64,000 nucleotides of DNA, taken from NCBI RefSeq assembly GCF_016756775.1, contig NZ_JAERMU010000007.1, positions 1-64,000 on the forward strand, written 5' to 3'. How positions within the stretch are numbered: position 1 is the stretch's first letter; every line of letters starts with the position of its first letter. The translations under genes were made by a program, and so were the position numbers. Source of the DNA: Dryocola clanedunensis subsp. sulfonylureivorans (GTDB lineage: Bacteria > Pseudomonadota > Gammaproteobacteria > Enterobacterales > Enterobacteriaceae). Under the pieces are notes generated by a model, which made no database searches, had not been told where the DNA came from, and saw only the letters and a list, made by a program, of their open reading frames with translations. Positions 1-64,000 of the stretch are shown one piece after another.

Positions 1-183
1 AGAGTGAACATATTTTGTCTCCTTTCACCTGAGCCAACACGTCATTCCAGCCTTGTACATACGAAGTCAGAGCTTCTGGTTACCGTTCGGATTTTGAGTG
101 ACGTGAAAGGTGAAACGGAGGGCTTAAGCTACGAAGAAAGATCGGCGTCTTCAGGGCGGATACAAGCTTCCTCCGTTTCGTGT

Positions 184-209
184 AACCGGTAGCTAACCAG
201 CTACCGGTT
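184..209. repeat. Perfect 11-bp hairpin in the space beside mltC
   Basis: AACCGGTAGCT and its exact complement AGCTACCGGTT are separated by the four bases AACC. No T-run follows on either strand, so it is not a standard intrinsic terminator. Upstream, GAAACGGAGG (near 112-121) and CCTCCGTTTC (near 172-181) can form a second, longer-range stem. No credible gene is seen in 1-253; this stretch lies 3' of mltC. The function is unknown: a structured 3' UTR, a small RNA or the leader of a gene left of the window are all possible. Confidence 0.6.
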
Positions 210-218
210 CAAGATACA

Positions 219-246
219 AGGGCGGATAAGCGCAGCGTCACCCGGC
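219..246. repeat. REP-like palindromic unit
   Basis: The GGCGGATAAGCGCAGCGTCA-type core belongs to the same family as the units at 13881, 21855, 29121, 43069, 46439, 54139 and 57100. It sits directly after the mltC stop codon on the mltC-transcript side, a typical place for a REP element that stabilises mRNA 3' ends. Confidence 0.6.
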
Positions 247-253
247 AATAAAA

Positions 254-1330
254 TTACCGCCTGCGGTAACTCTTCTGGGCGGTATTCACCTTATAAAGAT
301 AACGGCGGGACTCTGCGGAAGGGTGGCGAGTAGTCAGCGTCTGGTAGACATCGTCCGCAGCCATGCTGTTGATGATGCTGAACGCCCGCTGCTTATCGCT
401 GTTAAACACGCGCAGCACGCTGCCCGCACCGCCGTTGTACGCGGTGATGACCGCATAGCGACGTGATGTCGGGTTATCAATGCCGCCCAGGTAGGTATCC
501 TGCAATATGGCCAGGTAGGCCGTACCGGTATCGATGTTGCTTTCCGGATCGAACAGGAAGCTGCGGCTTGGTTTGCCCCATTTCCCCTGCGACTTAAACA
601 CGTCCACACCCGCGCTGTGCTGCACAACCTGCATCAGGCCCAGAGCATCCGCGTGGCTTACCGCATACGGGTTAAAGCTCGATTCGGTTTGCATAATTGC
701 CAGGATCAGCGACTCATCCACGCCATATTTCTTCGACGCCTTACGCACCATCCCCATGTATTTATGAGCACGTTTATCCAGGTGGTTCGGCACCAGGTTG
801 ATCGTGACGCTGTAGACGATTTTAAGCCCGGTGCTGCGGCTCTTCAGGCGGTTTTGCAGCAGGTAATCGGCAAACTTCGATGCACGACCTTCCCAGCGGA
901 TCGCCTGGCCGGTCTGGTCAACAACCTGGCCATACAGGAACGGCATTTTCGAAATCTGCACGTCGTTGGCGTCGGAATAGAGGTCGACCGAGGCCGGATC
1001 GTCGCCCATCAGCAGGGTGTTGATGATGGCCTGACGCAGGTGGCCCGCGGGGTCGGTACCGGCGATGGTCTCGATGGTGATCGTACCGTCATCGAAGTTG
1101 ATGTGGCTACGGGTCAGATACTGGTCGGTATATTTGACGTAGTCCTTCGGACCGGCAATCAGAACCTCTTTTATCCCCCAGATGTTTTCGATGTTGTTGG
1201 CAAACTGGCCCATCAAAATATCAAAGCCGTTCGTGTCCTTCACAAAGGCTTCGTTGTAGGTATCTTCTTTTTTGCTCGAACACGAGACGAGCAGTGGGGC
1301 AATAAGGGCTAGCGCTAGAATTTTTTTCAT
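254..1330 (-). CDS. mltC: Membrane-bound lytic murein transglycosylase C
   Basis: Outer-membrane lipoprotein that cleaves the MurNAc-GlcNAc bond of peptidoglycan, forming 1,6-anhydro ends during wall turnover. The 358-aa protein opens with a lipoprotein signal ([17 protein letters not shown], lipobox LVSC). An N-terminal DUF3393-type domain is followed by a lytic transglycosylase domain whose motif around residues 205-225 holds the catalytic Glu ([11 protein letters not shown]) and GLMQV. The start was set at the signal-peptide Met; an upstream in-frame Met would put a non-signal extension before it. It lies downstream of yggX behind a terminator hairpin. The length is about that of E. coli MltC (359 aa). 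Confidence 0.97.
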
Positions 1331-1366
1331 CGTTCCGTGTATGCGTTTTGCGTGTCGTGGATTGCA

Positions 1367-1390
1367 AAAGGGCCGCATTCGGCCCTTTGA
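1367..1390 (-). terminator. Intrinsic terminator between yggX and mltC
   Basis: A perfect 9-bp stem (AAAGGGCCG / CGGCCCTTT) with a four-base loop is followed on the minus strand by a short T-run. It lies directly after the yggX stop, so it probably limits mutY-yggX read-through into mltC. Confidence 0.7.
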
Positions 1391-1392
1391 TA

Positions 1393-1665
1393 TTATTTTT
1401 CCGGCGGCGTGAAGCCTTCAATATGGACTTCTTTGCCCTCGAACAGGAAGTTGACCATTTCGGCTTCCAGCTCTTTGCGGTGCTCCGGGTTCATCATGCT
1501 CATCTTGCGCTCGTTGATAAGCATGGTTTGCTTGGTCTGCCACAGCGCCCAGGCTTCTTTGGAGATTTCGTTATAGATGCGCTTGCCCAGCTCGCCCGGA
1601 TAAAGCTGGAAATCCTGGCCTTCGGCCTCGCGTTGCAGGTAGGTACAAAAAATTGTGCGGCTCAT
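1393..1665 (-). CDS. yggX: Fe(2+)-trafficking protein YggX
   Basis: Small cytoplasmic protein (90 aa) linked in enteric bacteria to iron trafficking and protection of Fe-S clusters from oxidative damage; it is a SoxRS-regulon member in E. coli. The whole family signature is present: N-terminal MSRTIFC with Cys7, the [10 protein letters not shown] segment, and the [10 protein letters not shown] helix near residues 56-66. Its ATG overlaps the mutY stop by one base (TAATG), so the two are translationally coupled. That pairing of an Fe-S glycosylase with an Fe-S protection protein is conserved in this family. Confidence 0.97.
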
Positions 1666-2756
1666 TATTCTTCCTCTTCAAACGCGCGGGCGGTTTTTAA
1701 TACCACCGGCTCGGCGTGTAATTGCTGTAACAGTCTTTCCACGGGGGCGGCAAGGCCCACGGAGGGTGGCTGCGCTAAGTTATACCAGAGAGCGATGCCT
1801 TCATCCATGCACCCGGTGAATGAGGACACGGGCAGCCACATTGGCACAATATCCAGGTGGAAATGGCTGAAAGTATGGCGGAAAGAGGTTAACTGCGTGA
1901 GATTATCTGCGGCCATCCCTTTTTGCGCCAGCCAGTCGCGGAGCTCTTGTTCGGTGGCGAACTGTGGGAAGCAGTACAGTCCACCCCATAAACCAACGGC
2001 CGGGCGCTGGGCCAGCAGGACGTTCTGCTCGTGCTGCATCATCAGCATATAGCCGGTGCGTTCAGGCAGGGTCACTTTAGGTTTTTTACCGGGATAGCTT
2101 GCCCAGGTGTTGTTGGCATAGGCCACGCAGCCGTTGCTGAGCGGGCAAAGTTCGCATTTTGGTTTTGAACGGGTGCAGACCATGGCACCCAGGTCCATCA
2201 TGGCTTGGTTAAACTGGCTCACGCCTTCCGCCGGAGTGACGTTTTCGCTTATTTCCCACAGCCGTTTCTCGACGTCCTTCTTACCCGGCCAGCCTGCTAC
2301 CGCATAGCAGCGCGCCAGCACGCGCTTAACGTTGCCGTCAAGAATCGGGAAGTGCTTGCCAAGGGAAAGGGAGAGGATCGCTCCCGCAGTTGAACGGCCG
2401 ACGCCAGGTAAATCGGCTACCTCTTCAAAGGTTTCCGGGAAAACGCCGCCGTGCTCGTTTGCCACTCTTTGCGCTGCCTTATGCAGGTTGCGGGCGCGGG
2501 CGTAGTAGCCCAGGCCAGTCCACAGATGCAGAACCTCATCCAGCGGGGCGTTGGCCAGATCGGTCACGGTCGGAAACTTCGCCATAAAACGCTCAAAGTA
2601 AGGAATGACTGTCGCAACCTGAGTTTGTTGCAACATCACCTCTGAGAGCCATACTTTATAAGGCGTTTTCTCCTGCTGCCACGGCAGGGTCTTGCGCCCG
2701 AACTGGTGATACCAGTCCAGAACCTGGTGGGCAAACTGCGGCGCTTGTATCGTCAA
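1665..2756 (-). CDS. mutY: A/G-specific adenine DNA glycosylase MutY
   Basis: Removes A mispaired with 8-oxoG or G. Visible parts are the catalytic Glu in [11 protein letters not shown], the HhH motif [10 protein letters not shown], the catalytic Asp in LDGNVKRVL, the [4Fe-4S] ligands (one Cys in CTRSKPKC, then CELC and NGC) and a C-terminal Nudix-like 8-oxoG recognition domain. I place the start at TTG 2756, which gives a 363-aa protein beginning MTIQAPQF and lining up with the E. coli N-terminus; GGAAG lies about 7 bases upstream. A longer reading from ATG 2891 adds a low-complexity, non-conserved leader that nearly reaches the divergent trmB. The C-terminus carries about a dozen extra residues, acidic at the end, relative to E. 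coli. Confidence 0.93.
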
Positions 2757-2910
2757 CGCGGATCTTCCGGCAATGGATGAAATCAGGGTGCCGATTCCAG
2801 CACAGAGAGCGGAGGGCTGTAAACCGGAACTTTCCCGTACATCTGCTTGCTTCTGGGCATTAACTTTGGATAATGCCCGTTTCCCGAACACTAACTAAAG
2901 TCAGAGCATC

Positions 2911-3630
2911 ATGAAAAACGACGTCATCTCTCCGGAGTTTAATGAAGAAGGCCGCGCGCTGCGCCGGATCCGCAGCTTTGTGCGCCGCCAGGGTCGTCTG
3001 ACCAAGGGCCAGGAGTACGCGCTGGAAAATTACTGGCCGGTGATGGGCGTTGAATATGAATCTGCACCTGCTGATTTTGCCGCGCTGTTTGGCCGTGAAG
3101 CGCCGGTCACGCTGGAAATCGGTTTCGGGATGGGCACATCGCTTGTGGCTATGGCCCAGGCTAAGCCGGATCAGAATTTTTTCGGCATTGAGGTTCACTC
3201 GCCGGGCGTGGGTGCCTGCCTGAGCACGGCGCATGAAGAAGGTGTCGAGAACCTGCGCGTTATGTGCCACGATGCGGTAGAAGTGCTGGAAAATATGATT
3301 CCTGACAATTCTTTAACCATGGTTCAGCTCTTTTTCCCTGATCCGTGGCACAAAGCACGTCATAATAAGCGCCGTATCGTTCAGGTGCCTTTTGCCGAAC
3401 TGGTGAAACGTAAGCTGAAACTGGGCGGCGTGTTCCATATGGCGACCGACTGGGAACCTTATGCTGAACACATGCTCGAAGTGATGTCCTCTCTCGACGG
3501 TTATCAAAACCTGTCGGAGAGTAACGACTACGTACCGCGCCCGGATTCACGGCCGGTGACCAAATTTGAACAACGTGGCCATCGTCTTGGCCACGGCGTA
3601 TGGGACTTAATGTTCGAGAGGGTAAAATAA
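2911..3630 (+). CDS. trmB: tRNA (guanine-N7-)-methyltransferase
   Basis: SAM-dependent enzyme that forms m7G46 in the variable loop of many tRNAs. The 239-aa length and sequence match E. coli TrmB throughout: SAM-binding [11 protein letters not shown] (about residues 70-80), [10 protein letters not shown], and the family signature [15 protein letters not shown] near 145-160. It diverges from mutY, and its stop overlaps the yggL start by one base (TAATG), suggesting co-translation. Confidence 0.98.
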
Positions 3631-3956
3631 TGGCAAAAAATCGTAGCCGTCGTCTGCGTAAGAAAATGCATATCGACGAATTCCAGGAGCTGGGGTTCTC
3701 CGTTGCATGGCGCTTCCCGGAAGGGACCTCAGAAGAACAAATCGATAAAACCGTCGATGCGTTTATTAATGATGTGATCGATAAAAATGGCCTGGCCTTT
3801 GACGGCGGCGGTCACCTGGCGTGGGATGGGCTCATCTGCATGCAGGAAATCGGTAAATGCACCGAAGAGCACCAGGCGCTGGTGCGCAAGTGGCTTGAAG
3901 AGCAGAAGCTGGAAGATGTTCGCACCAGCGACCTGTTCGACGTCTGGTGGGATTGA
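3630..3956 (+). CDS. yggL: YggL family protein (DUF469), ribosome-associated
   Basis: 108-aa basic-then-acidic protein beginning [25 protein letters not shown], the YggL hallmark. The E. coli homologue has been reported to bind the 50S subunit; its detailed role is uncertain. The start is fixed by the one-base overlap with trmB, whose end supplies the GAGAGG ribosome-binding stretch. The conserved tail is DLFDVWWD. Confidence 0.95.
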   Translation: MAKNRSRRLRKKMHIDEFQELGFSVAWRFPEGTSEEQIDKTVDAFINDVIDKNGLAFDGGGHLAWDGLICMQEIGKCTEEHQALVRKWLEEQKLEDVRTSDLFDVWWD

Positions 3957-4006
3957 TTCAGAGTACAGGGGCTGGTGTAAACCGGCCCTTTTTTTCAGGA
4001 GTAACT

Positions 4007-4723
4007 ATGATTCGTAAGGCTCTGATGGGCGTGCTGCTGCTGACCGCGATGCAGGCGCAGGCCGACTATAAATGCAGCGTCACGCCGAAGGACGATGTGG
4101 TGATTAATCCGCAGACCGTGCAGGTCGTGGGCGAGAACGGCAACATGGTGATTGCGCCGGACGGCAGCCTGCAGTTTAACGGTAAGCAACAAACCCTGAA
4201 TGCGACCCAGCGCCAGCTGGCCGTTAAGTATCAGCAGGCGCTGCGTACCGATCTGCCGTGGATTAACAACGGCGCGCTGACTCGCGTAGAGAAAGGGCGC
4301 GTGGCGCTGGATAAAATCATCACCAAAGAAGTGGGCGAGAGCAGCAATATGCGAGGCCGTCTGACCAAGCTGGATGCCCAGCTCAAAGAGCAGATGAACC
4401 GCATTATCGAGCAGCGCCAGGACGGTTTAACCTTCCACTATAAAGCGATTGATCAGGTGCGTGCCGATGGCCAGCAACTGGTGAATCAGGCGATGGGTGG
4501 TATTTTGCAAGACAGCATCAACGAGATGGGGGCAAAAGCCGTTCTCAAAGGTGGCGGCAACCCGTTACAGGGCGTGCTGGGTAGCCTGGGTGGTCTGCAA
4601 ACCGCAGTCCAGAACGAATGGAATAATCAGCAAAAAGATTTCGAGCAGTTTGGCCGCGACGTGTGCAGCAGAGTGGTAACGCTTGAAGGCCAGCGCAAAG
4701 GGCTGGTTGAGACGCTGAAGTAA
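4007..4723 (+). CDS. yggN: DUF2884 family periplasmic protein YggN
   Basis: 238-aa secreted protein of unknown function. The signal peptide MIRKALMGVLLLTAMQAQA ends in an AQA cleavage site just before DYKCS. The mature part is rich in polar and amphipathic helical segments and carries two Cys, one near each end, that could form a disulfide. The start was chosen at the signal-peptide ATG preceded by CAGGAG; a longer in-frame reading would bury the signal. It follows yggL after a short gap and may share its transcript. Confidence 0.94.
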   Translation: MIRKALMGVLLLTAMQAQADYKCSVTPKDDVVINPQTVQVVGENGNMVIAPDGSLQFNGKQQTLNATQRQLAVKYQQALRTDLPWINNGALTRVEKGRVALDKIITKEVGESSNMRGRLTKLDAQLKEQMNRIIEQRQDGLTFHYKAIDQVRADGQQLVNQAMGGILQDSINEMGAKAVLKGGGNPLQGVLGSLGGLQTAVQNEWNNQQKDFEQFGRDVCSRVVTLEGQRKGLVETLK

Positions 4724-4726
4724 TTT

Positions 4727-4763
4727 CCCCTCACCCTAACCCTCTCCCCTAAGGGGCGAGGGG
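4727..4763. repeat. C/G-rich interspersed repeat forming a hairpin
   Basis: The CCCTCACCCTAACCCTCTCC / AGGGGCGAGGGG element is a common enterobacterial interspersed repeat. Its outer CCCCTC/GAGGGG and inner CCCCTAAGGGG arms can fold. It lies between convergent yggN and the YhfZ-like gene and may terminate or protect either transcript. Confidence 0.6.
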
Positions 4764-4796
4764 ACTGGATCGAGCTCTTTCTCCCTCTTCTTTTCA

Positions 4797-5753
4797 TTAA
4801 TCAAATCTAATCGCCAGAGTGCCGCTGAGCTTGCCGCCCGTTTTCTCGTCCACCGTAGCGCACAATTTTTGCAGATGCTGGCGATCGAGCTCGCGCAGCA
4901 GGGTGACGACCGGGGAGTCCTGGGCGGCGACCAGCACGGCGGCTGAGATCTGTTCGGCCATTTCTACCGCCTCTGGTTCATCCAGCGGGCGCAGGCTTAG
5001 CCCCACTTTATCCAGCGGAATGAGCGACTCTTCCTGATGCCAGACGCCGGAATCTATCTCGTTGAGGAACACCGCTCGCGGCAGCAGCGTGAAGTCTGTC
5101 TCCACATAGTCGTGAAGCTCGGCGGGAAACTGCGCGCGGGTTAATCGCTGGTGGTCGTTCGAGTGAAAATCGATGCCGATCTTCCTGCGTCGGCCGGTGG
5201 CTGGCGCGATCTTTTCAACGACGACAAGGCTGCCGGGACAATAATAGCTGCCCACGCCCAGGCTAATTTTTACGTAGCGGTCAGGATCGTCGGGGAGCAA
5301 TAAACTGGCCGAGCCGGAAGAGAGCAGCACGACATCCGTCTGGCCCTGGTCAAGCGCTTCAAGACGAGAGCGCGCGCCGCGCATATAGCCAATGGTGGTG
5401 CCAACGCCCCATTCCTGAAACTGCAAAGACAACCCGCCGGCAACGACGGTCGCTTCCTGAGAGCCGCGCGAGGGGAGCAGAATATGGACGGGAGGCAGAC
5501 GGGCCATATCCCATAGCCGGTCAAAATCCCGACGGGTGATCCAGGTGCCCTGATGGCCGCGTGAAACCAGCTCTACCGCGCCGTTTTGCCGCAGCTCATG
5601 CAGGGCTTTTTGCACCGTGCCGGAGCCGATGCCCAGGCGCTCCTGGTACTGCGAGGTGGTCGCGAGCCGCCCGGAAAATCCAGGACTGAGGATATCCCGG
5701 GCAATAAACGCCTCGGGGGAAATGTTCTCTGACTTTTCGCCCTTTGCCGACAT
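4797..5753 (-). CDS. YhfZ-family transcriptional regulator of the sugar cluster
   Basis: 318-aa GntR-like regulator of the YhfZ type. An N-terminal winged helix (about residues 10-70; LATTSQYQERLGIGSGTVQKALHEL, then SRGHQGTWI as wing) is followed by a C-terminal ligand-binding domain that resembles periplasmic-binding-protein folds (about 85-300). It is the second gene of a minus-strand pair, 15 bases behind the aldolase gene. Linkage to the catabolic genes suggests it is their local regulator and senses a pathway sugar or phosphate ester. The ligand is not deducible. E. coli YhfZ itself sits in another, poorly understood cluster, so the functional transfer is limited to regulator. Confidence 0.85.
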   Translation of the reverse strand: MSAKGEKSENISPEAFIARDILSPGFSGRLATTSQYQERLGIGSGTVQKALHELRQNGAVELVSRGHQGTWITRRDFDRLWDMARLPPVHILLPSRGSQEATVVAGGLSLQFQEWGVGTTIGYMRGARSRLEALDQGQTDVVLLSSGSASLLLPDDPDRYVKISLGVGSYYCPGSLVVVEKIAPATGRRRKIGIDFHSNDHQRLTRAQFPAELHDYVETDFTLLPRAVFLNEIDSGVWHQEESLIPLDKVGLSLRPLDEPEAVEMAEQISAAVLVAAQDSPVVTLLRELDRQHLQKLCATVDEKTGGKLSGTLAIRFD

Positions 5754-5768
5754 GAAAGCTTCCCTTAA

Positions 5769-6617
5769 TTAATCCACTAAGCGCATGGCCTGCTCGACGC
5801 TCTGCTTTTCATGAACGATAGCAGAGAGCGCGCTGAGCATATTTGCCGGTTTATCGGCGCGGAAAATACGGCGGCCGAACATGACGCCGCGGGCACCTGC
5901 GTGCATGGCGTCATCCGCAAGCTGTAGCGTGGAGCGAGGATCTTCGCCGCCCGCGCCGCCCGCCAGAAGCACCGGAGTATAACATGTGCGCGTAACCTCG
6001 GCGAAAGCCTCGATGGAGCCGGGCCACAGGGCCTTAACCAGGTCCGCGCCAATATCGGCGGCGATGCGGCAGTACATGCTCATCACTTTTGCGCTCAGCG
6101 CGTCCGGGTCGATCCCCTCCAGCGCCGAGCGCGGCTCGATGATTAAGGCGATGCCGTAGCGCTCACAGTCACGGGCAATTTTTGCGTTCCTGACAATTTC
6201 TTCCTGTTCCAGCGCCGTGTCTTTCTGGCCCAGGTACATGTAGGTCATCACCGCATCAATCCCGCAGGCCGCAACGTCGCTGATTTCCGCCAGCTGCGCC
6301 AGCACGCCTTCCCCGCGCCCGTCTTTGCCCGGCGTGTAGACCGAGCGGGCATGATTTTTCCAGTCAAGATGCAGCACGGAAGCCGGGCGGTCGCGGCCAA
6401 TCCATGTTTTTTCAATCAGCGGGATCATGCCGGGTGAAACCATCACGCCGTCCGCCTGACGCAGATGGGAAAAAACGTCCTCAATTTCCTGCCTTGTTTT
6501 TAGCCCGGCAGGCGGCCCGGCCATGACGCCGTGCGAAGCCGCGACAACTACCGCGCTGCCCGTTTCCGGACGCAGTAAACGCCCCAGTCGAATTGCCTTA
6601 CCCGTACGTGGATCCAT
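5769..6617 (-). CDS. Class I (DeoC/FbaB/LsrF-type) sugar-phosphate aldolase
   Basis: 282-aa TIM-barrel aldolase of the DeoC/LacD/FbaB superfamily. The Schiff-base Lys is most likely in DLVKALWPGS (about residue 188); the phosphate-binding strand ends are VLLAGGAGG and GARGVMFGRRIF. I start at ATG 6617, which has AAGGAGAG upstream; an upstream in-frame Met lacks one. It is first in a minus-strand operon with the YhfZ-like regulator and diverges from the dehydrogenase gene. With a PfkB and an FGGY kinase in the same locus, it probably splits a phosphorylated ketose into DHAP or glyceraldehyde-3-P plus an aldehyde. The substrate is unknown; LsrF-like thiolase chemistry is an alternative. Confidence 0.85.
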   Translation of the reverse strand: MDPRTGKAIRLGRLLRPETGSAVVVAASHGVMAGPPAGLKTRQEIEDVFSHLRQADGVMVSPGMIPLIEKTWIGRDRPASVLHLDWKNHARSVYTPGKDGRGEGVLAQLAEISDVAACGIDAVMTYMYLGQKDTALEQEEIVRNAKIARDCERYGIALIIEPRSALEGIDPDALSAKVMSMYCRIAADIGADLVKALWPGSIEAFAEVTRTCYTPVLLAGGAGGEDPRSTLQLADDAMHAGARGVMFGRRIFRADKPANMLSALSAIVHEKQSVEQAMRLVD

Positions 6618-6671
6618 GGTGCTCTCCTTCACAAAGTTCACAATTTACGCAAAAATCAATTTGCAGCTTTT

Positions 6672-6692
6672 TGAATATTGATCGTATATTCA
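6672..6692. promoter_or_regulatory. Candidate operator dyad in the divergent promoter of the sugar cluster
   Basis: TGAATAT and its exact complement ATATTCA flank a 7-base spacer, in the middle of the 170-bp AT-rich space between the aldolase and dehydrogenase genes. It is the only clean dyad there, and a GAATATTC core recurs about 50 bases further on (near 6741). Its position suits a bidirectional operator for the YhfZ-like regulator. This is inferred from symmetry and position only. Confidence 0.45.
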
Positions 6693-6787
6693 TCATCAAG
6701 GGCTGTCAATGTGATTAATAATCGCGCTGATGGAGAACCGGAATATTCGTTATCCTTTTGAATTAATTATGATGTTAAGGAGTCCGC

Positions 6788-8185
6788 ATGTCCGATAAGG
6801 GTCTTTTGATTGCAGCGTTAGCGCAGGCGCTACCCGCATCGCAGGTTCGCAGCGACGCAGAAAGTTTGCAGGCGTCCAGCCACGATACCTGGCCGCTTTC
6901 CACCAAGCTTAAGCGTTTAGGGTGCCACGATTATCAGGCTGATGTTGTGGTCGAAGTCGCTGACGAGCAGCAAATCCAGCGGGTGCTGGCCATCGCCACG
7001 GCAATGGATACGCCGGTGACGCCGAGGGCGTTAGCTTCTTCCGTTACCGGCCAGCCGCTGCCTACGCGGGGCGGCATCGTGCTTGATTTGAGCAAGATGA
7101 CGCACGGCTGCGAAATCAACTTTACTAACCTGACGGTGGAAGTTTCGACCGGCTATAACGGCGGCAAACTCGAGGACGAGCTGCACGCGCAGGGCTGGAC
7201 GCTCGGCCACTCGCCGCAGTCGCTTTATCAGTCCACCGTTGGCGGCTGGCTCTCCACGCTCGCTACCGGGCAGTTCTCCTCTTACTACGGCGGGATTGAA
7301 GATCTGATTACGGCCTACACCGTGATTCTGGCAACCGGCGAGAAAATCCGCCTTAAAGCCTCACCACGCGCGGCGATGGGGCCAGATTTACGCCAGCTGT
7401 TTATCGGCGCGGAAGGCACGCTCGGCATCGTCACTTCGGTACAGCTGAAGATTTTCCCGCTGCCTGAGGCGCGTTTATATGACACGCTGGAGCTGCCGGA
7501 CGTGGAGGCCGGGCTTAGCATAATGCGCGAACAGGGTATGGCCGGGTTACGTCCATTCCTGCTACGTCTCTACGACACGGCGGAAGCGCGTCACGCCATG
7601 CAGGACCCGCAGCAAAACAAACCTGTCATGTTTATCGGCTGCCAGGGCGTACACGCCATAGCGAAGGCTGAAATGCAGACGCTGCTCGACATTGCGGCGA
7701 AGCACGGCGCTACCCGTAAAGGGCCGCAGGCGGCGCTGGCCTGGATGGAGCGGCGCTTTGACTTTTCCACCGTGGAAAATCTGCTCGCTACCACCGGCGG
7801 CTTTGCGGAAACCATTGAGGTTGCCCATACGTGGGACGGCATCGGCAAGCTCTACCATGCGCTGAATCAGATGCTCCAGCCCCATGCCGCCGAAGTGCTG
7901 TCGCACTTCTCCCACGTCTATACCCAGGGAACATCGATGTACATGATCCTGCTCGGCAAAGAGGAGACGGACGAGCTGGCGGTGGAGCGGCTGCGCACGA
8001 TTTGGCGTGAAACTATGCGGGTCTGCCTTGAGCACGGCGCGGAGCTTTCCCACCACCACGGCGGCGGCCTGGTGCGTTCGCCCTATGCGCGCGTTTCGCT
8101 TGGTTCGGCCCATCTGCTGCTGCGCAGGGTGAAGGCCGCTCTCGATCCCAACGGCATCCTCAACCCCGGCAAGCTGGGTCTTTAA
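6788..8185 (+). CDS. FAD-binding oxidoreductase, alkyl-DHAP-synthase-like
   Basis: 465-aa flavoprotein with an N-terminal PCMH-type FAD domain (about 50-230; RGGIVLDLSKM, SVTGQ, GGWLSTLATGQFSSYYGGIEDL) and a C-terminal FAD-oxidase domain ending in the conserved LDPNGILNPGKLG. The SHHHGGG motif near residues 418-424 and the GQFSSYYGGIEDL stretch place it with alkylglycerone-phosphate-synthase-like proteins. In bacteria that branch includes uncharacterised dehydrogenases of polyols or sugar acids. As first gene of the plus-strand operon, beside kinases and an aldolase, it probably oxidises a polyol or hydroxy acid. The electron acceptor is not evident. The start has GGAGTCCGC just before ATG. 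Confidence 0.8.
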   Translation: MSDKGLLIAALAQALPASQVRSDAESLQASSHDTWPLSTKLKRLGCHDYQADVVVEVADEQQIQRVLAIATAMDTPVTPRALASSVTGQPLPTRGGIVLDLSKMTHGCEINFTNLTVEVSTGYNGGKLEDELHAQGWTLGHSPQSLYQSTVGGWLSTLATGQFSSYYGGIEDLITAYTVILATGEKIRLKASPRAAMGPDLRQLFIGAEGTLGIVTSVQLKIFPLPEARLYDTLELPDVEAGLSIMREQGMAGLRPFLLRLYDTAEARHAMQDPQQNKPVMFIGCQGVHAIAKAEMQTLLDIAAKHGATRKGPQAALAWMERRFDFSTVENLLATTGGFAETIEVAHTWDGIGKLYHALNQMLQPHAAEVLSHFSHVYTQGTSMYMILLGKEETDELAVERLRTIWRETMRVCLEHGAELSHHHGGGLVRSPYARVSLGSAHLLLRRVKAALDPNGILNPGKLGL

Positions 8186-8220
8186 TCTCCCGCACGGCCG
8201 GCGAGAAAAAGGAATATGCG

Positions 8221-9558
8221 ATGTGGTTTCTCGGAATAGATATCGGTACGACCCACCTGAAAGTGGTGGGCGTACTGGAAAATGGTGAAGTGCTGGCGGC
8301 GCAGCGCTGCCGCACGCCGTTCAGCGAGCGGGACGGCCTGACCTTCCATGAGGGAGAGGCTATCTGGCAGGCGCTGGTGGGCCTTATCGGCGACTATGCC
8401 CGCCATGCCAGCGCTGCGGGTGGGCTGCTGGCGGGGATCTCCGTCGGCACCTTTGGACAGGAAGAGTCGCTGGCGGTAGACGCGCAGGGCAACCAGACCT
8501 GGCCTTCGCTTGCCTGGTGGCAGAATTACGCCGCGCCCTCGCTGAGCGCGGACGACAGCGCCTGGCTGGACACGCCGGAGCATTACGCCATTTCCGGGCT
8601 GCGCCTGCGATCTAATCAGACGCCGGAGCGGCTTAGCCATCTGCGTAAGCACCATCCCGATCGCTGGCGCAAAACGGATAAGTGGGTGGATTTCGGTAGC
8701 TATGTAATGTGGCGACTCACCGGAAACTGGTGCGTCAGCGCCTCGCAGATTAATCATTCCCAGTGCTTTGACGTGCGCAGCCTGAAGCCCCACGGCGCAA
8801 CGTTCGAACGACTTGCGCTCGAGCCATCTCTTTTCCCCCGGATTGCCGAAACCGGCGAGCATTGCGGTGAAATCAGCAATTCCGCTTTGCCGGGCGTGGC
8901 CCTGGCGCCGGGAGCAGCGGTTTATGTGGGGGGGCACGATCAGATCATGGGCGCGTATGCAGTCCAGAGCACGCGGCCGACGGACGTGTTTGATTCTATC
9001 GGCACCTCTGAATACCTGATGACCATCTCCCGCTTATACCAGCCCGAAGCCATCGCCTGGCAGCTGGGCATCGACTACGAGCGGAGCTGGCGGGCCGGCG
9101 AGTTCATGATGGGCTACGCCAACCCTTCCGGGAAAATCATCCAGACGCTCAGCGAGCTGTTTTTTGCCGGTGACTTCGATCGCCTGTTTCAGGCTCTTGC
9201 CATGCAGCAGGGCGGGGAGGAGGTGCGCGTTTCGCTGGCGCAGGAGAGCGGCGGGCAGGGGCTATTCACGCTGCACGATGTGGAGGCCGGAGCGACGCCG
9301 GGAAGCATGGTTTGCAGCGTGCTGGACCACATCGCCTTCCATATGCGGCACGTGCTGGCGCATATGTGCGAGCTGGGGGCGATAAACGTTCAGGACGCGG
9401 TGCTGATGGGCTCGCTGTTCCAGCGCGAGGAGATGCTGGCCCACCGCAGCCGCTGCTGGGGCATGCCGCTGTTTGTCAGCGAGCTGGCTGAGCCGGTCGC
9501 CACCGGTGCGGCAACGATCGCAAGAGAAGCCTGGCTTGATCGCGGGGTATCAGCATGA
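8221..9558 (+). CDS. FGGY-family carbohydrate kinase
   Basis: 445-aa ATP-dependent sugar kinase of the ASKHA fold. It shows the N-terminal phosphate-binding strand GIDIGTTHLK (about 5-14), GTFGQEESL, the mid-domain GGHDQIMGAYAV (about 238-250) and IGTSEYL, and a C-terminal ATP domain with ATGAA. The catalytic base is probably the Asp of GGHDQ. The substrate class (xylulose, ribulose, erythritol or other ketose/polyol) cannot be told from sequence. Its stop overlaps the PfkB start by four bases (ATGA), so the two kinases are coupled and likely act in series. Confidence 0.88.
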   Translation: MWFLGIDIGTTHLKVVGVLENGEVLAAQRCRTPFSERDGLTFHEGEAIWQALVGLIGDYARHASAAGGLLAGISVGTFGQEESLAVDAQGNQTWPSLAWWQNYAAPSLSADDSAWLDTPEHYAISGLRLRSNQTPERLSHLRKHHPDRWRKTDKWVDFGSYVMWRLTGNWCVSASQINHSQCFDVRSLKPHGATFERLALEPSLFPRIAETGEHCGEISNSALPGVALAPGAAVYVGGHDQIMGAYAVQSTRPTDVFDSIGTSEYLMTISRLYQPEAIAWQLGIDYERSWRAGEFMMGYANPSGKIIQTLSELFFAGDFDRLFQALAMQQGGEEVRVSLAQESGGQGLFTLHDVEAGATPGSMVCSVLDHIAFHMRHVLAHMCELGAINVQDAVLMGSLFQREEMLAHRSRCWGMPLFVSELAEPVATGAATIAREAWLDRGVSA

Positions 9559-10514
9559 ACGTTCTTATTGCGTCGTTGAACACCGCCGTAGAGCGGCTGT
9601 TAATCGTCGAAAAACAGTTGCCGGGAACAGTGCATCGCCTGCTGGACGATAAAACCCTGGCGGGCGGGAAAGGAGTGAACGTCGCTCGCGTACTGCGAAA
9701 GCTGAATGCGGAGTGGCCCTCTCCTCTGCTCGTAGGATTTTTAGGCGGAGCGACGGGGCGGCTGTGTGAAGCCTTACTGGAACAAGAGGGGCTGGCCGGA
9801 AGCTGGGCCAGCATCAGCGGTGAAACGCGTATCTGCGAGGTGATCGTTGAACAAAACGATCCCCTGAAAGCCAGCGTCTATAACGCCCGCGGGCCGGAAA
9901 TTTCTTCCGCTGAGCTGCACGACCTGCACGCCAGGCTTATCGCCCAGCTTCCCACTGCCGCCGCGCTGATCTGCACGGGTTCGCTTCCCGCCGGGGTCAG
10001 CGAGAGTGAGTACGCCGAGTGGATAGCGCTTGCCCGTCAGCACCACGTCCTCTCGCTGCTTGATAGCCACGGAGCCGCCTTGCTTGCGGCCGCGCAGGCC
10101 ACGCCGGACATCATCAAAATCAATAAGGATGAGCTGTATCAGGTGAGCGAGGGGCGCTCAGCGGGGCTGATTAGCGAGTGGCAGGAGAGGGGCGTTAGCG
10201 CAGTAATTATCACCGACGGCGTGCGCCCGACTCTGGCGCAAACGCCGGATGGCTGCTTTGAGGTGCTGTCGCCCGATGTGAAAACCTTAAGCAGCGTCGG
10301 CTCAGGCGATGCGCATTGCGCGGGGCTGATTGCCAGCCTGTTAACGGTGCCGCAGGCTGGCTGGGCAAGGCATCTGGCCTTTGCCGCCGCCTGCGGTGCC
10401 GCCAATGCCGCAAGCATTACGGCGGGCCTTGCGCCGCATCTTTCCCTGCACGCATTAGCGCAGCAGTCCACCGTTCGTCCCCTATCCCGGATGCAGTTCG
10501 GAGAGCGGCTATGA
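9555..10514 (+). CDS. PfkB-family 1-phosphofructokinase/tagatose-6-P kinase-like enzyme
   Basis: 319-aa ribokinase-fold kinase of the LacC/FruK branch. The N-terminal substrate motif LAGGKGVNVARVLRKL (about 34-49) is intact, and the C-terminal PfkB signature holds the anion hole and catalytic Asp in SVGSGDAHCAGL (about 249-260). These relatives phosphorylate sugar phosphates to bisphosphates, which matches a following aldolase step. ATGA coupling to the FGGY kinase supports consecutive phosphorylations. The true substrate is unknown. Confidence 0.87.
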   Translation: MNVLIASLNTAVERLLIVEKQLPGTVHRLLDDKTLAGGKGVNVARVLRKLNAEWPSPLLVGFLGGATGRLCEALLEQEGLAGSWASISGETRICEVIVEQNDPLKASVYNARGPEISSAELHDLHARLIAQLPTAAALICTGSLPAGVSESEYAEWIALARQHHVLSLLDSHGAALLAAAQATPDIIKINKDELYQVSEGRSAGLISEWQERGVSAVIITDGVRPTLAQTPDGCFEVLSPDVKTLSSVGSGDAHCAGLIASLLTVPQAGWARHLAFAAACGAANAASITAGLAPHLSLHALAQQSTVRPLSRMQFGERL

Positions 10515-10534
10515 CCCCATCAGGAGAGAGTGCA

Positions 10535-11914
10535 ATGAAAAATCATTCCTATATGCGCAGCGTGCTGCTGATTGCCTTCGTGACGGCGGTAGGGGGCTTT
10601 CTGTTTGGCTTTGATAACGGCAGCATTTCCGGCTCGGTGGGCTTTTTGCAGGAAAAATTCAGCCTGGACGCCAACGGCATCGGCTGGGTCACGTCGTCTA
10701 TTATCGCGGGCTGTATCGTCGGCGTTGCCGTCGCCGGGCCGCTGTCGGACGCCATTGGCCGTAAAAAAGTCCTGCTGCTGACGGCGCTGATTTTTGTGTT
10801 TGGCGTGATGGGCGAGGCGCTGGCCCATACTGCGGATCTGCTGGTGGCGTTCCGCATTCTTGTCGGCGTGGGCATCGGCATTGAAACCACTATCGCGCCG
10901 CTCTATATCGCCGAGGTGTCGCCTGCGCACATCCGCGGGCGGCTGGTTTCTTTTAATCAGCTCTTTAACACCATCGGCAACCTGGTGGTTTTCAGCGTGG
11001 CGGCGACGATCGCCCGCTACGGCTCGGAGGCCTGGAACGTTGAAAACGGCTGGCGGGTGATTTTTGCCACCGGAATCCCGCCCGCGCTGCTGTTCCTGCT
11101 GCTGCTGGTTGTGGTGCCGGAAAGCCCGCGCTGGCTGATTCGTAAAAATCGCGACGAGCAGGGGCTTGCGGTACTGCGCCGTATAAACCCGGATGAAGAA
11201 ACCAGCCGCAGGGAGCTGGCCGCCATCAAACAATCGTTACGGGAAGAGAGTAAGGCAGGGCTTCGCGACCTGTTAACGCCCGGCCTGCGCAAGGCGCTGG
11301 TCATCGGCTTTGGGGTGGCGCTGTTCCAGCAGATCACCGGCATTAACGCCATCTTCTATTATGCGCCGGAGATCTTCAAAACCGCCGGGGAGGATATCAA
11401 CGGGGCGATGTCCTTTACGGTGCTGATTGGTATCACGCTGGTGCTTTCGACGCTCGTCTCCCTGTGGATTATCGATAGGGTCGGGCGGCGTTCGCTGCTG
11501 ATTTTTGGGGCCAGCGGCATGGCGTTGATGCTGGCGGGGATTGGCGTGCTGTTCCGCGTTGACGCCTCGAACACCAGCCTGCTGCTGATGCTTATCCTGG
11601 CCTATGTCGCCATTTTTGCCGTCTCTTTTGGCACGGTCACCTACGTGCTGATCTCTGAAATTTTCCCGACGCACGTTCGCGGCGTGGCGGCCTCTATCGC
11701 CACCTTTGCCCTGTGGGGCGGCAACTTCTTCGTCTCGCGATATTTTCCGGTGCTGGTCGAAAATATCAGCGCCTCGAAAACATTCTTTATTTTTGCCGGG
11801 ATATCCGTGCTGGCGCTGATATTTGTTTTAACGCTGGTGCCAGAAACCAAAGGCAAAACCCTTGAGGAAATAGAAAGAGAAATCCATAAATTAAACGAGC
11901 TGCAGGCTCCATAA
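10535..11914 (+). CDS. Sugar porter family MFS transporter (first of two)
   Basis: 459-aa, 12-helix proton-sugar symporter of the GalP/XylE/AraE type. It shows GFLFGFDNGSISGS in TM1, the DAIGRKK loop-2 motif, PLYIAEVSP, VPESPRW after TM6, QQITGINAIFYYAP in TM7, DRVGRR and the terminal VPETKGKTLEEIE. The start was set at ATG 10535, behind AGGAGAGAG; ATG 10511 overlaps the PfkB stop but lacks its own ribosome-binding site. It probably imports the cluster's substrate. Confidence 0.9.
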   Translation: MKNHSYMRSVLLIAFVTAVGGFLFGFDNGSISGSVGFLQEKFSLDANGIGWVTSSIIAGCIVGVAVAGPLSDAIGRKKVLLLTALIFVFGVMGEALAHTADLLVAFRILVGVGIGIETTIAPLYIAEVSPAHIRGRLVSFNQLFNTIGNLVVFSVAATIARYGSEAWNVENGWRVIFATGIPPALLFLLLLVVVPESPRWLIRKNRDEQGLAVLRRINPDEETSRRELAAIKQSLREESKAGLRDLLTPGLRKALVIGFGVALFQQITGINAIFYYAPEIFKTAGEDINGAMSFTVLIGITLVLSTLVSLWIIDRVGRRSLLIFGASGMALMLAGIGVLFRVDASNTSLLLMLILAYVAIFAVSFGTVTYVLISEIFPTHVRGVAASIATFALWGGNFFVSRYFPVLVENISASKTFFIFAGISVLALIFVLTLVPETKGKTLEEIEREIHKLNELQAP

Positions 11915-11942
11915 TAATAAATGCCAACCAGAGGATAATATT

Positions 11943-12437
11943 ATGAGACTTGGAAGGATATTACATCCGCAGTTAGCGCACGCCTTAGCAACGTTAGGTC
12001 ATTCAGATATTTTACTGGTGACCGACGCCGGTTTTCCCATTCCTGCCGACGCTAACCGAATCGACCTTGGTTTTTATCCCGGCACCGTAGACGTGCTGGA
12101 AATATTACGCGTGCTGCGCCAGGAGCTGTTCTTCGACAAAATTACCATGGCCAGCGACGTTCCGGCATTTAACCCGCAGCTTTATCGCGATGTGCAGGGG
12201 ATATTTACCGGATCCGGGGCGGACTTTGAGGCCATCGCCCACCAGGAGCTTATCGCTTCAGTTGCGCCGCGAGCCAAAGTTGTGATCCGCTCGGGGTCGC
12301 TAAACCCGTGGGCTAATTTTGCCATGGTAGCCAGCACCGATCCCGCCGCCTGGTTTAAAGAGGGTATGACGCCGCTGCCTGAATATCAGGAGCGCAGCCG
12401 GAGAATAAAAGAAAATGTTATTCCGCAGTTAGGATGA
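11943..12437 (+). CDS. RbsD/FucU family sugar mutarotase
   Basis: 164-aa member of the RbsD/FucU fold, which interconverts sugar anomers or pyranose/furanose forms. Conserved parts are the N-terminal LGHSDILLVTDAGFPIP (catalytic His of GHSD) and the C-terminal VIRSGSLNPWANFAMV. It is about 25 residues longer than typical RbsD, with a basic C-terminal tail after residue about 145. Lying between two sugar transporters, it would prepare the right anomer for the dehydrogenase or kinases. This argues that the substrate is a cyclising aldose or ketose, at least as an intermediate. Confidence 0.87.
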   Translation: MRLGRILHPQLAHALATLGHSDILLVTDAGFPIPADANRIDLGFYPGTVDVLEILRVLRQELFFDKITMASDVPAFNPQLYRDVQGIFTGSGADFEAIAHQELIASVAPRAKVVIRSGSLNPWANFAMVASTDPAAWFKEGMTPLPEYQERSRRIKENVIPQLG

Positions 12438-12504
12438 TATGTCCGGCTGCCACTCTTTTATCGCCATAACTATAAATATTCACTTCGGCTAAAGAGATCA
12501 TATT

Positions 12505-13875
12505 ATGAATAAGGTTAACCTGAAGCTGGCGATAATTGTGTCGCTGGGTGGCTTATTATTTGGCTACGATACGGCAGTGATTGCCGGTGCGATCCAGAAT
12601 CTAAGCGCCTATTTTGCGCTTAACAGCATGGAGACGGGCTGGGCCGTTGCCTCCGCCTTAATTGGCTGCATGGTCGGCGGGCTGGGCGGTCAATACTTAA
12701 CGGACTACCTCGGGCGTAAAAAAACGCTGCTGGTTACCGCCTGGCTGATCTTAATTTCAGCCGTAGGGACGGCGCTGCCGCAGGACTTCGCAACTTTTGT
12801 TCTTTTCAGGATCGTTGGCGGACTGGGCGTTGGCCTGGCCTCCCTTGCGGCGCCGGTCTATATCAGCGAAATTTCCGCCAAGGAGATCCGTGGGAAGATG
12901 TCCGGCCTGTATCAGCTGATGATCGCAGGCGGCATGCTGCTGGTCTATATCGTCAATACGCTGATTTCCGAGCTTAGCCCGGACGTTGTCTGGTCTGTGA
13001 ATCAGTCCTGGCGCTGGATGTTTGCCTCCGAGGCAATCCCCGCCATCCTGTTTGTGGCGCTGCTGAGTTTTGTGCCTGAATCCCCCCGCTGGCTGGTGAA
13101 GAAGCAGCAGGAGGCGAGGGCGGCGAAGGTGCTGATGAGCATCAACGGCGCGGATTGCCCGACGGGCAGCATGATTGAGGAGATCAAAGCGACGTTCCAG
13201 AACTCAGCGGGTGAGGCGCTACGCGAATCTCTGCTCGCGCCGCATAACCGCAGGGTTGTGTTTGCTGTGCTGAGTATGGCGACGCTCGCTAATCTGTGCG
13301 GTATCAATGCGGTGCTTTACTACGGCAACGTGCTGGTTGAGAGCATAGGCATTGCCAGTGCGAAAGCGGCTTTCTGGCAGCAGATTATTATCGGCATCGC
13401 CTTCTTCCTGGCGGCGGCGTGGGCGGTAAAAGTGGTGGAAAAAATAGGCCGCCGCAAACTGCTGCTGGTGGGCAATCTGGGATGTTTAATCAGCATCGTG
13501 CTGCTGGGGATTCTGGTGTGGATGCAAATCACCAGCCTGTGGATGCTGGCGCTGATTATCGTCTACATTCTGCTGTTCGGCGGGACGGTGGGCCCGGTGC
13601 TGTGGATAATTCTGCCGGAGCTTTCGCCGAACGCCATACGCGACAAGCTGATGGCGCTGTCGGTGTTTCTCATCTGGGCGTCAAACTTCGTCGTGGCGCA
13701 GACCTTCCCGATGATGAACGACAGCCCGTGGCTGCGGGAGGTTTTTAACGGCGGTTTCCCGTTCCTGATCTACGGCTTCTTCTGCCTGCTGTGGTTTTTA
13801 CTGACGCTGTTCTTTATTCCAGAAACGAAGAGCAAATCTCTGGAGCAGATTGGGCGCGAGATGCAGCGAAGCTAA
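12505..13875 (+). CDS. Sugar porter family MFS transporter (second of two)
   Basis: 456-aa, 12-helix sugar:proton symporter. Family marks are GGLLFGYDTAVIAGAI in TM1, DYLGRKK, APVYISEISAKEIRG, VPESPRW, an LCGINAVLYYG TM7 motif and IPETKSKSLEQIGREM at the end. It is related to the other MFS in the cluster but clearly divergent from it, so it is not a recent tandem copy. A second specificity (for example an oligomer or the reduced form of the same sugar) is plausible. It is the last gene before a REP cluster. Confidence 0.9.
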   Translation: MNKVNLKLAIIVSLGGLLFGYDTAVIAGAIQNLSAYFALNSMETGWAVASALIGCMVGGLGGQYLTDYLGRKKTLLVTAWLILISAVGTALPQDFATFVLFRIVGGLGVGLASLAAPVYISEISAKEIRGKMSGLYQLMIAGGMLLVYIVNTLISELSPDVVWSVNQSWRWMFASEAIPAILFVALLSFVPESPRWLVKKQQEARAAKVLMSINGADCPTGSMIEEIKATFQNSAGEALRESLLAPHNRRVVFAVLSMATLANLCGINAVLYYGNVLVESIGIASAKAAFWQQIIIGIAFFLAAAWAVKVVEKIGRRKLLLVGNLGCLISIVLLGILVWMQITSLWMLALIIVYILLFGGTVGPVLWIILPELSPNAIRDKLMALSVFLIWASNFVVAQTFPMMNDSPWLREVFNGGFPFLIYGFFCLLWFLLTLFFIPETKSKSLEQIGREMQRS

Positions 13876-13880
13876 AGATA

Positions 13881-14002
13881 TGTCGGATGACGCTGCGCTT
13901 ATCCGACCTACGGAAGGATGAGAATTCGTAGCGCAGCGTCATCCGCCGGTTGTGATATTCACAAAAATTCGTAGGGCGGATAAGCGCCAGCGTCATCCGC
14001 CG
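13881..14002. repeat. REP cluster (three units) between convergent genes
   Basis: Three palindromic units fill the gap between the second MFS gene and hemW: 13881-13911 (TCGGATGACGC...GCTTATCCGA), 13928-13949, and 13970-14002 (GTAGGGCGGATAAGCG...). Alternating orientation makes it BIME-like. Such elements often mark the 3' ends of convergent transcripts. Confidence 0.75.
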
Positions 14003-14009
14003 CTGGTTT

Positions 14010-15146
14010 TTACTCCGCCAGGAAGATCTCCAGCAGGGAATTGAGAAACAGCTTTCCATGCTCGGTTATCTGCCAGGTTTCCGCCGTCTCCACCAGATAA
14101 TCCTTCGCAATCGCCTCGTCGAGCTGCGGGCAAATCACTGACTCATCCAGACCTGTATAAAGCGTAAACTCTTTGCGCGGCGCGGCTTCCAGCAGGCGGA
14201 AGCGGTTCATAAAGAACTCGAACGGCTTGTCGGCCTGTTCCACGTCGTGCTGGCGGTCCATGTACTTCCCTTCCATGTAGCCACGCGGATGCCGCGTTTT
14301 TGCGGTGCGCAGAATGCGTCCGTCCGGGAAAGTCACTTTACCGTGCGCGCCGCAGCCGATGCCCAGGTAGTCCCCGAAGCGCCAGTAGTTCAGGTTGTGC
14401 TGGCACTGGTAGCCCGGCTTCGCATAGGCAGAGGTTTCATACTGCTGATAGCCCGCAGCGGTCAGCAGCCTGTCGCCCTGCTCGAAGATATCCCACAGCG
14501 CGTCGTCGTCCGGCAGCTTTGGCGGTCGCGAGCTGAACAGCGTGTTTGGCTCAATGGTCAGCTGATACCAGGAAAGATGCGGCGGGTTGAGCTCAATAGC
14601 CTGGCGAAGATCGTCCAGCGCCTCTTCCAGCGTCTGGTCCGGCAGGCCGTGCATCAGATCCAGGTTAAAACTGCGCAGGCCAAGGCCGCTCGCCAGATTC
14701 GCCGCGCGCTTCGCCTCGCCTGAGTCATGGATACGGCCCAGACGCTTAAGTTTCGGCTCGCTAAAGCTCTGCACGCCGATTGAAATACGGTTCACACCCG
14801 CGCGCTGGTAGCCCACGAAGCGGTCTGCTTCGACGGTGCCGGGGTTCGCTTCCATGGTGATTTCCGCGTCTGCGGCCAGCGGCAGGCAGGCACGAACGCC
14901 GTCGAGCAGGTTTTGCATCGCCTCGCTGGAGAGCAGGCTCGGCGTACCGCCGCCGATAAAAATGGTCTTTATTTCACGACCCTGTGCCATAGGCGCGTCG
15001 ACTGCAAGGTCGCGCAGCAGGTGGCTGACGTACTCATCGTGCGGTACGTCGCCCTTTAGCGCGTGGGAGTTGAAGTCACAGTAGGGGCACTTCTGCACGC
15101 ACCACGGGATGTGAATATAGAGGCTCAGCGGCGGCAAATTAGCCAT
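14010..15146 (-). CDS. hemW: Radical SAM heme chaperone HemW
   Basis: 378-aa homologue of coproporphyrinogen III oxidase HemN that, in E. coli, binds heme and delivers it to respiratory enzymes rather than acting as HemN. The radical-SAM cluster ligands lie at residues about 16-23 (CVQKCPYC), followed by GGGTPS and the SAM-binding EANPG motif. There is a HemN C-terminal domain. The gene overlaps rdgB by eight bases at its 5' end and is last in the yggS-yggT-yggU-rdgB-hemW operon. Confidence 0.97.
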
Positions 15147-15732
15147 TTTTCATTGCTTCCAGTAACAGTTTCAGCGCCTGCCCACGGTGGGATATTGCGC
15201 GTTTCTCGTCGCGGGTTAACTCCGCGGCGGTTTTGCCCTCGCTGGGGACAAAGAAAATCGGATCGTAACCAAAGCCGCCTGCGCCTGCGGCCTCGCGGGT
15301 GATGATGCCCGCCCAGCTGCCGTGGAACACCAGCGGCGTTGGGTCTTCCGCGTGGCGCATATAGACCAGCACGCAGTGGAACTGCGCCTTACGCTGCTCT
15401 TCCGGGACATCTTTTAGTGTAGCAAGCAGCTTCTCAAGGTTCTGCTGGTCGGTTGCATCCTCACCCGCATAGCGAGCGGAATAGATGCCCGGCGCGCCGC
15501 CCAGCACGTCCACGGCCAGACCTGAGTCATCGGCAAGGGCCGGCAGACCGGTGATCTGTGCGGCATGGCGTGCTTTCAGAATGGCGTTCTCGATGAACGT
15601 CAGGCCCGTCTCTTCGGCGGATTCTACGCCCAGTTCAGTTTGTGCGACGACGTCCAGACCGAAATCCTGAAGCAGATCGGCGAGTTCACGCACTTTACCG
15701 GCGTTACCGGTAGCGAGGACAACTTTTTGCAT
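15139..15732 (-). CDS. rdgB: XTP/dITP diphosphatase RdgB
   Basis: Hydrolyses the non-canonical nucleotides ITP, dITP and XTP to monophosphates, keeping them out of DNA and RNA. The 197-aa protein shows the Ham1-family N-terminus [18 protein letters not shown], the catalytic [20 protein letters not shown], and the C-terminal [12 protein letters not shown] with SHRGQAL. It is 12 bases downstream of yggU and overlaps hemW. Confidence 0.98.
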
Positions 15733-15744
15733 AGTGGGATCCTG

Positions 15745-16035
15745 TTATTCGAGCAATGCCGCGACTTCCGTCGGGATTTGTTGCGGGTCGATAATCTTGA
15801 TTTGCTTATGGCGGCCAAGCTCGCCTTTTTCTACCAGCACCTGGCCTTTGGCAACGCGAAACAGCTTCGCCAGATACTTCACCAGGTGGGCGTTGGCCTT
15901 GCCGTCTACCGGCGGGGCGGTGATGGCGACTTTTAGCTCGTCGCCATGCAGCCCGACAATGCTGTCCCGGCTGGCCTTGGGCTGAATATACAGCCGCAAA
16001 ACCAGCCCGTCGGCGGTCTGGCTTACTGCACTCAC
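15745..16035 (-). CDS. yggU: YggU family protein (DUF167)
   Basis: 96-aa small cytoplasmic alpha/beta protein of the DUF167 family, with the motif [16 protein letters not shown] and the central [13 protein letters not shown]...LVKYLAKL. The molecular function is not established. Its start overlaps the yggT stop by four bases, a coupling conserved in enteric bacteria. Confidence 0.95.
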
Positions 16036-16598
16036 AGCAGGAACCAGAGCCCCGGGAACAGATCCATGCCGAGATAGTTCAGGGCATAAAGGATCAGAAT
16101 GACGACCATCGCGGAGAAATCAATGCCGCCCATAGCGGGAAGCACGCGGCGGATCGGCGCCATCATTGGCTCGGTCAGCTGCATCAGCACGTATTCAATC
16201 GGGCTGCGGCCCTGGCTTATCCAGCTCATCAGCGATCGGATGATGATCACCCAGAATACCAGCGTACCGGCGGATTTCAGCAGCGACAGCAGGCCGACCA
16301 GCAGGTTCATCGGGTCAAGAGACAGCGCGCCAACCTGAATCAGCAGCAGAATCGGGTATTTCAGCGTGGTGAGAATAAACGCGACCAGCAGCGAAGAGGT
16401 ATCTATCGGCCCGATGGACGGAATGACACGGCGCAGCGGGCCGACAATCGGCTGGGTAATTTTAACGATAAACTGGGCGAACGGGTTGTAAAAGTCACAG
16501 CGCGACCACTGCATCCAGATGCGGATCAGCAGCACCATCACGTACAGTTCAATCAGCGTTTTGACCAGGAAAGTCAACGTCAGCATGGCGTTCCTCAA
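16032..16598 (-). CDS. yggT: YggT family inner-membrane protein
   Basis: 188-aa protein with two copies of the YggT repeat. Each has hydrophobic helices around an amphipathic loop, the first with [22 protein letters not shown] and the second with [27 protein letters not shown]. About four to five membrane segments are expected. Linked in E. coli to potassium transport and osmotic tolerance, but without a firm mechanism. It lies 12 bases after yggS. Confidence 0.95.
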
Positions 16599-16610
16599 TA
16601 AGTATAATGA

Positions 16611-17315
16611 TTAACGAGCAGGATAATCCCGCGCGCCGAAAATAGCGGTTCCAATGCGCACCATGGTGCTACCAGCGGCGATCGCGGCGTCCATGTCATC
16701 GGTCATGCCAAGAGATAAAGTGTCCACCGTTGCGAAACGGCTTTTTAACGATTCGAACGCCGCCGCCATCTGCTTACAGACGGCGAACTGACGATCGTAA
16801 TCAGGTTCAGGGGCCGGGATCGCCATTAAACCGCGTAATGCCAGATTCGGCAGCGCGGCTATCGCTTCCGCCAGCGCATCAAGCTCGCTCAGGGCGATGC
16901 CGGATTTACTGTTCTCGTCACTGATATTAATCTGAATCAGGACGTTAAGCGGCGGCATTCCCGCCGGGCGCTGTTCGTTCAGGCGCACGGCGATTTTCAG
17001 CCTGTCCACCGTGTGGCACCAGTCAAAATGCTCTGCCACCAGACGGCTTTTGTTCGACTGCAGCGGGCCGATAAAGTGCCACGTCAGCGGTTCTTTGCCC
17101 TGTTCTGCAAAGTGACGGATTTTATCCACGCCTTCCTGCACGTAGTTTTCGCCAAAAGCACGCTGCCCGGCTTCCATCGCTTCTGCGAGGGCGCCCGCAG
17201 GTTTTGTTTTGCTCACTGCAAGCAAAGTAACTTCTTCTGGAGAACGGCCGCAGCGCGCGGCTGCCGCCGAGATTTTGTCTTTAACCTGTGCCAGGTTGTT
17301 CGCTATCTCGTTCAT
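16611..17315 (-). CDS. yggS: Pyridoxal phosphate homeostasis protein YggS
   Basis: 234-aa PLP-binding protein of the COG0325 family, which controls free PLP level and thereby amino-acid and keto-acid balance. It has an alanine-racemase-type barrel: PLP lysine in LLAVSKTKP (about residue 36), GENYVQE, WHFIGPLQSNK and SLGMTDDMDAAI. It is first in the operon that ends in hemW and starts only 14 bases from the divergent yggR. Confidence 0.97.
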   Translation of the reverse strand: MNEIANNLAQVKDKISAAAARCGRSPEEVTLLAVSKTKPAGALAEAMEAGQRAFGENYVQEGVDKIRHFAEQGKEPLTWHFIGPLQSNKSRLVAEHFDWCHTVDRLKIAVRLNEQRPAGMPPLNVLIQINISDENSKSGIALSELDALAEAIAALPNLALRGLMAIPAPEPDYDRQFAVCKQMAAAFESLKSRFATVDTLSLGMTDDMDAAIAAGSTMVRIGTAIFGARDYPAR

Positions 17316-17329
17316 AGGCTGGGAATGAT

Positions 17330-18319
17330 ATGGATATCGAAGAAATTTTGGCCCTTAGTGTAAAGCATAACGTCTCCGATCTACACCTGTGTACGGGGCA
17401 ATCTGCACGCTGGCGAAGGCAGGGGCGGCTTGAACCCTGTCCCGAAACCGCCCCACAGCCAGAAGCGCTGCTGGCACAGTGGCTGACGCCGCCGCAGCAA
17501 AAGGAGCTGGAAGAGTGTGGGCAGCTTGATTTCGCCGTCACGTCTGTCAGTGGGCTCCGCCTGCGTGCGAATGCTTTTCGTCAGCTTCACGGCTGTTCAC
17601 TCGCCTTGCGTCTGCTCGCTACGCAATGTCCTGAACTGGCTGCTTCAGGCGTTCCGCCGCTCGTCCCTTCACTGCTACAGACGCCGGACGGCCTTATCCT
17701 GGTTACCGGCGCGACCGGCAGCGGCAAGTCCACAACGCTTGCGGCTATGGTGGGGTATCTCAACCAGCATCTTGACGGGCATATCCTGACCCTGGAAGAC
17801 CCCATCGAGTTTGTCCACCGCCCGGCAAAATGCCTGATTCAGCAGCGGGAGGTGGGGGAACATTGCTGCTCGTTTGCTGCAGGTTTGCGGGGGGCGCTGC
17901 GCGAAGATCCCGATGTGATTCTGCTGGGTGAGCTGAGGGACAGCGAAACCATCCGCCTTGCCTTAACGGCGGCCGAAACGGGCCATCTGGTGTTGGCAAC
18001 GCTGCACACGCGGGGGGCGTCGCAGGCCGTCGAAAGGCTGGTGGATGTCTTCCCGGCAGAAGAGAAAAATCATATCCGCAGCCAGCTGGCAGGCAGCCTT
18101 AAAGCCGTACTCGCCCAGAAGCTTGTACCGTCTTCTGATGGGGGGCGCGTGGCGCTGTTTGAGCTAATGGTGAATACCCCGGCGGTGGCGAACCTTATCC
18201 GTGAAGGTAAGACCCATCAGCTGCCGGGCCTGATTCAGACCGGGCAACAGCATGGAATGCAGAGCTTTGCGCAGCATAAAGCATTGCTGCGGGCGGAAGG
18301 GAGAATTCAGGATGAGTAA
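17330..18319 (+). CDS. yggR: PilT-like type II/IV secretion ATPase YggR
   Basis: 329-aa homologue of the pilus retraction ATPase PilT. Walker A is GATGSGKST (about 126-134), the Asp box LTLEDPIEF, Walker B DPDVILLGELRD and the His box HLVLATLHTRGA. An N-terminal PAS-like domain begins MDIEEILALSVKHNVSDLHL. No pilin or pilus-assembly gene is nearby, so its partner is not visible. It diverges from yggS with 14 bp between start codons, so its promoter must lie in yggS coding DNA or overlap it. Confidence 0.93.
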   Translation: MDIEEILALSVKHNVSDLHLCTGQSARWRRQGRLEPCPETAPQPEALLAQWLTPPQQKELEECGQLDFAVTSVSGLRLRANAFRQLHGCSLALRLLATQCPELAASGVPPLVPSLLQTPDGLILVTGATGSGKSTTLAAMVGYLNQHLDGHILTLEDPIEFVHRPAKCLIQQREVGEHCCSFAAGLRGALREDPDVILLGELRDSETIRLALTAAETGHLVLATLHTRGASQAVERLVDVFPAEEKNHIRSQLAGSLKAVLAQKLVPSSDGGRVALFELMVNTPAVANLIREGKTHQLPGLIQTGQQHGMQSFAQHKALLRAEGRIQDE

Positions 18320-18375
18320 AAATATTGCTTTGGTGTGTTTGCGTGTGTATCATTTGTTCTGGTCAGGAGGTTGCG

Positions 18376-18558
18376 ATGAAATCTTCTGACTTGATTAAGG
18401 AGCTGAAGGCCGCAGGATGCGAACCCGCCAGACAGGGCAAAGGGAGCCACTTTATATGGTGGTCACCTAATACGGGAAGAAACTTTCCCGTTCCGCATCC
18501 AAAGAAAGATCTCTCCATCGGCACTGTCAGATCCATTCGTAAACAGGCCGGGATATAA
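18376..18558 (+). CDS. hicA: HicA-type mRNA interferase toxin
   Basis: 60-aa toxin with the double-stranded-RNA-binding fold typical of HicA: MKSSDLIKELKAAGCEPARQ, GKGSHFIWW with the catalytic His, then VPHPKKDLSIGTVRSIRKQAGI. It would cleave mRNA in a ribosome-independent way when not bound by HicB. ATG 18376 is preceded by CAGGAGG. It sits between yggR and ruvX, which are adjacent in K-12, so the pair is an insertion. The toxin-first order matches the hicAB layout. Confidence 0.92.
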   Translation: MKSSDLIKELKAAGCEPARQGKGSHFIWWSPNTGRNFPVPHPKKDLSIGTVRSIRKQAGI

Positions 18559-18581
18559 ATCCCTGCTCACGGAGGTGACCC

Positions 18582-19019
18582 ATGTTTTTCTCAGTTGGCG
18601 TCGAAATGCCCGCAAACGAGAACGAAGCGTACGGTATGATTGTACCCGCGTTATGCAACGACGATTTCGGCTGCGTCTCAGCGGCGGATTCGCAGGAAGA
18701 AATTGCGGAAATGGTGCGTGAAGCGATTTTGTTAATCGTTGATGAGATGGTGCAGCGCGGTGTCGATATCACCCGTCTTAAAGACGCCGGGCCTTTATTT
18801 TATGCCGCCAATCCAGAATACGAATATTGTGAGCGCTGGATCATGGTGGATGTGGATTTATCCTCCCTTGAAGGAAAGCCGCAGCGCATCAACATCTCTT
18901 TGCCGGACGCGCTTATTGAACGCATTGATAACCACGTGAAACAGCCTGCCTCTGGCTACCGCGATCGCAGCCATTTTCTGGCCGTTGCCGCCAGGCATGA
19001 GCTAACCAGCAAAGATTAA
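18582..19019 (+). CDS. hicB: HicB-type antitoxin
   Basis: 145-aa antitoxin. The N-terminal degraded RNase H-like HicB domain (about 1-85; MFFSVGVEMPANENEAYGMIVPAL) is followed by a C-terminal ribbon-helix-helix DNA-binding domain (about 100-140; INISLPDALIERIDNHVK...SRSHFLAVAARHEL-type). The RHH would autoregulate the operon. GGAGG stands six bases before ATG 18582, 23 bases after hicA. The N-terminus is longer than in the shortest HicB proteins but normal for the RHH class. Confidence 0.92.
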   Translation: MFFSVGVEMPANENEAYGMIVPALCNDDFGCVSAADSQEEIAEMVREAILLIVDEMVQRGVDITRLKDAGPLFYAANPEYEYCERWIMVDVDLSSLEGKPQRINISLPDALIERIDNHVKQPASGYRDRSHFLAVAARHELTSKD

Positions 19020-19043
19020 CGGCACGTCCGGCAGCGCGACAAA

Positions 19044-19463
19044 TCAGGGATGATAGTCGAACCAGCTTTCAAGAATGATGACCGCAGAAGCGGAGTCGAT
19101 GCTGCCTTTGTTAAGCGCGCGGAAGCCGCCCTGTTCAAACAGGCCCGCGCGGGCTTCCACCGTGCTCAGGCGTTCGTCCTGTAGCGACACCTTCACGCCG
19201 AAACGGCCATGCAGGCGGTTGGCGAATTTCCGGGCGCGGGCGGTAAGCGGCTGCTCGGTACCGTCCATGTTCAGGGGCAGGCCGACTATCACTTCGTCCG
19301 GCTGCCACTCTTTCAGGATTTTTTCTATCGCGTTCCAGTCCGGCGTGCCGTCCTGCGCCTTCAGCGCGGTAAGCGGACGGGCGGTGCCCGTAATGCGCTG
19401 GCCAATGGCAACGCCGATACTTTTGGTGCCGAAGTCAAAACCTAACAGTGTTCCACTGCTCAT
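19044..19463 (-). CDS. ruvX: RuvX/YqgF family pre-16S rRNA nuclease
   Basis: 139-aa RNase H-like nuclease, implicated in maturation of the 16S rRNA 5' end. Catalytic Asp in [16 protein letters not shown] (about 5-20), Glu in [10 protein letters not shown] region and DERLSTVEA, terminal [12 protein letters not shown] with a further acidic residue. Its ATG overlaps the yqgE stop by one base; both follow gshB in the K-12 order. Confidence 0.96.
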
Positions 19464-20026
19464 TACGCGTGCCCCGCATCGCCTGGCATTGTCAGAATAT
19501 CCACGCCGATAAGCTTCGCGGCTTCTCGCCAGCGTTCAGCAATGGGGGTATGGAATAAGATTGCGGCATCTGCTGGTGCCGTGAGCCAGGCGTTATCAAG
19601 GATTTCCTGTTCGAGCTGGCCTTTCTCCCAGGAGGAATAGCCCAGCGCCACGATGACGTCCTGAGGCTGATTCGGCGTACCGATGGTTTCCAGCACGTCG
19701 CGGGAGGTGGTGATCACCGTATCGTCGGAGATACGAATGCTGGAAGCGAAAGCATCCGGCGGGGAGTGCAGAATAAATCCACGGTCTTCCGCCAGCGGGC
19801 CGCCGACAAACACGGGCTTATCCAGACGAATGGCCGGGTCACGCGGATCGGGTTCGATCTTTAGTTTCTGCAGCACGCCTTCGACCTGAAGGTTCTCAAG
19901 GGGCTTATTGATAATGATCCCCATCGCACCATCTTCGTTGTATTCACAGATATAGACGACGGCACGCTTAAAAAGCGGGTCCTGGAGAGCCGGCATGGCA
20001 ATGAGAAAGTGATGCTGTAAATTCAT
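19463..20026 (-). CDS. yqgE: YqgE/AlgH family protein
   Basis: 187-aa protein of the UPF0301 family. It has the conserved [19 protein letters not shown] start, [12 protein letters not shown] and [16 protein letters not shown]. Function unresolved; the AlgH name came from an alginate phenotype in Pseudomonas. The start is set at ATG 20026; a longer frame adds 57 residues of non-conserved sequence that overlap the gshB upstream space. It is tightly coupled to ruvX. Confidence 0.95.
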
Positions 20027-20120
20027 TATCAGAGAGTCTGTTCCCGGTTGAAAAGCGGCAAGGGGCGCGCAAAGAACGGTCAGTTTACCATTATTGAGCG
20101 GGCCAGGCCCGCCCGGAGGA

Positions 20121-21068
20121 CTATTTTGCGAGGCGTGCTTCAATTGCGTCGAACAGCATACCGGTGATGGATACCGGGAACGCCGCTTCGATTTCACGAA
20201 TGCAGGTTGGGCTGGTGACGTTAATCTCGGTCAGGCGGTCGCCAATGATGTCAAGGCCAACAAAAATCAGCCCTTTGGCTTTCAGCGTCGGCCCAACGCG
20301 GCGGGCAATTTCCCAGTCGCTGTCGGTTAACGGACGAGGTTCACCACGGCCACCGGCTGCCAGGTTGCCACGCGTTTCACCGCCCTGCGGGATACGGGCC
20401 AGGCAGTACGGCACGGGTTCGCCGTCAACAACCAGCACGCGCTTGTCGCCGTCAACAATAGCCGGCAGGTAGTTCTGCGCCATGCAGTAGCGGTTGCCCA
20501 GCTCGGTGAGCGTTTCGGCAATTACGCCCAGGTTCGGATCGCCGTCCTTCACGCGGAAGATGGACGTGCCGCCCATGCCGTCCAGCGGCTTCATAATGAT
20601 ATCGCCGTGCTTCTGCCAGAAGGCTTTCAGCTGCGCCTTATTGCGGGTGACCAGCGTTTCCGGGGTCAGGTCCGCAAACCAGGCGGTGAAGAGCTTTTCG
20701 TTACAGTCGCGCAGGCTCTGCGGTTTGTTGACGATCAGCGTGCCCTGTTCTTCGGCGCGCTCAAGAATGTAGGTGGCGTAGATAAATTCGGTGTCGAACG
20801 GCGGATCTTTACGCATCAGCACGACGTTCAGGTCGGCCAGGGCAATATCCTGCTCGCTGCCAAAGTCATACCATTTGTCATAGTTCTGCTCGACGGAGAC
20901 CAGACGGGTCCGCGCGCGCGCTTCGCCGTTGATCAGATACAGATCGGCCATTTCCATGTAGTGCAGCTCATAGCCCCGACGCTGCGCTTCCAGCAGCATG
21001 GCGAAGCTTGAGTCTTTTTTGATGTTGATGTTTGCGATGGGGTCCATCACGATGCCGAGCTTGATCAT
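20121..21068 (-). CDS. gshB: Glutathione synthetase
   Basis: ATP-grasp ligase that joins gamma-glutamylcysteine and glycine. The 315-aa protein matches E. coli GshB: N-terminal [36 protein letters not shown], the ATP-grasp [15 protein letters not shown] (about 160-175), and the Mg2+/substrate stretch [22 protein letters not shown]. It is transcribed 12 bases behind rsmE. Confidence 0.98.
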
Positions 21069-21080
21069 TCTTCTTCTCCT

Positions 21081-21812
21081 TTAGCCCAGATCGCCAAAGC
21101 GCACCTGCAGTGCGGTAATGGCGGTGAGCGCGGTAGTCTCAGTACGCAGAACGCGAGGTCCCAACAGAATATCAGTAAATTGATGTTCTGCGGTCATGGC
21201 AATTTCTTCTGCCGTTAAACCGCCCTCCGGGCCAATCAGTAGGCGCACCCGCTCCACCGGTTGGGGCAGGGTGTTGATGCTGGCGCTGGCGCGGGGATGA
21301 AGATTGAGCTTCAGGCTGTTGTCTTCTTCGGCGCACCACGCTTCAAGGTCCATTGCCGGGCGGATTTCCGGCACCACGTTGCGCCCACATTGCTCGCAGG
21401 CAGCTACGGCAATTTTGCGCCATTGCTGGAGCTTCTTGTTCAGGCGGTCGGCATCCAGTTTTACGCCGCAGCGTTCGGAAAACAAAGGGGTAATCACGTT
21501 CACACCAAGCTCAACGGCTTTCTGAATGGTGAACTCCATCTTTTCGCCGCGGGACATAACCTGGCCCAGATGGAGATGCAGCGGTGATTCACGGTCATCA
21601 ACGTTTGCTGCCAGCACCTTAACGCGCACGCTTTTCTTATCGGCCTGCACGATTTCGGCATCAAAGACCTGGTTGCTGCCGTCAAATAGCTGAATGGCCT
21701 GGCCTGCACCCATGCGCAGCACGCGGCCCACATGGTTGGCGGCATCTTCACTGAGTGCCACTTCGTGGCCTGCGGTGAGTAACTCCGGGTGGTGAATGCG
21801 GGGGATACGCAT
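21081..21812 (-). CDS. rsmE: 16S rRNA (uracil1498-N3)-methyltransferase
   Basis: 243-aa SPOUT methyltransferase that makes m3U1498 in 16S rRNA. Features are an N-terminal PUA-like domain beginning [24 protein letters not shown], and the C-terminal trefoil-knot signature [14 protein letters not shown] (about 190-203) with [16 protein letters not shown]. It precedes gshB. Confidence 0.97.
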
Positions 21813-21854
21813 GCGTAAATTATCCGATGGTTATGCTGTATACCTGAACGCAGT

Positions 21855-21924
21855 CGTAGGGTGGATAAGCGAATGCGCCATCCACCGAATTGTCGGGTGG
21901 CGGCTTACGCCTTACCCGACCTAC
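21855..21924. repeat. Two REP-like units upstream of rsmE
   Basis: A unit at 21855-21886 (GTAGGGTGGATAAGCG...CATCCACC) is followed by a second at 21891-21924 (TCGGGTGGCGGCTTACGCC...ACCCGACCTAC). They lie after the endA stop codon on the endA transcript. Confidence 0.7.
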
Positions 21925-21976
21925 AAATGCTTGCTTCGATCATTACAGCTAAGTGAGCAATTGCCGCTAGTGTAGG

Positions 21977-22684
21977 TTAGCTGTTTTGTGCCTGGCAAGC
22001 CCGCAGCACATAAGGGTTATGATTGCCCTGGATTTTCGCAATGCGCTCGTCGCGTTCGCACTCCCACGCGCTGACGGGGTAAGTTTTATTCCATGCTTCA
22101 AAAAGCTGGGTCTGCTGGCGGGAAAGTTTCAGCTGATACTGGTCACGCATATAGAAATAAGTGCGGGCGATAGCACCCCTGGCGCGGGCGGGCGGCTCGG
22201 CGGCTTTTCCCTTAAAGTCGACTTTCATTGCGCACTGACCATACTGGCCTTCACCACCGTTCCACTGGCTGTACATAAAGTTATTGCGGTCGCCGTTCAC
22301 TTCACCGATCGCGGGCTGAAGGTTGTGCATATCGCTTTCCATCCTGCGGTAGACCGGGTCCCTGGTGCAGTTCTTTCTGCCGCCGTCCTGCCAGCACTGG
22401 CGCTGGTGACCAAACTGCCAGGCCGGAACAACGTGTTCCCATTCGATACGCGAGGCACGGTTTTCATTTTTACGAACTTTATAACCGCAGGATTCGAGAT
22501 CCGGGATGCCCTTTTTACCCTGCCAGTTAATTTTGCAGCCGCAATAGAAGGAGCCAGGCGCATCAGCGTTCAGTCTGGCTCCTGCCTTTTTGGCCTGAGA
22601 GAAGCTGTTGATACCGGTAGCGGATGCGAAAAAAGAGGAGAAGGCTGCAACAAGGGCAACAGCCAGAAGGTATTTGCGGGACAT
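21977..22684 (-). CDS. endA: Endonuclease I, periplasmic
   Basis: 235-aa secreted DNase that makes double-strand breaks in foreign DNA. The signal peptide [22 protein letters not shown] is followed by a His-Me finger nuclease domain with [17 protein letters not shown] (catalytic His), [19 protein letters not shown], and several Cys that form disulfides (CGCKINW, CW, NC). The length equals E. coli EndA. Confidence 0.97.
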
Positions 22685-22767
22685 TTCCTGAATCCTTACT
22701 AAAACAAGCCCGCACCCTACCTGAGGATTTATCCAGCTTCAATAAGAAATTTTAGGAAGTTTTTAAA

Positions 22768-23292
22768 TTATTTTTTTTGATTACAGGAAGTTGTCTCTTC
22801 CGGTTTTAAGAGATCCCCACATTGTACGCAGCGGTACTCTGATTCACCGCGCAGCACTCGGTTGTGACGGCGCACGGTAAGCTGATGCTGCTGGCAACGG
22901 CAGCGGTAGGGGAAGGTATTGTGGCGCACCGACTGCACTCCAAACTGATGGGTTCGACGCGCGGGGACGCCCATGACGCTTTCCATCATCCATTTCCATT
23001 CTTTGCCGTGGGGCGCAACGCGGCCAAAGTGTTTCCAGACCAGCAGATGAGCCAGCTCGTGGGGAACAACCTCTTCAATAAAAGCCTGTTGGTTTTCCAT
23101 CAGCAGCACGGGATTGAGGCGGATTTCGTAACTTTCCATCCATGCCGTGCCCGCTGCCGTTCCTCGCTGTTGATAAACAAGTTTCGGTTCCGGGTAGCTG
23201 CGGCCTAAATGCAGGTTTGCCTGATGCAGTTTGTCGCGCAGGCTGCGCATAACGGCCTGCTGAATGGCTATGGGGAGTCGAGGGGATTTCAT
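22768..23292 (-). CDS. sprT: SprT family zinc metalloprotease-like protein
   Basis: 174-aa protein of the SprT family. The HELAH zinc-metalloprotease motif is within [16 protein letters not shown] (about 75-90). A C-terminal zinc ribbon is suggested by CRCQQH and CVQCGDLL. It extends beyond the K-12 protein by about nine polar residues ([10 protein letters not shown]) at the C-terminus. The cellular substrate in bacteria is not known. It lies between endA and galP. Confidence 0.95.
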
Positions 23293-23363
23293 AACGGCAG
23301 AGGATAGAATGTGCGAAGGCCGGGTGCAAGCCCCTCTCCGAGCGGAAAGGGGCCTTTGGTGGC

Positions 23364-24761
23364 TTAGTCGTGAGCGCCGATCTCACGTAATGGACGGCCT
23401 TTCATCAGGTTACGTTCAATGTGTTCCAGGGAAACGTGTTTGGTTTCCGGAACCAGCCAGAGAGTCAGCAGGATAAAGAAGACGTTCAGACCTGCGTAGA
23501 CCCAGAAGGTATTCGCGTTACCCAGCGTGTTAAGCATGGTCAGGAACGTTGCGCCGACAATCATGTTGGCAATCCAGTTAGTGGTGGTTGAACAGGTGAT
23601 CCCAAAATCGCGGCCTTTCAGCGGCTGGATTTCAGAGCACAGTACCCAAATCAGCGGACCGGCGCTCATCGCAAAACCAACGATAAACATCAGCAGCATC
23701 GCCACGGCGAAGTACTGCGCGCCCTGGGAGTGAATACCAACGTGCAGCATAGTACCCAGCACACCCATACCGGCCGCCATGACCAGGAAGCCCAGCACCA
23801 GCGTTGGCTTACGGCCCCAGCGGTCAACCAGACCAATGGCAATGAAGGTTGCCAGCACGTTGATCAGGCCGACGATAACCGTCCCCCACATCTGCTGCGT
23901 GGTGTTGGTGAAGCCTGCAATCTCAAAGATTTTTGGCGCGTAATACATGATGACGTTCATGCCGGTGAACTGCTGCATGACCTGTAAAAGCACCCCAAGA
24001 AAAACGGCACGGCGGAAGTTGTTGTTACTGCGGAACAATGACCAGCCGCTCTGCTTAACCTGCAGGCTTTCGCGGATCTCTTCCAGCTCACGCTTCGCTT
24101 CGGCGCTGCTGTCGCGCAGGCGCAGCAGGACGCGCTCGGCATCGTGGAAGCGGCGTTTAGCAGCGAACCAGCGCGGGCTGTCCGGCAGGAAGAATACGCC
24201 AACCAGCAGAATCAGAGCCGGAATAGTGATTACGCCCAGCATCCAGCGCCAGGAGCCGCTGTAGCTGAAGGCGGTATCAGAGAGATAAGCACCGAGAATA
24301 CCGATGGTGATCATCAGCTGATACATAGAGATCATACTGCCGCGAATTTTCTCCGGGGCAATCTCGGAAAGGTAAAGCGGAGCGGTGTACGAAGCGACGC
24401 CCACGGCCAGACCCAGCAGAACGCGGGAGATAATCAGCACTTCCGGGTTAGGCGAGAAGGCGGAGCACAGGGAGCCTGCGACAAACAGCACGGCGCCAAT
24501 CATCAGGCTGTATTTGCGCCCGAGACGGAAAGAGAGCCAGCCGCTGCCGACGGCGCCAACGGCGGCACCGAACATCATTGAGCTAACCACCCACTCCTGC
24601 TGGTGTGCGGTAATCTGAAAATCTTTCGCAATGAACGGCAGGGCGCCGGCGATAACGCCAATGTCCAGGCCAAACAGTAAACCTGCGAGCGCTGCGAGGA
24701 AGCAAACAAAAAAGGTCATGCTTTTGTTTGATGTCCGGTGTTTCTTATTAGTGTCAGGCAT
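23364..24761 (-). CDS. galP: Galactose:proton symporter GalP
   Basis: 465-aa sugar porter MFS that takes up galactose and glucose with H+. It matches E. coli GalP closely along its whole length: [20 protein letters not shown] in TM1, [50 protein letters not shown] and [17 protein letters not shown]. Perfect CRP and GalR/GalS sites lie 66-100 bases upstream of its start. Confidence 0.98.
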
Positions 24762-24826
24762 AACGCCCTCCGGTTGGGTTATCAGATTTTTCGCTGTTAA
24801 GGTTAGGTTAGCGGTACGTAAATTTG

Positions 24827-24842
24827 TGTGATAGTCATCACA
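24827..24842. promoter_or_regulatory. CRP binding site upstream of galP
   Basis: TGTGA-TAGTCA-TCACA matches both half-sites of the CRP consensus exactly. It lies 66 bases from the galP start codon and next to the GalR operator, matching the known cAMP-CRP dependence of galP in E. coli. Confidence 0.8.
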
Positions 24843-24845
24843 TTG

Positions 24846-24861
24846 GTGTAATCGGTTACAC
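24846..24861. promoter_or_regulatory. GalR/GalS operator upstream of galP
   Basis: GTGTAATCGGTTACAC fits the GalR/GalS consensus GTGNAANCGNTTNCAC at all twelve fixed positions. It stands three bases from the CRP site. The rest of the 404-bp galP-metK gap (24762-25165) holds a weaker match at 25030-25045, the metK terminator and no gene that I can support. Confidence 0.85.
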
Positions 24862-25029
24862 TAATGTCAAGTTATGTCATTAGCTTTAGCTCAGGTAAAA
24901 CATAGCATTAAGGAGAGTAGCGGCAAGTTGATTGTTTGCTTTTCAGGCGATTCCGAAATGATTTGTAACGAGCAAAGCAATATCGAGGATGATGGAGAGA
25001 AAGGGCGAGCGTTATTCATTCGCAATGGC

Positions 25030-25045
25030 ATGTAATCGCTTTCAT
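25030..25045. promoter_or_regulatory. Possible second GalR/GalS-like site
   Basis: ATGTAATCGCTTTCAT matches 10 of the 12 fixed positions of the GalR/GalS consensus, missing only the two outermost. It lies about 184 bp, centre to centre, from the perfect operator, a spacing compatible with looping. Inferred from sequence only. Confidence 0.35.
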
Positions 25046-25120
25046 CACGTTTTTGTTTAACCCTGACTGGAAAGTATAGCCGAGAGGAGGGATTCAGGTA
25101 GTTTCAGGCGGTAGAAAGAG

Positions 25121-25147
25121 AAAAGGCCAGCTGAGCTGGCCTTTAAA
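25121..25147 (-). terminator. metK intrinsic terminator
   Basis: GGCCAGCTGAGCTGGCC is self-complementary; read on the minus strand it is followed by TTTTCTC. It begins about 20 bases after the metK stop. Confidence 0.8.
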
Positions 25148-25165
25148 GGAGGAAACCGTAGCGGA

Positions 25166-26320
25166 TTATTTCAGGCCAGCAGCTTCACGCAGCAGGGCAG
25201 CTTTGTCGGTTTTTTCCCATGGGAAGTGTTCGCGACCAAAGTGACCGTAGGCCGCGGTTTCTTTGTAGATTGGGTGCAGCAGATCCAGCATCTGGATCAG
25301 GCCGTACGGACGCAGGTCGAAGAACTCGCGCACCAGCAGGGTCAGCTGTTCGGTAGAGATTTTTTCGGTACCGAAGGTTTCAACCATGATGGAGGTAGGT
25401 TCCGCAACGCCGATAGCATAAGAGACCTGAATTTCGCAACGGTCGGCAAGGCCTGCCGCAACGATGTTTTTCGCAACATAACGCGCCGCGTACGCCGCAG
25501 AACGGTCTACTTTTGAGGGATCTTTACCAGAAAACGCACCGCCACCGTGACGGGCCATGCCGCCGTAGGTGTCCACGATGATTTTACGTCCGGTCAGGCC
25601 GCAGTCACCCATTGGGCCACCAATAACAAAACGACCGGTCGGGTTGATGTGGTATTTAGTGGAAGCGTTCAGCCACTCTTCTGGCAGAACCGGCTTGATG
25701 ATCTCTTCCATCACCGCTTCCTGCAGCGTTTTCAGCTCTACGTCTTCGGAGTGCTGGGTGGACAGGACTACCGCGTCAATACCCACGATTTTGCCGTCGT
25801 CATACTGGAAGGTGATCTGGCTTTTCGCATCCGGACGTAGCCACGGCAGTGAACCATTCTTACGCACTTCGGCCTGACGCTGAACCAGACGGTGAGCGTA
25901 AGTGATTGGCGCTGGCATCAGTACGTCGGTTTCGTTGGTAGCATAGCCAAACATCAGACCCTGGTCGCCCGCGCCTTGCTCCAGCGGATCGGTACGGTCA
26001 ACGCCCTGATTGATGTCCGGGGATTGTTTACCAATCGCGCTTAACACGGCGCAGGAGTTGGCGTCAAAGCCCATATCAGAATGCACGTAGCCGATTTCAC
26101 GCACCGTTTTACGGGTGATCTCTTCGATATCAACCCAGGCACTGGTGGTGATTTCGCCGCCAACCAGAACCATGCCGGTTTTCACGTAGGTTTCACACGC
26201 TACGCGAGCTTTTGGATCCTGTTCGAGGATTGCGTCAAGCACCGCATCGGAGATTTGGTCAGCGATTTTATCAGGATGCCCTTCTGATACAGACTCGGAC
26301 GTAAAAAGGTGTTTAGCCAT
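25166..26320 (-). CDS. metK: S-adenosylmethionine synthetase
   Basis: Makes SAM from methionine and ATP; the only source of SAM for the several methyltransferases and radical-SAM enzymes in this window. The 384-aa protein shows the N-terminal [22 protein letters not shown] with the ATP-binding His, the signature [12 protein letters not shown], and the P-loop-like [20 protein letters not shown]. MetJ boxes lie upstream. Confidence 0.99.
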
Positions 26321-26428
26321 GTTTTGTTCACCCTAAAGAGAATTCGGTTAGTACGGACCGCTGCCGAATGGCGCCTTTACCAGCACGATGTGCTGATAAT
26401 ATGGAGTTTCGCCGTAGGTTGAGTGACA

Positions 26429-26476
26429 AGCAGTCTAACAGTTAATCGGTATAGATGGATTAACATCTGGACGTCT
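26429..26476. promoter_or_regulatory. MetJ (met box) array upstream of metK
   Basis: Consecutive 8-mers in phase resemble the MetJ box AGACGTCT: AGATGGAT, TAACATCT and GGACGTCT at 26453-26476 (5, 5 and 7 of 8). A further AGCAGTCT (6 of 8) lies exactly 24 bases upstream in the same phase. The array is 109-156 bases before the metK start, where MetJ represses metK in E. coli. Confidence 0.7.
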
Positions 26477-26983
26477 ATTTTAGGTTAACCCTTAAACAGA
26501 TTGCCAGTGATTTTTCGAAATGATCACATTAATGGTTAAAACGAAGTGGCAATTTTTCCTGACGGGCCCGCATAACGCACATTTATCCTTTGCTTTTTAC
26601 GCTTGTTGTGGGTATAAAGCGGCGCGCGCGGCTCATTCAATAAGCACACATTTTTGTGTTGCCCACTTCCAGCCGGGTTGAGCACTTATCTTAGCTTTGG
26701 CTTGTCGCATACCCAAACCGTATGCGTGGAGGTGATACGATTGAAAAACTGCTGTAATTCGCAAAATCTGGCGCGCCTGTCTGGTGTGACCATGCCCCTC
26801 GCTACATGCATCTCTTTGCTATACCCCAGCCGATGTTATACCCATCTCGGCGCATCGACGGATTCTCGGGCCGGTTAGTCACGCCTGCAGTTTCTGAACA
26901 AGGGCGCTCTTGTCGTTGATGAGAGTTTTCTCGTGGTTTCGCCGATCCGTCCTGCGGAGCTCGGTAACGTGTTTTACAATGAT

Positions 26984-27130
26984 ATGAAAAAGAAACCGGT
27001 CGCACAGCCAGTCTGTCAGCGTCTTATGCTGCCGCTACGCGCTGTTAATGGGTTGTTATTGCGGGATACCCCTGCGATAGTAGTCAACTATTTTGCACAT
27101 TCGTTTAAATTTGAGGTTCGCCATGTCTGA
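26984..27130 (+). CDS. yqgB: Small protein YqgB upstream of speA
   Basis: 48-aa homologue of E. coli YqgB, a small protein reported to respond to acid stress. It starts MKKKPVAQ and ends with the conserved AIVVNYF region followed by a longer tail than in K-12. Its last eight bases overlap the speA start in another frame, so ribosomes finishing yqgB end at the speA initiation site; coupling is likely. The rest of the 26321-26983 space holds metK control sites and the speA leader; I see no other gene that I can defend. Confidence 0.7.
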
Positions 27131-29099
27131 CAAAATCTCTTCTGTTTCGGGTTCGTCAGTGGGCGAGCAGGATGGACACCGCTCCATGCAGGAGGTTGCT
27201 ATGAGCTCCCAGGAAGCCAGCAAAATGCTGCGTACTTACAATATTGCCTGGTGGGGTAATAACTACTACGACGTCAACGAGCTGGGCCACATTACTGTCT
27301 GCCCGGATCCTGATGTTCCCGATGCGCGTGTTGACCTTGCCGAACTGGTGAAGGCCCGAGAAGCCCAGGGGCAACGTTTGCCGGCGCTGTTCTGCTTCCC
27401 GCAGATCCTCCAGCACCGCCTGCGTTCTATTAACGCCGCGTTTAAACGTGCTCGTGAATCCTACGGTTATAAAGGCGACTACTTCCTCGTTTATCCTATT
27501 AAGGTGAACCAGCACCGCCGCGTGATTGAATCCCTGATTCATTCCGGCGAGCCGTTGGGCCTGGAAGCTGGCTCTAAAGCAGAACTGATGGCCGTTCTGG
27601 CCCATGCGGGCATGACCCGTTCGGTGATTGTTTGTAACGGCTATAAAGATCGCGAGTACATCCGCCTGGCGCTGATCGGTGAGAAGATGGGCCACAAGGT
27701 TTATCTGGTCATTGAGAAAATGTCCGAGATCCGCATCGTGCTGGAAGAAGCTGAGCGCCTGAACGTGGTGCCGCGACTGGGCGTGCGTGCGCGCCTGGCT
27801 TCGCAGGGCTCCGGTAAATGGCAGTCTTCCGGCGGAGAGAAATCTAAATTTGGCCTGGCGGCGACGCAGGTTCTGCAGCTGGTAGAAATGCTGCGCGAAG
27901 CGGGGCGTATCGACAGCCTTCAACTGCTGCACTTCCACCTTGGTTCGCAGATGGCGAACATTCGCGACATCGCTACCGGCGTGCGTGAATCCGCTCGATT
28001 CTACGTTGAGCTGCACAAGATGGGCGTCAACATTGAATGCTTCGACGTGGGCGGCGGCCTGGGCGTGGACTATGAAGGGACACGCTCTCAATCCGATTGT
28101 TCAGTCAACTATGGCCTGAACGAATATGCGAACAACATCATCTGGGCGATTGGCGACGCGTGTGAAGAACATGGCCTGCCGCACCCGACGGTGATCACCG
28201 AGTCCGGTCGTGCGGTGACCGCTCACCACACTGTACTGGTGTCCAATATCATCGGCGTTGAGCGCAACGAATACACGGTTCCGGAAGCGCCAGCCGAAAA
28301 TGCTCCGCGTGCGCTACAGAGCATGTGGGAAACCTGGGGCGAAATGCACGAGCCGAACAACCGTCGCTCGCTGCGCGAATGGCTGCACGACAGCCAGATC
28401 GACCTGCACGATATCCACACCGGCTACGCATCAGGCGGTTATTCTCTGCAAGAGCGTGCCTGGGCGGAGCAGCTTTACCTGAGCATGTGTAACGAAATTC
28501 AGCGTCTACTTGACCCAAGCAACCGTGCGCACCGTCCGATCATCGACGAATTGCAGGAACGTATGGCGGATAAGATTTACGTCAACTTCTCGCTGTTCCA
28601 GTCCATGCCGGATGCCTGGGGCATCGACCAGCTGTTCCCTGTGCTGCCGCTGGAAGGTCTGGACCAGGTGCCTGAGCGCCGCGCTGTGCTGCTGGATATC
28701 ACCTGCGACTCCGATGGTGCTATCGATCATTACATCGACGGTGATGGTATCGCGACGACAATGCCAATGCCGGAGTACGATGCGGACAACCCGCCGCTGC
28801 TGGGCTTCTTTATGGTTGGGGCGTATCAGGAAATCCTCGGCAATATGCACAACCTGTTCGGCGATACCGAAGCGGTAGACGTGTTCGTCTTCCCTGACGG
28901 CAGCGTTGAGGTTGAGCTGTCCGACGAAGGCGATACCGTAGCGGATATGCTTCGCTACGTGCAGCTCGACCCGGACACGTTGCTGACACATTTCCGCGAT
29001 CAGGTGAAGCACACCGATCTGGATGCCGCGCTCCAGCAGCAGTTCCTCGAAGAGTTCGAGGCTGGTTTGTATGGCTATACTTATCTGGAAGATGAGTAG
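27123..29099 (+). CDS. speA: Biosynthetic arginine decarboxylase
   Basis: PLP enzyme that decarboxylates arginine to agmatine, feeding SpeB for putrescine synthesis. The 658-aa protein is nearly identical to E. coli SpeA: PLP lysine in [11 protein letters not shown] (about residue 126), [32 protein letters not shown] and the catalytic Cys in [11 protein letters not shown]. The start is at [10 protein letters not shown] by homology; an earlier in-frame Met adds ten residues. The N-terminus differs from K-12 up to [16 protein letters not shown]. Confidence 0.98.
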
Positions 29100-29120
29100 G
29101 GATTAACAGGTTCTGTTTTA

Positions 29121-29151
29121 TAGGGTGGATAAGCGAAGCGTTATCCACCGC
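29121..29151. repeat. REP-like unit after speA
   Basis: GGGTGGATAAGCG...CGTTATCCACC palindrome, 22 bases beyond the speA stop. Confidence 0.7.
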
Positions 29152-29278
29152 GTCTTTTAGTCTTAACGGCGGAGGGCACAGGCTATCCGCTCGACAATGT
29201 ATAAATTGCGCACTATTGAATCAGAATGAAATTGCGGGGATAATCCGCAGCAATAAGCAGTCTCGGTACTAATCCAGT

Positions 29279-29321
29279 CCCTTTCTCGTCGGGTTTAACG
29301 ACGCGAAAGGGATTTTTTTTT
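29279..29321 (+). terminator. Strong intrinsic terminator inside the speB leader (attenuator-like)
   Basis: CCCTTTC+CGTCG pairs with CGACG+GAAAGGG around a seven-base loop and is followed by A and nine T residues. The T-run ends only 31 bases before the speB ATG, and the remaining space holds little beyond the ribosome-binding site. Any promoter for speB must therefore lie upstream of the hairpin. This is the layout of a transcription attenuator, though an incomplete speA terminator is also possible. Confidence 0.75.
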
Positions 29322-29352
29322 GCAAATGACACCATCACCGTGAGGACAGACA

Positions 29353-30273
29353 ATGAGCACCTTAGGCCATCAGTACGATAACTCCCTGGTCTCCAACGCC
29401 TTTGGTTTTTTACGTTTTCCACTGAACTTCCAGCCGTACGACAGCGATGCAGACTGGGTTATCACCGGCGTTCCATTTGATGCGGCCACTTCTGGCCGTG
29501 CGGGCGGGCGTCACGGCCCGGCGGCTATTCGTCAGGTGTCCACTAACCTGGCCTGGGAAGGCAACCGCTTCCCGTGGAACTTCGATATGCGCGAACGTCT
29601 GAACGTCGTGGACTGCGGCGATCTGGTGTACGCCTTCGGCGACGCGCGTGACATGAGCGAGCGTCTGCAAGCCCACGCTGAAAAGCTGCTGGCAGCCGGT
29701 AAGCGCATGCTCTCTTTCGGTGGGGACCACTTCGTGACCCTGCCGCTGCTGCGCGCGCACGCTAAGCACTTCGGTAAAATGGCGCTGGTGCATTTCGATG
29801 CCCACACAGACACCTATGCGAACGGCTGCGAGTTCGACCACGGCACCATGTTTTATACTGCGCCGAACGAAGGTCTGATCGACCCGAACCACTCGGTGCA
29901 GATCGGTATCCGCACCGAGTTCGACAAAGATAATGGTTTCACCGTGCTGGACGCGGGCCAGGTTAATGACCGCAGCGTGGATGATATCCTGGCGCAGGTT
30001 AAGCAGATTGTTGGCGATATGCCGGTCTATCTGACCTTCGATATCGATTGTCTGGATCCGGCATTTGCGCCTGGCACCGGCACGCCGGTTATCGGTGGCC
30101 TGACGTCTGACCGTGCGCTGAAGCTGGTGCGTGGCCTGAAAGACCTGAACATTGTCGGGATGGACGTTGTGGAAGTGGCTCCGGCCTATGACCAGTCCGA
30201 AATCACCGCTCTGGCAGGCGCGACGCTGGCGCTGGAAATGCTGTATATTCAGGCCGCTAAGAAAGGCGAGTAA
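29353..30273 (+). CDS. speB: Agmatinase
   Basis: Mn2+-dependent ureohydrolase that converts agmatine to putrescine and urea. The 306-aa protein holds the family's metal ligands: [10 protein letters not shown] (His), HFDAHTDTY (Asp-His-Asp) and [19 protein letters not shown] (Asp-x-Asp). GAGGAC stands before ATG. It follows speA at a 253-bp distance with a REP unit and the attenuator-like hairpin between. Confidence 0.98.
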
Positions 30274-30282
30274 TAAAGAGTA

Positions 30283-30363
30283 GTGTCGGATGGCGCATAC
30301 GCTTATCCGACCTACGCAAAGCTTATATAGGGTGGATACGTGTAAACGTTATCCACCCTTTTA
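30283..30363. terminator. REP unit and terminator-like hairpin between speB and loiP
   Basis: A REP-like palindrome at 30283-30316 (TCGGATGGCGCATACGCTTATCCGA) is followed by GGGTGGATA / TATCCACCC at 30330-30358, then TTTT. Convergent speB and loiP flank it, so it may end both transcripts. Confidence 0.65.
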
Positions 30364-30365
30364 GT

Positions 30366-31124
30366 TTACTTCAAACCATCCGCAGTCATGCGGTCGCGAA
30401 TATGCTGTGCACGCTCTGCGGAAGCAGGGTGGTCATCCAGCATTGAGCTTTGACGGCCTTCTTCCTGTTTTGCCAGTTTCTCGAAGCTGGTCGCCAGACC
30501 GATTGGGTTAATACCGCGTTTTCTCAGCAGGTCGTAAGAGTAGTCATCCGCTTCCGATTCCTGACGCTGGGAGAACTGAGCGTTCACCAGTTTCTCGCCC
30601 AGGTCACCCAACTGCGATTGTGACAGGCTGCCGACCACGCCACCCGCTGATGCAGCTGCAACGCGTGCTGCGTTGGTGCTCAGCGCAACCTGCATCCCTT
30701 TTTTCACGTGGCCCAGCGCAACGTGGCCCATTTCGTGGCCGATAACGGCTTCGACTTCGTTATCGTTCATCATGTCCATCAGACCGCTGTAAACGCGGAT
30801 ACAGCCGTTAGCCATAGCGAAGGCGTTGACGTCTTTGGTGACGTACACCTTGTAGTTCACCGGCATGCCGTTGATGTTGTCGCCCAGCGCACTGGAGATT
30901 TTCGTCAGGCGCTTAGCGTAATCACTGCTGGACGGGGCGATGGACGCTTTACTGTCCAGCTCGGCGCAGGATTTATCGCTCAGTTCTTTTACCTGTGCGT
31001 CGCTCAGCGTGTAGGCCTGGAAGACCTCCGCGCCAGAGGCCAGCAGACCGTTGGAGTCCATACCCTGACAGCCGCTCAGCAGCGTGGCGAGCGTCAGGCT
31101 TAACATAATAGGGCGCATCTTCAT
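30366..31124 (-). CDS. loiP: Outer-membrane M48 metalloprotease lipoprotein LoiP
   Basis: 252-aa lipoprotein peptidase. The lipoprotein signal is MKMRPIMLSLTLATLLSGC with lipobox LSGC. The M48 zinc motif HEMGH is within AVIGHEMGHVALGHVKKG (about 128-145), and the third ligand Glu is in QRQESEADDYSYDLL. In E. coli it is made at low osmolarity and depends on BepA. I use ATG 31124, seven bases after AGGAAG, rather than the TTG two codons upstream. Confidence 0.95.
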   Translation of the reverse strand: MKMRPIMLSLTLATLLSGCQGMDSNGLLASGAEVFQAYTLSDAQVKELSDKSCAELDSKASIAPSSSDYAKRLTKISSALGDNINGMPVNYKVYVTKDVNAFAMANGCIRVYSGLMDMMNDNEVEAVIGHEMGHVALGHVKKGMQVALSTNAARVAAASAGGVVGSLSQSQLGDLGEKLVNAQFSQRQESEADDYSYDLLRKRGINPIGLATSFEKLAKQEEGRQSSMLDDHPASAERAQHIRDRMTADGLK

Positions 31125-31403
31125 GGCCAATCTTCCTTTATTAGTTTCAACAGCCTTAAGGCGAATGCGTGCCAGAATTGGCGACGCTTAAGCCATTATA
31201 AAGAAGATTACCGGACGTGGGCAGCAACTTGCGTAACATGCGAGCGGGATCCAGAGATTTCTTACCTGGACAAAAGGATGCTCCATGTACATGACTCACC
31301 GCATACGGTACATTGTTGGGACTTTTTCGGGCGTAGCCCATAACGCTTAGTAGTCAAGTCGTAAAACAAGGCGTGACCTTCAACCATCCGATCTGGAGTG
31401 AAA

Positions 31404-33395
31404 ATGTCCTCTCGTAAAGAGCTTGCCAATGCTATTCGTGCACTCAGCATGGACGCAGTACAGAAAGCCAAATCCGGTCACCCGGGTGCCCCTATGGGTA
31501 TGGCTGATATTGCCGAAGTCCTGTGGCGTGATTTCCTGAACCATAACCCGCAGAATCCGGCCTGGGCTGACCGCGACCGCTTCGTGCTGTCCAACGGCCA
31601 CGGCTCCATGCTGATTTACAGTCTGCTGCACCTCACCGGTTATGACCTGCCGATTGAAGAGCTGAAAAACTTCCGTCAGCTACACTCTAAAACTCCGGGC
31701 CACCCGGAAGTGGGCTACACCGCAGGTGTTGAAACCACGACGGGTCCGCTGGGTCAGGGTGTGGCGAATGCAGTAGGTATGGCGATTGCTGAACGTACTA
31801 TGGCGGCACAGTTCAACCGTCCTGGACACGACATTGTGGACCACTTCACCTATACGTTCCTGGGTGACGGCTGCATGATGGAAGGTATCTCCCACGAAGT
31901 CTGTTCGCTGGCGGGTACTCTGGGCCTGGGTAAACTGGTTGCGTTCTACGATGACAACGGTATCTCCATCGACGGCCATGTTGAAGGTTGGTTCACCGAT
32001 GATACCGCTAAACGCTTTGAAGCCTACGGCTGGCACGTGGTGCGCGGTGTAGACGGTCACGACGCAGACGCTATCAAGCGTGCTGTTGAAGAAGCGAAAG
32101 CGGTTACAGATAAACCTTCCCTGCTGATGTGCAAAACCATCATCGGTTTCGGTTCACCAAACAAAGCGGGCACGCACGATTCCCACGGCGCACCTTTAGG
32201 TGACGCTGAAATCGCGCTGACCCGTGAACAGCTTGGCTGGAAACACGCTCCGTTTGAAATCCCGTCTGAGATTTACGCTCAGTGGGATGCAAAAGAAGCA
32301 GGCCAGGCGAAAGAAGCCGCGTGGAACGAGAAGTTTGCCGCCTACGCGAAAGCCTTCCCGCAGGAAGCCGCTGAGTTTACCCGTCGTATGAAAGGCGACA
32401 TGCCGGCTGATTTCGCCGCCAAAGCGCAGGAGTTCATCAAGAACCTGCAGGCTAACCCGGCTAAAATTGCCAGCCGTAAAGCGTCCCAGAACACCATCGA
32501 AGCTTTCGGCCATCTGCTGCCAGAATTCCTCGGCGGTTCCGCGGACCTCGCTCCTTCTAACCTGACCATCTGGTCTGGCTCTAAAGCGATTAACGAAGAC
32601 AAAGCCGGTAACTACATCCATTACGGTGTTCGTGAATTCGGTATGACGGCGATTGCCAACGGTATCGCGTTGCACGGTGGTTTCCTGCCGTACACCTCTA
32701 CCTTCCTGATGTTCGTGGAATATGCGCGTAACGCGGTGCGTATGGCCGCTCTGATGAAGCAGCGTCATGTCATGGTCTACACCCACGACTCCATCGGTCT
32801 GGGCGAAGATGGCCCGACTCACCAGCCTGTAGAGCAGCTTGCTGCCCTGCGCGTGACGCCAAACATGAGCACATGGCGTCCGTGTGACCAGGTGGAATCT
32901 GCGGTGGCGTGGAAATACGCTGTAGAACGTCATGACGGCCCGACCGCGCTGATCTTCTCCCGCCAGAATCTGGCGCAGCAGGATCGTACCGAGCAGCAGC
33001 TGGCGGATATCGCCCGCGGCGCGTACATCCTGAAAGATTGTGCAGGCCAGCCTGAACTGATTCTGATCGCTACCGGTTCCGAAGTTGAACTGGCCGTTGC
33101 GGCCTGGGACCAGCTGTCAGCGGAAGGCATCAAGGCACGCGTGGTATCCATGCCGTCTACCGATGCGTTCGACAAGCAGGATGCAGCGTACCGTGAAGCA
33201 ATTCTGCCGAAAGCGGTTGCCGCTCGTGTTGCTGTAGAAGCAAGCATCGCAGACTACTGGTACAAGTATGTTGGCCTGAACGGCGCGGTAGTGGGTATGA
33301 CCACCTTCGGTGAGTCTGCGCCAGCCGAGCAGCTGTTCGAAGAGTTTGGTTTCACCGTGGAGAACGTGGTGAAGCAGGCTAAAGCAGTTCTGTAA
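31404..33395 (+). CDS. tktA: Transketolase 1
   Basis: ThDP enzyme of the non-oxidative pentose phosphate pathway that moves two-carbon units between sugar phosphates. The 663-aa protein matches E. coli Tkt[19 protein letters not shown], the ThDP motif [13 protein letters not shown]...[12 protein letters not shown] (about 154-190), [12 protein letters not shown]-type centre and [19 protein letters not shown]. The start is ATG 31404 behind GGAG; the GTG two codons before it lacks spacing. Confidence 0.98.
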
Positions 33396-33414
33396 TTTCT
33401 GAGCTGGACTTATC

Positions 33415-33441
33415 TGACGGGCCGCATTCGCGGCCCGTTTT
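33415..33441 (+). terminator. tktA terminator, first copy
   Basis: ACGGGCCGC / GCGGCCCGT stem with loop ATTC, then TTT. It begins 20 bases after the tktA stop. The same 27 bases recur exactly at 33578-33604. Confidence 0.8.
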
Positions 33442-33450
33442 GTTGCGGGC

Positions 33451-33482
33451 AAAGAAGGAAAAAGCGTGGTTTTTCCTTCTTT
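33451..33482. terminator. Perfect 13-bp hairpin between the two tktA terminator copies
   Basis: AAAGAAGGAAAAA and TTTTTCCTTCTTT pair without a mismatch across a GCGTGG loop. The A/T-rich arms supply a T-run on both strands, so it can act as a bidirectional terminator. Confidence 0.65.
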
Positions 33483-33577
33483 GTGATAAGTTGCCGAAAA
33501 TCAACAAATTGATTTTCCTTGTTATTTAGTTGGTGCGAGATCTGAGTTACTCAAACGTTCAGGGTTTGCCATCAACT

Positions 33578-33608
33578 TGACGGGCCGCATTCGCGGCCCG
33601 TTTTTTTT
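33578..33608 (+). terminator. tktA terminator, second copy
   Basis: Exact copy of the 33415-33441 hairpin, here with a longer T-run (TTTTTTTTT). It abuts the stop codon of the convergent efflux permease gene. Confidence 0.8.
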
Positions 33609-35133
33609 ACGCCGTTTTCGGCTGTGGCTTAGAAAAGAGCAGGATCAGCGGCAGCAAAATAAAGCACAGGAACATCATCAGGCGGAAGTCCTGATAATAG
33701 GCCATGGTGGTGGCCTGACGGGTGACTTCGCCATTGACCGCCAGCAGCCCGCCGAGGCTATGAATGTTCCACATGCCGTGCTGCATATCGTTCTGTAGCG
33801 CTTTGTTAAACGGATTAATAAAGCTCGAAAACACCGCGTGGTTGCGCTGGCTCTGCTGGGCCAGATAGGTTGTCATCACCGAAATGCCAATACTGCTGCC
33901 GATGTTGCGGATCAGGCTATAGAGAGACGTTCCCTCGGTGCGGTACTTTTGCGGCAGGGTCGAGAACGTCAGCGTCGAAAGCGGTACAAAGGTTAAGCCC
34001 ATCCCCACCCCCTGCACGATCCCGGTACTGATAATGTCCCATTTGCTTATCGACATATCGAAGTGGGTCATTTGCCACAATGAAAGCGCCATGATGAGCA
34101 CCCCGGCCGCAATGAGGTAGCGCATATCGACTTTACCGGCAACGCGTCCGACCAGCATCATGCTGAACATAGTCCCGAAGCCGCGCGGCGTCATCAGCAA
34201 CCCGACATCAATAACCGGATAGTTCATCAGCCCCTGAAGCAACGGAGGGAGCAGGGCCATCGTTGCCATCAGGACTGTCCCCATCATGAAGCTGAACAGC
34301 AGGCCAACGATAAAGTTCTTATCTCTAAATATCTGTGGGTCGATAAAGGGTCGTTTGCCCGTCATGATATGGGCGATAAACAGATAAAACGCTGTGCCCG
34401 CCAGGATCGCTTCAATAATGATTTCACCGCTGGCAAACCACTCTTTCGACTGCCCGCGGTCGAGGAACAGCTGCAGGCTGCCAATGGCAATACTAAGCAG
34501 GAAGAAGCCCGCTAAATCAAATTTTCGCTTTGCGTCTAGCTTCGTTTCAACCACGAAGGTGACGATGCCCAGCCAGGCCAGGATGCCAAAGGGGATATTG
34601 ATATAGAACACCCAGCGCCAGCTGTAGTATTCCGTCAGCCAGCCGCCGAGAGAAGGCCCCAGAATGGGCCCCACCATGACGCCCAGCCCCCACATTGCCA
34701 TTGCCGAACCATGTTTGGCCGGTGGCCAGGTATCCAGCAGGACAGATTGTGAGAGCGGGACCAGGCTTGCACCAAAAATACCCTGCAACAAACGAAAAGC
34801 GACAATTTGATCGAGTGATTGCGCGGCGCCGCACAGCATTGAGGCGACGGTAAAGCCCACCACCGAATAGCTGAAGAGACGTTTACGGCCAATTTTTGCC
34901 GCGACGAAGCCCGTGAGCGGCATGGCGATGGCTGCCGCTACGATGTAAGAGGTCAGCACCCAGGAGGTCTGGTCCTGCGTCGCTCCCATTGCGCCCTGCA
35001 TGTGGGGCAAGGCAACGTTCGCAATGGTGGTATCCAGCGCCTGCATGATGGTCGCCAGCATTACCGATAACGTGATCAGTATCCGGCGGTTCTGCGTTGT
35101 GCTGTCAGCAGGCAATGTCATGGTATCTGACAT
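33607..35133 (-). CDS. DHA2-family (EmrB-type) drug efflux MFS permease
   Basis: 508-aa, 14-helix proton antiporter. Motifs are LATIMQALDTTIANVALPHMQGAMG in TM1 (motif D1 LDxTIANVALP), GRKRLFSYSV (motif A), LLQGIFGASLVPLSQSVLLD and GPILGPSLGGWLTEYYSWRWVFYINIPFG (motif C). It pairs with the HlyD-family protein 12 bases upstream to form an EmrAB-TolC-like tripartite pump. It is not the emrB of the K-12 emrRAB locus, which lies elsewhere, and its substrate is unknown. Confidence 0.92.
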   Translation of the reverse strand: MSDTMTLPADSTTQNRRILITLSVMLATIMQALDTTIANVALPHMQGAMGATQDQTSWVLTSYIVAAAIAMPLTGFVAAKIGRKRLFSYSVVGFTVASMLCGAAQSLDQIVAFRLLQGIFGASLVPLSQSVLLDTWPPAKHGSAMAMWGLGVMVGPILGPSLGGWLTEYYSWRWVFYINIPFGILAWLGIVTFVVETKLDAKRKFDLAGFFLLSIAIGSLQLFLDRGQSKEWFASGEIIIEAILAGTAFYLFIAHIMTGKRPFIDPQIFRDKNFIVGLLFSFMMGTVLMATMALLPPLLQGLMNYPVIDVGLLMTPRGFGTMFSMMLVGRVAGKVDMRYLIAAGVLIMALSLWQMTHFDMSISKWDIISTGIVQGVGMGLTFVPLSTLTFSTLPQKYRTEGTSLYSLIRNIGSSIGISVMTTYLAQQSQRNHAVFSSFINPFNKALQNDMQHGMWNIHSLGGLLAVNGEVTRQATTMAYYQDFRLMMFLCFILLPLILLFSKPQPKTA

Positions 35134-35145
35134 AATCAGCCTCCT

Positions 35146-36162
35146 TTAGAGTGCGAGATGGCGGGTGTGGTGGGTATCAACACTGATATCGGCGCTTAGC
35201 CCGGCGCGCAGCTGTGGCATATTGCTGGCGGTTTCTACGCTAATGCGGACTGGTACTCGCTGGGTTACTTTTACCCAGTTGCCGGTGGCATTCTCTGCCG
35301 GAATAACCGAGTACTCTGCACCCGTTGCGGGACTGATGCTGACCACTTTGCCGTGCCAGGTCACGCCAGGGGCGTAATCCACTTCAATGTCAGCGGTCTG
35401 ATTCACGCGGATATTGGTCAGATCTTTCTCGGTAAAATTCGCTTCGACATACAGGTTATGGTCAGAAACCAGCAGCATGGCCGTGGTGCCGTCCTGAACG
35501 TATTCGCCGCGATGAATGACTTTTGTGATCGTGCCTGAAGTCGGTGCGTATTCATTGACGTGCGCAAGATTGTTCTGCGCGGTCTTAAGCGTAGCCAGCG
35601 CTTTCTTATAGCGCGGGTGCTGTTCAACGGGCCCCGCAATATCTCCGCCAAAACTGTCGACCACTTCATCGAGCTGTTTTTTCAGCATATTAACTTCCAG
35701 CGCCATCAGCAGCGTTTTCTGGTGGGCGGCGTCAAGTTCGGTCGCTGAGACATAGCCTTTACCGCTTAGGCTGCGTTCGCGGCCTTCCTGACGGGCAGCA
35801 AAGGCATACTGACTTTGTGACACCTTGATGTTCGCGAGCTTGCTCTGGTATTGAGACTTGATCGTTTTCAGATCGATCACGGTATTATTCAGATCGGACT
35901 GCGCCTGTTCTACGGCCAGTTTGAAAGGCCTGGGATCGACGCTAAACAGCAGATCGCCTTTCTTCACGTGCTGGTTTTCAACGACAGGTACGCTAACCAC
36001 GCGGCCGTCTACTTCAGCGCTGATGCTGGTTTTATCCGCCTTCACGTAGGCATTATCCGTTTCGATATAACGACCACCATGCAGCCAGACAGCGGCACCG
36101 GCGACGGCAAAAACGGCAGGAATGGCCAGCAATAGAATCAAACGAAGTTTTTTTCTGTTCAT
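35146..36162 (-). CDS. HlyD-family (EmrA-type) membrane fusion protein
   Basis: 338-aa periplasmic adaptor. A single N-terminal membrane anchor (LILLLAIPAVFAVAGAAVWL, about 8-27) is followed by a beta-barrel/lipoyl half-motif (RYIETDNAYVKADKTSISAEVDGRV), a coiled-coil hairpin (about 85-180) and the second lipoyl half (APTSGTITKVI). The start was set at MNRKKLRL; upstream in-frame residues overlap the marR 3' end and lack a signal anchor. No clear Shine-Dalgarno is seen, which fits coupling to marR. Confidence 0.9.
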   Translation of the reverse strand: MNRKKLRLILLLAIPAVFAVAGAAVWLHGGRYIETDNAYVKADKTSISAEVDGRVVSVPVVENQHVKKGDLLFSVDPRPFKLAVEQAQSDLNNTVIDLKTIKSQYQSKLANIKVSQSQYAFAARQEGRERSLSGKGYVSATELDAAHQKTLLMALEVNMLKKQLDEVVDSFGGDIAGPVEQHPRYKKALATLKTAQNNLAHVNEYAPTSGTITKVIHRGEYVQDGTTAMLLVSDHNLYVEANFTEKDLTNIRVNQTADIEVDYAPGVTWHGKVVSISPATGAEYSVIPAENATGNWVKVTQRVPVRISVETASNMPQLRAGLSADISVDTHHTRHLAL

Positions 36163-36208
36163 GGGGGATACTCTTGGTTGTGCGCGCCAGCTAAAGGGCG
36201 CGACAGTG

Positions 36209-36646
36209 TTAATTCTGGCGATGCTTGATGGCGGACAGGTTGTTACGTACCTCTTCAAGTGCCTGGATAAAGTCTTCGAGTTTTTCCGGTCCAAAAGTCT
36301 TGAGCACTTCGTGCCACAGCGTTTCGCTTTCCTGTTCAATTTTGGCAAGTTGCTGATGAGCGGCAGGGCGTAAATACAAAAGGAATGCCCGGCGATCGCT
36401 GGTGTCCTGACGGCGCTCTATCAAATCAAGTTCGACAAGCTGATCGACAACCCTCATGACGCTCATCGGCGTAAGCTCCATCAGTTCAGCGAGTTCAACC
36501 TGGCGAATGCCTTCACGGATGGCCAGCAGGCCAATGGCGCGGCCCTGAGATTGACTCAATTGCTTGTCGGTACGGCGCTGGAAGAAGATTTGCCGCGCCA
36601 GTCGTGAGATGTCGGTTATCAAGTAACCAGCAGGAAGATAGGTCAT
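36209..36646 (-). CDS. MarR-family transcriptional regulator of the efflux operon
   Basis: 145-aa winged-helix repressor. The DNA-recognition region is about residues 45-90 (RQVELAELMELTPMSVMRVVDQLVELDLIERRQDTSDRRAFLLYL) with the wing motif DRRA. It is the first gene of the marR-emrA-emrB-type operon and probably represses it until an effector binds. The operon stands between tktA and epd, which have other neighbours in K-12. Confidence 0.9.
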   Translation of the reverse strand: MTYLPAGYLITDISRLARQIFFQRRTDKQLSQSQGRAIGLLAIREGIRQVELAELMELTPMSVMRVVDQLVELDLIERRQDTSDRRAFLLYLRPAAHQQLAKIEQESETLWHEVLKTFGPEKLEDFIQALEEVRNNLSAIKHRQN

Positions 36647-36794
36647 TACACCACCTGTAAGCTTTATTGTTGAGGTGGTTATAGTAACGCATGAGTATTA
36701 TAATTATGGTTATTATGTTGTTTATAATTAAACTTGCCGTTAATATTTTTGGGGCCAGGATTATTCCATCTCCACCCATGACTGGCCGGTAAAG

Positions 36795-36810
36795 TGTGAT
36801 ACAGATCAGA
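36795..36810. promoter_or_regulatory. CRP-like site upstream of epd
   Basis: TGTGA-TACAGA-TCAGA matches nine of ten half-site positions of the CRP consensus. It lies 194 bases from the epd start; E. coli epd is CRP-activated from its upstream promoter. The 357-bp marR-epd gap otherwise holds A/T-rich sequence and the Cra site. Confidence 0.6.
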
Positions 36811-36869
36811 TAAATGTGCTTCCTGGCAGGGCTTGCATTCCTTTTATTCCAGCTTTCACCTACCATAGC

Positions 36870-36881
36870 TGAAGCGTTTCA
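36870..36881. promoter_or_regulatory. Cra (FruR) operator upstream of epd
   Basis: TGAAGCGTTTCA fits the Cra consensus TGAANCGNTTCA at every fixed position. It lies 123 bases before epd. Cra is known to control the epd-pgk-fbaA operon in E. coli, repressing glycolytic genes when fructose phosphates are low. Confidence 0.75.
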
Positions 36882-37003
36882 GTCGATAATGTGTTCGACA
36901 ATTAAGCAATCAATTGCAGTTTCGTGAGTGCGAGGATTCCCCTGAGCGGGCGGCTGGATTACTCTGTCAGCCACTTCGATTCAGGGATTCTGGCAGGAGA
37001 GAT

Positions 37004-38023
37004 ATGACCGTACGCATCGCAATTAATGGCTTCGGTCGCATTGGGCGCAACGTGGTACGTGCATTGTACGAATCAGGTCGCCGTGCGGAAATCACCGTGG
37101 TAGCAATCAATGAGCTGGCTGATGCTGCGGGTATGGCGCATCTGTTGAAGTACGACACCAGTCATGGACGCTTTGCCTGGGATGTCCGTCAGGAGCGCGA
37201 GCAGCTTTGGGTTGGCGATGATGCCATCCGTTTACTGCATGAACCGACTATCGCAGCACTGCCATGGCGTGAGCTTGGTGTGGATCTCGTGTTGGACTGT
37301 ACCGGTGTCTTTGGTTCGCGCGCAGATGGTGAAGCTCATCTGGAAGCGGGGGCAAAAAAAGTTCTCTTCTCCCATCCTGGTGGCAACGATCTGGATGCAA
37401 CCGTGGTTTACGGTGTCAACCACCACGAAGTGCAAGCCAGCCATCGAATTGTCTCAAATGCCTCCTGTACCACGAATTGTATAATCCCGATTATCAAATT
37501 GCTTGATGATGCCTTTGGCATTGAGTGGGGAACCGTCACAACCATCCACTCTGCGATGCACGATCAGCAGGTAATAGATGCATATCATCCAGACCTGCGA
37601 CGTACCCGTGCCGCCAGTCAATCGATCATCCCGGTAGATACGCGTCTTGCCGCTGGCATCGCCCGTATTTTCCCAAAATTTAACGATCGTTTTGAGGCCA
37701 TTGCGGTTCGCGTCCCGACGATAAACGTCACCGCAATCGATTTAAGCGTTACGGTGAGGGATGCGGTGAATGCTAATGAAATCAATCAGTTGCTGCAAAA
37801 AGCGGCGCAGAATTCATTTCATGGTATAGTTGACTATACGGAATTACCGTTGGTCTCGACTGATTTTAACCACGATCCGCACAGTGCCATTGTTGACGGC
37901 ACGCAAACGCGGGTCAGTGGGCAGCATCTGATTAAAACACTGGTCTGGTGCGATAACGAATGGGGCTTTGCTAACCGAATGCTCGACACGACGTTAGTCA
38001 TGGCTGCAAGTGGTTTCAGGTAG
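37004..38023 (+). CDS. epd: Erythrose-4-phosphate dehydrogenase
   Basis: NAD-dependent enzyme of the GAPDH fold that oxidises erythrose-4-P to 4-phosphoerythronate, the first step to the pyridoxal-5'-phosphate carbon skeleton. The 339-aa protein has the Rossmann motif [17 protein letters not shown], the catalytic Cys in SNASCTTNC (about 155) and NEWGFANRM. The start follows AGGAGAG; a longer in-frame reading has no homology. It heads the epd-pgk-fbaA operon. Confidence 0.97.
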
Positions 38024-38072
38024 GGCGTGGAATGCGCCCGCAAAACTTTAAGAATCAACGAGAGGATTCACC

Positions 38073-39236
38073 ATGTCTGTAATTAAGATGACCGATCTGG
38101 ATCTGGCTGGAAAGCGCGTTCTGATCCGTGCAGATTTGAACGTACCAGTCAAAGAAGGGAAAGTGACATCTGACGCACGTATCCGTGCATCTCTGCCAAC
38201 TATCGAACTGGCCCTGAAGCAAGGCGCGAAAGTGATGGTTACCTCTCACCTGGGTCGCCCGACCGAAGGCGAGTACAACGAAGAATTCTCTCTGCTGCCG
38301 GTTGTTAACTACCTGAAAGACAAACTGTCTTCCCCGGTTCGCCTGGCGAAAGATTACCTGGACGGCGTTGAAGTTGCTGCCGGTGAGCTGGTTGTTCTGG
38401 AAAACGTTCGCTTCAACAAAGGCGAAAAGAAAGACGACGAAACCCTGTCTAAGAAATACGCTGCCCTGTGCGACGTATTCGTTATGGATGCTTTCGGCAC
38501 CGCGCACCGCGCGCAGGCTTCTACTCACGGCGTTGGCAAATTTGCTGACATCGCTTGCGCAGGCCCACTGCTGGCTGAAGAGCTGAGCGCGCTGGGTAAA
38601 GCACTGAAAGAACCTGCTCGTCCAATGGTGGCTATCGTTGGTGGTTCTAAAGTTTCTACCAAACTGACCGTTCTGGATTCTCTGTCCAAAATCGCTGACC
38701 AGCTGATTGTTGGCGGTGGTATCGCGAACACCTTCGTTGCTGCTCAAGGCCACAACGTCGGTAAATCCCTGTACGAAGCAGACCTGGTAGAAGAAGCTAA
38801 ACGCCTGCTGACGACCTGCGATATCCCTGTTCCAACTGATGTTCGCGTAGCCACTGAGTTCTCTGAAACGGCTACCGCTACCCTGAAATCTGTAAACGAC
38901 ATCAAAGATGAAGAGCAGATCCTGGACCTGGGCGACGTTTCTGCACAGAAACTGGCTGAGATCCTGAAAAACGCGAAAACCATCCTGTGGAATGGCCCGG
39001 TTGGCGTGTTCGAGTTCCCTAACTTCCGTAAAGGAACCGAGATCGTTGCTAATGCCATCGCAGACAGCGACGCGTTCTCTATCGCGGGCGGCGGCGATAC
39101 CCTGGCGGCTATCGACCTGTTCGGTATTTCCGACAAAATCTCCTACATCTCAACTGGCGGTGGCGCATTCCTCGAATTCGTGGAAGGCAAAGTACTGCCA
39201 GCAGTAGCGATGCTCGAAGAGCGCGCTAAGAAGTAA
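38073..39236 (+). CDS. pgk: Phosphoglycerate kinase
   Basis: 387-aa glycolytic kinase interconverting 1,3-bisphosphoglycerate and 3-phosphoglycerate with ADP/ATP. It has the N-terminal [46 protein letters not shown], the VGGSKVSTK hinge motif and the C-terminal [10 protein letters not shown]. Codons are biased toward the set typical of highly expressed genes, as in fbaA and tktA. Confidence 0.99.
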
Positions 39237-39241
39237 TAATT

Positions 39242-39270
39242 ACGGGCAGGTTATCCTGCCCGTTGATTTC
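39242..39270 (+). terminator. Hairpin between pgk and fbaA
   Basis: ACGGGCAGG / CCTGCCCGT stem with a TTAT loop, followed by a weak T-rich stretch. It may reduce read-through or serve as a processing site that sets the pgk:fbaA mRNA ratio. Confidence 0.55.
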
Positions 39271-39330
39271 TTGCCGCCCGTAGACGACCTTAGGCGGCAC
39301 AAACGTTACGACGATACAGGACAAACAACC

Positions 39331-40410
39331 ATGTCTAAGATTTTTGATTTCGTAAAACCAGGCGTAATCACTGGTGATGACGTACAGAAAGTTTTCCAGG
39401 TAGCGAAAGAGAATAACTTCGCTCTGCCAGCCGTTAACTGCGTGGGCACCGACTCTATCAACGCCGTTCTGGAAACTGCTGCTAAAGCTAAAGCTCCGGT
39501 TATCGTTCAGTTCTCTAACGGCGGTGCTGCATTCATCGCTGGTAAAGGCGTGAAAACAGACGTTCCTCAGGGTGCTGCAATCCTGGGTGCTATCTCTGGC
39601 GCACACCACGTCCACCAGATGGCAGAACATTACGGCGTGCCGGTCATCCTGCACACTGACCACTGCGCTAAGAAACTGCTGCCATGGATCGACGGCCTGC
39701 TGGATGCGGGTGAAAAACACTTCGCAGCAACCGGTAAGCCACTGTTCTCTTCTCACATGATCGACCTGTCTGAAGAGTCTCTGGAAGAGAACATCGAGAT
39801 CTGTTCAAAATATCTGGCTCGTATGGCCAAGATGGACATGACTCTGGAAATCGAACTGGGCTGCACCGGCGGTGAAGAAGATGGCGTAGATAACAGCCAT
39901 ATGGACGCATCTGCACTGTACACTCAGCCAGAAGACGTTGACTACGCGTACACCAAACTGAACGCTATCAGCCCACGTTTCACCATCGCTGCTTCCTTCG
40001 GTAACGTGCACGGTGTGTACAAGCCAGGCAACGTGGTTCTGACGCCAACTATCCTGCGTGACTCTCAGGAATACGTTTCTAAGAAACACAACCTGCCGCA
40101 CAACTCCCTGAACTTCGTCTTCCACGGCGGTTCCGGTTCTTCTGCTCAGGAAATCAAAGACTCCGTAAGCTACGGCGTAATCAAAATGAACATCGATACC
40201 GATACCCAGTGGGCAACATGGGAAGGTATCCTGAACTATTACAAAGAAAACGAAGCTTACCTGCAGGGTCAGCTGGGCAACCCGAAAGGCGACGACCAGC
40301 CGAACAAGAAATACTACGATCCACGCGTATGGCTGCGTGCTGCACAGACTTCAATGATCACTCGTCTGGAGCAGGCTTTCACCGAACTGAACGCGAAAGA
40401 CGTTCTGTAA
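39331..40410 (+). CDS. fbaA: Class II fructose-bisphosphate aldolase
   Basis: 359-aa Zn2+-dependent aldolase that splits fructose-1,6-bisphosphate to DHAP and glyceraldehyde-3-P. Zinc His ligands are in VILHTDHCAKK (about 107-117) and FGNVHGVYKPGNV; the catalytic Asp is in HTDHC, and FVFHGGSGSS binds phosphate. The start is at MSKIFDF by homology. Confidence 0.99.
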   Translation: MSKIFDFVKPGVITGDDVQKVFQVAKENNFALPAVNCVGTDSINAVLETAAKAKAPVIVQFSNGGAAFIAGKGVKTDVPQGAAILGAISGAHHVHQMAEHYGVPVILHTDHCAKKLLPWIDGLLDAGEKHFAATGKPLFSSHMIDLSEESLEENIEICSKYLARMAKMDMTLEIELGCTGGEEDGVDNSHMDASALYTQPEDVDYAYTKLNAISPRFTIAASFGNVHGVYKPGNVVLTPTILRDSQEYVSKKHNLPHNSLNFVFHGGSGSSAQEIKDSVSYGVIKMNIDTDTQWATWEGILNYYKENEAYLQGQLGNPKGDDQPNKKYYDPRVWLRAAQTSMITRLEQAFTELNAKDVL

Positions 40411-40432
40411 GTTGAAGCGTTAAATGCTGATC

Positions 40433-40459
40433 AAGCCCGCCTCGCGCGGGCTTTTTTTT
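40433..40459 (+). terminator. fbaA intrinsic terminator
   Basis: AAGCCCGC / GCGGGCTT stem followed by an eight-T run, ending the epd-pgk-fbaA transcript. Confidence 0.9.
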
Positions 40460-40586
40460 GTTTTTTTTCACCCCCGAACAGCCAAAATTTGTGACCAACT
40501 TGGCATATTCACTTGTTTTTGTTTACTCTTTAGGGTCTGACCTGTGGTTCTGGTAACCACATTCGCGACAAAACAAGGAACCAGGA

Positions 40587-41447
40587 ATGGAAGATCTTAA
40601 CGTAGTAAACAGTATTAATAATGCCGGAGGCTGGCTGGTGCGCAACCAGGCGTTACTGCTGAGCTATGCGGTCAACATCGTGGCGGCTATTGCCATTATC
40701 ATCGTCGGGATGATCATCGCCCGCATGGTTTCAGGTGGTATCAACAAGGTGATGCGCGCAAGGCAGATTGATGCCACGGTAGCGGATTTTCTCTCAGCGC
40801 TGGTCCGTTACGGGATCATTGCTTTCACGTTGATTGCAGCCCTGGGTCGCGTGGGTGTCCAGACAGCTTCGGTCATTGCCGTACTGGGTGCCGCGGGTCT
40901 GGCCATTGGTTTAGCCCTGCAAGGGTCGCTTTCCAACCTCGCAGCAGGTGTCCTGCTGGTCACCTTCCGTCCATTCCGTGCGGGGGAGTATGTAGACCTT
41001 GGGGGTATCGCAGGCACCGTGCTTAACGTACAAATATTCTCTACTACGCTGCGTACCGTGGACGGGAAAATCGTCGTCGTACCAAACGGTAAGATCATCG
41101 CCGGCAACATTATCAACTTCTCTCGCGAACCGGTACGCCGCAATGAATTTATCATTGGTGTGGCGTATGACGCGGATATCGACCTGGTGAAGCAGATCCT
41201 GACTGACATCATCAGCAGCGACGATCGCATTCTGAAAGACCGCGAACTGACCGTGCGCCTTAACGAGCTTGCTCCTTCATCGATGAATTTTGTGGTGCGC
41301 TGCTGGAGCAACAGCGGTGACCTGATAAATGTCTACTGGGATGTGCTGGAGCAGATAAAGAAAGCGCTGGACGCCAACGGTATTGGCATTCCGTACCCGC
41401 AAATGGATGTGAATTTCAAACGCGTAAAAGAAGCGCCGAAAGAGTAA
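40587..41447 (+). CDS. mscS: Small-conductance mechanosensitive channel MscS
   Basis: 286-aa homoheptameric channel that opens on membrane tension and releases solutes in hypo-osmotic shock. It has three N-terminal membrane helices, the pore helix TM3 with [29 protein letters not shown] (about 100-128) and a cytoplasmic beta/alpha-beta vestibule. The length equals the E. coli protein. A hairpin at 41455-41474 (AGGCCAGC / GCTGGCCT) follows the stop. Confidence 0.98.
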
Positions 41448-41580
41448 GCGACAAAGGCCAGCTACGGCTGGCCTCATCATTATTAGCGCTACTGATTGAG
41501 CATTAATATTATCCATTTCCTCTAATAATTTTTCCGCCGTACACTCTTCCTCAATTGCTGAATAATGAAGAGTAACCCCC

Positions 41581-42216
41581 ATGATATCCTATTATTTTCA
41601 AGGCCTTGCTTTGGGCGCTGCCATGATCCTGCCTCTGGGTCCACAGAATGCTTTTGTGATGAACCAGGGGATTCGCCGTCAGTATCATCTGATGATTGCT
41701 TCACTTTGTGCGTTAAGCGATCTGGTGTTGATTTGCGGGGGGATCTTTGGCGGCAGCGCAATTCTCATGAAGTCGCCATGGCTGCTGGCGCTGGTAACCT
41801 GGGGCGGTGTAGCTTTCCTGCTGTGGTATGGCTGGGGGGCGCTGCGTACCGCGATGAGCAGCAGCGTGGAGCTGGCTACGGCGGAAGTCATGAAGCAGGG
41901 GCGCTGGAAAATTATCGCCACTATGCTCGCTGTCACCTGGCTTAATCCGCATGTTTATCTGGATACTTTCGTGGTGCTGGGCAGCCTCGGCGGGCAGCTT
42001 GCCGATGAGCCGAAACGTTGGTTTGCGTTGGGAACCGTCAGCGCGTCGATACTTTGGTTTTATGGGTTAGCTATTCTGGCTGCGTGGCTTGCACCGCGCC
42101 TGCGGACAGCAAAAGCTCAGAGAGTGATTAACGGCGTAGTCGGACTGGTGATGTGGTTTATTGCCTCGCAGCTGGCATGGGATGGCATTCATCACATCAA
42201 AGCGCTGATGGGTTAA
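41581..42216 (+). CDS. argO: Arginine exporter ArgO
   Basis: 211-aa LysE-family inner-membrane exporter of arginine (and canavanine). About six helices; conserved [22 protein letters not shown] at the N-terminus and [16 protein letters not shown] in the middle. ArgP, encoded nearby at 43137-44036, activates argO in E. coli in response to arginine and lysine. The 133-bp upstream space is A/T-rich, suiting an ArgP-controlled promoter. Confidence 0.97.
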
Positions 42217-42325
42217 TTGGCCTTTATCTGATAGACAAGTTACCATTTAAGGCTAAGCTTGCTGCCATATGTCCGCGTATTTTAGCGGGCGCAATGACAG
42301 TGGAACATAGCATGGAGATATTACA

Positions 42326-43057
42326 GTGAAGTTTAAAACCCTGGCATTAGCCGCATTAGTAGGATTTAGCTCGTTACCGGCGCTGGCAGATGAGCTGCCA
42401 AACGGCCCGCATATCGTCACGTCCGGCACTGCCAGCGTGGATGCCGTTCCGGATATCGCCACGCTCTCTATCGAAGTTAACGTCACCGCCAAAGATGCGG
42501 CGTCAGCGAAGAAACAGGCTGACGATCGAGTGGCACAGTACCTGACCTTCCTGCAACAGAGCGGTGTCGAGAAGAAAGACATCAATGCTGCGAATCTCCG
42601 CACCCAGCCGGAATATGAGTACCTGAAAGATGGCAAAACGCAGCTGAAAGGCTACCGTGCCGTACGTCAGGTGGAAGTGACCCTGCGCAAACTCGACAAA
42701 ATGAACGAGCTGCTGGATGGGGCGCTGAAGTCGGGCCTGAACGAGATTCGCTCCGTCTCTCTGGGGGTTGCCAATCCGGAACAGTACAAAGACAAGGCTC
42801 GTAAAGAGGCCATTAACGACGCGACCCGTCAGGCAAAACTGTTAGCCGAAGGCTTTAACAGCAAGCTGGGTCAGGTTTACAGCGTGCGTTACCATGTCTC
42901 TAACTACCAGCCAGCGCCAATGGTCCGCATGATGAAGGCCGATGCAGCAGCACCGGCTACCGCGCAGGACACCTACGATCAGCAGACCATTCAGTTTGAC
43001 GACCAGGTAGATGTGGTGTTTGAGCTGGATCGCGCTCAGGGCGAAGCCGCGAAGTAA
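42326..43057 (+). CDS. yggE: SIMPL-domain periplasmic protein YggE (oxidative stress defence)
   Basis: 243-aa secreted SIMPL-domain protein; loss or gain in E. coli changes sensitivity to oxidative stress. Signal peptide MKFKTLALAALVGFSSLPALA starts at GTG 42326, behind GGAG. The mature domain begins DELPNGPHIVTSGTASVDAVPDIATLSIEV. The precise biochemical role is unknown. Confidence 0.95.
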   Translation: MKFKTLALAALVGFSSLPALADELPNGPHIVTSGTASVDAVPDIATLSIEVNVTAKDAASAKKQADDRVAQYLTFLQQSGVEKKDINAANLRTQPEYEYLKDGKTQLKGYRAVRQVEVTLRKLDKMNELLDGALKSGLNEIRSVSLGVANPEQYKDKARKEAINDATRQAKLLAEGFNSKLGQVYSVRYHVSNYQPAPMVRMMKADAAAPATAQDTYDQQTIQFDDQVDVVFELDRAQGEAAK

Positions 43058-43068
43058 TCTTATTAAGA

Positions 43069-43099
43069 GTCGGTTGGATAAGCGTAAGCGCCATCCAAC
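43069..43099. repeat. REP-like unit after yggE
   Basis: GGTTGGATAAGCGTAAGCGC...CATCCAAC palindrome, 12 bases after the yggE stop and just before the bidirectional terminator. Confidence 0.7.
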
Positions 43100-43100
43100 A

Positions 43101-43137
43101 AAAAAGGCCGAGGCCGCTAATGTTAGCGGCCTTTTTC
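43101..43137. terminator. Bidirectional terminator between yggE and argP
   Basis: AGGCCGCTAA pairs perfectly with TTAGCGGCCT; T-runs follow on both strands (TTTTTC on plus, CCTTTTTT on minus). It serves the convergent yggE and argP. Confidence 0.85.
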
Positions 43138-44036
43138 TATTCAGCGTCCTGGCGCAGTACCCGGTGTCCATACTCCAGCAGCGCGTCCGTGACGTTGCGC
43201 ATCATTCTGCTTTCCGGCGCAAACCGGTGCCAGTACAGCATACGCCGCTGCATCAGGCCCGGCGTCAGGTCAATCAGCTCGCCGCTGTTTAGCTCCCTTT
43301 CGATTTGCAGATGCGGGATCATGCAGCAGGTGGTGCCCTGGCGAGCCAGCTGCACAAAGGCTTCCGACGAATTCACGATGTGGCAAGGCACGCTGCCCGG
43401 CGACAGATCGAAGTTCTGCTGTAAAAAGGCCTGGTGCATATCGTCAAGATGGTCAAAGGCGACGGCTGGCGCTTTGAGCAGGGCGGAACGCGTAACGCCG
43501 TTCGGGAAGTAGCGAGCGGCAAAATCTTTCGAGCCAACGAACAGATAATCAAGCGCGCCTAATTTATCAACCAGGCAGCTCGGTAGCGGCTGGGGTTGAA
43601 TGGATACGGCCCCGACCACTTCGCCGCGACGCAGGCGTTCCTGGGTACGGGTTTCATCTTCAACCTGCAAATTCAGGCGGATAGGGGACTCGGCCAGCAC
43701 CGGCGCCAGCGCGGGCAGCAGCCAGGTCGCCAGACTGTCGGCGTTGACCGCCAGCGACAGCAGCAGCGGCGTTGAACCCGTTTGTTCATCGCCCAGCCAC
43801 TCCTCTTCCAGCAGCTCAACCTGGCGCAGCAGGGCCAGCAGCTTTTGACCCTGTTCGGTCGGCCGTGGCGGAACGGTGCGAACTAACAACGGCTGGCCGA
43901 ACATATTTTCCAGTTGCTTGATGCGCTGTGAGACCGCGGATTGCGTGATGCACAACTTTTGCGCCGCGCGCTCAAACCCTCGTTCACGAATAACTGCATC
44001 CAGCGCCTGTAGCGTTCTGTAGTCCGGGCGTTTCAT
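43137..44036 (-). CDS. argP: LysR-type regulator ArgP (IciA)
   Basis: 299-aa regulator, arginine/lysine-responsive activator of argO, dapB, lysP-related and other genes in E. coli. The N-terminal winged helix-turn-helix is [39 protein letters not shown] (about 4-42). The C-terminal effector domain is typical for LysR proteins. It is separated from argO by yggE, as in K-12. Confidence 0.98.
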
Positions 44037-44139
44037 TGTTGTTTGCTGACCTCTATTTTTCTTGTGCCAGCACTATGACATAAATTTGCAGTCGATCCAG
44101 ACCAAATCCACAAAGATCGGATGAGTTCTCCCAATGCCT

Positions 44140-44169
44140 GGGACAATCCCGCAGCGCTTGCTTTATAAT
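44140..44169 (+). promoter_or_regulatory. Likely rpiA promoter
   Basis: A perfect -10 hexamer TATAAT at 44164-44169 stands 18 bases after GGGACA, a weak -35. It leaves a leader of about 28 bases before the rpiA ATG. Confidence 0.45.
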
Positions 44170-44202
44170 GCGGGTCAGTTTTCACAGCACAGGCAAATAA
44201 CC

Positions 44203-44862
44203 ATGACGCAGGATGAACTGAAAAAAGCAGTGGGTTGGGCAGCGCTCCAGTACGTGCAGCCGGGCACGATTGTTGGCGTAGGCACCGGCTCTACCGCCGC
44301 ACACTTTATTGACGCTCTGGGCACCATCAAACACCAGATTGATGGTGCGGTATCCAGCTCCGATGCCTCCACCGCTAAGCTGAAGAGCCTGGGCATTACC
44401 GTCTTCGACCTTAACGAAGTTGATTCTCTGGGCATCTATGTGGACGGCGCGGACGAAATTAACGGCCAGATGCAGATGATTAAAGGCGGTGGTGCAGCGC
44501 TGACCCGTGAAAAGATCATCGCCTCCGTTGCGGAGAAGTTTATCTGTATCGCCGACGCCTCCAAGCAGGTTGATGTCCTCGGCAACTTCCCGCTGCCTGT
44601 AGAAGTGATTCCCATGGCCCGCAGCTGCGTCGCTCGCGAGCTGGTCAAGCTGGGCGGCCGCCCGGAGTATCGTCAGGGTGTCGTCACCGATAACGGGAAC
44701 TACATTCTTGATGTTTATGGCCTGAATATCATCGATCCGATTGCGCTGGAAAACGCGATCAACGGCTTGCCTGGCGTGGTAACCGTAGGGTTATTTGCTA
44801 ACCGAGGCGCCGACGTTGCGCTGATCGGTACGGCCGATGGCGTGAAAACCATCTTGAAATGA
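44203..44862 (+). CDS. rpiA: Ribose-5-phosphate isomerase A
   Basis: 219-aa isomerase of ribose-5-P and ribulose-5-P. It has [12 protein letters not shown] (about 25-36; phosphate binding), SSSDAST, the catalytic YVDGADEIN (Asp81/Asp84 region) and [12 protein letters not shown] (Lys94). The start was set at [15 protein letters not shown] by homology with K-12. Confidence 0.98.
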
Positions 44863-45142
44863 TCGGCCCGGGGCGCGGCCTGCGCCCCAAAAATCCGTTT
44901 AAATTCTGACAAATTATTTTAACGGCAAATTTGGTGACATATGTCACATTCCTGTAAAGCACCTGTGATTCATTCCTGGTTCTCACTCGCCGCCAGCATT
45001 TTGTGCTAACTCCTGCCGCTTATTTCTCTCCAGCCAGTGCGTCGACGCAATCGTTCATATTGCCGATAGCGTAGATTTTGATATTTTGGCAGAAGGGTAA
45101 CTTACAGGCAGTACAACACAGCTAGCTAAATAGGGTCGGGAA

Positions 45143-46381
45143 ATGGCAAAAGTATCACTCGAAAAAGACAGAATTAAATTCCTGCTGGTGGAAGGCGTAC
45201 ACCAGAAGGCCGTCGATAACCTTCGTGCGGCAGGGTACACCAACATCGAGTATCACAAAGGCGCGCTCGACAGCGATGCGCTGAAAGAAGCTATCCGTGA
45301 TGCCCATTTCATCGGCTTACGTTCCCGTACTAACCTGACTGAAGACATTCTTTCGGCGGCTGAAAAGCTGGTGGCGGTCGGCTGCTTCTGCATCGGAACC
45401 AACCAGGTAGATCTGGATGCAGCGGCTAAGCGCGGCGTGCCGGTCTTTAATGCGCCATTCTCCAACACGCGTTCCGTTGCTGAGCTGGTGCTTGGCCAAC
45501 TGCTACTGTTACTGCGCGGGGTACCTGAAGCCAACGCGAAAGCGCACCGCGGCGTCTGGAACAAACTTGCGGTTGGCTCTTACGAAGCTCGCGGCAAAAA
45601 ACTCGGTATTATCGGCTACGGTCATATCGGTACTCAGCTCGGTATTCTGGCTGAATCGCTGGGGATGAACGTCTTCTTCTACGATATTGAAAACAAGCTG
45701 CCGCTGGGTAACGCCACGCAGGTACAGCATCTGTCCGACCTGCTCAACATGAGCGACGTGGTCAGCCTGCACGTACCGGAAAATGCCTCTACTAAGAATA
45801 TGATTGGTGCCAACGAACTGGCGCTGATGAAGCCGGGTTCGCTGCTGATCAACTGTGCTCGCGGTACCGTGGTTGATATCCCGGCGCTTTGCGATGCGCT
45901 GGCGCGTAAGCATCTGGCTGGTGCGGCAATCGATGTCTTCCCGACCGAACCGGCAACCAACAGCGATCCGTTTGTGTCGCCGCTGTGCGAGTTCGATAAC
46001 GTGATCCTGACGCCGCACATTGGTGGCTCAACTCAGGAAGCGCAGGAGAATATCGGTCTGGAAGTGGCGGGTAAACTTGCGAAGTATTCTGACAACGGCT
46101 CAACGCTGTCTGCGGTGAATTTCCCGGAGGTTTCCCTGCCGCTGCATAGCGGGACAACAAGCCGCCTGCTGCACATCCACGAGAACCGCCCGGGGATTCT
46201 GACCGCGCTCAACCAGATCTTTGCCGAGCAGGGCATCAACATTGCCGCCCAGTTCCTGCAAACCACGCCGCATATGGGTTACGTGGTCATCGATATTGAT
46301 GCCGCTGAAGATGTTGCCGAAGCCGCATTGAAATCAATGAAGGCGATTCCAGGGACTATCCGCGCCCGTCTGCTTTACTGA
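45143..46381 (+). CDS. serA: D-3-phosphoglycerate dehydrogenase
   Basis: First enzyme of serine synthesis, oxidising 3-phosphoglycerate, feedback-inhibited by serine. The 412-aa protein shows the NAD motif LGIIGYGHIGTQLGILAESLGM (about 155-176), the catalytic Arg in NCARGTVVDI, Glu in VFPTEPATN and His in LTPHIGGSTQEA. The C-terminal ACT domain (about 340-412; HENRPGILTALNQIFAEQGIN) binds serine. It feeds glycine to gcvTHP downstream in this window. Confidence 0.99.
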   Translation: MAKVSLEKDRIKFLLVEGVHQKAVDNLRAAGYTNIEYHKGALDSDALKEAIRDAHFIGLRSRTNLTEDILSAAEKLVAVGCFCIGTNQVDLDAAAKRGVPVFNAPFSNTRSVAELVLGQLLLLLRGVPEANAKAHRGVWNKLAVGSYEARGKKLGIIGYGHIGTQLGILAESLGMNVFFYDIENKLPLGNATQVQHLSDLLNMSDVVSLHVPENASTKNMIGANELALMKPGSLLINCARGTVVDIPALCDALARKHLAGAAIDVFPTEPATNSDPFVSPLCEFDNVILTPHIGGSTQEAQENIGLEVAGKLAKYSDNGSTLSAVNFPEVSLPLHSGTTSRLLHIHENRPGILTALNQIFAEQGINIAAQFLQTTPHMGYVVIDIDAAEDVAEAALKSMKAIPGTIRARLLY

Positions 46382-46392
46382 TTTAACTCTGC

Positions 46393-46467
46393 CAGCGGAT
46401 GACGCTGGCGCTTTTCCGCCCTGCGTTCGATTCTGTTCGTCGGGCGGATAAGCGAATGCACCACCCT
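46393..46467. repeat. Two REP-like units between convergent serA and fau
   Basis: 46393-46421 (AGCGGATGACGCTGGCGCTT...CGCCC) and 46439-46467 (GTCGGGCGGATAAGCGAATG...). They fill the 91-bp gap between the stop codons. The Sib-type antisense RNA pair that I recall near this site in K-12 is not visible. Confidence 0.6.
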
Positions 46468-46472
46468 CTTTT

Positions 46473-47087
46473 TTACCATTCCCACAGCCGGGAGGGCGTG
46501 ACAACCGCCGGTAGCGGGATATCCCACTCTTCCGCTGGTAAACCCGGAACCTGCTGGCAATCATGCGCCAGACCAACCGGCCACAGGCCATACCGCTGCC
46601 AGCTTTGTAGCGTCCTGTCGTAAAATCCTCCGCCCATGCCCAACCGTTGCCCCTGTTCGTCAAAGGCGACCAGCGGCGTTATCAGCACGTCCAGATTGTC
46701 CAGCGGCAGCACGTTTCGCACGTCGAGCTTTGGCTCAAGGATTTTCAGCCGGTTCATGACCAGATGGCTGTCTTTGTCATACCGTAAAAACAGCAGGTTT
46801 CCCTCACTGAAAGGATGCAGAACCGGCAGGTAAACGTCTTTATCTGCTTGCCAGAGAGCACGAATCAAGGGATCTGTATCCAACTCGCCGTCGAACGACA
46901 AAAATAGCGCAACGCTTTTTGCTTTTATTACCGGTGGGTAAGCCAGCATGCGTGAAGCGGCCTGTTGGGCGAAAATATGCTGTTCGGAATCGGTAAGGGC
47001 GCGGCGTCGTTGCCGTATGGTCTGGCGAATTTCAGCGCGAAGCTGTGAGGCAAAATGGGGTGTGGAGCTTAACGAATGTTGTGTCAT
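46473..47087 (-). CDS. fau: 5-formyltetrahydrofolate cyclo-ligase
   Basis: ATP-dependent enzyme (YgfA, MTHFS) that recycles 5-formyl-THF to 5,10-methenyl-THF. The 204-aa protein has the LSFDGELDT region, the substrate stretch LITPLVAFDEQGQRLGMGGGFYDRTL (about 138-163) and the conserved tail EEWDIPLPAVVTPSRLWEW. It lies just downstream of 6S RNA on the same strand, with which it is co-transcribed in E. coli. Confidence 0.96.
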   Translation of the reverse strand: MTQHSLSSTPHFASQLRAEIRQTIRQRRRALTDSEQHIFAQQAASRMLAYPPVIKAKSVALFLSFDGELDTDPLIRALWQADKDVYLPVLHPFSEGNLLFLRYDKDSHLVMNRLKILEPKLDVRNVLPLDNLDVLITPLVAFDEQGQRLGMGGGFYDRTLQSWQRYGLWPVGLAHDCQQVPGLPAEEWDIPLPAVVTPSRLWEW

Positions 47088-47109
47088 ATGACATGACCAG
47101 GTAGAAAGA

Positions 47110-47294
47110 GGGAATCTCCGAGATGCCGCCGCAGGCTGTAACCCTTGAACCCTTGGTTCAAGGTGAATGCAGCGTCACTGTCATCAGGCTTCTCGGACGG
47201 ACCGAGCATGCTCACCGACGGTGGAGCACCACATTCTTGTGGTATGAAATATCGGCTCAGGGGACTGGCCCGCTTGCAAACATCTCAGAGAAAT
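47110..47294 (-). ncRNA. ssrS: 6S RNA
   Basis: About 185 nt, close in sequence to the 184-nt E. coli 6S RNA. The 5' end ATTTCTCTGAGATGTTTGCA pairs with the 3' end GCATCTCGGAGATTCCC to form the closing stem. The central bubble region around GAGCCGATATTTCATACCAC and the GGTGAGCATGCTCGGTCCGT arm are conserved; the K-12 upper arm around GCCTTAAAACTGC has diverged. It mimics an open promoter and holds sigma-70 RNA polymerase in stationary phase. It lies between zapA and fau, as in K-12. Confidence 0.97.
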
Positions 47295-47335
47295 TTGTTC
47301 TTCCCAGTTACTCTACCATAGACAACTGTGAAGCG

Positions 47336-47665
47336 TTATTCAAAATTTGGACCCTGTCTGTCTGTTATGCGACCCTGTTCAAGCAAGGCTTGTTCAATGG
47401 TCTGCTGTAACATTTTGATACGCTGCTCCATGTTCGCAGCGTAGTCACGGGTTTTCGATTTTTCCTGAGTCAGCTCGTAGCAAATGTTCAGTGCCGCGAT
47501 GAAAACTAACTGCTCAGTATTTGTGACTCTAGTGCGAACTTTTAAATCTTGCAACCGCTGATTCAGCTCATCTGCGGCCTGATTCAACGCATCCTGTTGT
47601 TCAGGCGGACAATTCACGCGCAATGAACGACCGAAAATTTGGATATCGACTGGTTGTGCAGACAT
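47336..47665 (-). CDS. zapA: Cell division protein ZapA
   Basis: 109-aa protein that cross-links FtsZ filaments at the division ring. It has the N-terminal globular domain [35 protein letters not shown] and a long C-terminal coiled coil. It diverges from ygfB and is followed by 6S RNA. Confidence 0.97.
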
Positions 47666-47833
47666 GCCACCTTCCTGCTGTTAACTCGCCTGCCTTCCGC
47701 CAACCTGTGCCAGGCCACGAAAGGGGCGTCACTATAGCTACCCCGTTATGAAGATACAAGCCCTTTTCTGGTGCCTCGAGGTCCCTGGTGGTAGCATAAC
47801 ATGAACTCTCTCTGCCAACGATGACGAATGCGC

Positions 47834-48412
47834 ATGTCTATACAGAACGCAATGCCTGGCTACGACGCCGTAAGCCAACTTTTGAACCAACAGGGCGTAG
47901 GCCTGACGCCTGCTGAAATGCACGGTCTGATCAGCGGAATGCTGTGTGGCGGCAACAAAGACACCAGCTGGCAACCGCTGCTGCATGACCTGACCAACGA
48001 AGGTCTGGCTTTCAGCCAGAACCTCGCCGACAGCCTGCGTCAGATGCACGGCGCGACGGGCGATGCGCTGGAAGACGACGGTTTTATGTTTCAGCTTTAC
48101 CTGCCGGACGGCGACGAAACCACGGTTTTTGACCGTGCTGACGCGCTGGCCGGCTGGGTTAACCATTTCCTGCTTGGCCTGGGCGTCACCCAGCCTAAAC
48201 TTGATAAGGTGACCGGCGAAACAGGTGAAGCCATCGACGATCTGCGCAACATTGCCCAGCTCGGCTATGACGAAGACGAAGATCAGGAAGAGCTGGAAAT
48301 GTCCCTCGAAGAGATCGTCGAGTACGTGCGGGTTGCCGCACTGCTGTGCCACGACACCTTTACCCGTCCGATGCCAACGGCACCAGAAGTGCGCAAGCCG
48401 ACGCTCCACTAA
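47834..48412 (+). CDS. ygfB: YgfB/YecA (UPF0149) family protein
   Basis: 192-aa acidic helical protein of unknown function, nearly always upstream of pepP. Conserved [35 protein letters not shown] and the acidic [17 protein letters not shown] prefer ATG 47834 by homology; ATG 47828, two codons earlier, is possible and neither has a strong ribosome-binding site. Confidence 0.94.
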
Positions 48413-48433
48413 AATTTTGTCTCAGGAGGTGTG

Positions 48434-49750
48434 ATGAATCAGCAGGAATTTCTCCGTCGCCGCCAGGCGCTACTGGCGAAAATGGCCCCGGCCAGCGCCG
48501 CGCTAATTTTTGCGGCTCCCGAGGCGACGCGCAGTGCGGACAGTGAATATCCGTACCGCCAGAACAGCGATTTCTGGTACTTCACCGGGTTTAACGAACC
48601 CGAAGCGGTACTGGTGCTTATCAAAAGCGATGAGACCCACAACCACAGCGTGCTGTTCAACCGACTGCGCGATAAGACCGCGGAAATCTGGTTTGGTCGT
48701 CGCCTGGGCCAGGAAGCCGCGCCAGAGAAACTGGCGGTGGATCGCGCGCTGGCATTTTCAGAAATTGACGAGCAGCTGCCTCAGTTACTGAACGGCCTGG
48801 ACGTGGTTTATCACGCCCAGGGCGAGTACGGTTACGCAGACTCCATCGTCTTTGCGGGGCTGGACAAGCTGCGTCGCGGCTCTCGCCAGAATCTGAGCGC
48901 GCCTGCCACGCTGACTGACTGGCGGCCGTGGGTACACGAACAGCGCCTGTTTAAATCCGATGAAGAAATTGCCGTGATGCGCCGGGCCGGTGAGATCACC
49001 GCGCTGGCCCATACCCGTGCGATGGAAAAATGCCGTCCGGGCATGTTCGAGTATCAGCTGGAAGGTGAGATCCTTCATGAATTCAGCCGCCACGGCGCGC
49101 GCTTCCCGTCCTATAACACTATCGTTGGCAGCGGTGAGAACGGTTGTATTCTGCACTACACCGAAAACGAAAGTGAGATGCGAGACGGCGATTTAGTGCT
49201 GATTGACGCCGGGTGTGAATACAAAGGGTACGCGGGGGATATCACCCGCACCTTCCCGGTGAACGGCAAGTTCAGTGCGCCACAGCGCGCTATATATGAC
49301 ATCGTTCTTGAATCCCTTGAGACGGCGCTTAAGCTCTACCGCCCGGGGACTTCCATGCAGGAAGTGACCGGCGAGGTTATCCGCATTATGGTCCAGGGAG
49401 TGGTGAAGCTGGGCATTCTGAAAGGTGAAGTCGAACAGCTGATTGCTGATAACGCTCACCGCCAGTTCTTCATGCACGGTCTCAGCCACTGGCTGGGGCT
49501 GGATGTCCATGACGTAGGTTTCTACGGCGCAGATCGTTCCCGCGAGCTGGAACCCGGCATGGTTATCACCGTTGAGCCGGGGCTGTATATCGCACCCGAT
49601 GCGGATGTGCCAGCGGAGTATCGCGGTATCGGCATTCGTATTGAAGATGACATTCTCATCACCGAAGACGGCAACGAAAACCTGACGGCGAGCGTGGTGA
49701 AATCTGCGGATGATATTGAAGCGCTGATGGCGGCGGCACGTCAGCCATGA
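48434..49750 (+). CDS. pepP: Xaa-Pro aminopeptidase P
   Basis: 438-aa dinuclear-Mn2+ peptidase that removes an N-terminal residue before proline. Metal ligands are visible in LIDAGCEYKGYAGDITRTFPV (two Asp), MHGLSHWLGLDVHD (His), VEPGLYI (Glu) and IRIEDDILIT (Glu). The start is ATG 48434, about four bases after AGGAGG; GTG 48431 is too close. The stop overlaps ubiH by four bases. Confidence 0.97.
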   Translation: MNQQEFLRRRQALLAKMAPASAALIFAAPEATRSADSEYPYRQNSDFWYFTGFNEPEAVLVLIKSDETHNHSVLFNRLRDKTAEIWFGRRLGQEAAPEKLAVDRALAFSEIDEQLPQLLNGLDVVYHAQGEYGYADSIVFAGLDKLRRGSRQNLSAPATLTDWRPWVHEQRLFKSDEEIAVMRRAGEITALAHTRAMEKCRPGMFEYQLEGEILHEFSRHGARFPSYNTIVGSGENGCILHYTENESEMRDGDLVLIDAGCEYKGYAGDITRTFPVNGKFSAPQRAIYDIVLESLETALKLYRPGTSMQEVTGEVIRIMVQGVVKLGILKGEVEQLIADNAHRQFFMHGLSHWLGLDVHDVGFYGADRSRELEPGMVITVEPGLYIAPDADVPAEYRGIGIRIEDDILITEDGNENLTASVVKSADDIEALMAAARQP

Positions 49751-50925
49751 GCGTGATTATTGTTGGCGGGGGCATGACCGGCGCGACGCTCGCGCTGGCT
49801 ATTTCAAATATGACCGGGGGCAAACTCCCGGTGCATCTTGTTGAGGCCACTGAACCAGACTCTGTAGCCCATCCGGGTTTTGACGCCCGCGCAATTGCTC
49901 TCGCTCAGGGTACCTGTCAGCAGTTGACCCGCATCGGCGTCTGGCCCGCCATCTCGGACTGCGCCACGGCTATTACCACCGTGCACGTGAGCGATCGCGG
50001 GCACGCAGGGTTTGTGACGCTCGAAGCGGAAGATTATCAGATTGGCGCTTTAGGCCAGGTGGTTGAGCTGCACGATGTCGGCCAGCGTCTTTTTGCCCTG
50101 CTGCGTAAAGCGCCGGGCGTAACATTGCATTGCCCGCAGCGGGTCGCCTCATTCACTCGTGATGAAAGCAGCGTAAGCGTTACGCTGGATGACGGCACCG
50201 TGCTTGATGGCAAACTGCTCGTCGCAGCGGATGGCTCCCGTTCCGCTCTTGCGGCGCAGTGCGGTATCGTCTGGCAGCAGCAGGATTATCAGCAAATCGC
50301 GGCTATCGCCAACGTCACAACCGCTTTACCTCATAATAACCGGGCGTTTGAACGCTTTACCGAGCATGGCCCGCTGGCGATGTTGCCAATGTCCGACGGG
50401 CGTTGCTCGCTGGTCTGGTGCCATCCTCAGGATGCGCTGGAAGAAGTAAAAAGCTGGAGCGACGAGCGTTTCTGCGACGAGTTGCAAAGGGCGTTCGGCT
50501 GGCGTCTTGGCCGGATAACCCATGCAGGCTCGCGAAATATTTATCCGCTGGCCCTGACTACCGCCTCACAATCTATTTCGCATCGCGTGGCTTTGGTTGG
50601 CAACGCGGCGCAAACCCTGCATCCCATTGCCGGGCAGGGCTTTAATCTGGGCCTGCGCGATGTCATGTCGCTGGCGGAGTCCTTGCGTACCGCTTATCTT
50701 GCGCATCTTGACCCCGGCAGCTATCCCGTGCTGGCTGATTATCAGCAGCGCCGAAGCGCAGATAAAGCGGCAACCATCGGCGTCACCGATGGCCTGGTGC
50801 AGCTGTTTGCGAACCGCTGGGCGCCGCTGGTCGTTGGCCGCAATCTGGGCCTGATGGCGATGGAACATTTTACTCCGGCACGAGACGTGCTGGCACAGCG
50901 GACCCTTGGTTGGGTCGCGCGTTAA
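49747..50925 (+). CDS. ubiH: 2-octaprenyl-6-methoxyphenol hydroxylase UbiH
   Basis: 392-aa FAD-dependent monooxygenase hydroxylating the ubiquinone ring at C4. It has the GGGMTGATLALAIS dinucleotide motif (about 6-19), the central ADGSRS motif, and GNAAQTLHPIAGQGFNLGLRDV (about 285-306). ATGA overlap with pepP; 12 bases before ubiI. The pepP-ubiH-ubiI order matches K-12. Confidence 0.97.
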   Translation: MSVIIVGGGMTGATLALAISNMTGGKLPVHLVEATEPDSVAHPGFDARAIALAQGTCQQLTRIGVWPAISDCATAITTVHVSDRGHAGFVTLEAEDYQIGALGQVVELHDVGQRLFALLRKAPGVTLHCPQRVASFTRDESSVSVTLDDGTVLDGKLLVAADGSRSALAAQCGIVWQQQDYQQIAAIANVTTALPHNNRAFERFTEHGPLAMLPMSDGRCSLVWCHPQDALEEVKSWSDERFCDELQRAFGWRLGRITHAGSRNIYPLALTTASQSISHRVALVGNAAQTLHPIAGQGFNLGLRDVMSLAESLRTAYLAHLDPGSYPVLADYQQRRSADKAATIGVTDGLVQLFANRWAPLVVGRNLGLMAMEHFTPARDVLAQRTLGWVAR

Positions 50926-50937
50926 AGGAGAGTCAAT

Positions 50938-52137
50938 TTGCAAAGCGTTGATGTGGCGATTGTTGGTGGCGGTATGGTTGGCCTGGCGGTTGCCTGTGGT
51001 TTGCAGGGCAGCGGCCTGCGCGTGGCCGTGCTGGAGAATCATCTCCCGCAGCCTCTTGCACAGGATGCGCCTCCCGCCCTGCGAGTGTCGGCCATAAACG
51101 CTGCCAGCGAAAAGCTGCTGGCTCACCTTGGCGCATGGCCGCAGATAGCCCAGCGCGCCGCACCCTATCACGGTATGGCCGTATGGGATCAGGACAGCTT
51201 CGGGAAAATCGATTTCGACGATAAAACCTATGGCTTCAGCCATCTGGGCCACATCATTGAAAACGCGGTCATTCATCATGCGCTCTGGCAGCGCGCCGAA
51301 CAGTGCGCGGACGTCACGCTGATGGCTCCCGCTGAGCTACAGCAGGTTGCCTGGGGTGAAAACGAAGCGTTCATCACCCTGAAAGATGGGGCGATGCTGA
51401 CCGCACGCCTGGTTATCGGGGCCGATGGCGCCAACTCATGGCTGCGCAAGCAGGCGGATATTCCTCTGACGTTCTGGGATTACCGGCACCATGCGCTGGT
51501 CGCGACCATACGCACCGCTGAGCCGCACCAGGCCGTGGCGCGTCAGGTCTTCCACGGCGAGGGCATTCTGGCCTTCCTGCCGCTGTCCGATCCGCATCTT
51601 TGCTCTATTGTCTGGTCGCTGCCGCCGCAGGAAGCGGAGCGTATGCAGCAGGCAACGAATGAAGAATTTAACCAGGCGCTGAGCGTTGCCTTCGATATGC
51701 ATCTTGGTTTGTGCAGCGTTGAGAGCGAACGCCAGGTCTTCCCGCTGACGGGTCGCTATGCGCGTAACTTTGCTGCTCATCGTCTGGCGCTGGTGGGTGA
51801 CGCCGCCCACACCATCCACCCGCTGGCCGGGCAGGGCGTGAACCTTGGTTTTATGGATGCCGCCGAGCTTATTGATGAAGTTCGTCGCCTGCATCGTGAA
51901 GGCAAAGATATCGGACAGTATCTGTATCTGCGCCGCTATGAACGTAGCCGTAAGCACAGTGCCGCTATGATGCTGGCGAGCATGCAGGGCTTCCGCGATC
52001 TGTTTGCAGGCAGTAATCCAGCTAAAAAGCTGCTGCGTGACATCGGCCTTAAACTCGCGGATACGCTCCCGGGCGTGAAGCCTCAGTTAGTTCGTCAGGC
52101 TATGGGCTTGCAGGATCTGCCAGCCTGGCTTCGTTGA
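50938..52137 (+). CDS. ubiI: 2-octaprenylphenol 5-hydroxylase UbiI
   Basis: 399-aa FAD monooxygenase hydroxylating at C5 in aerobic ubiquinone synthesis (formerly VisC). It has the GGGMVGLAVACGLQ motif at the extreme N-terminus, GADGANSWLR, and GDAAHTIHPLAGQGVNLGFMDAAELI. The start is TTG 50938 behind AAAGGAGAG, aligning with K-12 MQSVDVAIVGGG. Confidence 0.97.
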   Translation: MQSVDVAIVGGGMVGLAVACGLQGSGLRVAVLENHLPQPLAQDAPPALRVSAINAASEKLLAHLGAWPQIAQRAAPYHGMAVWDQDSFGKIDFDDKTYGFSHLGHIIENAVIHHALWQRAEQCADVTLMAPAELQQVAWGENEAFITLKDGAMLTARLVIGADGANSWLRKQADIPLTFWDYRHHALVATIRTAEPHQAVARQVFHGEGILAFLPLSDPHLCSIVWSLPPQEAERMQQATNEEFNQALSVAFDMHLGLCSVESERQVFPLTGRYARNFAAHRLALVGDAAHTIHPLAGQGVNLGFMDAAELIDEVRRLHREGKDIGQYLYLRRYERSRKHSAAMMLASMQGFRDLFAGSNPAKKLLRDIGLKLADTLPGVKPQLVRQAMGLQDLPAWLR

Positions 52138-52164
52138 GCAATAGCGTTAACCCCGTCACATTTT

Positions 52165-52184
52165 CCTTCCCGACACCGGGAAGG
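52165..52184 (+). terminator. Hairpin after ubiI
   Basis: CCTTCCCG / CGGGAAGG with ACAC loop, 28 bases after the ubiI stop. No T-run follows, so termination may be weak or factor-assisted. Confidence 0.45.
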
Positions 52185-52466
52185 GAACCCCGCTTCTTGT
52201 TTGAAAAATTCTAATCCCAGAATAAATTTCGGATTACTTTTTTTAATGTCATGTTTTTATTGATGTAGTGAATTTGTTTCTGAAATGGTCGTAAATGTTA
52301 GCTAGTTCTAAAAACCCTCTTAAACACTTCCTGTTTATGCGTACCGCTTCGCATTTTTCCAGTTGAATACTCTGCATGCTGCTTCGCTTGTTTTGGTCAT
52401 AAGCTAATGGAATGACCGTTTCCCCCTTATGGTTTACGGGGCATATCAGTGGTAAGTTCAGATGAT

Positions 52467-52482
52467 AAGGTAACGTTTGCGT
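52467..52482. promoter_or_regulatory. PurR-like site in the gcvTHP leader
   Basis: AAGGTAACGTTTGCGT matches 13 of 16 positions of the PurR palindrome ACGCAAACGTTTGCGT, with a perfect right half. It lies about 90 bases before gcvT; PurR represses gcvTHP in E. coli. The wider 52138-52571 space (434 bp) is A/T-rich, contains scattered CTAAT words of the kind GcvA recognises (near 52213 and 52404), and holds no gene that I can see. Confidence 0.55.
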
Positions 52483-52571
52483 CGCGCCTGTAGCGGGAGC
52501 GGCACCGGGTTACGTCTGACGGACAGCAGGGCGTGAAAACGTCGTGCAACCAGATGGTTAAAGAGGAAAAG

Positions 52572-53669
52572 ATGGCTCAACAGACCCCTTTGTTTGAACA
52601 GCACAATCTCTGCGGCGCGCGCATGGTGGATTTTCATGGCTGGATGATGCCGCTGCACTACGGCTCGCAGATTGACGAACACCATGCGGTGCGCACCGAT
52701 GCGGGGATGTTCGATGTTTCCCACATGACCATCGTTGATTTACACGGCAGCCGCACCCGTGAATTCCTGCGTTATTTAGTCGCCAACGACGTCGCCAAAC
52801 TGACCCAGCCGGGTAAAGCCCTCTACACCGGGATGCTGACCGCCTCCGGTGGCGTTATCGACGATCTGATTATCTATTTTCTCACCGAAGACTATTTCCG
52901 CCTGGTGGTTAACTCCGCGACCCGCGAAAAGGACCTTGAGTGGATCACCCAGCATGCCGAGCCGTACGCCGTTGAAGTCACCGTGCGAGACGACCTTTCC
53001 CTGATTGCCGTGCAGGGGCCAAACGCCCAGGCTAAAGCGGCAAAACTCTTCAGCGAAGAGCAGCGCCAAGCGGTGGAGGGAATGAAGCCGTTCTTTGGCG
53101 TGCAGGCGGGCGATTTATTTATCGCCACCACCGGCTATACCGGTGAAGCGGGCTATGAAATTGCGATGCCAAACGAGAAGGCCGCAGAGTTCTGGGCGCA
53201 TCTGGTGGAAGCGGGCGTCAAGCCATGCGGCCTGGGCGCGCGCGATACGCTGCGTCTGGAAGCGGGTATGAACCTGTACGGCCAGGAGATGGACGAGGGG
53301 ATCTCCCCGCTTGAAGCAAACATGGGCTGGACCATCGCCTGGGAGCCTGCCGACCGTGATTTCATTGGCCGTGAAGCCCTTGAAGCACAGCGCGAAAAAG
53401 GCACCGACAAGCTGGTTGGCCTGATCATGACCGAAAAGGGCGTGCTACGTAATGAGCTGCCGGTTCATTTTACCGACGAGTCCGGCAACGTTTGCGAAGG
53501 GATCATCACCAGCGGGACATTCTCGCCGACGCTTGGCTACAGCATTGCGCTGGCGCGCGTTCCGGCGGGCATTGGCGATACGGCCATCGTGCAGATCCGC
53601 AACCGTGAAATGCCGGTAAAAGTCACTAAACCTGTTTTTGTTCGCGCCGGAAAACCCGTCGCGCAGTAA
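52572..53669 (+). CDS. gcvT: Glycine cleavage system T protein (aminomethyltransferase)
   Basis: 365-aa folate-dependent protein that moves the aminomethyl group from H protein to THF, releasing ammonia. It has [34 protein letters not shown], the [17 protein letters not shown] signature (about 223-239) and [16 protein letters not shown]. The start is ATG 52572 after AGGA. First gene of the gcvTHP operon. Confidence 0.98.
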
Positions 53670-53691
53670 ATCTTGATTGAGGGTAAAAATA

Positions 53692-54078
53692 ATGAGCAAT
53701 GTGCCTAACGAACTGAAATACAGCAAAGAACACGAATGGCTGCGTAAAGAAGCCGATGGCTCTTACACCGTCGGCATTACCGAACACGCGCAGGAACTGC
53801 TTGGCGACATGGTCTTTGTGGATCTGCCAGAAGTAGGCTCCACCGTGAGCACCGGCGACGACTGCGCCGTTGCAGAATCCGTAAAAGCTGCATCCGATAT
53901 CTATGCGCCAGTCAGCGGTGAAATTATTGCCGTTAACAACGAGCTGGAAGGTAACCCGGAGCTGGTGAACAGCGAGCCGTACACCGGCGGCTGGATCTTC
54001 AAAATCAAAGCCAGCGACGAGTCCGAAATCGACGGCTTGCTGGACGCAGCAGCTTATGAAGCGCTGTTAGACGAGTAA
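53692..54078 (+). CDS. gcvH: Glycine cleavage system H protein
   Basis: 128-aa lipoyl carrier that shuttles the aminomethyl group between P, T and L proteins. The lipoylated Lys is in [19 protein letters not shown] (about residue 64). Start at [16 protein letters not shown]. 22 bases after gcvT. Confidence 0.98.
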
Positions 54079-54085
54079 AAAATTC

Positions 54086-54170
54086 GGCGGGTGACGCAAA
54101 GCTTACCCGCCCTACGATTTATCACCCAATCTGGTTTTGTAGGGTGGATAAGCGCAGCACCATCCACCGC
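54086..54170. repeat. Two REP-like units between gcvH and gcvP
   Basis: 54086-54116 (GGCGGGTGACGCAAAGCTTACCCGCC) and 54139-54170 (GTAGGGTGGATAAGCGCAGC...CATCCACC) fill the 124-bp gap inside the operon. Such units can protect the upstream gcvT-gcvH mRNA and lower gcvP expression. Confidence 0.7.
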
Positions 54171-54202
54171 TAAAGTTCCGCATGTTTCAGGAATCACCGC
54201 TC

Positions 54203-57076
54203 ATGACCCAGTCCTTACGTAGCCTAGAGAATCACGAAGCGTTTATCGACCGCCACATTGGCCCCTCCGCGCAGCAACAGCATGAGATGCTGGAAGCCGT
54301 GGGCGCAAGCTCGTTAAACGAACTCATCTCCACCATTGTCCCGGCAGATATTCAGCTCGCGCAGCCGCCACAGGTAGGCGAGTCTGCCACCGAATATGCC
54401 GCGCTGGCGGAACTGAAAGCGATTGCCAGCCGCAATAAGCGCTTCAAAACGTATATCGGGATGGGTTACACCGCGGTGCAAACGCCGCCGGTGATCCTGC
54501 GTAACATGCTTGAAAACCCAGGCTGGTATACCGCTTATACGCCTTACCAGCCGGAAGTCTCTCAGGGCCGTCTGGAAGCGTTGCTCAACTATCAGCAGGT
54601 CACGCTGGATCTGACCGGTCTGGATATCGCCTCTGCTTCCCTGCTGGATGAAGCAACCGCCGCGGCTGAAGCCATGGCCATGGCAAAGCGCGTCAGCAAG
54701 CTAAAGAATGCCAACCGTTTCTTTGTTGCGGCCGATATCCATCCGCAGACGCTGGACGTGGTTCGCACCCGCGCGGAAACGTTCGGCTTTGAAGTCATTG
54801 TCGATGATGCGGCAAAAGTGCTGGATCATCAGGACGTATTCGGCGTGCTGCTGCAGCAGGTTGGCACCACGGGTGAAGTGCATGACTACAGCGCGCTGAT
54901 TCAGGAACTGAAACAGCGCAAGATTGTGGTTAGCGTCGCCGCAGACTTTATGTCGCTGGTAGTGTTAACCGCACCGGGCAAGCAGGGCGCGGACATCGTG
55001 TTTGGCTCCGCACAGCGCTTCGGCGTGCCGATGGGCTACGGTGGCCCACACGCTGCCTTCTTCGCCGCCCGCGATGAATTCAAACGTTCCATGCCGGGCC
55101 GTATCATCGGCGTATCCCGCGATGCTGCCGGGCGCACCGCGTTGCGCATGGCGATGCAGACTCGCGAGCAGCACATCCGCCGTGAGAAAGCGAACTCCAA
55201 CATCTGTACCTCTCAGGTTCTGCTGGCAAACATTGCCAGCCTGTATGCCGTCTTCCACGGCCCGGCGGGCCTGAAGCGCATTGCGGGACGTATCCACCGC
55301 CTGACCGACATTCTGGCTGCTGGCCTGCAAAAAGGCGGCCTGACGCTGCGCCACAAGCACTGGTTCGACACGCTGTGTGTTGAAGTCGCCGATAAAGCTG
55401 CCGTGCTGGCACGCGCGGAAGCGCAGGAAATTAACCTGCGTAGCGATATCCTTAACGCGGTTGGCATCACGCTGGATGAAGCCACCACTCGCGAAGACGT
55501 GCAGGCGCTGTTCACCGTGCTGCTGGGCGATAACCATGGTCTGGATATCGACAAGCTGGACCAGGACGTTGCGGGCGACAGCCTCTCTATCCCGGCAGCG
55601 ATGCTGCGCGAAGACGAAATCCTGACCCATCCGGTATTTAACCGCTACCACAGCGAAACCGAGATGATGCGCTATATGCACTCCCTGGAGCGCAAAGATC
55701 TGGCGCTGAACCAGGCGATGATCCCCCTCGGCTCCTGCACCATGAAGCTTAACGCCGCGGCGGAAATGATCCCTATCACCTGGCCTGAATTCGCCGAACT
55801 GCATCCGTTCTGTCCGGCAAACCAGGCTGAAGGCTACCATCAGATGATCGCCCAGCTGTCCGACTGGCTGGTGAAGCTGACCGGCTATGATGCGCTCTGC
55901 ATGCAGCCAAACTCTGGCGCACAGGGCGAATACGCGGGCCTGTTGGCTATCCGTCGTTATCACGAAAGCCGCAACGAAGCGGGCCGTAACCTTTGCCTGA
56001 TCCCAAGCTCCGCGCACGGTACCAACCCGGCGTCAGCGCAAATGGCTGGCATGGATGTGGTCGTCGTGGCCTGCGACAAGCAGGGCAATATCGATTTACA
56101 GGATCTACGTGCTAAGGCCGAGCAGGCGGGCGATGCGCTCTCCTGTATCATGGTGACCTACCCGTCCACCCACGGCGTATATGAAGAGACGATCCGCGAA
56201 GTCTGCCAGATCGTTCATCAGTACGGCGGCCAGGTTTATCTGGACGGCGCGAACATGAATGCGCAGGTGGGCATCACCTCGCCGGGCTTCATCGGCGCGG
56301 ACGTTTCGCACCTCAACCTGCACAAAACCTTCTGTATCCCACACGGCGGTGGCGGCCCAGGTATGGGACCAATCGGCGTGAAAGCGCACCTGGCACCGTT
56401 TGTGCCGGGCCACAGCGTGGTGCAGATCGAAGAGATGCTGACCCAGCAGGGCGCGGTTTCTGCGGCACCGTTCGGCAGCGCCTCGATTCTGCCAATCAGC
56501 TGGATGTACATCCGTATGATGGGCGCGGAAGGGCTGAAGAAGGCAAGTCAGGTCGCGATCCTGAACGCCAACTACATTGCCAGCCGCCTGCAATCTGCCT
56601 TCCCGGTGCTTTATACCGGAGCGAATGGCCGCGTGGCGCACGAATGTATTCTGGATATTCGTCCGCTGAAAGAAGAGACCGGCATCAGCGAGCTGGATAT
56701 CGCCAAGCGTTTAATCGACTTTGGGTTCCACGCGCCGACCATGTCCTTCCCGGTCGCGGGTACGCTGATGGTTGAACCAACGGAATCAGAGAGCAAGCTG
56801 GAGCTGGACCGCTTCATCGACGCGATGCTGACAATCCGCACCGAAATCGACCGCGTAGCGCGTGGGGAATGGCCGCTGGAAGATAACCCGCTGGTTAACG
56901 CCCCGCACACGCAGGACGAAATCGTTGCTGACTGGGCGCATCCGTACACCCGCGAGCTGGCCGTCTTCCCGGCAGGCCACAGCAACAAGTACTGGCCGAC
57001 CGTGAAGCGTCTCGATGACGTATACGGTGACCGTAACCTGTTCTGCTCCTGCGTGCCGATGAGCGAATATCAGTAG
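54203..57076 (+). CDS. gcvP: Glycine dehydrogenase (decarboxylating), P protein
   Basis: 957-aa PLP enzyme that decarboxylates glycine and loads the aminomethyl group on GcvH. The two homologous halves are clear; the PLP Lys is in [24 protein letters not shown] (about 704-710), and [17 protein letters not shown] is conserved. The start is [14 protein letters not shown] by homology; a longer frame adds seven residues overlapping the REP-adjacent region. Confidence 0.98.
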
Positions 57077-57099
57077 CCTTAAGGGATGACGCGAGGTTT

Positions 57100-57131
57100 T
57101 GTAGGTTGGATAAGCAGAGCGTCATCCAACA
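57100..57131. repeat. REP-like unit between gcvP and ygfF
   Basis: GTAGGTTGGATAAGCAGAGCGTCATCCAAC palindrome in the 78-bp gap. Confidence 0.65.
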
Positions 57132-57154
57132 AAATTGTTTAGCGGGGAGGGGAT

Positions 57155-57898
57155 ATGGCAGTAGCATTAGTCACCGGCGGCAGCCGGGGGATTGGCAGAG
57201 TCACCGCCATCCTGCTGGCAGAAACAGGCTATAAGGTTGTCGTTAATTACCAGCGCAATAAGCAGGCCGCAGACGAGGTGGTGAATACCATTCGCGAGGC
57301 GGGTGGCATTGCGCTGGCTATCAAAGCGGACATTGGCGACGAGCTACAGGTGCTGGCGATGTTTGCCGAAATCGACAATGCCTTTGGGCCCGTCACCGCA
57401 CTGGTCAATAACGCGGGCATTCTCTTCCAGCAGTCCACTATCGAAAACCTGACCGCAGAGCGCATTAATCGCGTATTAGCCACTAACGTCACGGGCTATT
57501 TCCTTTGCTGCCGCGAGGCGGTGAAACGTATGGCTTATCGCCACGGCGGAGAAGGCGGAGCCATAGTTAACGTTTCGTCAGCCGCTTCTCGCCTGGGCGC
57601 ACCAGGTGAATATGTTGATTACGCTGCTTCTAAAGGCGCGGTAGATACGATGACAACGGGGCTTTCGGTAGAGGTTGCGGCGCAGGGGATCCGCGTTAAC
57701 TGCGTTCGTCCGGGGCTTATTTATACCGAAATACATGCTTCTGGCGGTGAGGCGGGGCGCGTAGATCGGTTAAAAGAGAGTTTACCTATGAAGCGTGGCG
57801 GGCAGCCGGAAGAAGTTGCGGAGGCCATCGTCTGGCTGTTAAGCAGCAAGGCGTCCTATGTGACCGGCAGTTTTATTGATGTGGCGGGCGGGAAATAA
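57155..57898 (+). CDS. ygfF: SDR-family NAD(P)-dependent oxidoreductase YgfF
   Basis: 247-aa short-chain dehydrogenase. It has the cofactor motif TGGSRGIGRVTA (about 7-18), NNAG (about 88-91), Ser in NVSSAAS and the catalytic YxxxK in YVDYAASKGA. C-terminal family tail SYVTGSFIDVAGG. Resembles glucose-1-dehydrogenase-like SDRs; the substrate is unknown. It keeps its K-12 position between gcvP and bglA, but here the second accessory block separates it from bglA. Confidence 0.93.
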   Translation: MAVALVTGGSRGIGRVTAILLAETGYKVVVNYQRNKQAADEVVNTIREAGGIALAIKADIGDELQVLAMFAEIDNAFGPVTALVNNAGILFQQSTIENLTAERINRVLATNVTGYFLCCREAVKRMAYRHGGEGGAIVNVSSAASRLGAPGEYVDYAASKGAVDTMTTGLSVEVAAQGIRVNCVRPGLIYTEIHASGGEAGRVDRLKESLPMKRGGQPEEVAEAIVWLLSSKASYVTGSFIDVAGGK

Positions 57899-57955
57899 AA
57901 AAGCAGCCTGGATAATAAGGGTAGGAGACCACGGGGGCATTATCCAGGCTGCGAA
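57893..57955 (-). terminator. Terminator of the cytochrome b561/MsrP-like/MXKDX operon
   Basis: GCAGCCTGGATAAT (57903-57916) pairs perfectly with ATTATCCAGGCTGC (57939-57952) over a 22-base loop. On the minus strand it is followed by TTTTTTATTT. The stem starts just after the MXKDX stop codon and overlaps the end of convergent ygfF. Confidence 0.85.
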
Positions 57956-57959
57956 AGCG

Positions 57960-58265
57960 TTAGTTCTTTTTCATCTCATCTTTAGACATATTATCTTTAG
58001 ACATCGCATCTTTGCTCATGCCGTCTTTAGCCATTGAATCTTTGCCCATGCTGTCTTTCGCCATGGAGTCTTTACCCATGCTGTCTTTGTGCATGCCGTC
58101 TTTCGCCATGGAGTCTTTACCCATGTTGTCTTTGTGCATGCCGTCTTTAGTCATTTCCATCTTGTCTTTCGACATATTATCTTTGCTCATATTATCTGCC
58201 GCATTGGCGCCAGCCATACCTAAAGCCAGAGCGGAGCACATCATCATTGCATATAATTTTTTCAT
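57960..58265 (-). CDS. Secreted methionine-rich MXKDX repeat protein
   Basis: 101-aa precursor. The signal peptide MKKLYAMMMCSALALGMAGANA leaves a mature chain of about 79 residues made of 14 units of M-x-K-D plus a variable fifth residue. It has 16 Met, no Cys and no hydrophobic core, so it is probably disordered. The DNA is a degenerate 15-bp tandem repeat. It is last in the operon with the MsrP-like molybdoenzyme and cytochrome b561. Known relatives carry the pentapeptide MXKDX repeat name. By analogy with the Met-rich peptide MrpX of Azospira, it may act as a sacrificial methionine oxidant sink; metal binding by the Met/Asp residues is an alternative. Confidence 0.85.
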   Translation of the reverse strand: MKKLYAMMMCSALALGMAGANAADNMSKDNMSKDKMEMTKDGMHKDNMGKDSMAKDGMHKDSMGKDSMAKDSMGKDSMAKDGMSKDAMSKDNMSKDEMKKN

Positions 58266-58306
58266 TTTTTCTTCCTTATTTCTTGCGTGAGGGTCGAGTG
58301 AATATA

Positions 58307-59068
58307 TTAACTACCGCCAAACCAGTTATAACCCTGGTCTTCCCAGTAACCGCCGGGGTAGCGATTAGTGACTTCAATAACCTGAATATGCTTCGGGTTC
58401 TTGTAGCCTAATTTTGTTGGCATCCTTAATTTCATCGGGTAGCCGTATTTACGCGGTAAAATTTTCCCGTCGTAAGTTAAAGCGATAATCGTTTGTGGGT
58501 GTAGCGCCGTTGCCATATCAATGCTGGTGTAATATTCATCCGCGCATTTGAAACTGACATATTTCGCATTCAGATCTGCACCGATCCCCTTGAGGAAAAG
58601 AGAAAACGGTACGCCGCCCCATTTGCCAATTGCGCTCCAGCCTTCCACGCAGATATGCCGTGTCACCTGGCTGACCTGAGCCATCTGATACAGCTGCGGC
58701 AGTGTCCAGGGGCGCTTATCCGCCACCAGTCCCGCGATCTCAAGTCGATAGTCATCACCATTGATATCCGGCGCTTCGTCTTCGCTGTAAAAGGCGTTAA
58801 ACGGGAAGGGTCTGGTCATCATCGATTCCGGATAAACCGGCGCCAGGTCGTTGCTGTTAAACAGCCATGCCTGCACGCGGTCGTTAAAACGGGATATCGA
58901 ACCCAATGTTGTTTCGACCTGCTGGTTGTCGCTGATATCGCAGCCGGTGAGCATGACTAACCCACCTAGCGTCAGGCCTTGTTTTAAAAAACGTCGTCGA
59001 CCTTCCGCGGAGAGCTGTTTGGTAATCTGCTGCTGCGCCTCTTTCAGAATCTCTTTTTCATCACTCAT
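58307..59068 (-). CDS. MsrP-like molybdopterin-dependent oxidoreductase (Tat lipoprotein)
   Basis: 253-aa protein of the sulfite-oxidase molybdopterin fold, relative of MsrP (YedY), the periplasmic methionine sulfoxide reductase. A Tat motif GRRRFLK (23-29) precedes a hydrophobic stretch that ends in a lipobox LTGC (40-43), so it is probably exported folded and lipid-anchored. The molybdenum-ligating Cys is in RHICVEGWSAIG (Cys140). The C-terminal KYGYPMKLRMP...GYKNPKHIQVIEVT matches MsrP's cofactor pocket. It is shorter than E. coli MsrP and clearly a separate branch. It lies 10 bases after the cytochrome b561 gene. Confidence 0.88.
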   Translation of the reverse strand: MSDEKEILKEAQQQITKQLSAEGRRRFLKQGLTLGGLVMLTGCDISDNQQVETTLGSISRFNDRVQAWLFNSNDLAPVYPESMMTRPFPFNAFYSEDEAPDINGDDYRLEIAGLVADKRPWTLPQLYQMAQVSQVTRHICVEGWSAIGKWGGVPFSLFLKGIGADLNAKYVSFKCADEYYTSIDMATALHPQTIIALTYDGKILPRKYGYPMKLRMPTKLGYKNPKHIQVIEVTNRYPGGYWEDQGYNWFGGS

Positions 59069-59078
59069 GATCGTTTCC

Positions 59079-59690
59079 TTAACGTCCGCGAATCATGGCA
59101 AGTAAGGTGCGCGGGACTAACGCAACCATCACGATATGAATGACAACAAAGCCGACCATCGCACTCATCGCATAGAAATGGATAAAGCGAGCGGTGTCAT
59201 AGCCACCCAGCAATTCTCGTAGTATCGGAAACTGAACGGATTTCCAGATAACCAGGCCCGAGCAAACTAAGATGACGCTATCAATCATCACAAATAGATA
59301 AGCTGCTTTCTGCACCATGTTGTAATGGCTGAGATCCGCATGGGCTAATTTTCCACGCAGGGCCGCGAGCAAATCTTTAAAGAATTCTTTTGGCGACAGC
59401 GGCCAGTATTTTCGTTTAAAACGCCCGCTGACTAAATTAATCAGTAGATAAATGACGCCGTTAATACCAAACAACCACATGCCGGCAAAGTGCCATTGCA
59501 ACGCGCCGCCTAGCCAGCCACCTAACGTTAACTCATTCATAAAACTGAAGTTAAAAAGTGGTGATGCATTATAAATTCGCCATCCACTGGTGACCATAAT
59601 CAACATAGCCAGCGCATTTAGCCAATGGCACAGTCGCAACCATATGGGATGGACGGCTGTTGGACTGTTGTTAAATATTTTCCTGTCCAT
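59079..59690 (-). CDS. Cytochrome b561 / b6-type membrane subunit
   Basis: 203-aa di-heme membrane protein with four hydrophobic helices. Candidate heme His residues lie in LCHWLNALAM (His22), LQWHFAGMW (His67), ARFIHFYAMS and FVVIHIVMV. It would pass quinol electrons to the periplasmic MsrP-like enzyme, the role MsrQ has for MsrP. The start is ATG 59690, seven bases after AGGGAG; a longer frame has no ribosome-binding site. First gene of the minus-strand operon, divergent from the two-component genes. Confidence 0.87.
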   Translation of the reverse strand: MDRKIFNNSPTAVHPIWLRLCHWLNALAMLIMVTSGWRIYNASPLFNFSFMNELTLGGWLGGALQWHFAGMWLFGINGVIYLLINLVSGRFKRKYWPLSPKEFFKDLLAALRGKLAHADLSHYNMVQKAAYLFVMIDSVILVCSGLVIWKSVQFPILRELLGGYDTARFIHFYAMSAMVGFVVIHIVMVALVPRTLLAMIRGR

Positions 59691-59753
59691 CGCGCTGCTC
59701 CCTGAGAATTCGATGAAATCAGTATTGGCCAAATTTATTCCCCAATGCCTCAC

Positions 59754-59804
59754 GTAAACTTAAATAAAATGTGACAACTTACAGGCGGCAAGTTGTGTAA
59801 ACTT
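59754..59804. promoter_or_regulatory. Candidate response-regulator binding region in the divergent promoter
   Basis: GTAAACTT occurs twice in direct orientation (59754-59761 and 59797-59804), 43 bp apart (about four helical turns). Between them ACAACTT and AAGTTGT form a perfect 7-bp dyad with a 9-bp spacer (59774-59796). OmpR-family regulators bind direct repeats or dyads of this type. Position between the cytochrome b561 gene and the regulator gene supports autoregulation plus control of the operon. Confidence 0.5.
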
Positions 59805-59834
59805 TTACTATGTAGCGCGAGCGGGGGTCAGAAA

Positions 59835-60548
59835 GTGAATCAGGATAAAAAGCTGCTCATTGTGGAAGACGATGAAAACATAGCTGAGCTTTTACAGTTG
59901 CATCTGCGTGAAGAGGGCTTTGAGATTACCCACGCTGCGGACGGGAACATCGGCATGGAAAAACTCAGACAGGGTGGGTGGGATGCCCTGATTCTTGATC
60001 TGATGCTGCCTGGGGTAGACGGCCTGGAGATTTGCCGCTTTGCCAGAACAATGACCCGCTATACGCCAATCATTATGATCAGCGCCCGCTCCAGTGAAAC
60101 GCATCGCGTGCTGGGGCTGGAGCTTGGAGCCGATGACTATCTTGCTAAACCGTTTTCCATGCTTGAGCTGGTGGCTCGGGTTAAGGCTCTGTTTCGCCGT
60201 CAGGAAGCCATGAGCCAGAACCTGCGGCTGGACGCCGGCACGCTCACTTTTGGCACCCTGACCATCGATCCGCTGGCCCGCGATGTACAGCTTAATCATC
60301 AATCTCTCGAGCTGACGCCGAGGGAGTTTGATTTGCTCTACTTCTTTGCCAGGCATCCGGATCAGGTTTTCTCTCGCCTGAACTTGCTCAACCAGGTGTG
60401 GGGTTACGAACACGAAGGGTATGAACACACCGTTAACACGCACATCAACCGCCTGCGTATTAAAATTGAAGAGAATCCGGCGGAACCGAATTTTATCCGA
60501 ACTATCTGGGGTAAAGGTTACAAATTCACCGCTCAGCCACGCGAGTAG
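59835..60548 (+). CDS. OmpR-family response regulator
   Basis: 237-aa regulator. Receiver domain about 6-120, with acidic pair ED at 11-12, phospho-Asp55 in ALILDLMLPG and Lys in DDYLAKPFS. The C-terminal winged helix is about 135-237 (LTPREFDLLYFFARHPDQVFSR, VNTHINRLRIKIE, WGKGYKF). I choose GTG 59835 (MNQDKKLLIVEDDEN); an upstream TTG would add an unrelated leader. It is followed after 3 bases by the sensor kinase. Likely target: the divergent cytochrome b561/MsrP-like/MXKDX operon. Confidence 0.9.
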   Translation: MNQDKKLLIVEDDENIAELLQLHLREEGFEITHAADGNIGMEKLRQGGWDALILDLMLPGVDGLEICRFARTMTRYTPIIMISARSSETHRVLGLELGADDYLAKPFSMLELVARVKALFRRQEAMSQNLRLDAGTLTFGTLTIDPLARDVQLNHQSLELTPREFDLLYFFARHPDQVFSRLNLLNQVWGYEHEGYEHTVNTHINRLRIKIEENPAEPNFIRTIWGKGYKFTAQPRE

Positions 60549-60551
60549 ACC

Positions 60552-62018
60552 ATGCGAATACTTTCTCTTTCCCAGCGCCTGACGCTTGTTTTTGCCCTGC
60601 TGCTTCTTGGATCCTGCGTGCTGTTGGGGTGGATGCAGGTGCGAACCAGTACGCAGTATAGCCAGGCCGTTATCCAACAACTGTCCAGCAATCTTGCGCA
60701 GCACATTAACCAGAGCTATCCGCTGGTGACGAAGGATGGGCTGAATAAAGACTCGGTGCGCACGCTGTTTGACCATCTGATGTCGGTCAACCCAAGCGTT
60801 GAGGTTTATCTGCTTGATAAAAGTGGCAATATCATTGGAGATGCTGCGCCAGAAGGGCATCTCAAACGCCAGCATGTTGATTTAGCCCCCATAGAAGCCT
60901 CGCTCGCCCAACACAAGTTCCCAATATATGGCGACGATCCGCGCAGCCTTGAAACACGGAAAGTTTTTAGCGTAGCCCCGATGTTGCAGGACGGGCAGCT
61001 GAAAGGCTATCTGTATGTGATTCTGCTCGGTGAGAATTACAGCGCGCTTATCAGTAATGCCCGCATCAATACCTTGCTAAAAATTGTGCTGATTTCTATC
61101 AGCCTGGTTGCTCTGCTGGGGCTGATTGTGGGTGGCCTGGCCTTCCGGTGGATCACTCGTCCGCTACGCGATCTTTCCCGGCAGGTGCACGCGCTGGAAA
61201 TGGGCGGCATGAAGGAGATGCAGGCGATGGCGGCCCTCCCGCTGCGAGAAGGGAAGGAACGTGACGAGATCGATCTGCTGCGTCAGGGCGTGATCAGTAT
61301 GGCCCGCCGCATAGCAGAACAGTGGCACCGGCTGTCTCAGCAGGATCAGCTCCGCCGGGAGTTTATCGCCAATATCTCCCACGATCTGCGTACGCCGCTG
61401 ACTTCGCTGCATGGCTACCTGGAAAGCCTCTCGGTTATGTCCGCGACCCTTTCTGAGAAGGATAAAAAGCGCTATCTGGAAATCGCCCTTGCTCAGAGTC
61501 AGAAAGTAGGGACGCTTGCCCAGTCGCTGTTTGAGCTGGCGCGTCTGGAATATGGCGTGGTGAAACCGCAAAAAGAGCGATTCTCGCTGTGCGAGCTTTT
61601 GCAGGATGTGTTTCAGAAATTTGAACTGGCTGCGCAAACTCGCCAGCAGCAGCTCTTAGCCGATATCCAGCCGGGATTGCCGCTGATAGACGCCGATCTG
61701 GGAATGATAGAGCGAGTTCTTACTAACCTGCTTGATAATGCCATCCGTCATGCGCCAGAGCGGGGAACCGTCTCTGTGCGGCTATGGAAAGAGAGGGATA
61801 AAGTGATGGTACAGGTGAGTGATAACGGGCCCGGCGTGCCGCAGGAGCTGAAAGAAGGGTTATTCGTCCGGCCTTCGATTGCCAGCCAGTCACGGCTGCG
61901 CGTCGGCGGGTTAGGGTTAATGATCGTTCGGCAAATGCTGCAACTTCACGGCACGGATATCACGCTGATTGAGAAAACAGAAACCGGCGCCTGCTTCCGC
62001 TTTGCTTTGACGGTTTGA
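60552..62018 (+). CDS. Sensor histidine kinase
   Basis: 488-aa membrane kinase. TM1 about 8-29, periplasmic sensor about 30-172, TM2 about 175-197, HAMP about 198-250, HisKA with phospho-acceptor His277 in IANISHDLRTPL, and HATPase_c with N-box LLDNAIRHAPE, VSDNGPGVP and VGGLGLMIV. The periplasmic loop contains no Cys, so any sensing of oxidants there would not use thiols. It is paired with the upstream regulator; the signal is unknown but probably periplasmic stress matching the divergent operon. Confidence 0.9.
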   Translation: MRILSLSQRLTLVFALLLLGSCVLLGWMQVRTSTQYSQAVIQQLSSNLAQHINQSYPLVTKDGLNKDSVRTLFDHLMSVNPSVEVYLLDKSGNIIGDAAPEGHLKRQHVDLAPIEASLAQHKFPIYGDDPRSLETRKVFSVAPMLQDGQLKGYLYVILLGENYSALISNARINTLLKIVLISISLVALLGLIVGGLAFRWITRPLRDLSRQVHALEMGGMKEMQAMAALPLREGKERDEIDLLRQGVISMARRIAEQWHRLSQQDQLRREFIANISHDLRTPLTSLHGYLESLSVMSATLSEKDKKRYLEIALAQSQKVGTLAQSLFELARLEYGVVKPQKERFSLCELLQDVFQKFELAAQTRQQQLLADIQPGLPLIDADLGMIERVLTNLLDNAIRHAPERGTVSVRLWKERDKVMVQVSDNGPGVPQELKEGLFVRPSIASQSRLRVGGLGLMIVRQMLQLHGTDITLIEKTETGACFRFALTV

Positions 62019-62032
62019 CGCTGCCGTTTTTA

Positions 62033-62065
62033 CTGTAGGGCGGGCAAGCGCTCCCCGCCCTACAG
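62033..62065. repeat. Perfect palindrome between sensor kinase and cytochrome peroxidase
   Basis: CTGTAGGGCGGG and CCCGCCCTACAG form a 12-bp perfect stem with a 9-base loop. It is REP-related in sequence and lies between convergent genes, so it probably serves as a shared transcript end. Confidence 0.7.
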
Positions 62066-62084
62066 TCTCTACATCACGGCAAAA

Positions 62085-63476
62085 TTAGTTTGGCGAGTAG
62101 GGCGTGTACACCCCGTTCAGGCTATTTAAAAACGCCACGATATCATCCACATCCTGCTGCGGCAGCGATGTGCCAACCTGATATTTCAGCATCTCTTTTA
62201 CCGCCTCATCCAGCGTTTTAACGTCTCCACGATGGAACCAGGGACCCGTCAGCGCCACGTTGCGCAGCGTGGGCACCTTCTGACGCAGACGGTCCCGTAC
62301 CTCTTTGGTGACGTTCATGCGGCCGATGTCAGCAGCGGTTATCTCCCCAAACCCAAAGTCTTTTTTCAATCCTAACGGCTCGAACGAGCGGCCTCCCAGA
62401 ATCTTGCCGCCGTGGCAGGTGGCGCATTTATTCTCCTTGAACAGCTGATATCCGTGCTTTTGTTGCGCAGACAGCGCGCTATCGTCGCCGCGCAAATAGT
62501 TATCAAATGGCGAGTTCGGCGTGATAAGCGTTTTTTCAAACTCGGCAATAGCATCGGTAATGGAAGCGCCTGAGAAACCCTGCGGATAAACGGCGGTGAA
62601 GTCGCGGGTCAGAATCGGATCCTGCTTCAGTTTATCCGTGATTTCATCCCAGGAGGTCGAGGCCATCTCTATCGGGTTGAGCGGCGGGCCACCTGCCTGG
62701 GCCTGGAGATCGGCGGCACGCCCGTCCCAGAACTGTTCGATATTAAAGGTTGCGTTATAGACGGTTGGGGCATTGATTGGGCCAATCGCTCCCCCTACGC
62801 CCCGTGAGGTTTTGCGACCATCCACGCCGCCAGCACCGAGCTGATGACAGTGGGCGCAGGAGATTGAGTTATCTCCGGAAAGGCGCGGATCGTGGTAAAG
62901 CCTCATACCTAACGCGACCTTTTCCCCATCAACCGGTAATGACTGCGGAATGGGTTGAACAGGCTCGTTACGACGACTTTCAGCCATATCCGCAGAGGCA
63001 TAATGCGCAAGGCGCTGCGTTTTAATCCACTCCAGCACCGCGCCACGCTCCTGCTCGCTCATATGACCCGCCCAGTGCAGCGCGGTGTAGCGGGTTGGCG
63101 GCATGGTCTGGTGCTGCATGACCCACTCAATTTTGTTGAGATCGCTTTGCGGTGCGGCGTTGTTATCGAGCAGGCTTTTGCGAACGTCCGTCAGATTGAA
63201 GGATTTATAGCCATGCTGGATATCGTACTCCATGAGTTGTTTAGCCACGGGAAAGCTGGCGTAGAAGGGCAGCTTTGCCGAGGGAGTGTGGCAGTAGTCG
63301 CAGCCTTTTTCGTTGAGGATGCCAAGTACGCTGGCATTGAGAGGCGAGAGATTTTTCGCCGTTGTGGGCAGGGTGTTGCGCTCCGTATCGTGGTAATGCA
63401 CATACCCGACCAGACCAAAATAGCCGACGATACCGACACAGGCGGCAGCGGCGAACAACTTCGTTGTCGTTCTCAT
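62085..63476 (-). CDS. yhjA: Tri-heme cytochrome c peroxidase (YhjA/Ccp-type)
   Basis: 463-aa membrane-anchored, periplasm-facing peroxidase that reduces H2O2 with respiratory electrons. The N-terminal anchor (about 7-27) is followed by an extra c-heme CDYCH (59-63), then the two classical peroxidase hemes CAHCH and CATCH. Conserved GVGGAIGPINAPTVYNATFN and QFWDGRA. Start at ATG 63476, with AAAGGA eight bases upstream. In K-12 the orthologue sits elsewhere on the chromosome and allows H2O2 to act as an anaerobic electron acceptor. Here it joins other periplasmic redox genes. Confidence 0.93.
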   Translation of the reverse strand: MRTTTKLFAAAACVGIVGYFGLVGYVHYHDTERNTLPTTAKNLSPLNASVLGILNEKGCDYCHTPSAKLPFYASFPVAKQLMEYDIQHGYKSFNLTDVRKSLLDNNAAPQSDLNKIEWVMQHQTMPPTRYTALHWAGHMSEQERGAVLEWIKTQRLAHYASADMAESRRNEPVQPIPQSLPVDGEKVALGMRLYHDPRLSGDNSISCAHCHQLGAGGVDGRKTSRGVGGAIGPINAPTVYNATFNIEQFWDGRAADLQAQAGGPPLNPIEMASTSWDEITDKLKQDPILTRDFTAVYPQGFSGASITDAIAEFEKTLITPNSPFDNYLRGDDSALSAQQKHGYQLFKENKCATCHGGKILGGRSFEPLGLKKDFGFGEITAADIGRMNVTKEVRDRLRQKVPTLRNVALTGPWFHRGDVKTLDEAVKEMLKYQVGTSLPQQDVDDIVAFLNSLNGVYTPYSPN

Positions 63477-63573
63477 TTCGTCATCCTTTCCAGAGATATA
63501 AAACGAATCAGGGCGATCCGTAAGCCACAGCATTTTTGTGGTCTTATCATCGGTAATGACGAGGAAGAAAATG

Positions 63574-63587
63574 TTGCGTCGTATCAA
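63574..63587. promoter_or_regulatory. FNR-like site upstream of the cytochrome peroxidase gene
   Basis: On the minus strand TTGAT-ACGA-CGCAA matches the FNR consensus TTGAT-N4-ATCAA perfectly in one half and at three of five in the other. It is 98 bases before the start codon. E. coli yhjA is FNR-activated, which makes the match plausible. Confidence 0.5.
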
Positions 63588-63634
63588 AGAGAAAGCACCA
63601 GAGAGCCTATCGTTCAGATAGGTTTCGCCGATGC

Positions 63635-63664
63635 AAAAAAACGAAGGGCGCCGAAGCGCCCTTT
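63635..63664 (-). terminator. bglA intrinsic terminator
   Basis: AAGGGCGC / GCGCCCTT stem with CGAA loop, followed on the minus strand by CG and seven T residues. It lies directly after the bglA stop. Confidence 0.85.
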
Positions 63665-63667
63665 AAA

Positions 63668-64000
<333 letters not shown>

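Follow-up and report, generated by a model that had tools for sequence, protein, structure and literature searches.

The gene cluster described here, which lies in a stretch of 64,000 nucleotides analysed from Dryocola clanedunensis subsp. sulfonylureivorans (hereafter the window), is by its sequence a further member of the OrhKR-type peroxide-defence system known from uropathogenic E. coli (UPEC). Moreover, we consider it fairly probable that OrhKR, which the literature presents as a virulence switch of uropathogens, belongs to a widespread family of regulators controlling periplasmic methionine oxidation, with one conserved operator, four biochemically unlike effectors, a predicted two-promoter regulon in Pseudomonas and a kinase that may read methionine oxidation via an invariant Met77. 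New are the linkage of one molybdoenzyme type (type A) to methionine-rich MXKDX proteins, the operator, its occurrence at Pseudomonas loci without a regulator, and the alternative divergent partners of the regulator.

Gene layout and counterparts in uropathogenic E. coli

A first-pass annotation of this DNA had described a minus-strand operon for a cytochrome b561, a Tat-exported molybdoenzyme and an MXKDX protein, divergent from an OmpR-type regulator and a kinase. All of these genes were recovered in their places:

57903..57952, minus strand: intrinsic terminator hairpin of the operon, then a T run (folding energy against shuffles)
57960..58265, minus strand: MXKDX-repeat protein, methionine-rich, secreted, counterpart of c3568 (TIGR02953, repeat count)
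58307..59068, minus strand: sulfite-oxidase-fold molybdoenzyme, Tat-exported, perhaps lipid-anchored, counterpart of c3567 (PF00174)
59079..59690, minus strand: prokaryotic cytochrome b561, counterpart of c3566 (PF01292)
59750..59780, plus strand: operator TCACGTAAACTTAAATAAAATGTGACAACTT, predicted regulator binding site in the divergent promoter region (conserved across loci)
59835..60548, plus strand: OmpR/PhoB-type response regulator, OrhR ortholog, GTG start (PF00072 and PF00486)
60552..62018, plus strand: histidine kinase, OrhK ortholog, predicted periplasmic sensor (HisKA, HATPase_c; HAMP below cut-off)
62085..63530, minus strand: cytochrome c peroxidase carrying an additional haem-binding domain, a neighbour that may not belong to the system (PF03150, PF14376)

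The terminator attributed to the operon is indeed a strong one, with a hairpin of -27.5 kcal/mol (z -6.73) that was equalled by 0 of 200 shuffles; since it sits between the operon and ygfF, it is possibly bidirectional. The cluster had been placed between ygfF and bglA, which holds for the ygfF side; on the other side the cytochrome c peroxidase gene intervenes after the kinase, so that this gene and ygfF are the actual neighbours, with bglA beyond. That the cluster was inserted there is doubtful, because the ygfF-bglA site is also occupied in a congener (L086), in a g20 genome (L089) and in a g71 genome (L090). The cytochrome c peroxidase, which matched 9qdt at E 1e-218, is adjacent in 2 of 80 named loci (L008, L011), and no match to it was obtained in the congeners G065, G188 and G265 at E 1e-60.

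UPEC OrhK/OrhR (C3564/C3565) and C3566-C3568 share with the window five counterparts, their order, the divergent arrangement and the small methionine-rich protein. We compared the window proteins with the E. coli copy beside hlyC on NZ_CP031215.1, whose genes were equated with c3564-c3568 via gene order and the description in the paper, not via locus tags, and found identities of 47% (kinase), 64% (regulator), 59% (cytochrome), 65% (molybdoenzyme) and 42% (methionine-rich protein); other matches to the regulator in this genome reach at most 40%. In contrast to the UPEC system, which is situated in a pathogenicity island, the window cluster between ygfF and bglA has no adjacent toxin operon, but a strong terminator of its own. 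It represents an environmental relative of the uropathogenic system and suggests that the toxin link in UPEC is a local add-on and not part of the core. In UPEC, OrhR binds the promoter of c3566-c3568, tert-butyl hydroperoxide and macrophage passage induce this operon via OrhKR, and mutation of c3566 or of c3567 renders the bacteria sensitive to the same peroxide (PMC8550376); Section 10 of this paper names no c3568 mutant among the peroxide tests.

A conserved operator and the partners of the regulator

The 31-bp operator coincides with the inverted repeat that was proposed in UPEC (TCACA-N15-TGTGA; PMC8550376), which in the window reads TCACG-N15-TGTGA at 59750-59774 and thus differs by one base. 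It is the only site within 3 mismatches in this genome. A further 48 loci carry the operator in their divergent regions with 0-9 mismatches to the consensus (L072 being the weakest), and reversed-pattern controls gave 0 matches in 9 genomes and 0 in 51 genomes. However, the 49 training loci are partly non-independent, with L007 and L091 seemingly one contig, and the score null, with its 99th percentile at 38 bits, came from the same loci and includes true sites, so that its upper tail is not a clean null.

Across 295 genomes of the family, type-A molybdoenzyme genes stand beside an MXKDX gene in 40/40 cases and beside the regulator in 36/40, hence the linkage is not accidental. The proposed combination of a methionine-rich protein and a putative methionine sulfoxide reductase under two-component control is thereby supported. 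Varying neighbours, part of what the first-pass annotation had named as evidence to the contrary, do occur for the regulator (away from the operon in 33 of 69 genomes). A second kind of this enzyme, type B, which occurs in 30 places and is 57-62% identical, was treated separately; it had no MXKDX gene within 3 kb in any of them (0/30), and a different regulator stood beside it in the five loci viewed.

Among the 33 genomes with the regulator away from the operon, 10 have it divergent from another methionine-rich or methionine sulfoxide reductase gene, namely nine from a lone methionine-rich protein and one (G252) from an extra msrPQ. The remaining 23 have no such divergent gene, and the operon-side operator half is mostly lost there. 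Since 21 of these 23 genomes lack any type-A gene (G137 and G158 have one elsewhere), the regulator may have another job where no such divergent gene exists. The operon-side TCAC half was retained at 9/10 loci with such a divergent gene versus 1/23 without (Fisher p 2.5e-6), and at 6/7 versus 1/12 when counted by genus (p 0.0017); on the tree, 4 usable independent pairs on firm branches gave a mean of 2.9 in agreement and 0 in disagreement (p 0.25). Applied to 8 family genomes that have a lone methionine-rich gene or msrPQ, the strict operator pattern detects just 3.

In Pseudomonas, 40 of 41 loci without an adjacent regulator have the operator in front of the operon; counting all named loci of this kind, it lies ahead of the cytochrome gene in 41 of 44. 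A dedicated local regulator was considered for Pseudomonas; no shared one was recognised beside the operon, which is explained by a regulator encoded elsewhere. All 16 Pseudomonas genomes tried encode it at another site, divergent from MsrB (16/16), and it is likewise divergent from MsrB in 2/2 genomes of another family that were not used in forming the idea (regulator at least 66% identical). More generally, a regulator ortholog occurs elsewhere in 17 of the 18 genomes tried whose operon has no adjacent regulator, and the sole genome without it (L062) lacks the operator as well; L040, a Pseudomonas locus, has the regulator, yet neither operator nor MXKDX at the operon. At the msrB loci of Pseudomonas, the operon-side half differs from TCAC in 2 of the 8, and regulators that are more distant (57-60% identical) stand beside other secreted proteins, with the full operator absent. 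A Tat signal was found by Pfam in the one MsrB examined; export of the lone methionine-rich proteins and of most MsrB/MsrA was judged by eye from the N-termini. No paper on the link between the Pseudomonas regulator and msrBA stood out in the open-access literature among the matches listed. A small CheY-like open reading frame occurs near the operon in 16 Pseudomonas loci.

Taken together, the regulator seems to govern methionine sulfoxide repair in the periplasm generally, and its partners form a natural series of effector modules swapped under a single control. The resulting rule is testable: periplasmic methionine repair can be recognised in Enterobacterales, Pseudomonas and Achromobacter by a single regulator family with a single operator. 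It predicts functions for uncharacterised molybdoenzymes, lone methionine-rich proteins and orphan regulators. Depending on the lineage, the effector set under this operator would be the molybdoenzyme with cytochrome b561 and the MXKDX sink, such a sink by itself, MsrPQ, or exported MsrB(-DipZ)-MsrA.

Proposed mechanism and alternative functions

Very probably, the OrhKR-type pair senses oxidant damage and switches on the sink, the molybdoenzyme and the cytochrome as one unit. The signal would be periplasmic oxidant damage, upon which the regulator would act via the 31-bp operator to turn on the three-protein unit. The many methionines of the secreted MXKDX protein would absorb the oxidant and become methionine sulfoxide, which the molybdoenzyme would reduce to methionine again, probably in envelope proteins too. 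Cytochrome b561 would pass electrons from the quinol pool to the molybdoenzyme, so that respiration would recharge the sink. Computed support comes from the orthology, the conserved operator, the tight linkage of molybdoenzyme and MXKDX, and the presence of the same regulator at known methionine sulfoxide reductase families elsewhere.

The MXKDX protein, the proposed sacrificial methionine sink and reductase substrate, has 101 amino acids, of which the portion from ADN... onward, with the cleavage site placed by eye, comprises 79 residues including 16 methionines. Exactly 14 M-x-K-D units were counted, as first annotated, compared to a mean of 0.65 and a maximum of 5 in 20,000 shuffles. With 72.6 bits against a cut-off of 41 it belongs to the pentapeptide family TIGR02953, and its repeat is far more regular than that of the UPEC-system peptide (4 units in the E. 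coli copy, by a looser rule). Cytochrome b561 (PF01292 at 87.7 bits), the proposed quinol-to-molybdoenzyme electron donor, keeps His22, 67, 117, 171 and 185 in 91/91 aligned sequences. It was not assigned to MsrQ, because only PF01292 and a sub-cut-off DUF4405 were found and not PF01794, the ferric-reductase-like transmembrane domain that was detected in a true MsrQ for comparison.

The sensor Met77 of the kinase is invariant in 97/97 aligned sequences. The structure model of the kinase (pTM 0.46) matched mostly kinase domains and gave nothing usable on the sensor. The regulator is not HprR (153.4 bits, cut-off 353). Both proteins give sub-cut-off matches to heavy-metal families, and a defence against metals is conceivable, in which the methionine-rich protein binds Cu(I)/Ag(I) under a CusRS-like sensor and the molybdoenzyme repairs copper-damaged proteins on the side; CusF and SilF, for instance, are periplasmic chaperones that handle copper and silver. 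Nevertheless, we regard this as unlikely. The curated families are missed both by the kinase, with 139.7 bits against a heavy-metal kinase cut-off of 292.55, and by the regulator, which reaches 165.4 of the 279.2 bits required for the partner family; no metal transporter was noticed by eye in the neighbourhoods viewed, and the nameable divergent partners of the regulator are methionine sulfoxide reductases.

The molybdoenzyme (PF00174 at 101 bits) is the proposed methionine sulfoxide reductase. Cys140, noted already in the first-pass annotation, lies in the motif RHICVEGW, and R24, R25, G42, C43 and C140 are each kept in 89-90 of 90 aligned sequences. Downstream of the twin arginine stands a lipobox-like LTGC43, so that the enzyme may be anchored in the membrane as a lipoprotein. 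The label MsrP-like is justified by fold and Cys motif, though it does not extend to membership of the MsrP family (NF003767), for which the enzyme scores 83.3 bits against a cut-off of 207, compared to 505 bits for the true MsrP of this genome, which carries MsrPQ as well (L001). The low score, together with weak matches to the SoxC and SorA sulfite dehydrogenase profiles, would also suit another substrate, i.e. a small S- or N-oxide or sulfite, with MXKDX as a mere carrier or maturation helper. We regard this, too, as unlikely. CVEGW is akin to CVEAW in the MsrP of this genome, and among solved structures both sequence and fold agree best with 1xdq (E. coli YedY, now MsrP), with sulfite dehydrogenases close behind; of our own model (pLDDT 74, pTM 0.69), which is moderate, only the overall fold was used. 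Furthermore, the enzyme is always partnered with a methionine polymer, and the same operator is found at MsrBA and MsrPQ, which favours methionine sulfoxide as the substrate.

Related systems and origin of the cluster

Azospira suillum reportedly combines the methionine-rich MrpX with a YedY-type enzyme in oxidant defence. This system and Brucella BcrXQP have in common with the window an MXKDX-type methionine-rich protein, an MsrP-like enzyme and a membrane partner, in the service of oxidant defence. However, BcrXQP is placed under an ECF sigma/anti-sigma pair and its partner is described as MsrQ-like (PMC8315932), whereas the window pairs its operon with a two-component system and its cytochrome belongs to PF01292. 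Control of the MrpX/BcrX type does not apply here, since a response regulator and a kinase adjoin the operon instead of an ECF sigma and anti-sigma factor. E. coli MsrPQ is under two-component control by HprRS. It resembles the window in the sulfite-oxidase fold, the CVExW Cys motif, the haem-containing membrane partner and this type of control (PMC13367049), but the window enzyme misses the MsrP cut-off and has a lipobox-like motif in its signal, the cytochrome is of another family and the regulator is not HprR. Periplasmic MsrA/MsrB systems likewise repair methionine sulfoxide and in Pseudomonas have a regulator of the window's family and the operator next to them; in contrast to the window, they consist of thiol enzymes, partly with a DipZ-like protein, and have neither molybdenum nor a sink protein.

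The earlier view that the cluster was independently assembled in this lineage can practically be ruled out: certain relatives lack it and its genes are found on plasmids and by hemolysin genes in E. coli, but it is orthologous to UPEC OrhKR and C3566-C3568 (PMC8550376), shares the operator, consists of five similar genes whose order is kept in Serratia, Rahnella, Buttiauxella, Cedecea, Citrobacter gillenii, Achromobacter and E. coli, and, in two operon-less congeners, is still represented at the corresponding site by regulator and kinase. In these two genomes, homology resumes inside the operator, immediately past the ygfF stop codon, and the absence of the operon is best read as a deletion.

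Cluster composition and its counterpart in uropathogenic E. coli

The three-gene minus-strand operon, coding for cytochrome b561, the Mo enzyme and the MXKDX protein, and the divergent two-component pair are present in the window as the first-pass annotation had described them, and the operon ends in a strong terminator of its own, as was also claimed. The counts given for the MXKDX protein, 14 M-x-K-D units and 16 Met in the 79 residues past the signal, could be reproduced; 20,000 shuffles of the protein yielded at most five units, and it passed the TIGR02953 cut-off in the profile search. PF00174 is the sole Pfam domain of the Mo enzyme, in which R24, G42, C43 and C140 are invariant among 90 aligned sequences and R25 occurs in 99% of them. 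The G42-C43 region is what we take to be a lipobox, and the conservation of these five residues suggests, at the sequence level, a Tat-exported lipoprotein. The cytochrome belongs to PF01292 and stands outside the MsrQ family; more generally, membership of the window proteins in MsrP or MsrQ was ruled out by profile tests.

The placement of the cluster between ygfF and bglA was correct as to the site, but one gene that the annotation had missed separates the kinase from bglA:

62085-63530, minus strand, cytochrome c peroxidase gene, between kinase and bglA, beside the kinase

It had no match in the three congeners searched and is possibly a peroxide-defence add-on. A cytochrome c peroxidase gene adjoins the cluster in two Buttiauxella loci (L008, L011), too.

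The proposal of an independent assembly had to be abandoned, since all five genes are known, in identical order, from uropathogenic E. coli (UPEC), as orhK/orhR and c3566-c3568 (PMC8550376). Compared with the E. coli copy adjoining hlyC (NZ_CP031215.1), identity is 47% for the kinase, 64% for the regulator, 59% for the cytochrome, 65% for the Mo enzyme and 42% for the Met-rich peptide; any other match of the window regulator in its own genome reaches at most 40%. Hence, the window cluster is a further member of an already published system and ordinary in that sense. In UPEC, the regulator binds the c3566 promoter, tert-butyl hydroperoxide or macrophage passage induces the operon via the OrhKR pair, and c3566 and c3567 protect from tert-butyl hydroperoxide; section 10 of the same paper names no c3568 mutant (PMC8550376). 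The two enzymes are termed there a putative Msr system, with 27.6% identity to MsrP and 23.1% to MsrQ (PMC8550376).

Linkage of the Mo enzyme, the MXKDX protein and the regulator

The suspected linkage was borne out in a survey of the GTDB family that covered 295 genomes. The window's own Mo type (type A, at least 66% identity, a split set in this analysis) was found in 40 genomes, all with an MXKDX gene within 2 kb (39 above the TIGR02953 cut-off, G257 below) and 36 with the regulator within 3 kb. TIGR02953 was matched in 45 family genomes, 40 times beside type A and three times beside the regulator without the Mo gene. The more distant type B (57-62% identical, 30 places) had no MXKDX gene within 3 kb at any place, and the regulator adjoining it in the five loci viewed is just 35-37% identical to that of the window. 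These five type-B Mo/cytochrome b561 modules (L093, L095, L097, L099, L100) adjoin another two-component pair and lack MXKDX; L093, L095 and L100 also carry a protein of approximately 210 aa with a signal-like start, which in L093 gave no Pfam match.

Of 80 named loci, the best 80 of the 548 that the search retained, 77 contain MXKDX (L035 stops shortly past the Mo gene; L040 and L076 have none by the rule used here), and 36 have an adjacent regulator. The three operon genes also occur on plasmids: in Klebsiella variicola p7_KVTMDU (L161), a plasmid of 6.4 kb, they adjoin an IS3 transposase and MXKDX lies on the other strand, whereas IS6 transposases flank them in Yersinia ruckeri (L162). Neither stretch has an annotated regulator, the plasmid gene tables being incomplete.

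The operator and regulators encoded elsewhere

Between regulator and cytochrome gene, 49 loci from Enterobacterales and Achromobacter, the window among them, hold the predicted operator, TCACGCAAAGTTAAATWAAATGTGATAACTC with 0-9 mismatches, in 19 distinct sequences, and its position is that of the TCACA-N15-TGTGA noted in UPEC (PMC8550376). The window genome holds one copy at up to three mismatches; a reversed-pattern control gave no match in 51 genomes.

The operator was also found (score of at least 29) upstream of the cytochrome gene in 41 of the 44 named loci without adjacent regulator, namely 40 of the 41 Pseudomonas loci and L018. Because it is kept there though the regulator is not adjacent, the regulator was sought elsewhere in those genomes, and 17 of the 18 tried encode it (67-72% identical). 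The exception, Achromobacter pulmonis (L062), lacks the operator too, and G011 and G257 possess the operon with neither regulator match nor operator. Pseudomonas L040, which encodes the regulator yet has an operon without operator, counts against the pattern.

In all 16 Pseudomonas genomes of the set an MsrB gene is divergent from the regulator; MsrA follows downstream in all eight longer loci, with a DipZ-like gene in between in four. The operator pattern occurs in exactly two copies, one per promoter, in 12 of 15 genomes and in a single copy in three; the sixteenth, G311, has none at up to three mismatches.

Other partners of the regulator

The surprising part is this regulator-wide pattern and not the cluster itself; we saw no description of it among the open-access papers that our searches listed. 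Within the family, 69 genomes encode the regulator. It stands beside the full operon in 36. In nine (six genera), the divergent gene codes for a small Met-rich protein that stands alone and has a signal-like N-terminus; in one (G252, with a second msrP elsewhere), an extra msrPQ copy takes this position. The other 23 have no divergent operon, Met-rich or msrPQ gene, G137 and G158 carrying the operon elsewhere. MsrP is encoded in all nine genomes with the lone Met-rich protein and in 176 of 295 overall; G004 (L105), which belongs to the nine, additionally carries msrB-dipZ-msrA beyond the kinase. At L131, an extra msrPQ copy and an OrhKR-type pair are divergent, the operator is intact, and a second msrP lies elsewhere in the genome.

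The operon is absent from two congeners, G188 and G265, in which homology picks up again within the operator, a few bases past the ygfF stop codon, so that the regulator-side GTGACAACT is kept and the operon-side TCAC lost. The regulator-side GTGA is kept in all 33 loci without operon, and the operon-side TCAC is present in 9 of the 10 where a Met-rich or msrPQ gene is divergent from the regulator versus 1 of 23 without such a gene (p 2.5e-6), or 6 of 7 versus 1 of 12 by genus (p 0.0017). On the tree, this half-operator test is reduced to four independent pairs (mean 2.9 for, 0 against, p 0.25). The strict genome-wide pattern hit three of eight genomes tried with such a partner (G027, G086, G236; no site in G004, G067, G126, G228 and G252) and three without one (G023, G075, G287). 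Set against the type-B outgroup (three rows), all these regulators fall into a single firm group on the tree, which requires 15 partner changes overall; the full operon changes nine times, at least four of them on firm branches.

At L107 (G023), the operon is absent and the full operator kept; the divergent genes resemble a fimbrial operon that the OrhR-type regulator may now control. L085 is on a contig labelled Chryseobacterium, yet the regulator tree places it among loci from enterobacteria, and it is probably contamination. In L113 (G119) and L019 the regulator is present and no kinase was found adjoining.

Regulators beyond the family data

In a set of 369 genomes of the class, used as a test outside the data behind the idea, four besides the window's own encode the regulator at E 1e-85 or better. 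In both genomes with 66-69% regulator identity MsrB is divergent, followed by DipZ-like and MsrA genes; both have weaker operators, scoring 19.4 and 4.1, in which TCAC as well as GTGA is present. The two distant regulators (L165, L166; 57-60%) stand beside two other secreted proteins, presumably spondin-like, without the full operator. Therefore, the methionine-repair rule seems to end at this identity. L165 and L166 perhaps form a regulator branch of their own.

Proposed mechanism

In the mechanism that we favour, the kinase would sense an oxidant in the periplasm and the regulator would bind the operator; the MXKDX protein would soak up oxidant, and the Mo enzyme would reduce Met-SO with electrons from quinol via cytochrome b561. 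For the putative role of the Mo enzyme as a Met-SO reductase, the strongest computational evidence is that regulator and operator are shared with MsrPQ and MsrBA, both known families of Met-SO reductases. Regarding the sensing step, a review describes HprSR as acting when methionine in its kinase becomes oxidised (PMC13367049). By this analogy, Met77 is a candidate for the sensing residue, and just a candidate; it is the sole invariant Met or Cys in the sensor of the window kinase (97 of 97 sequences in the alignment).
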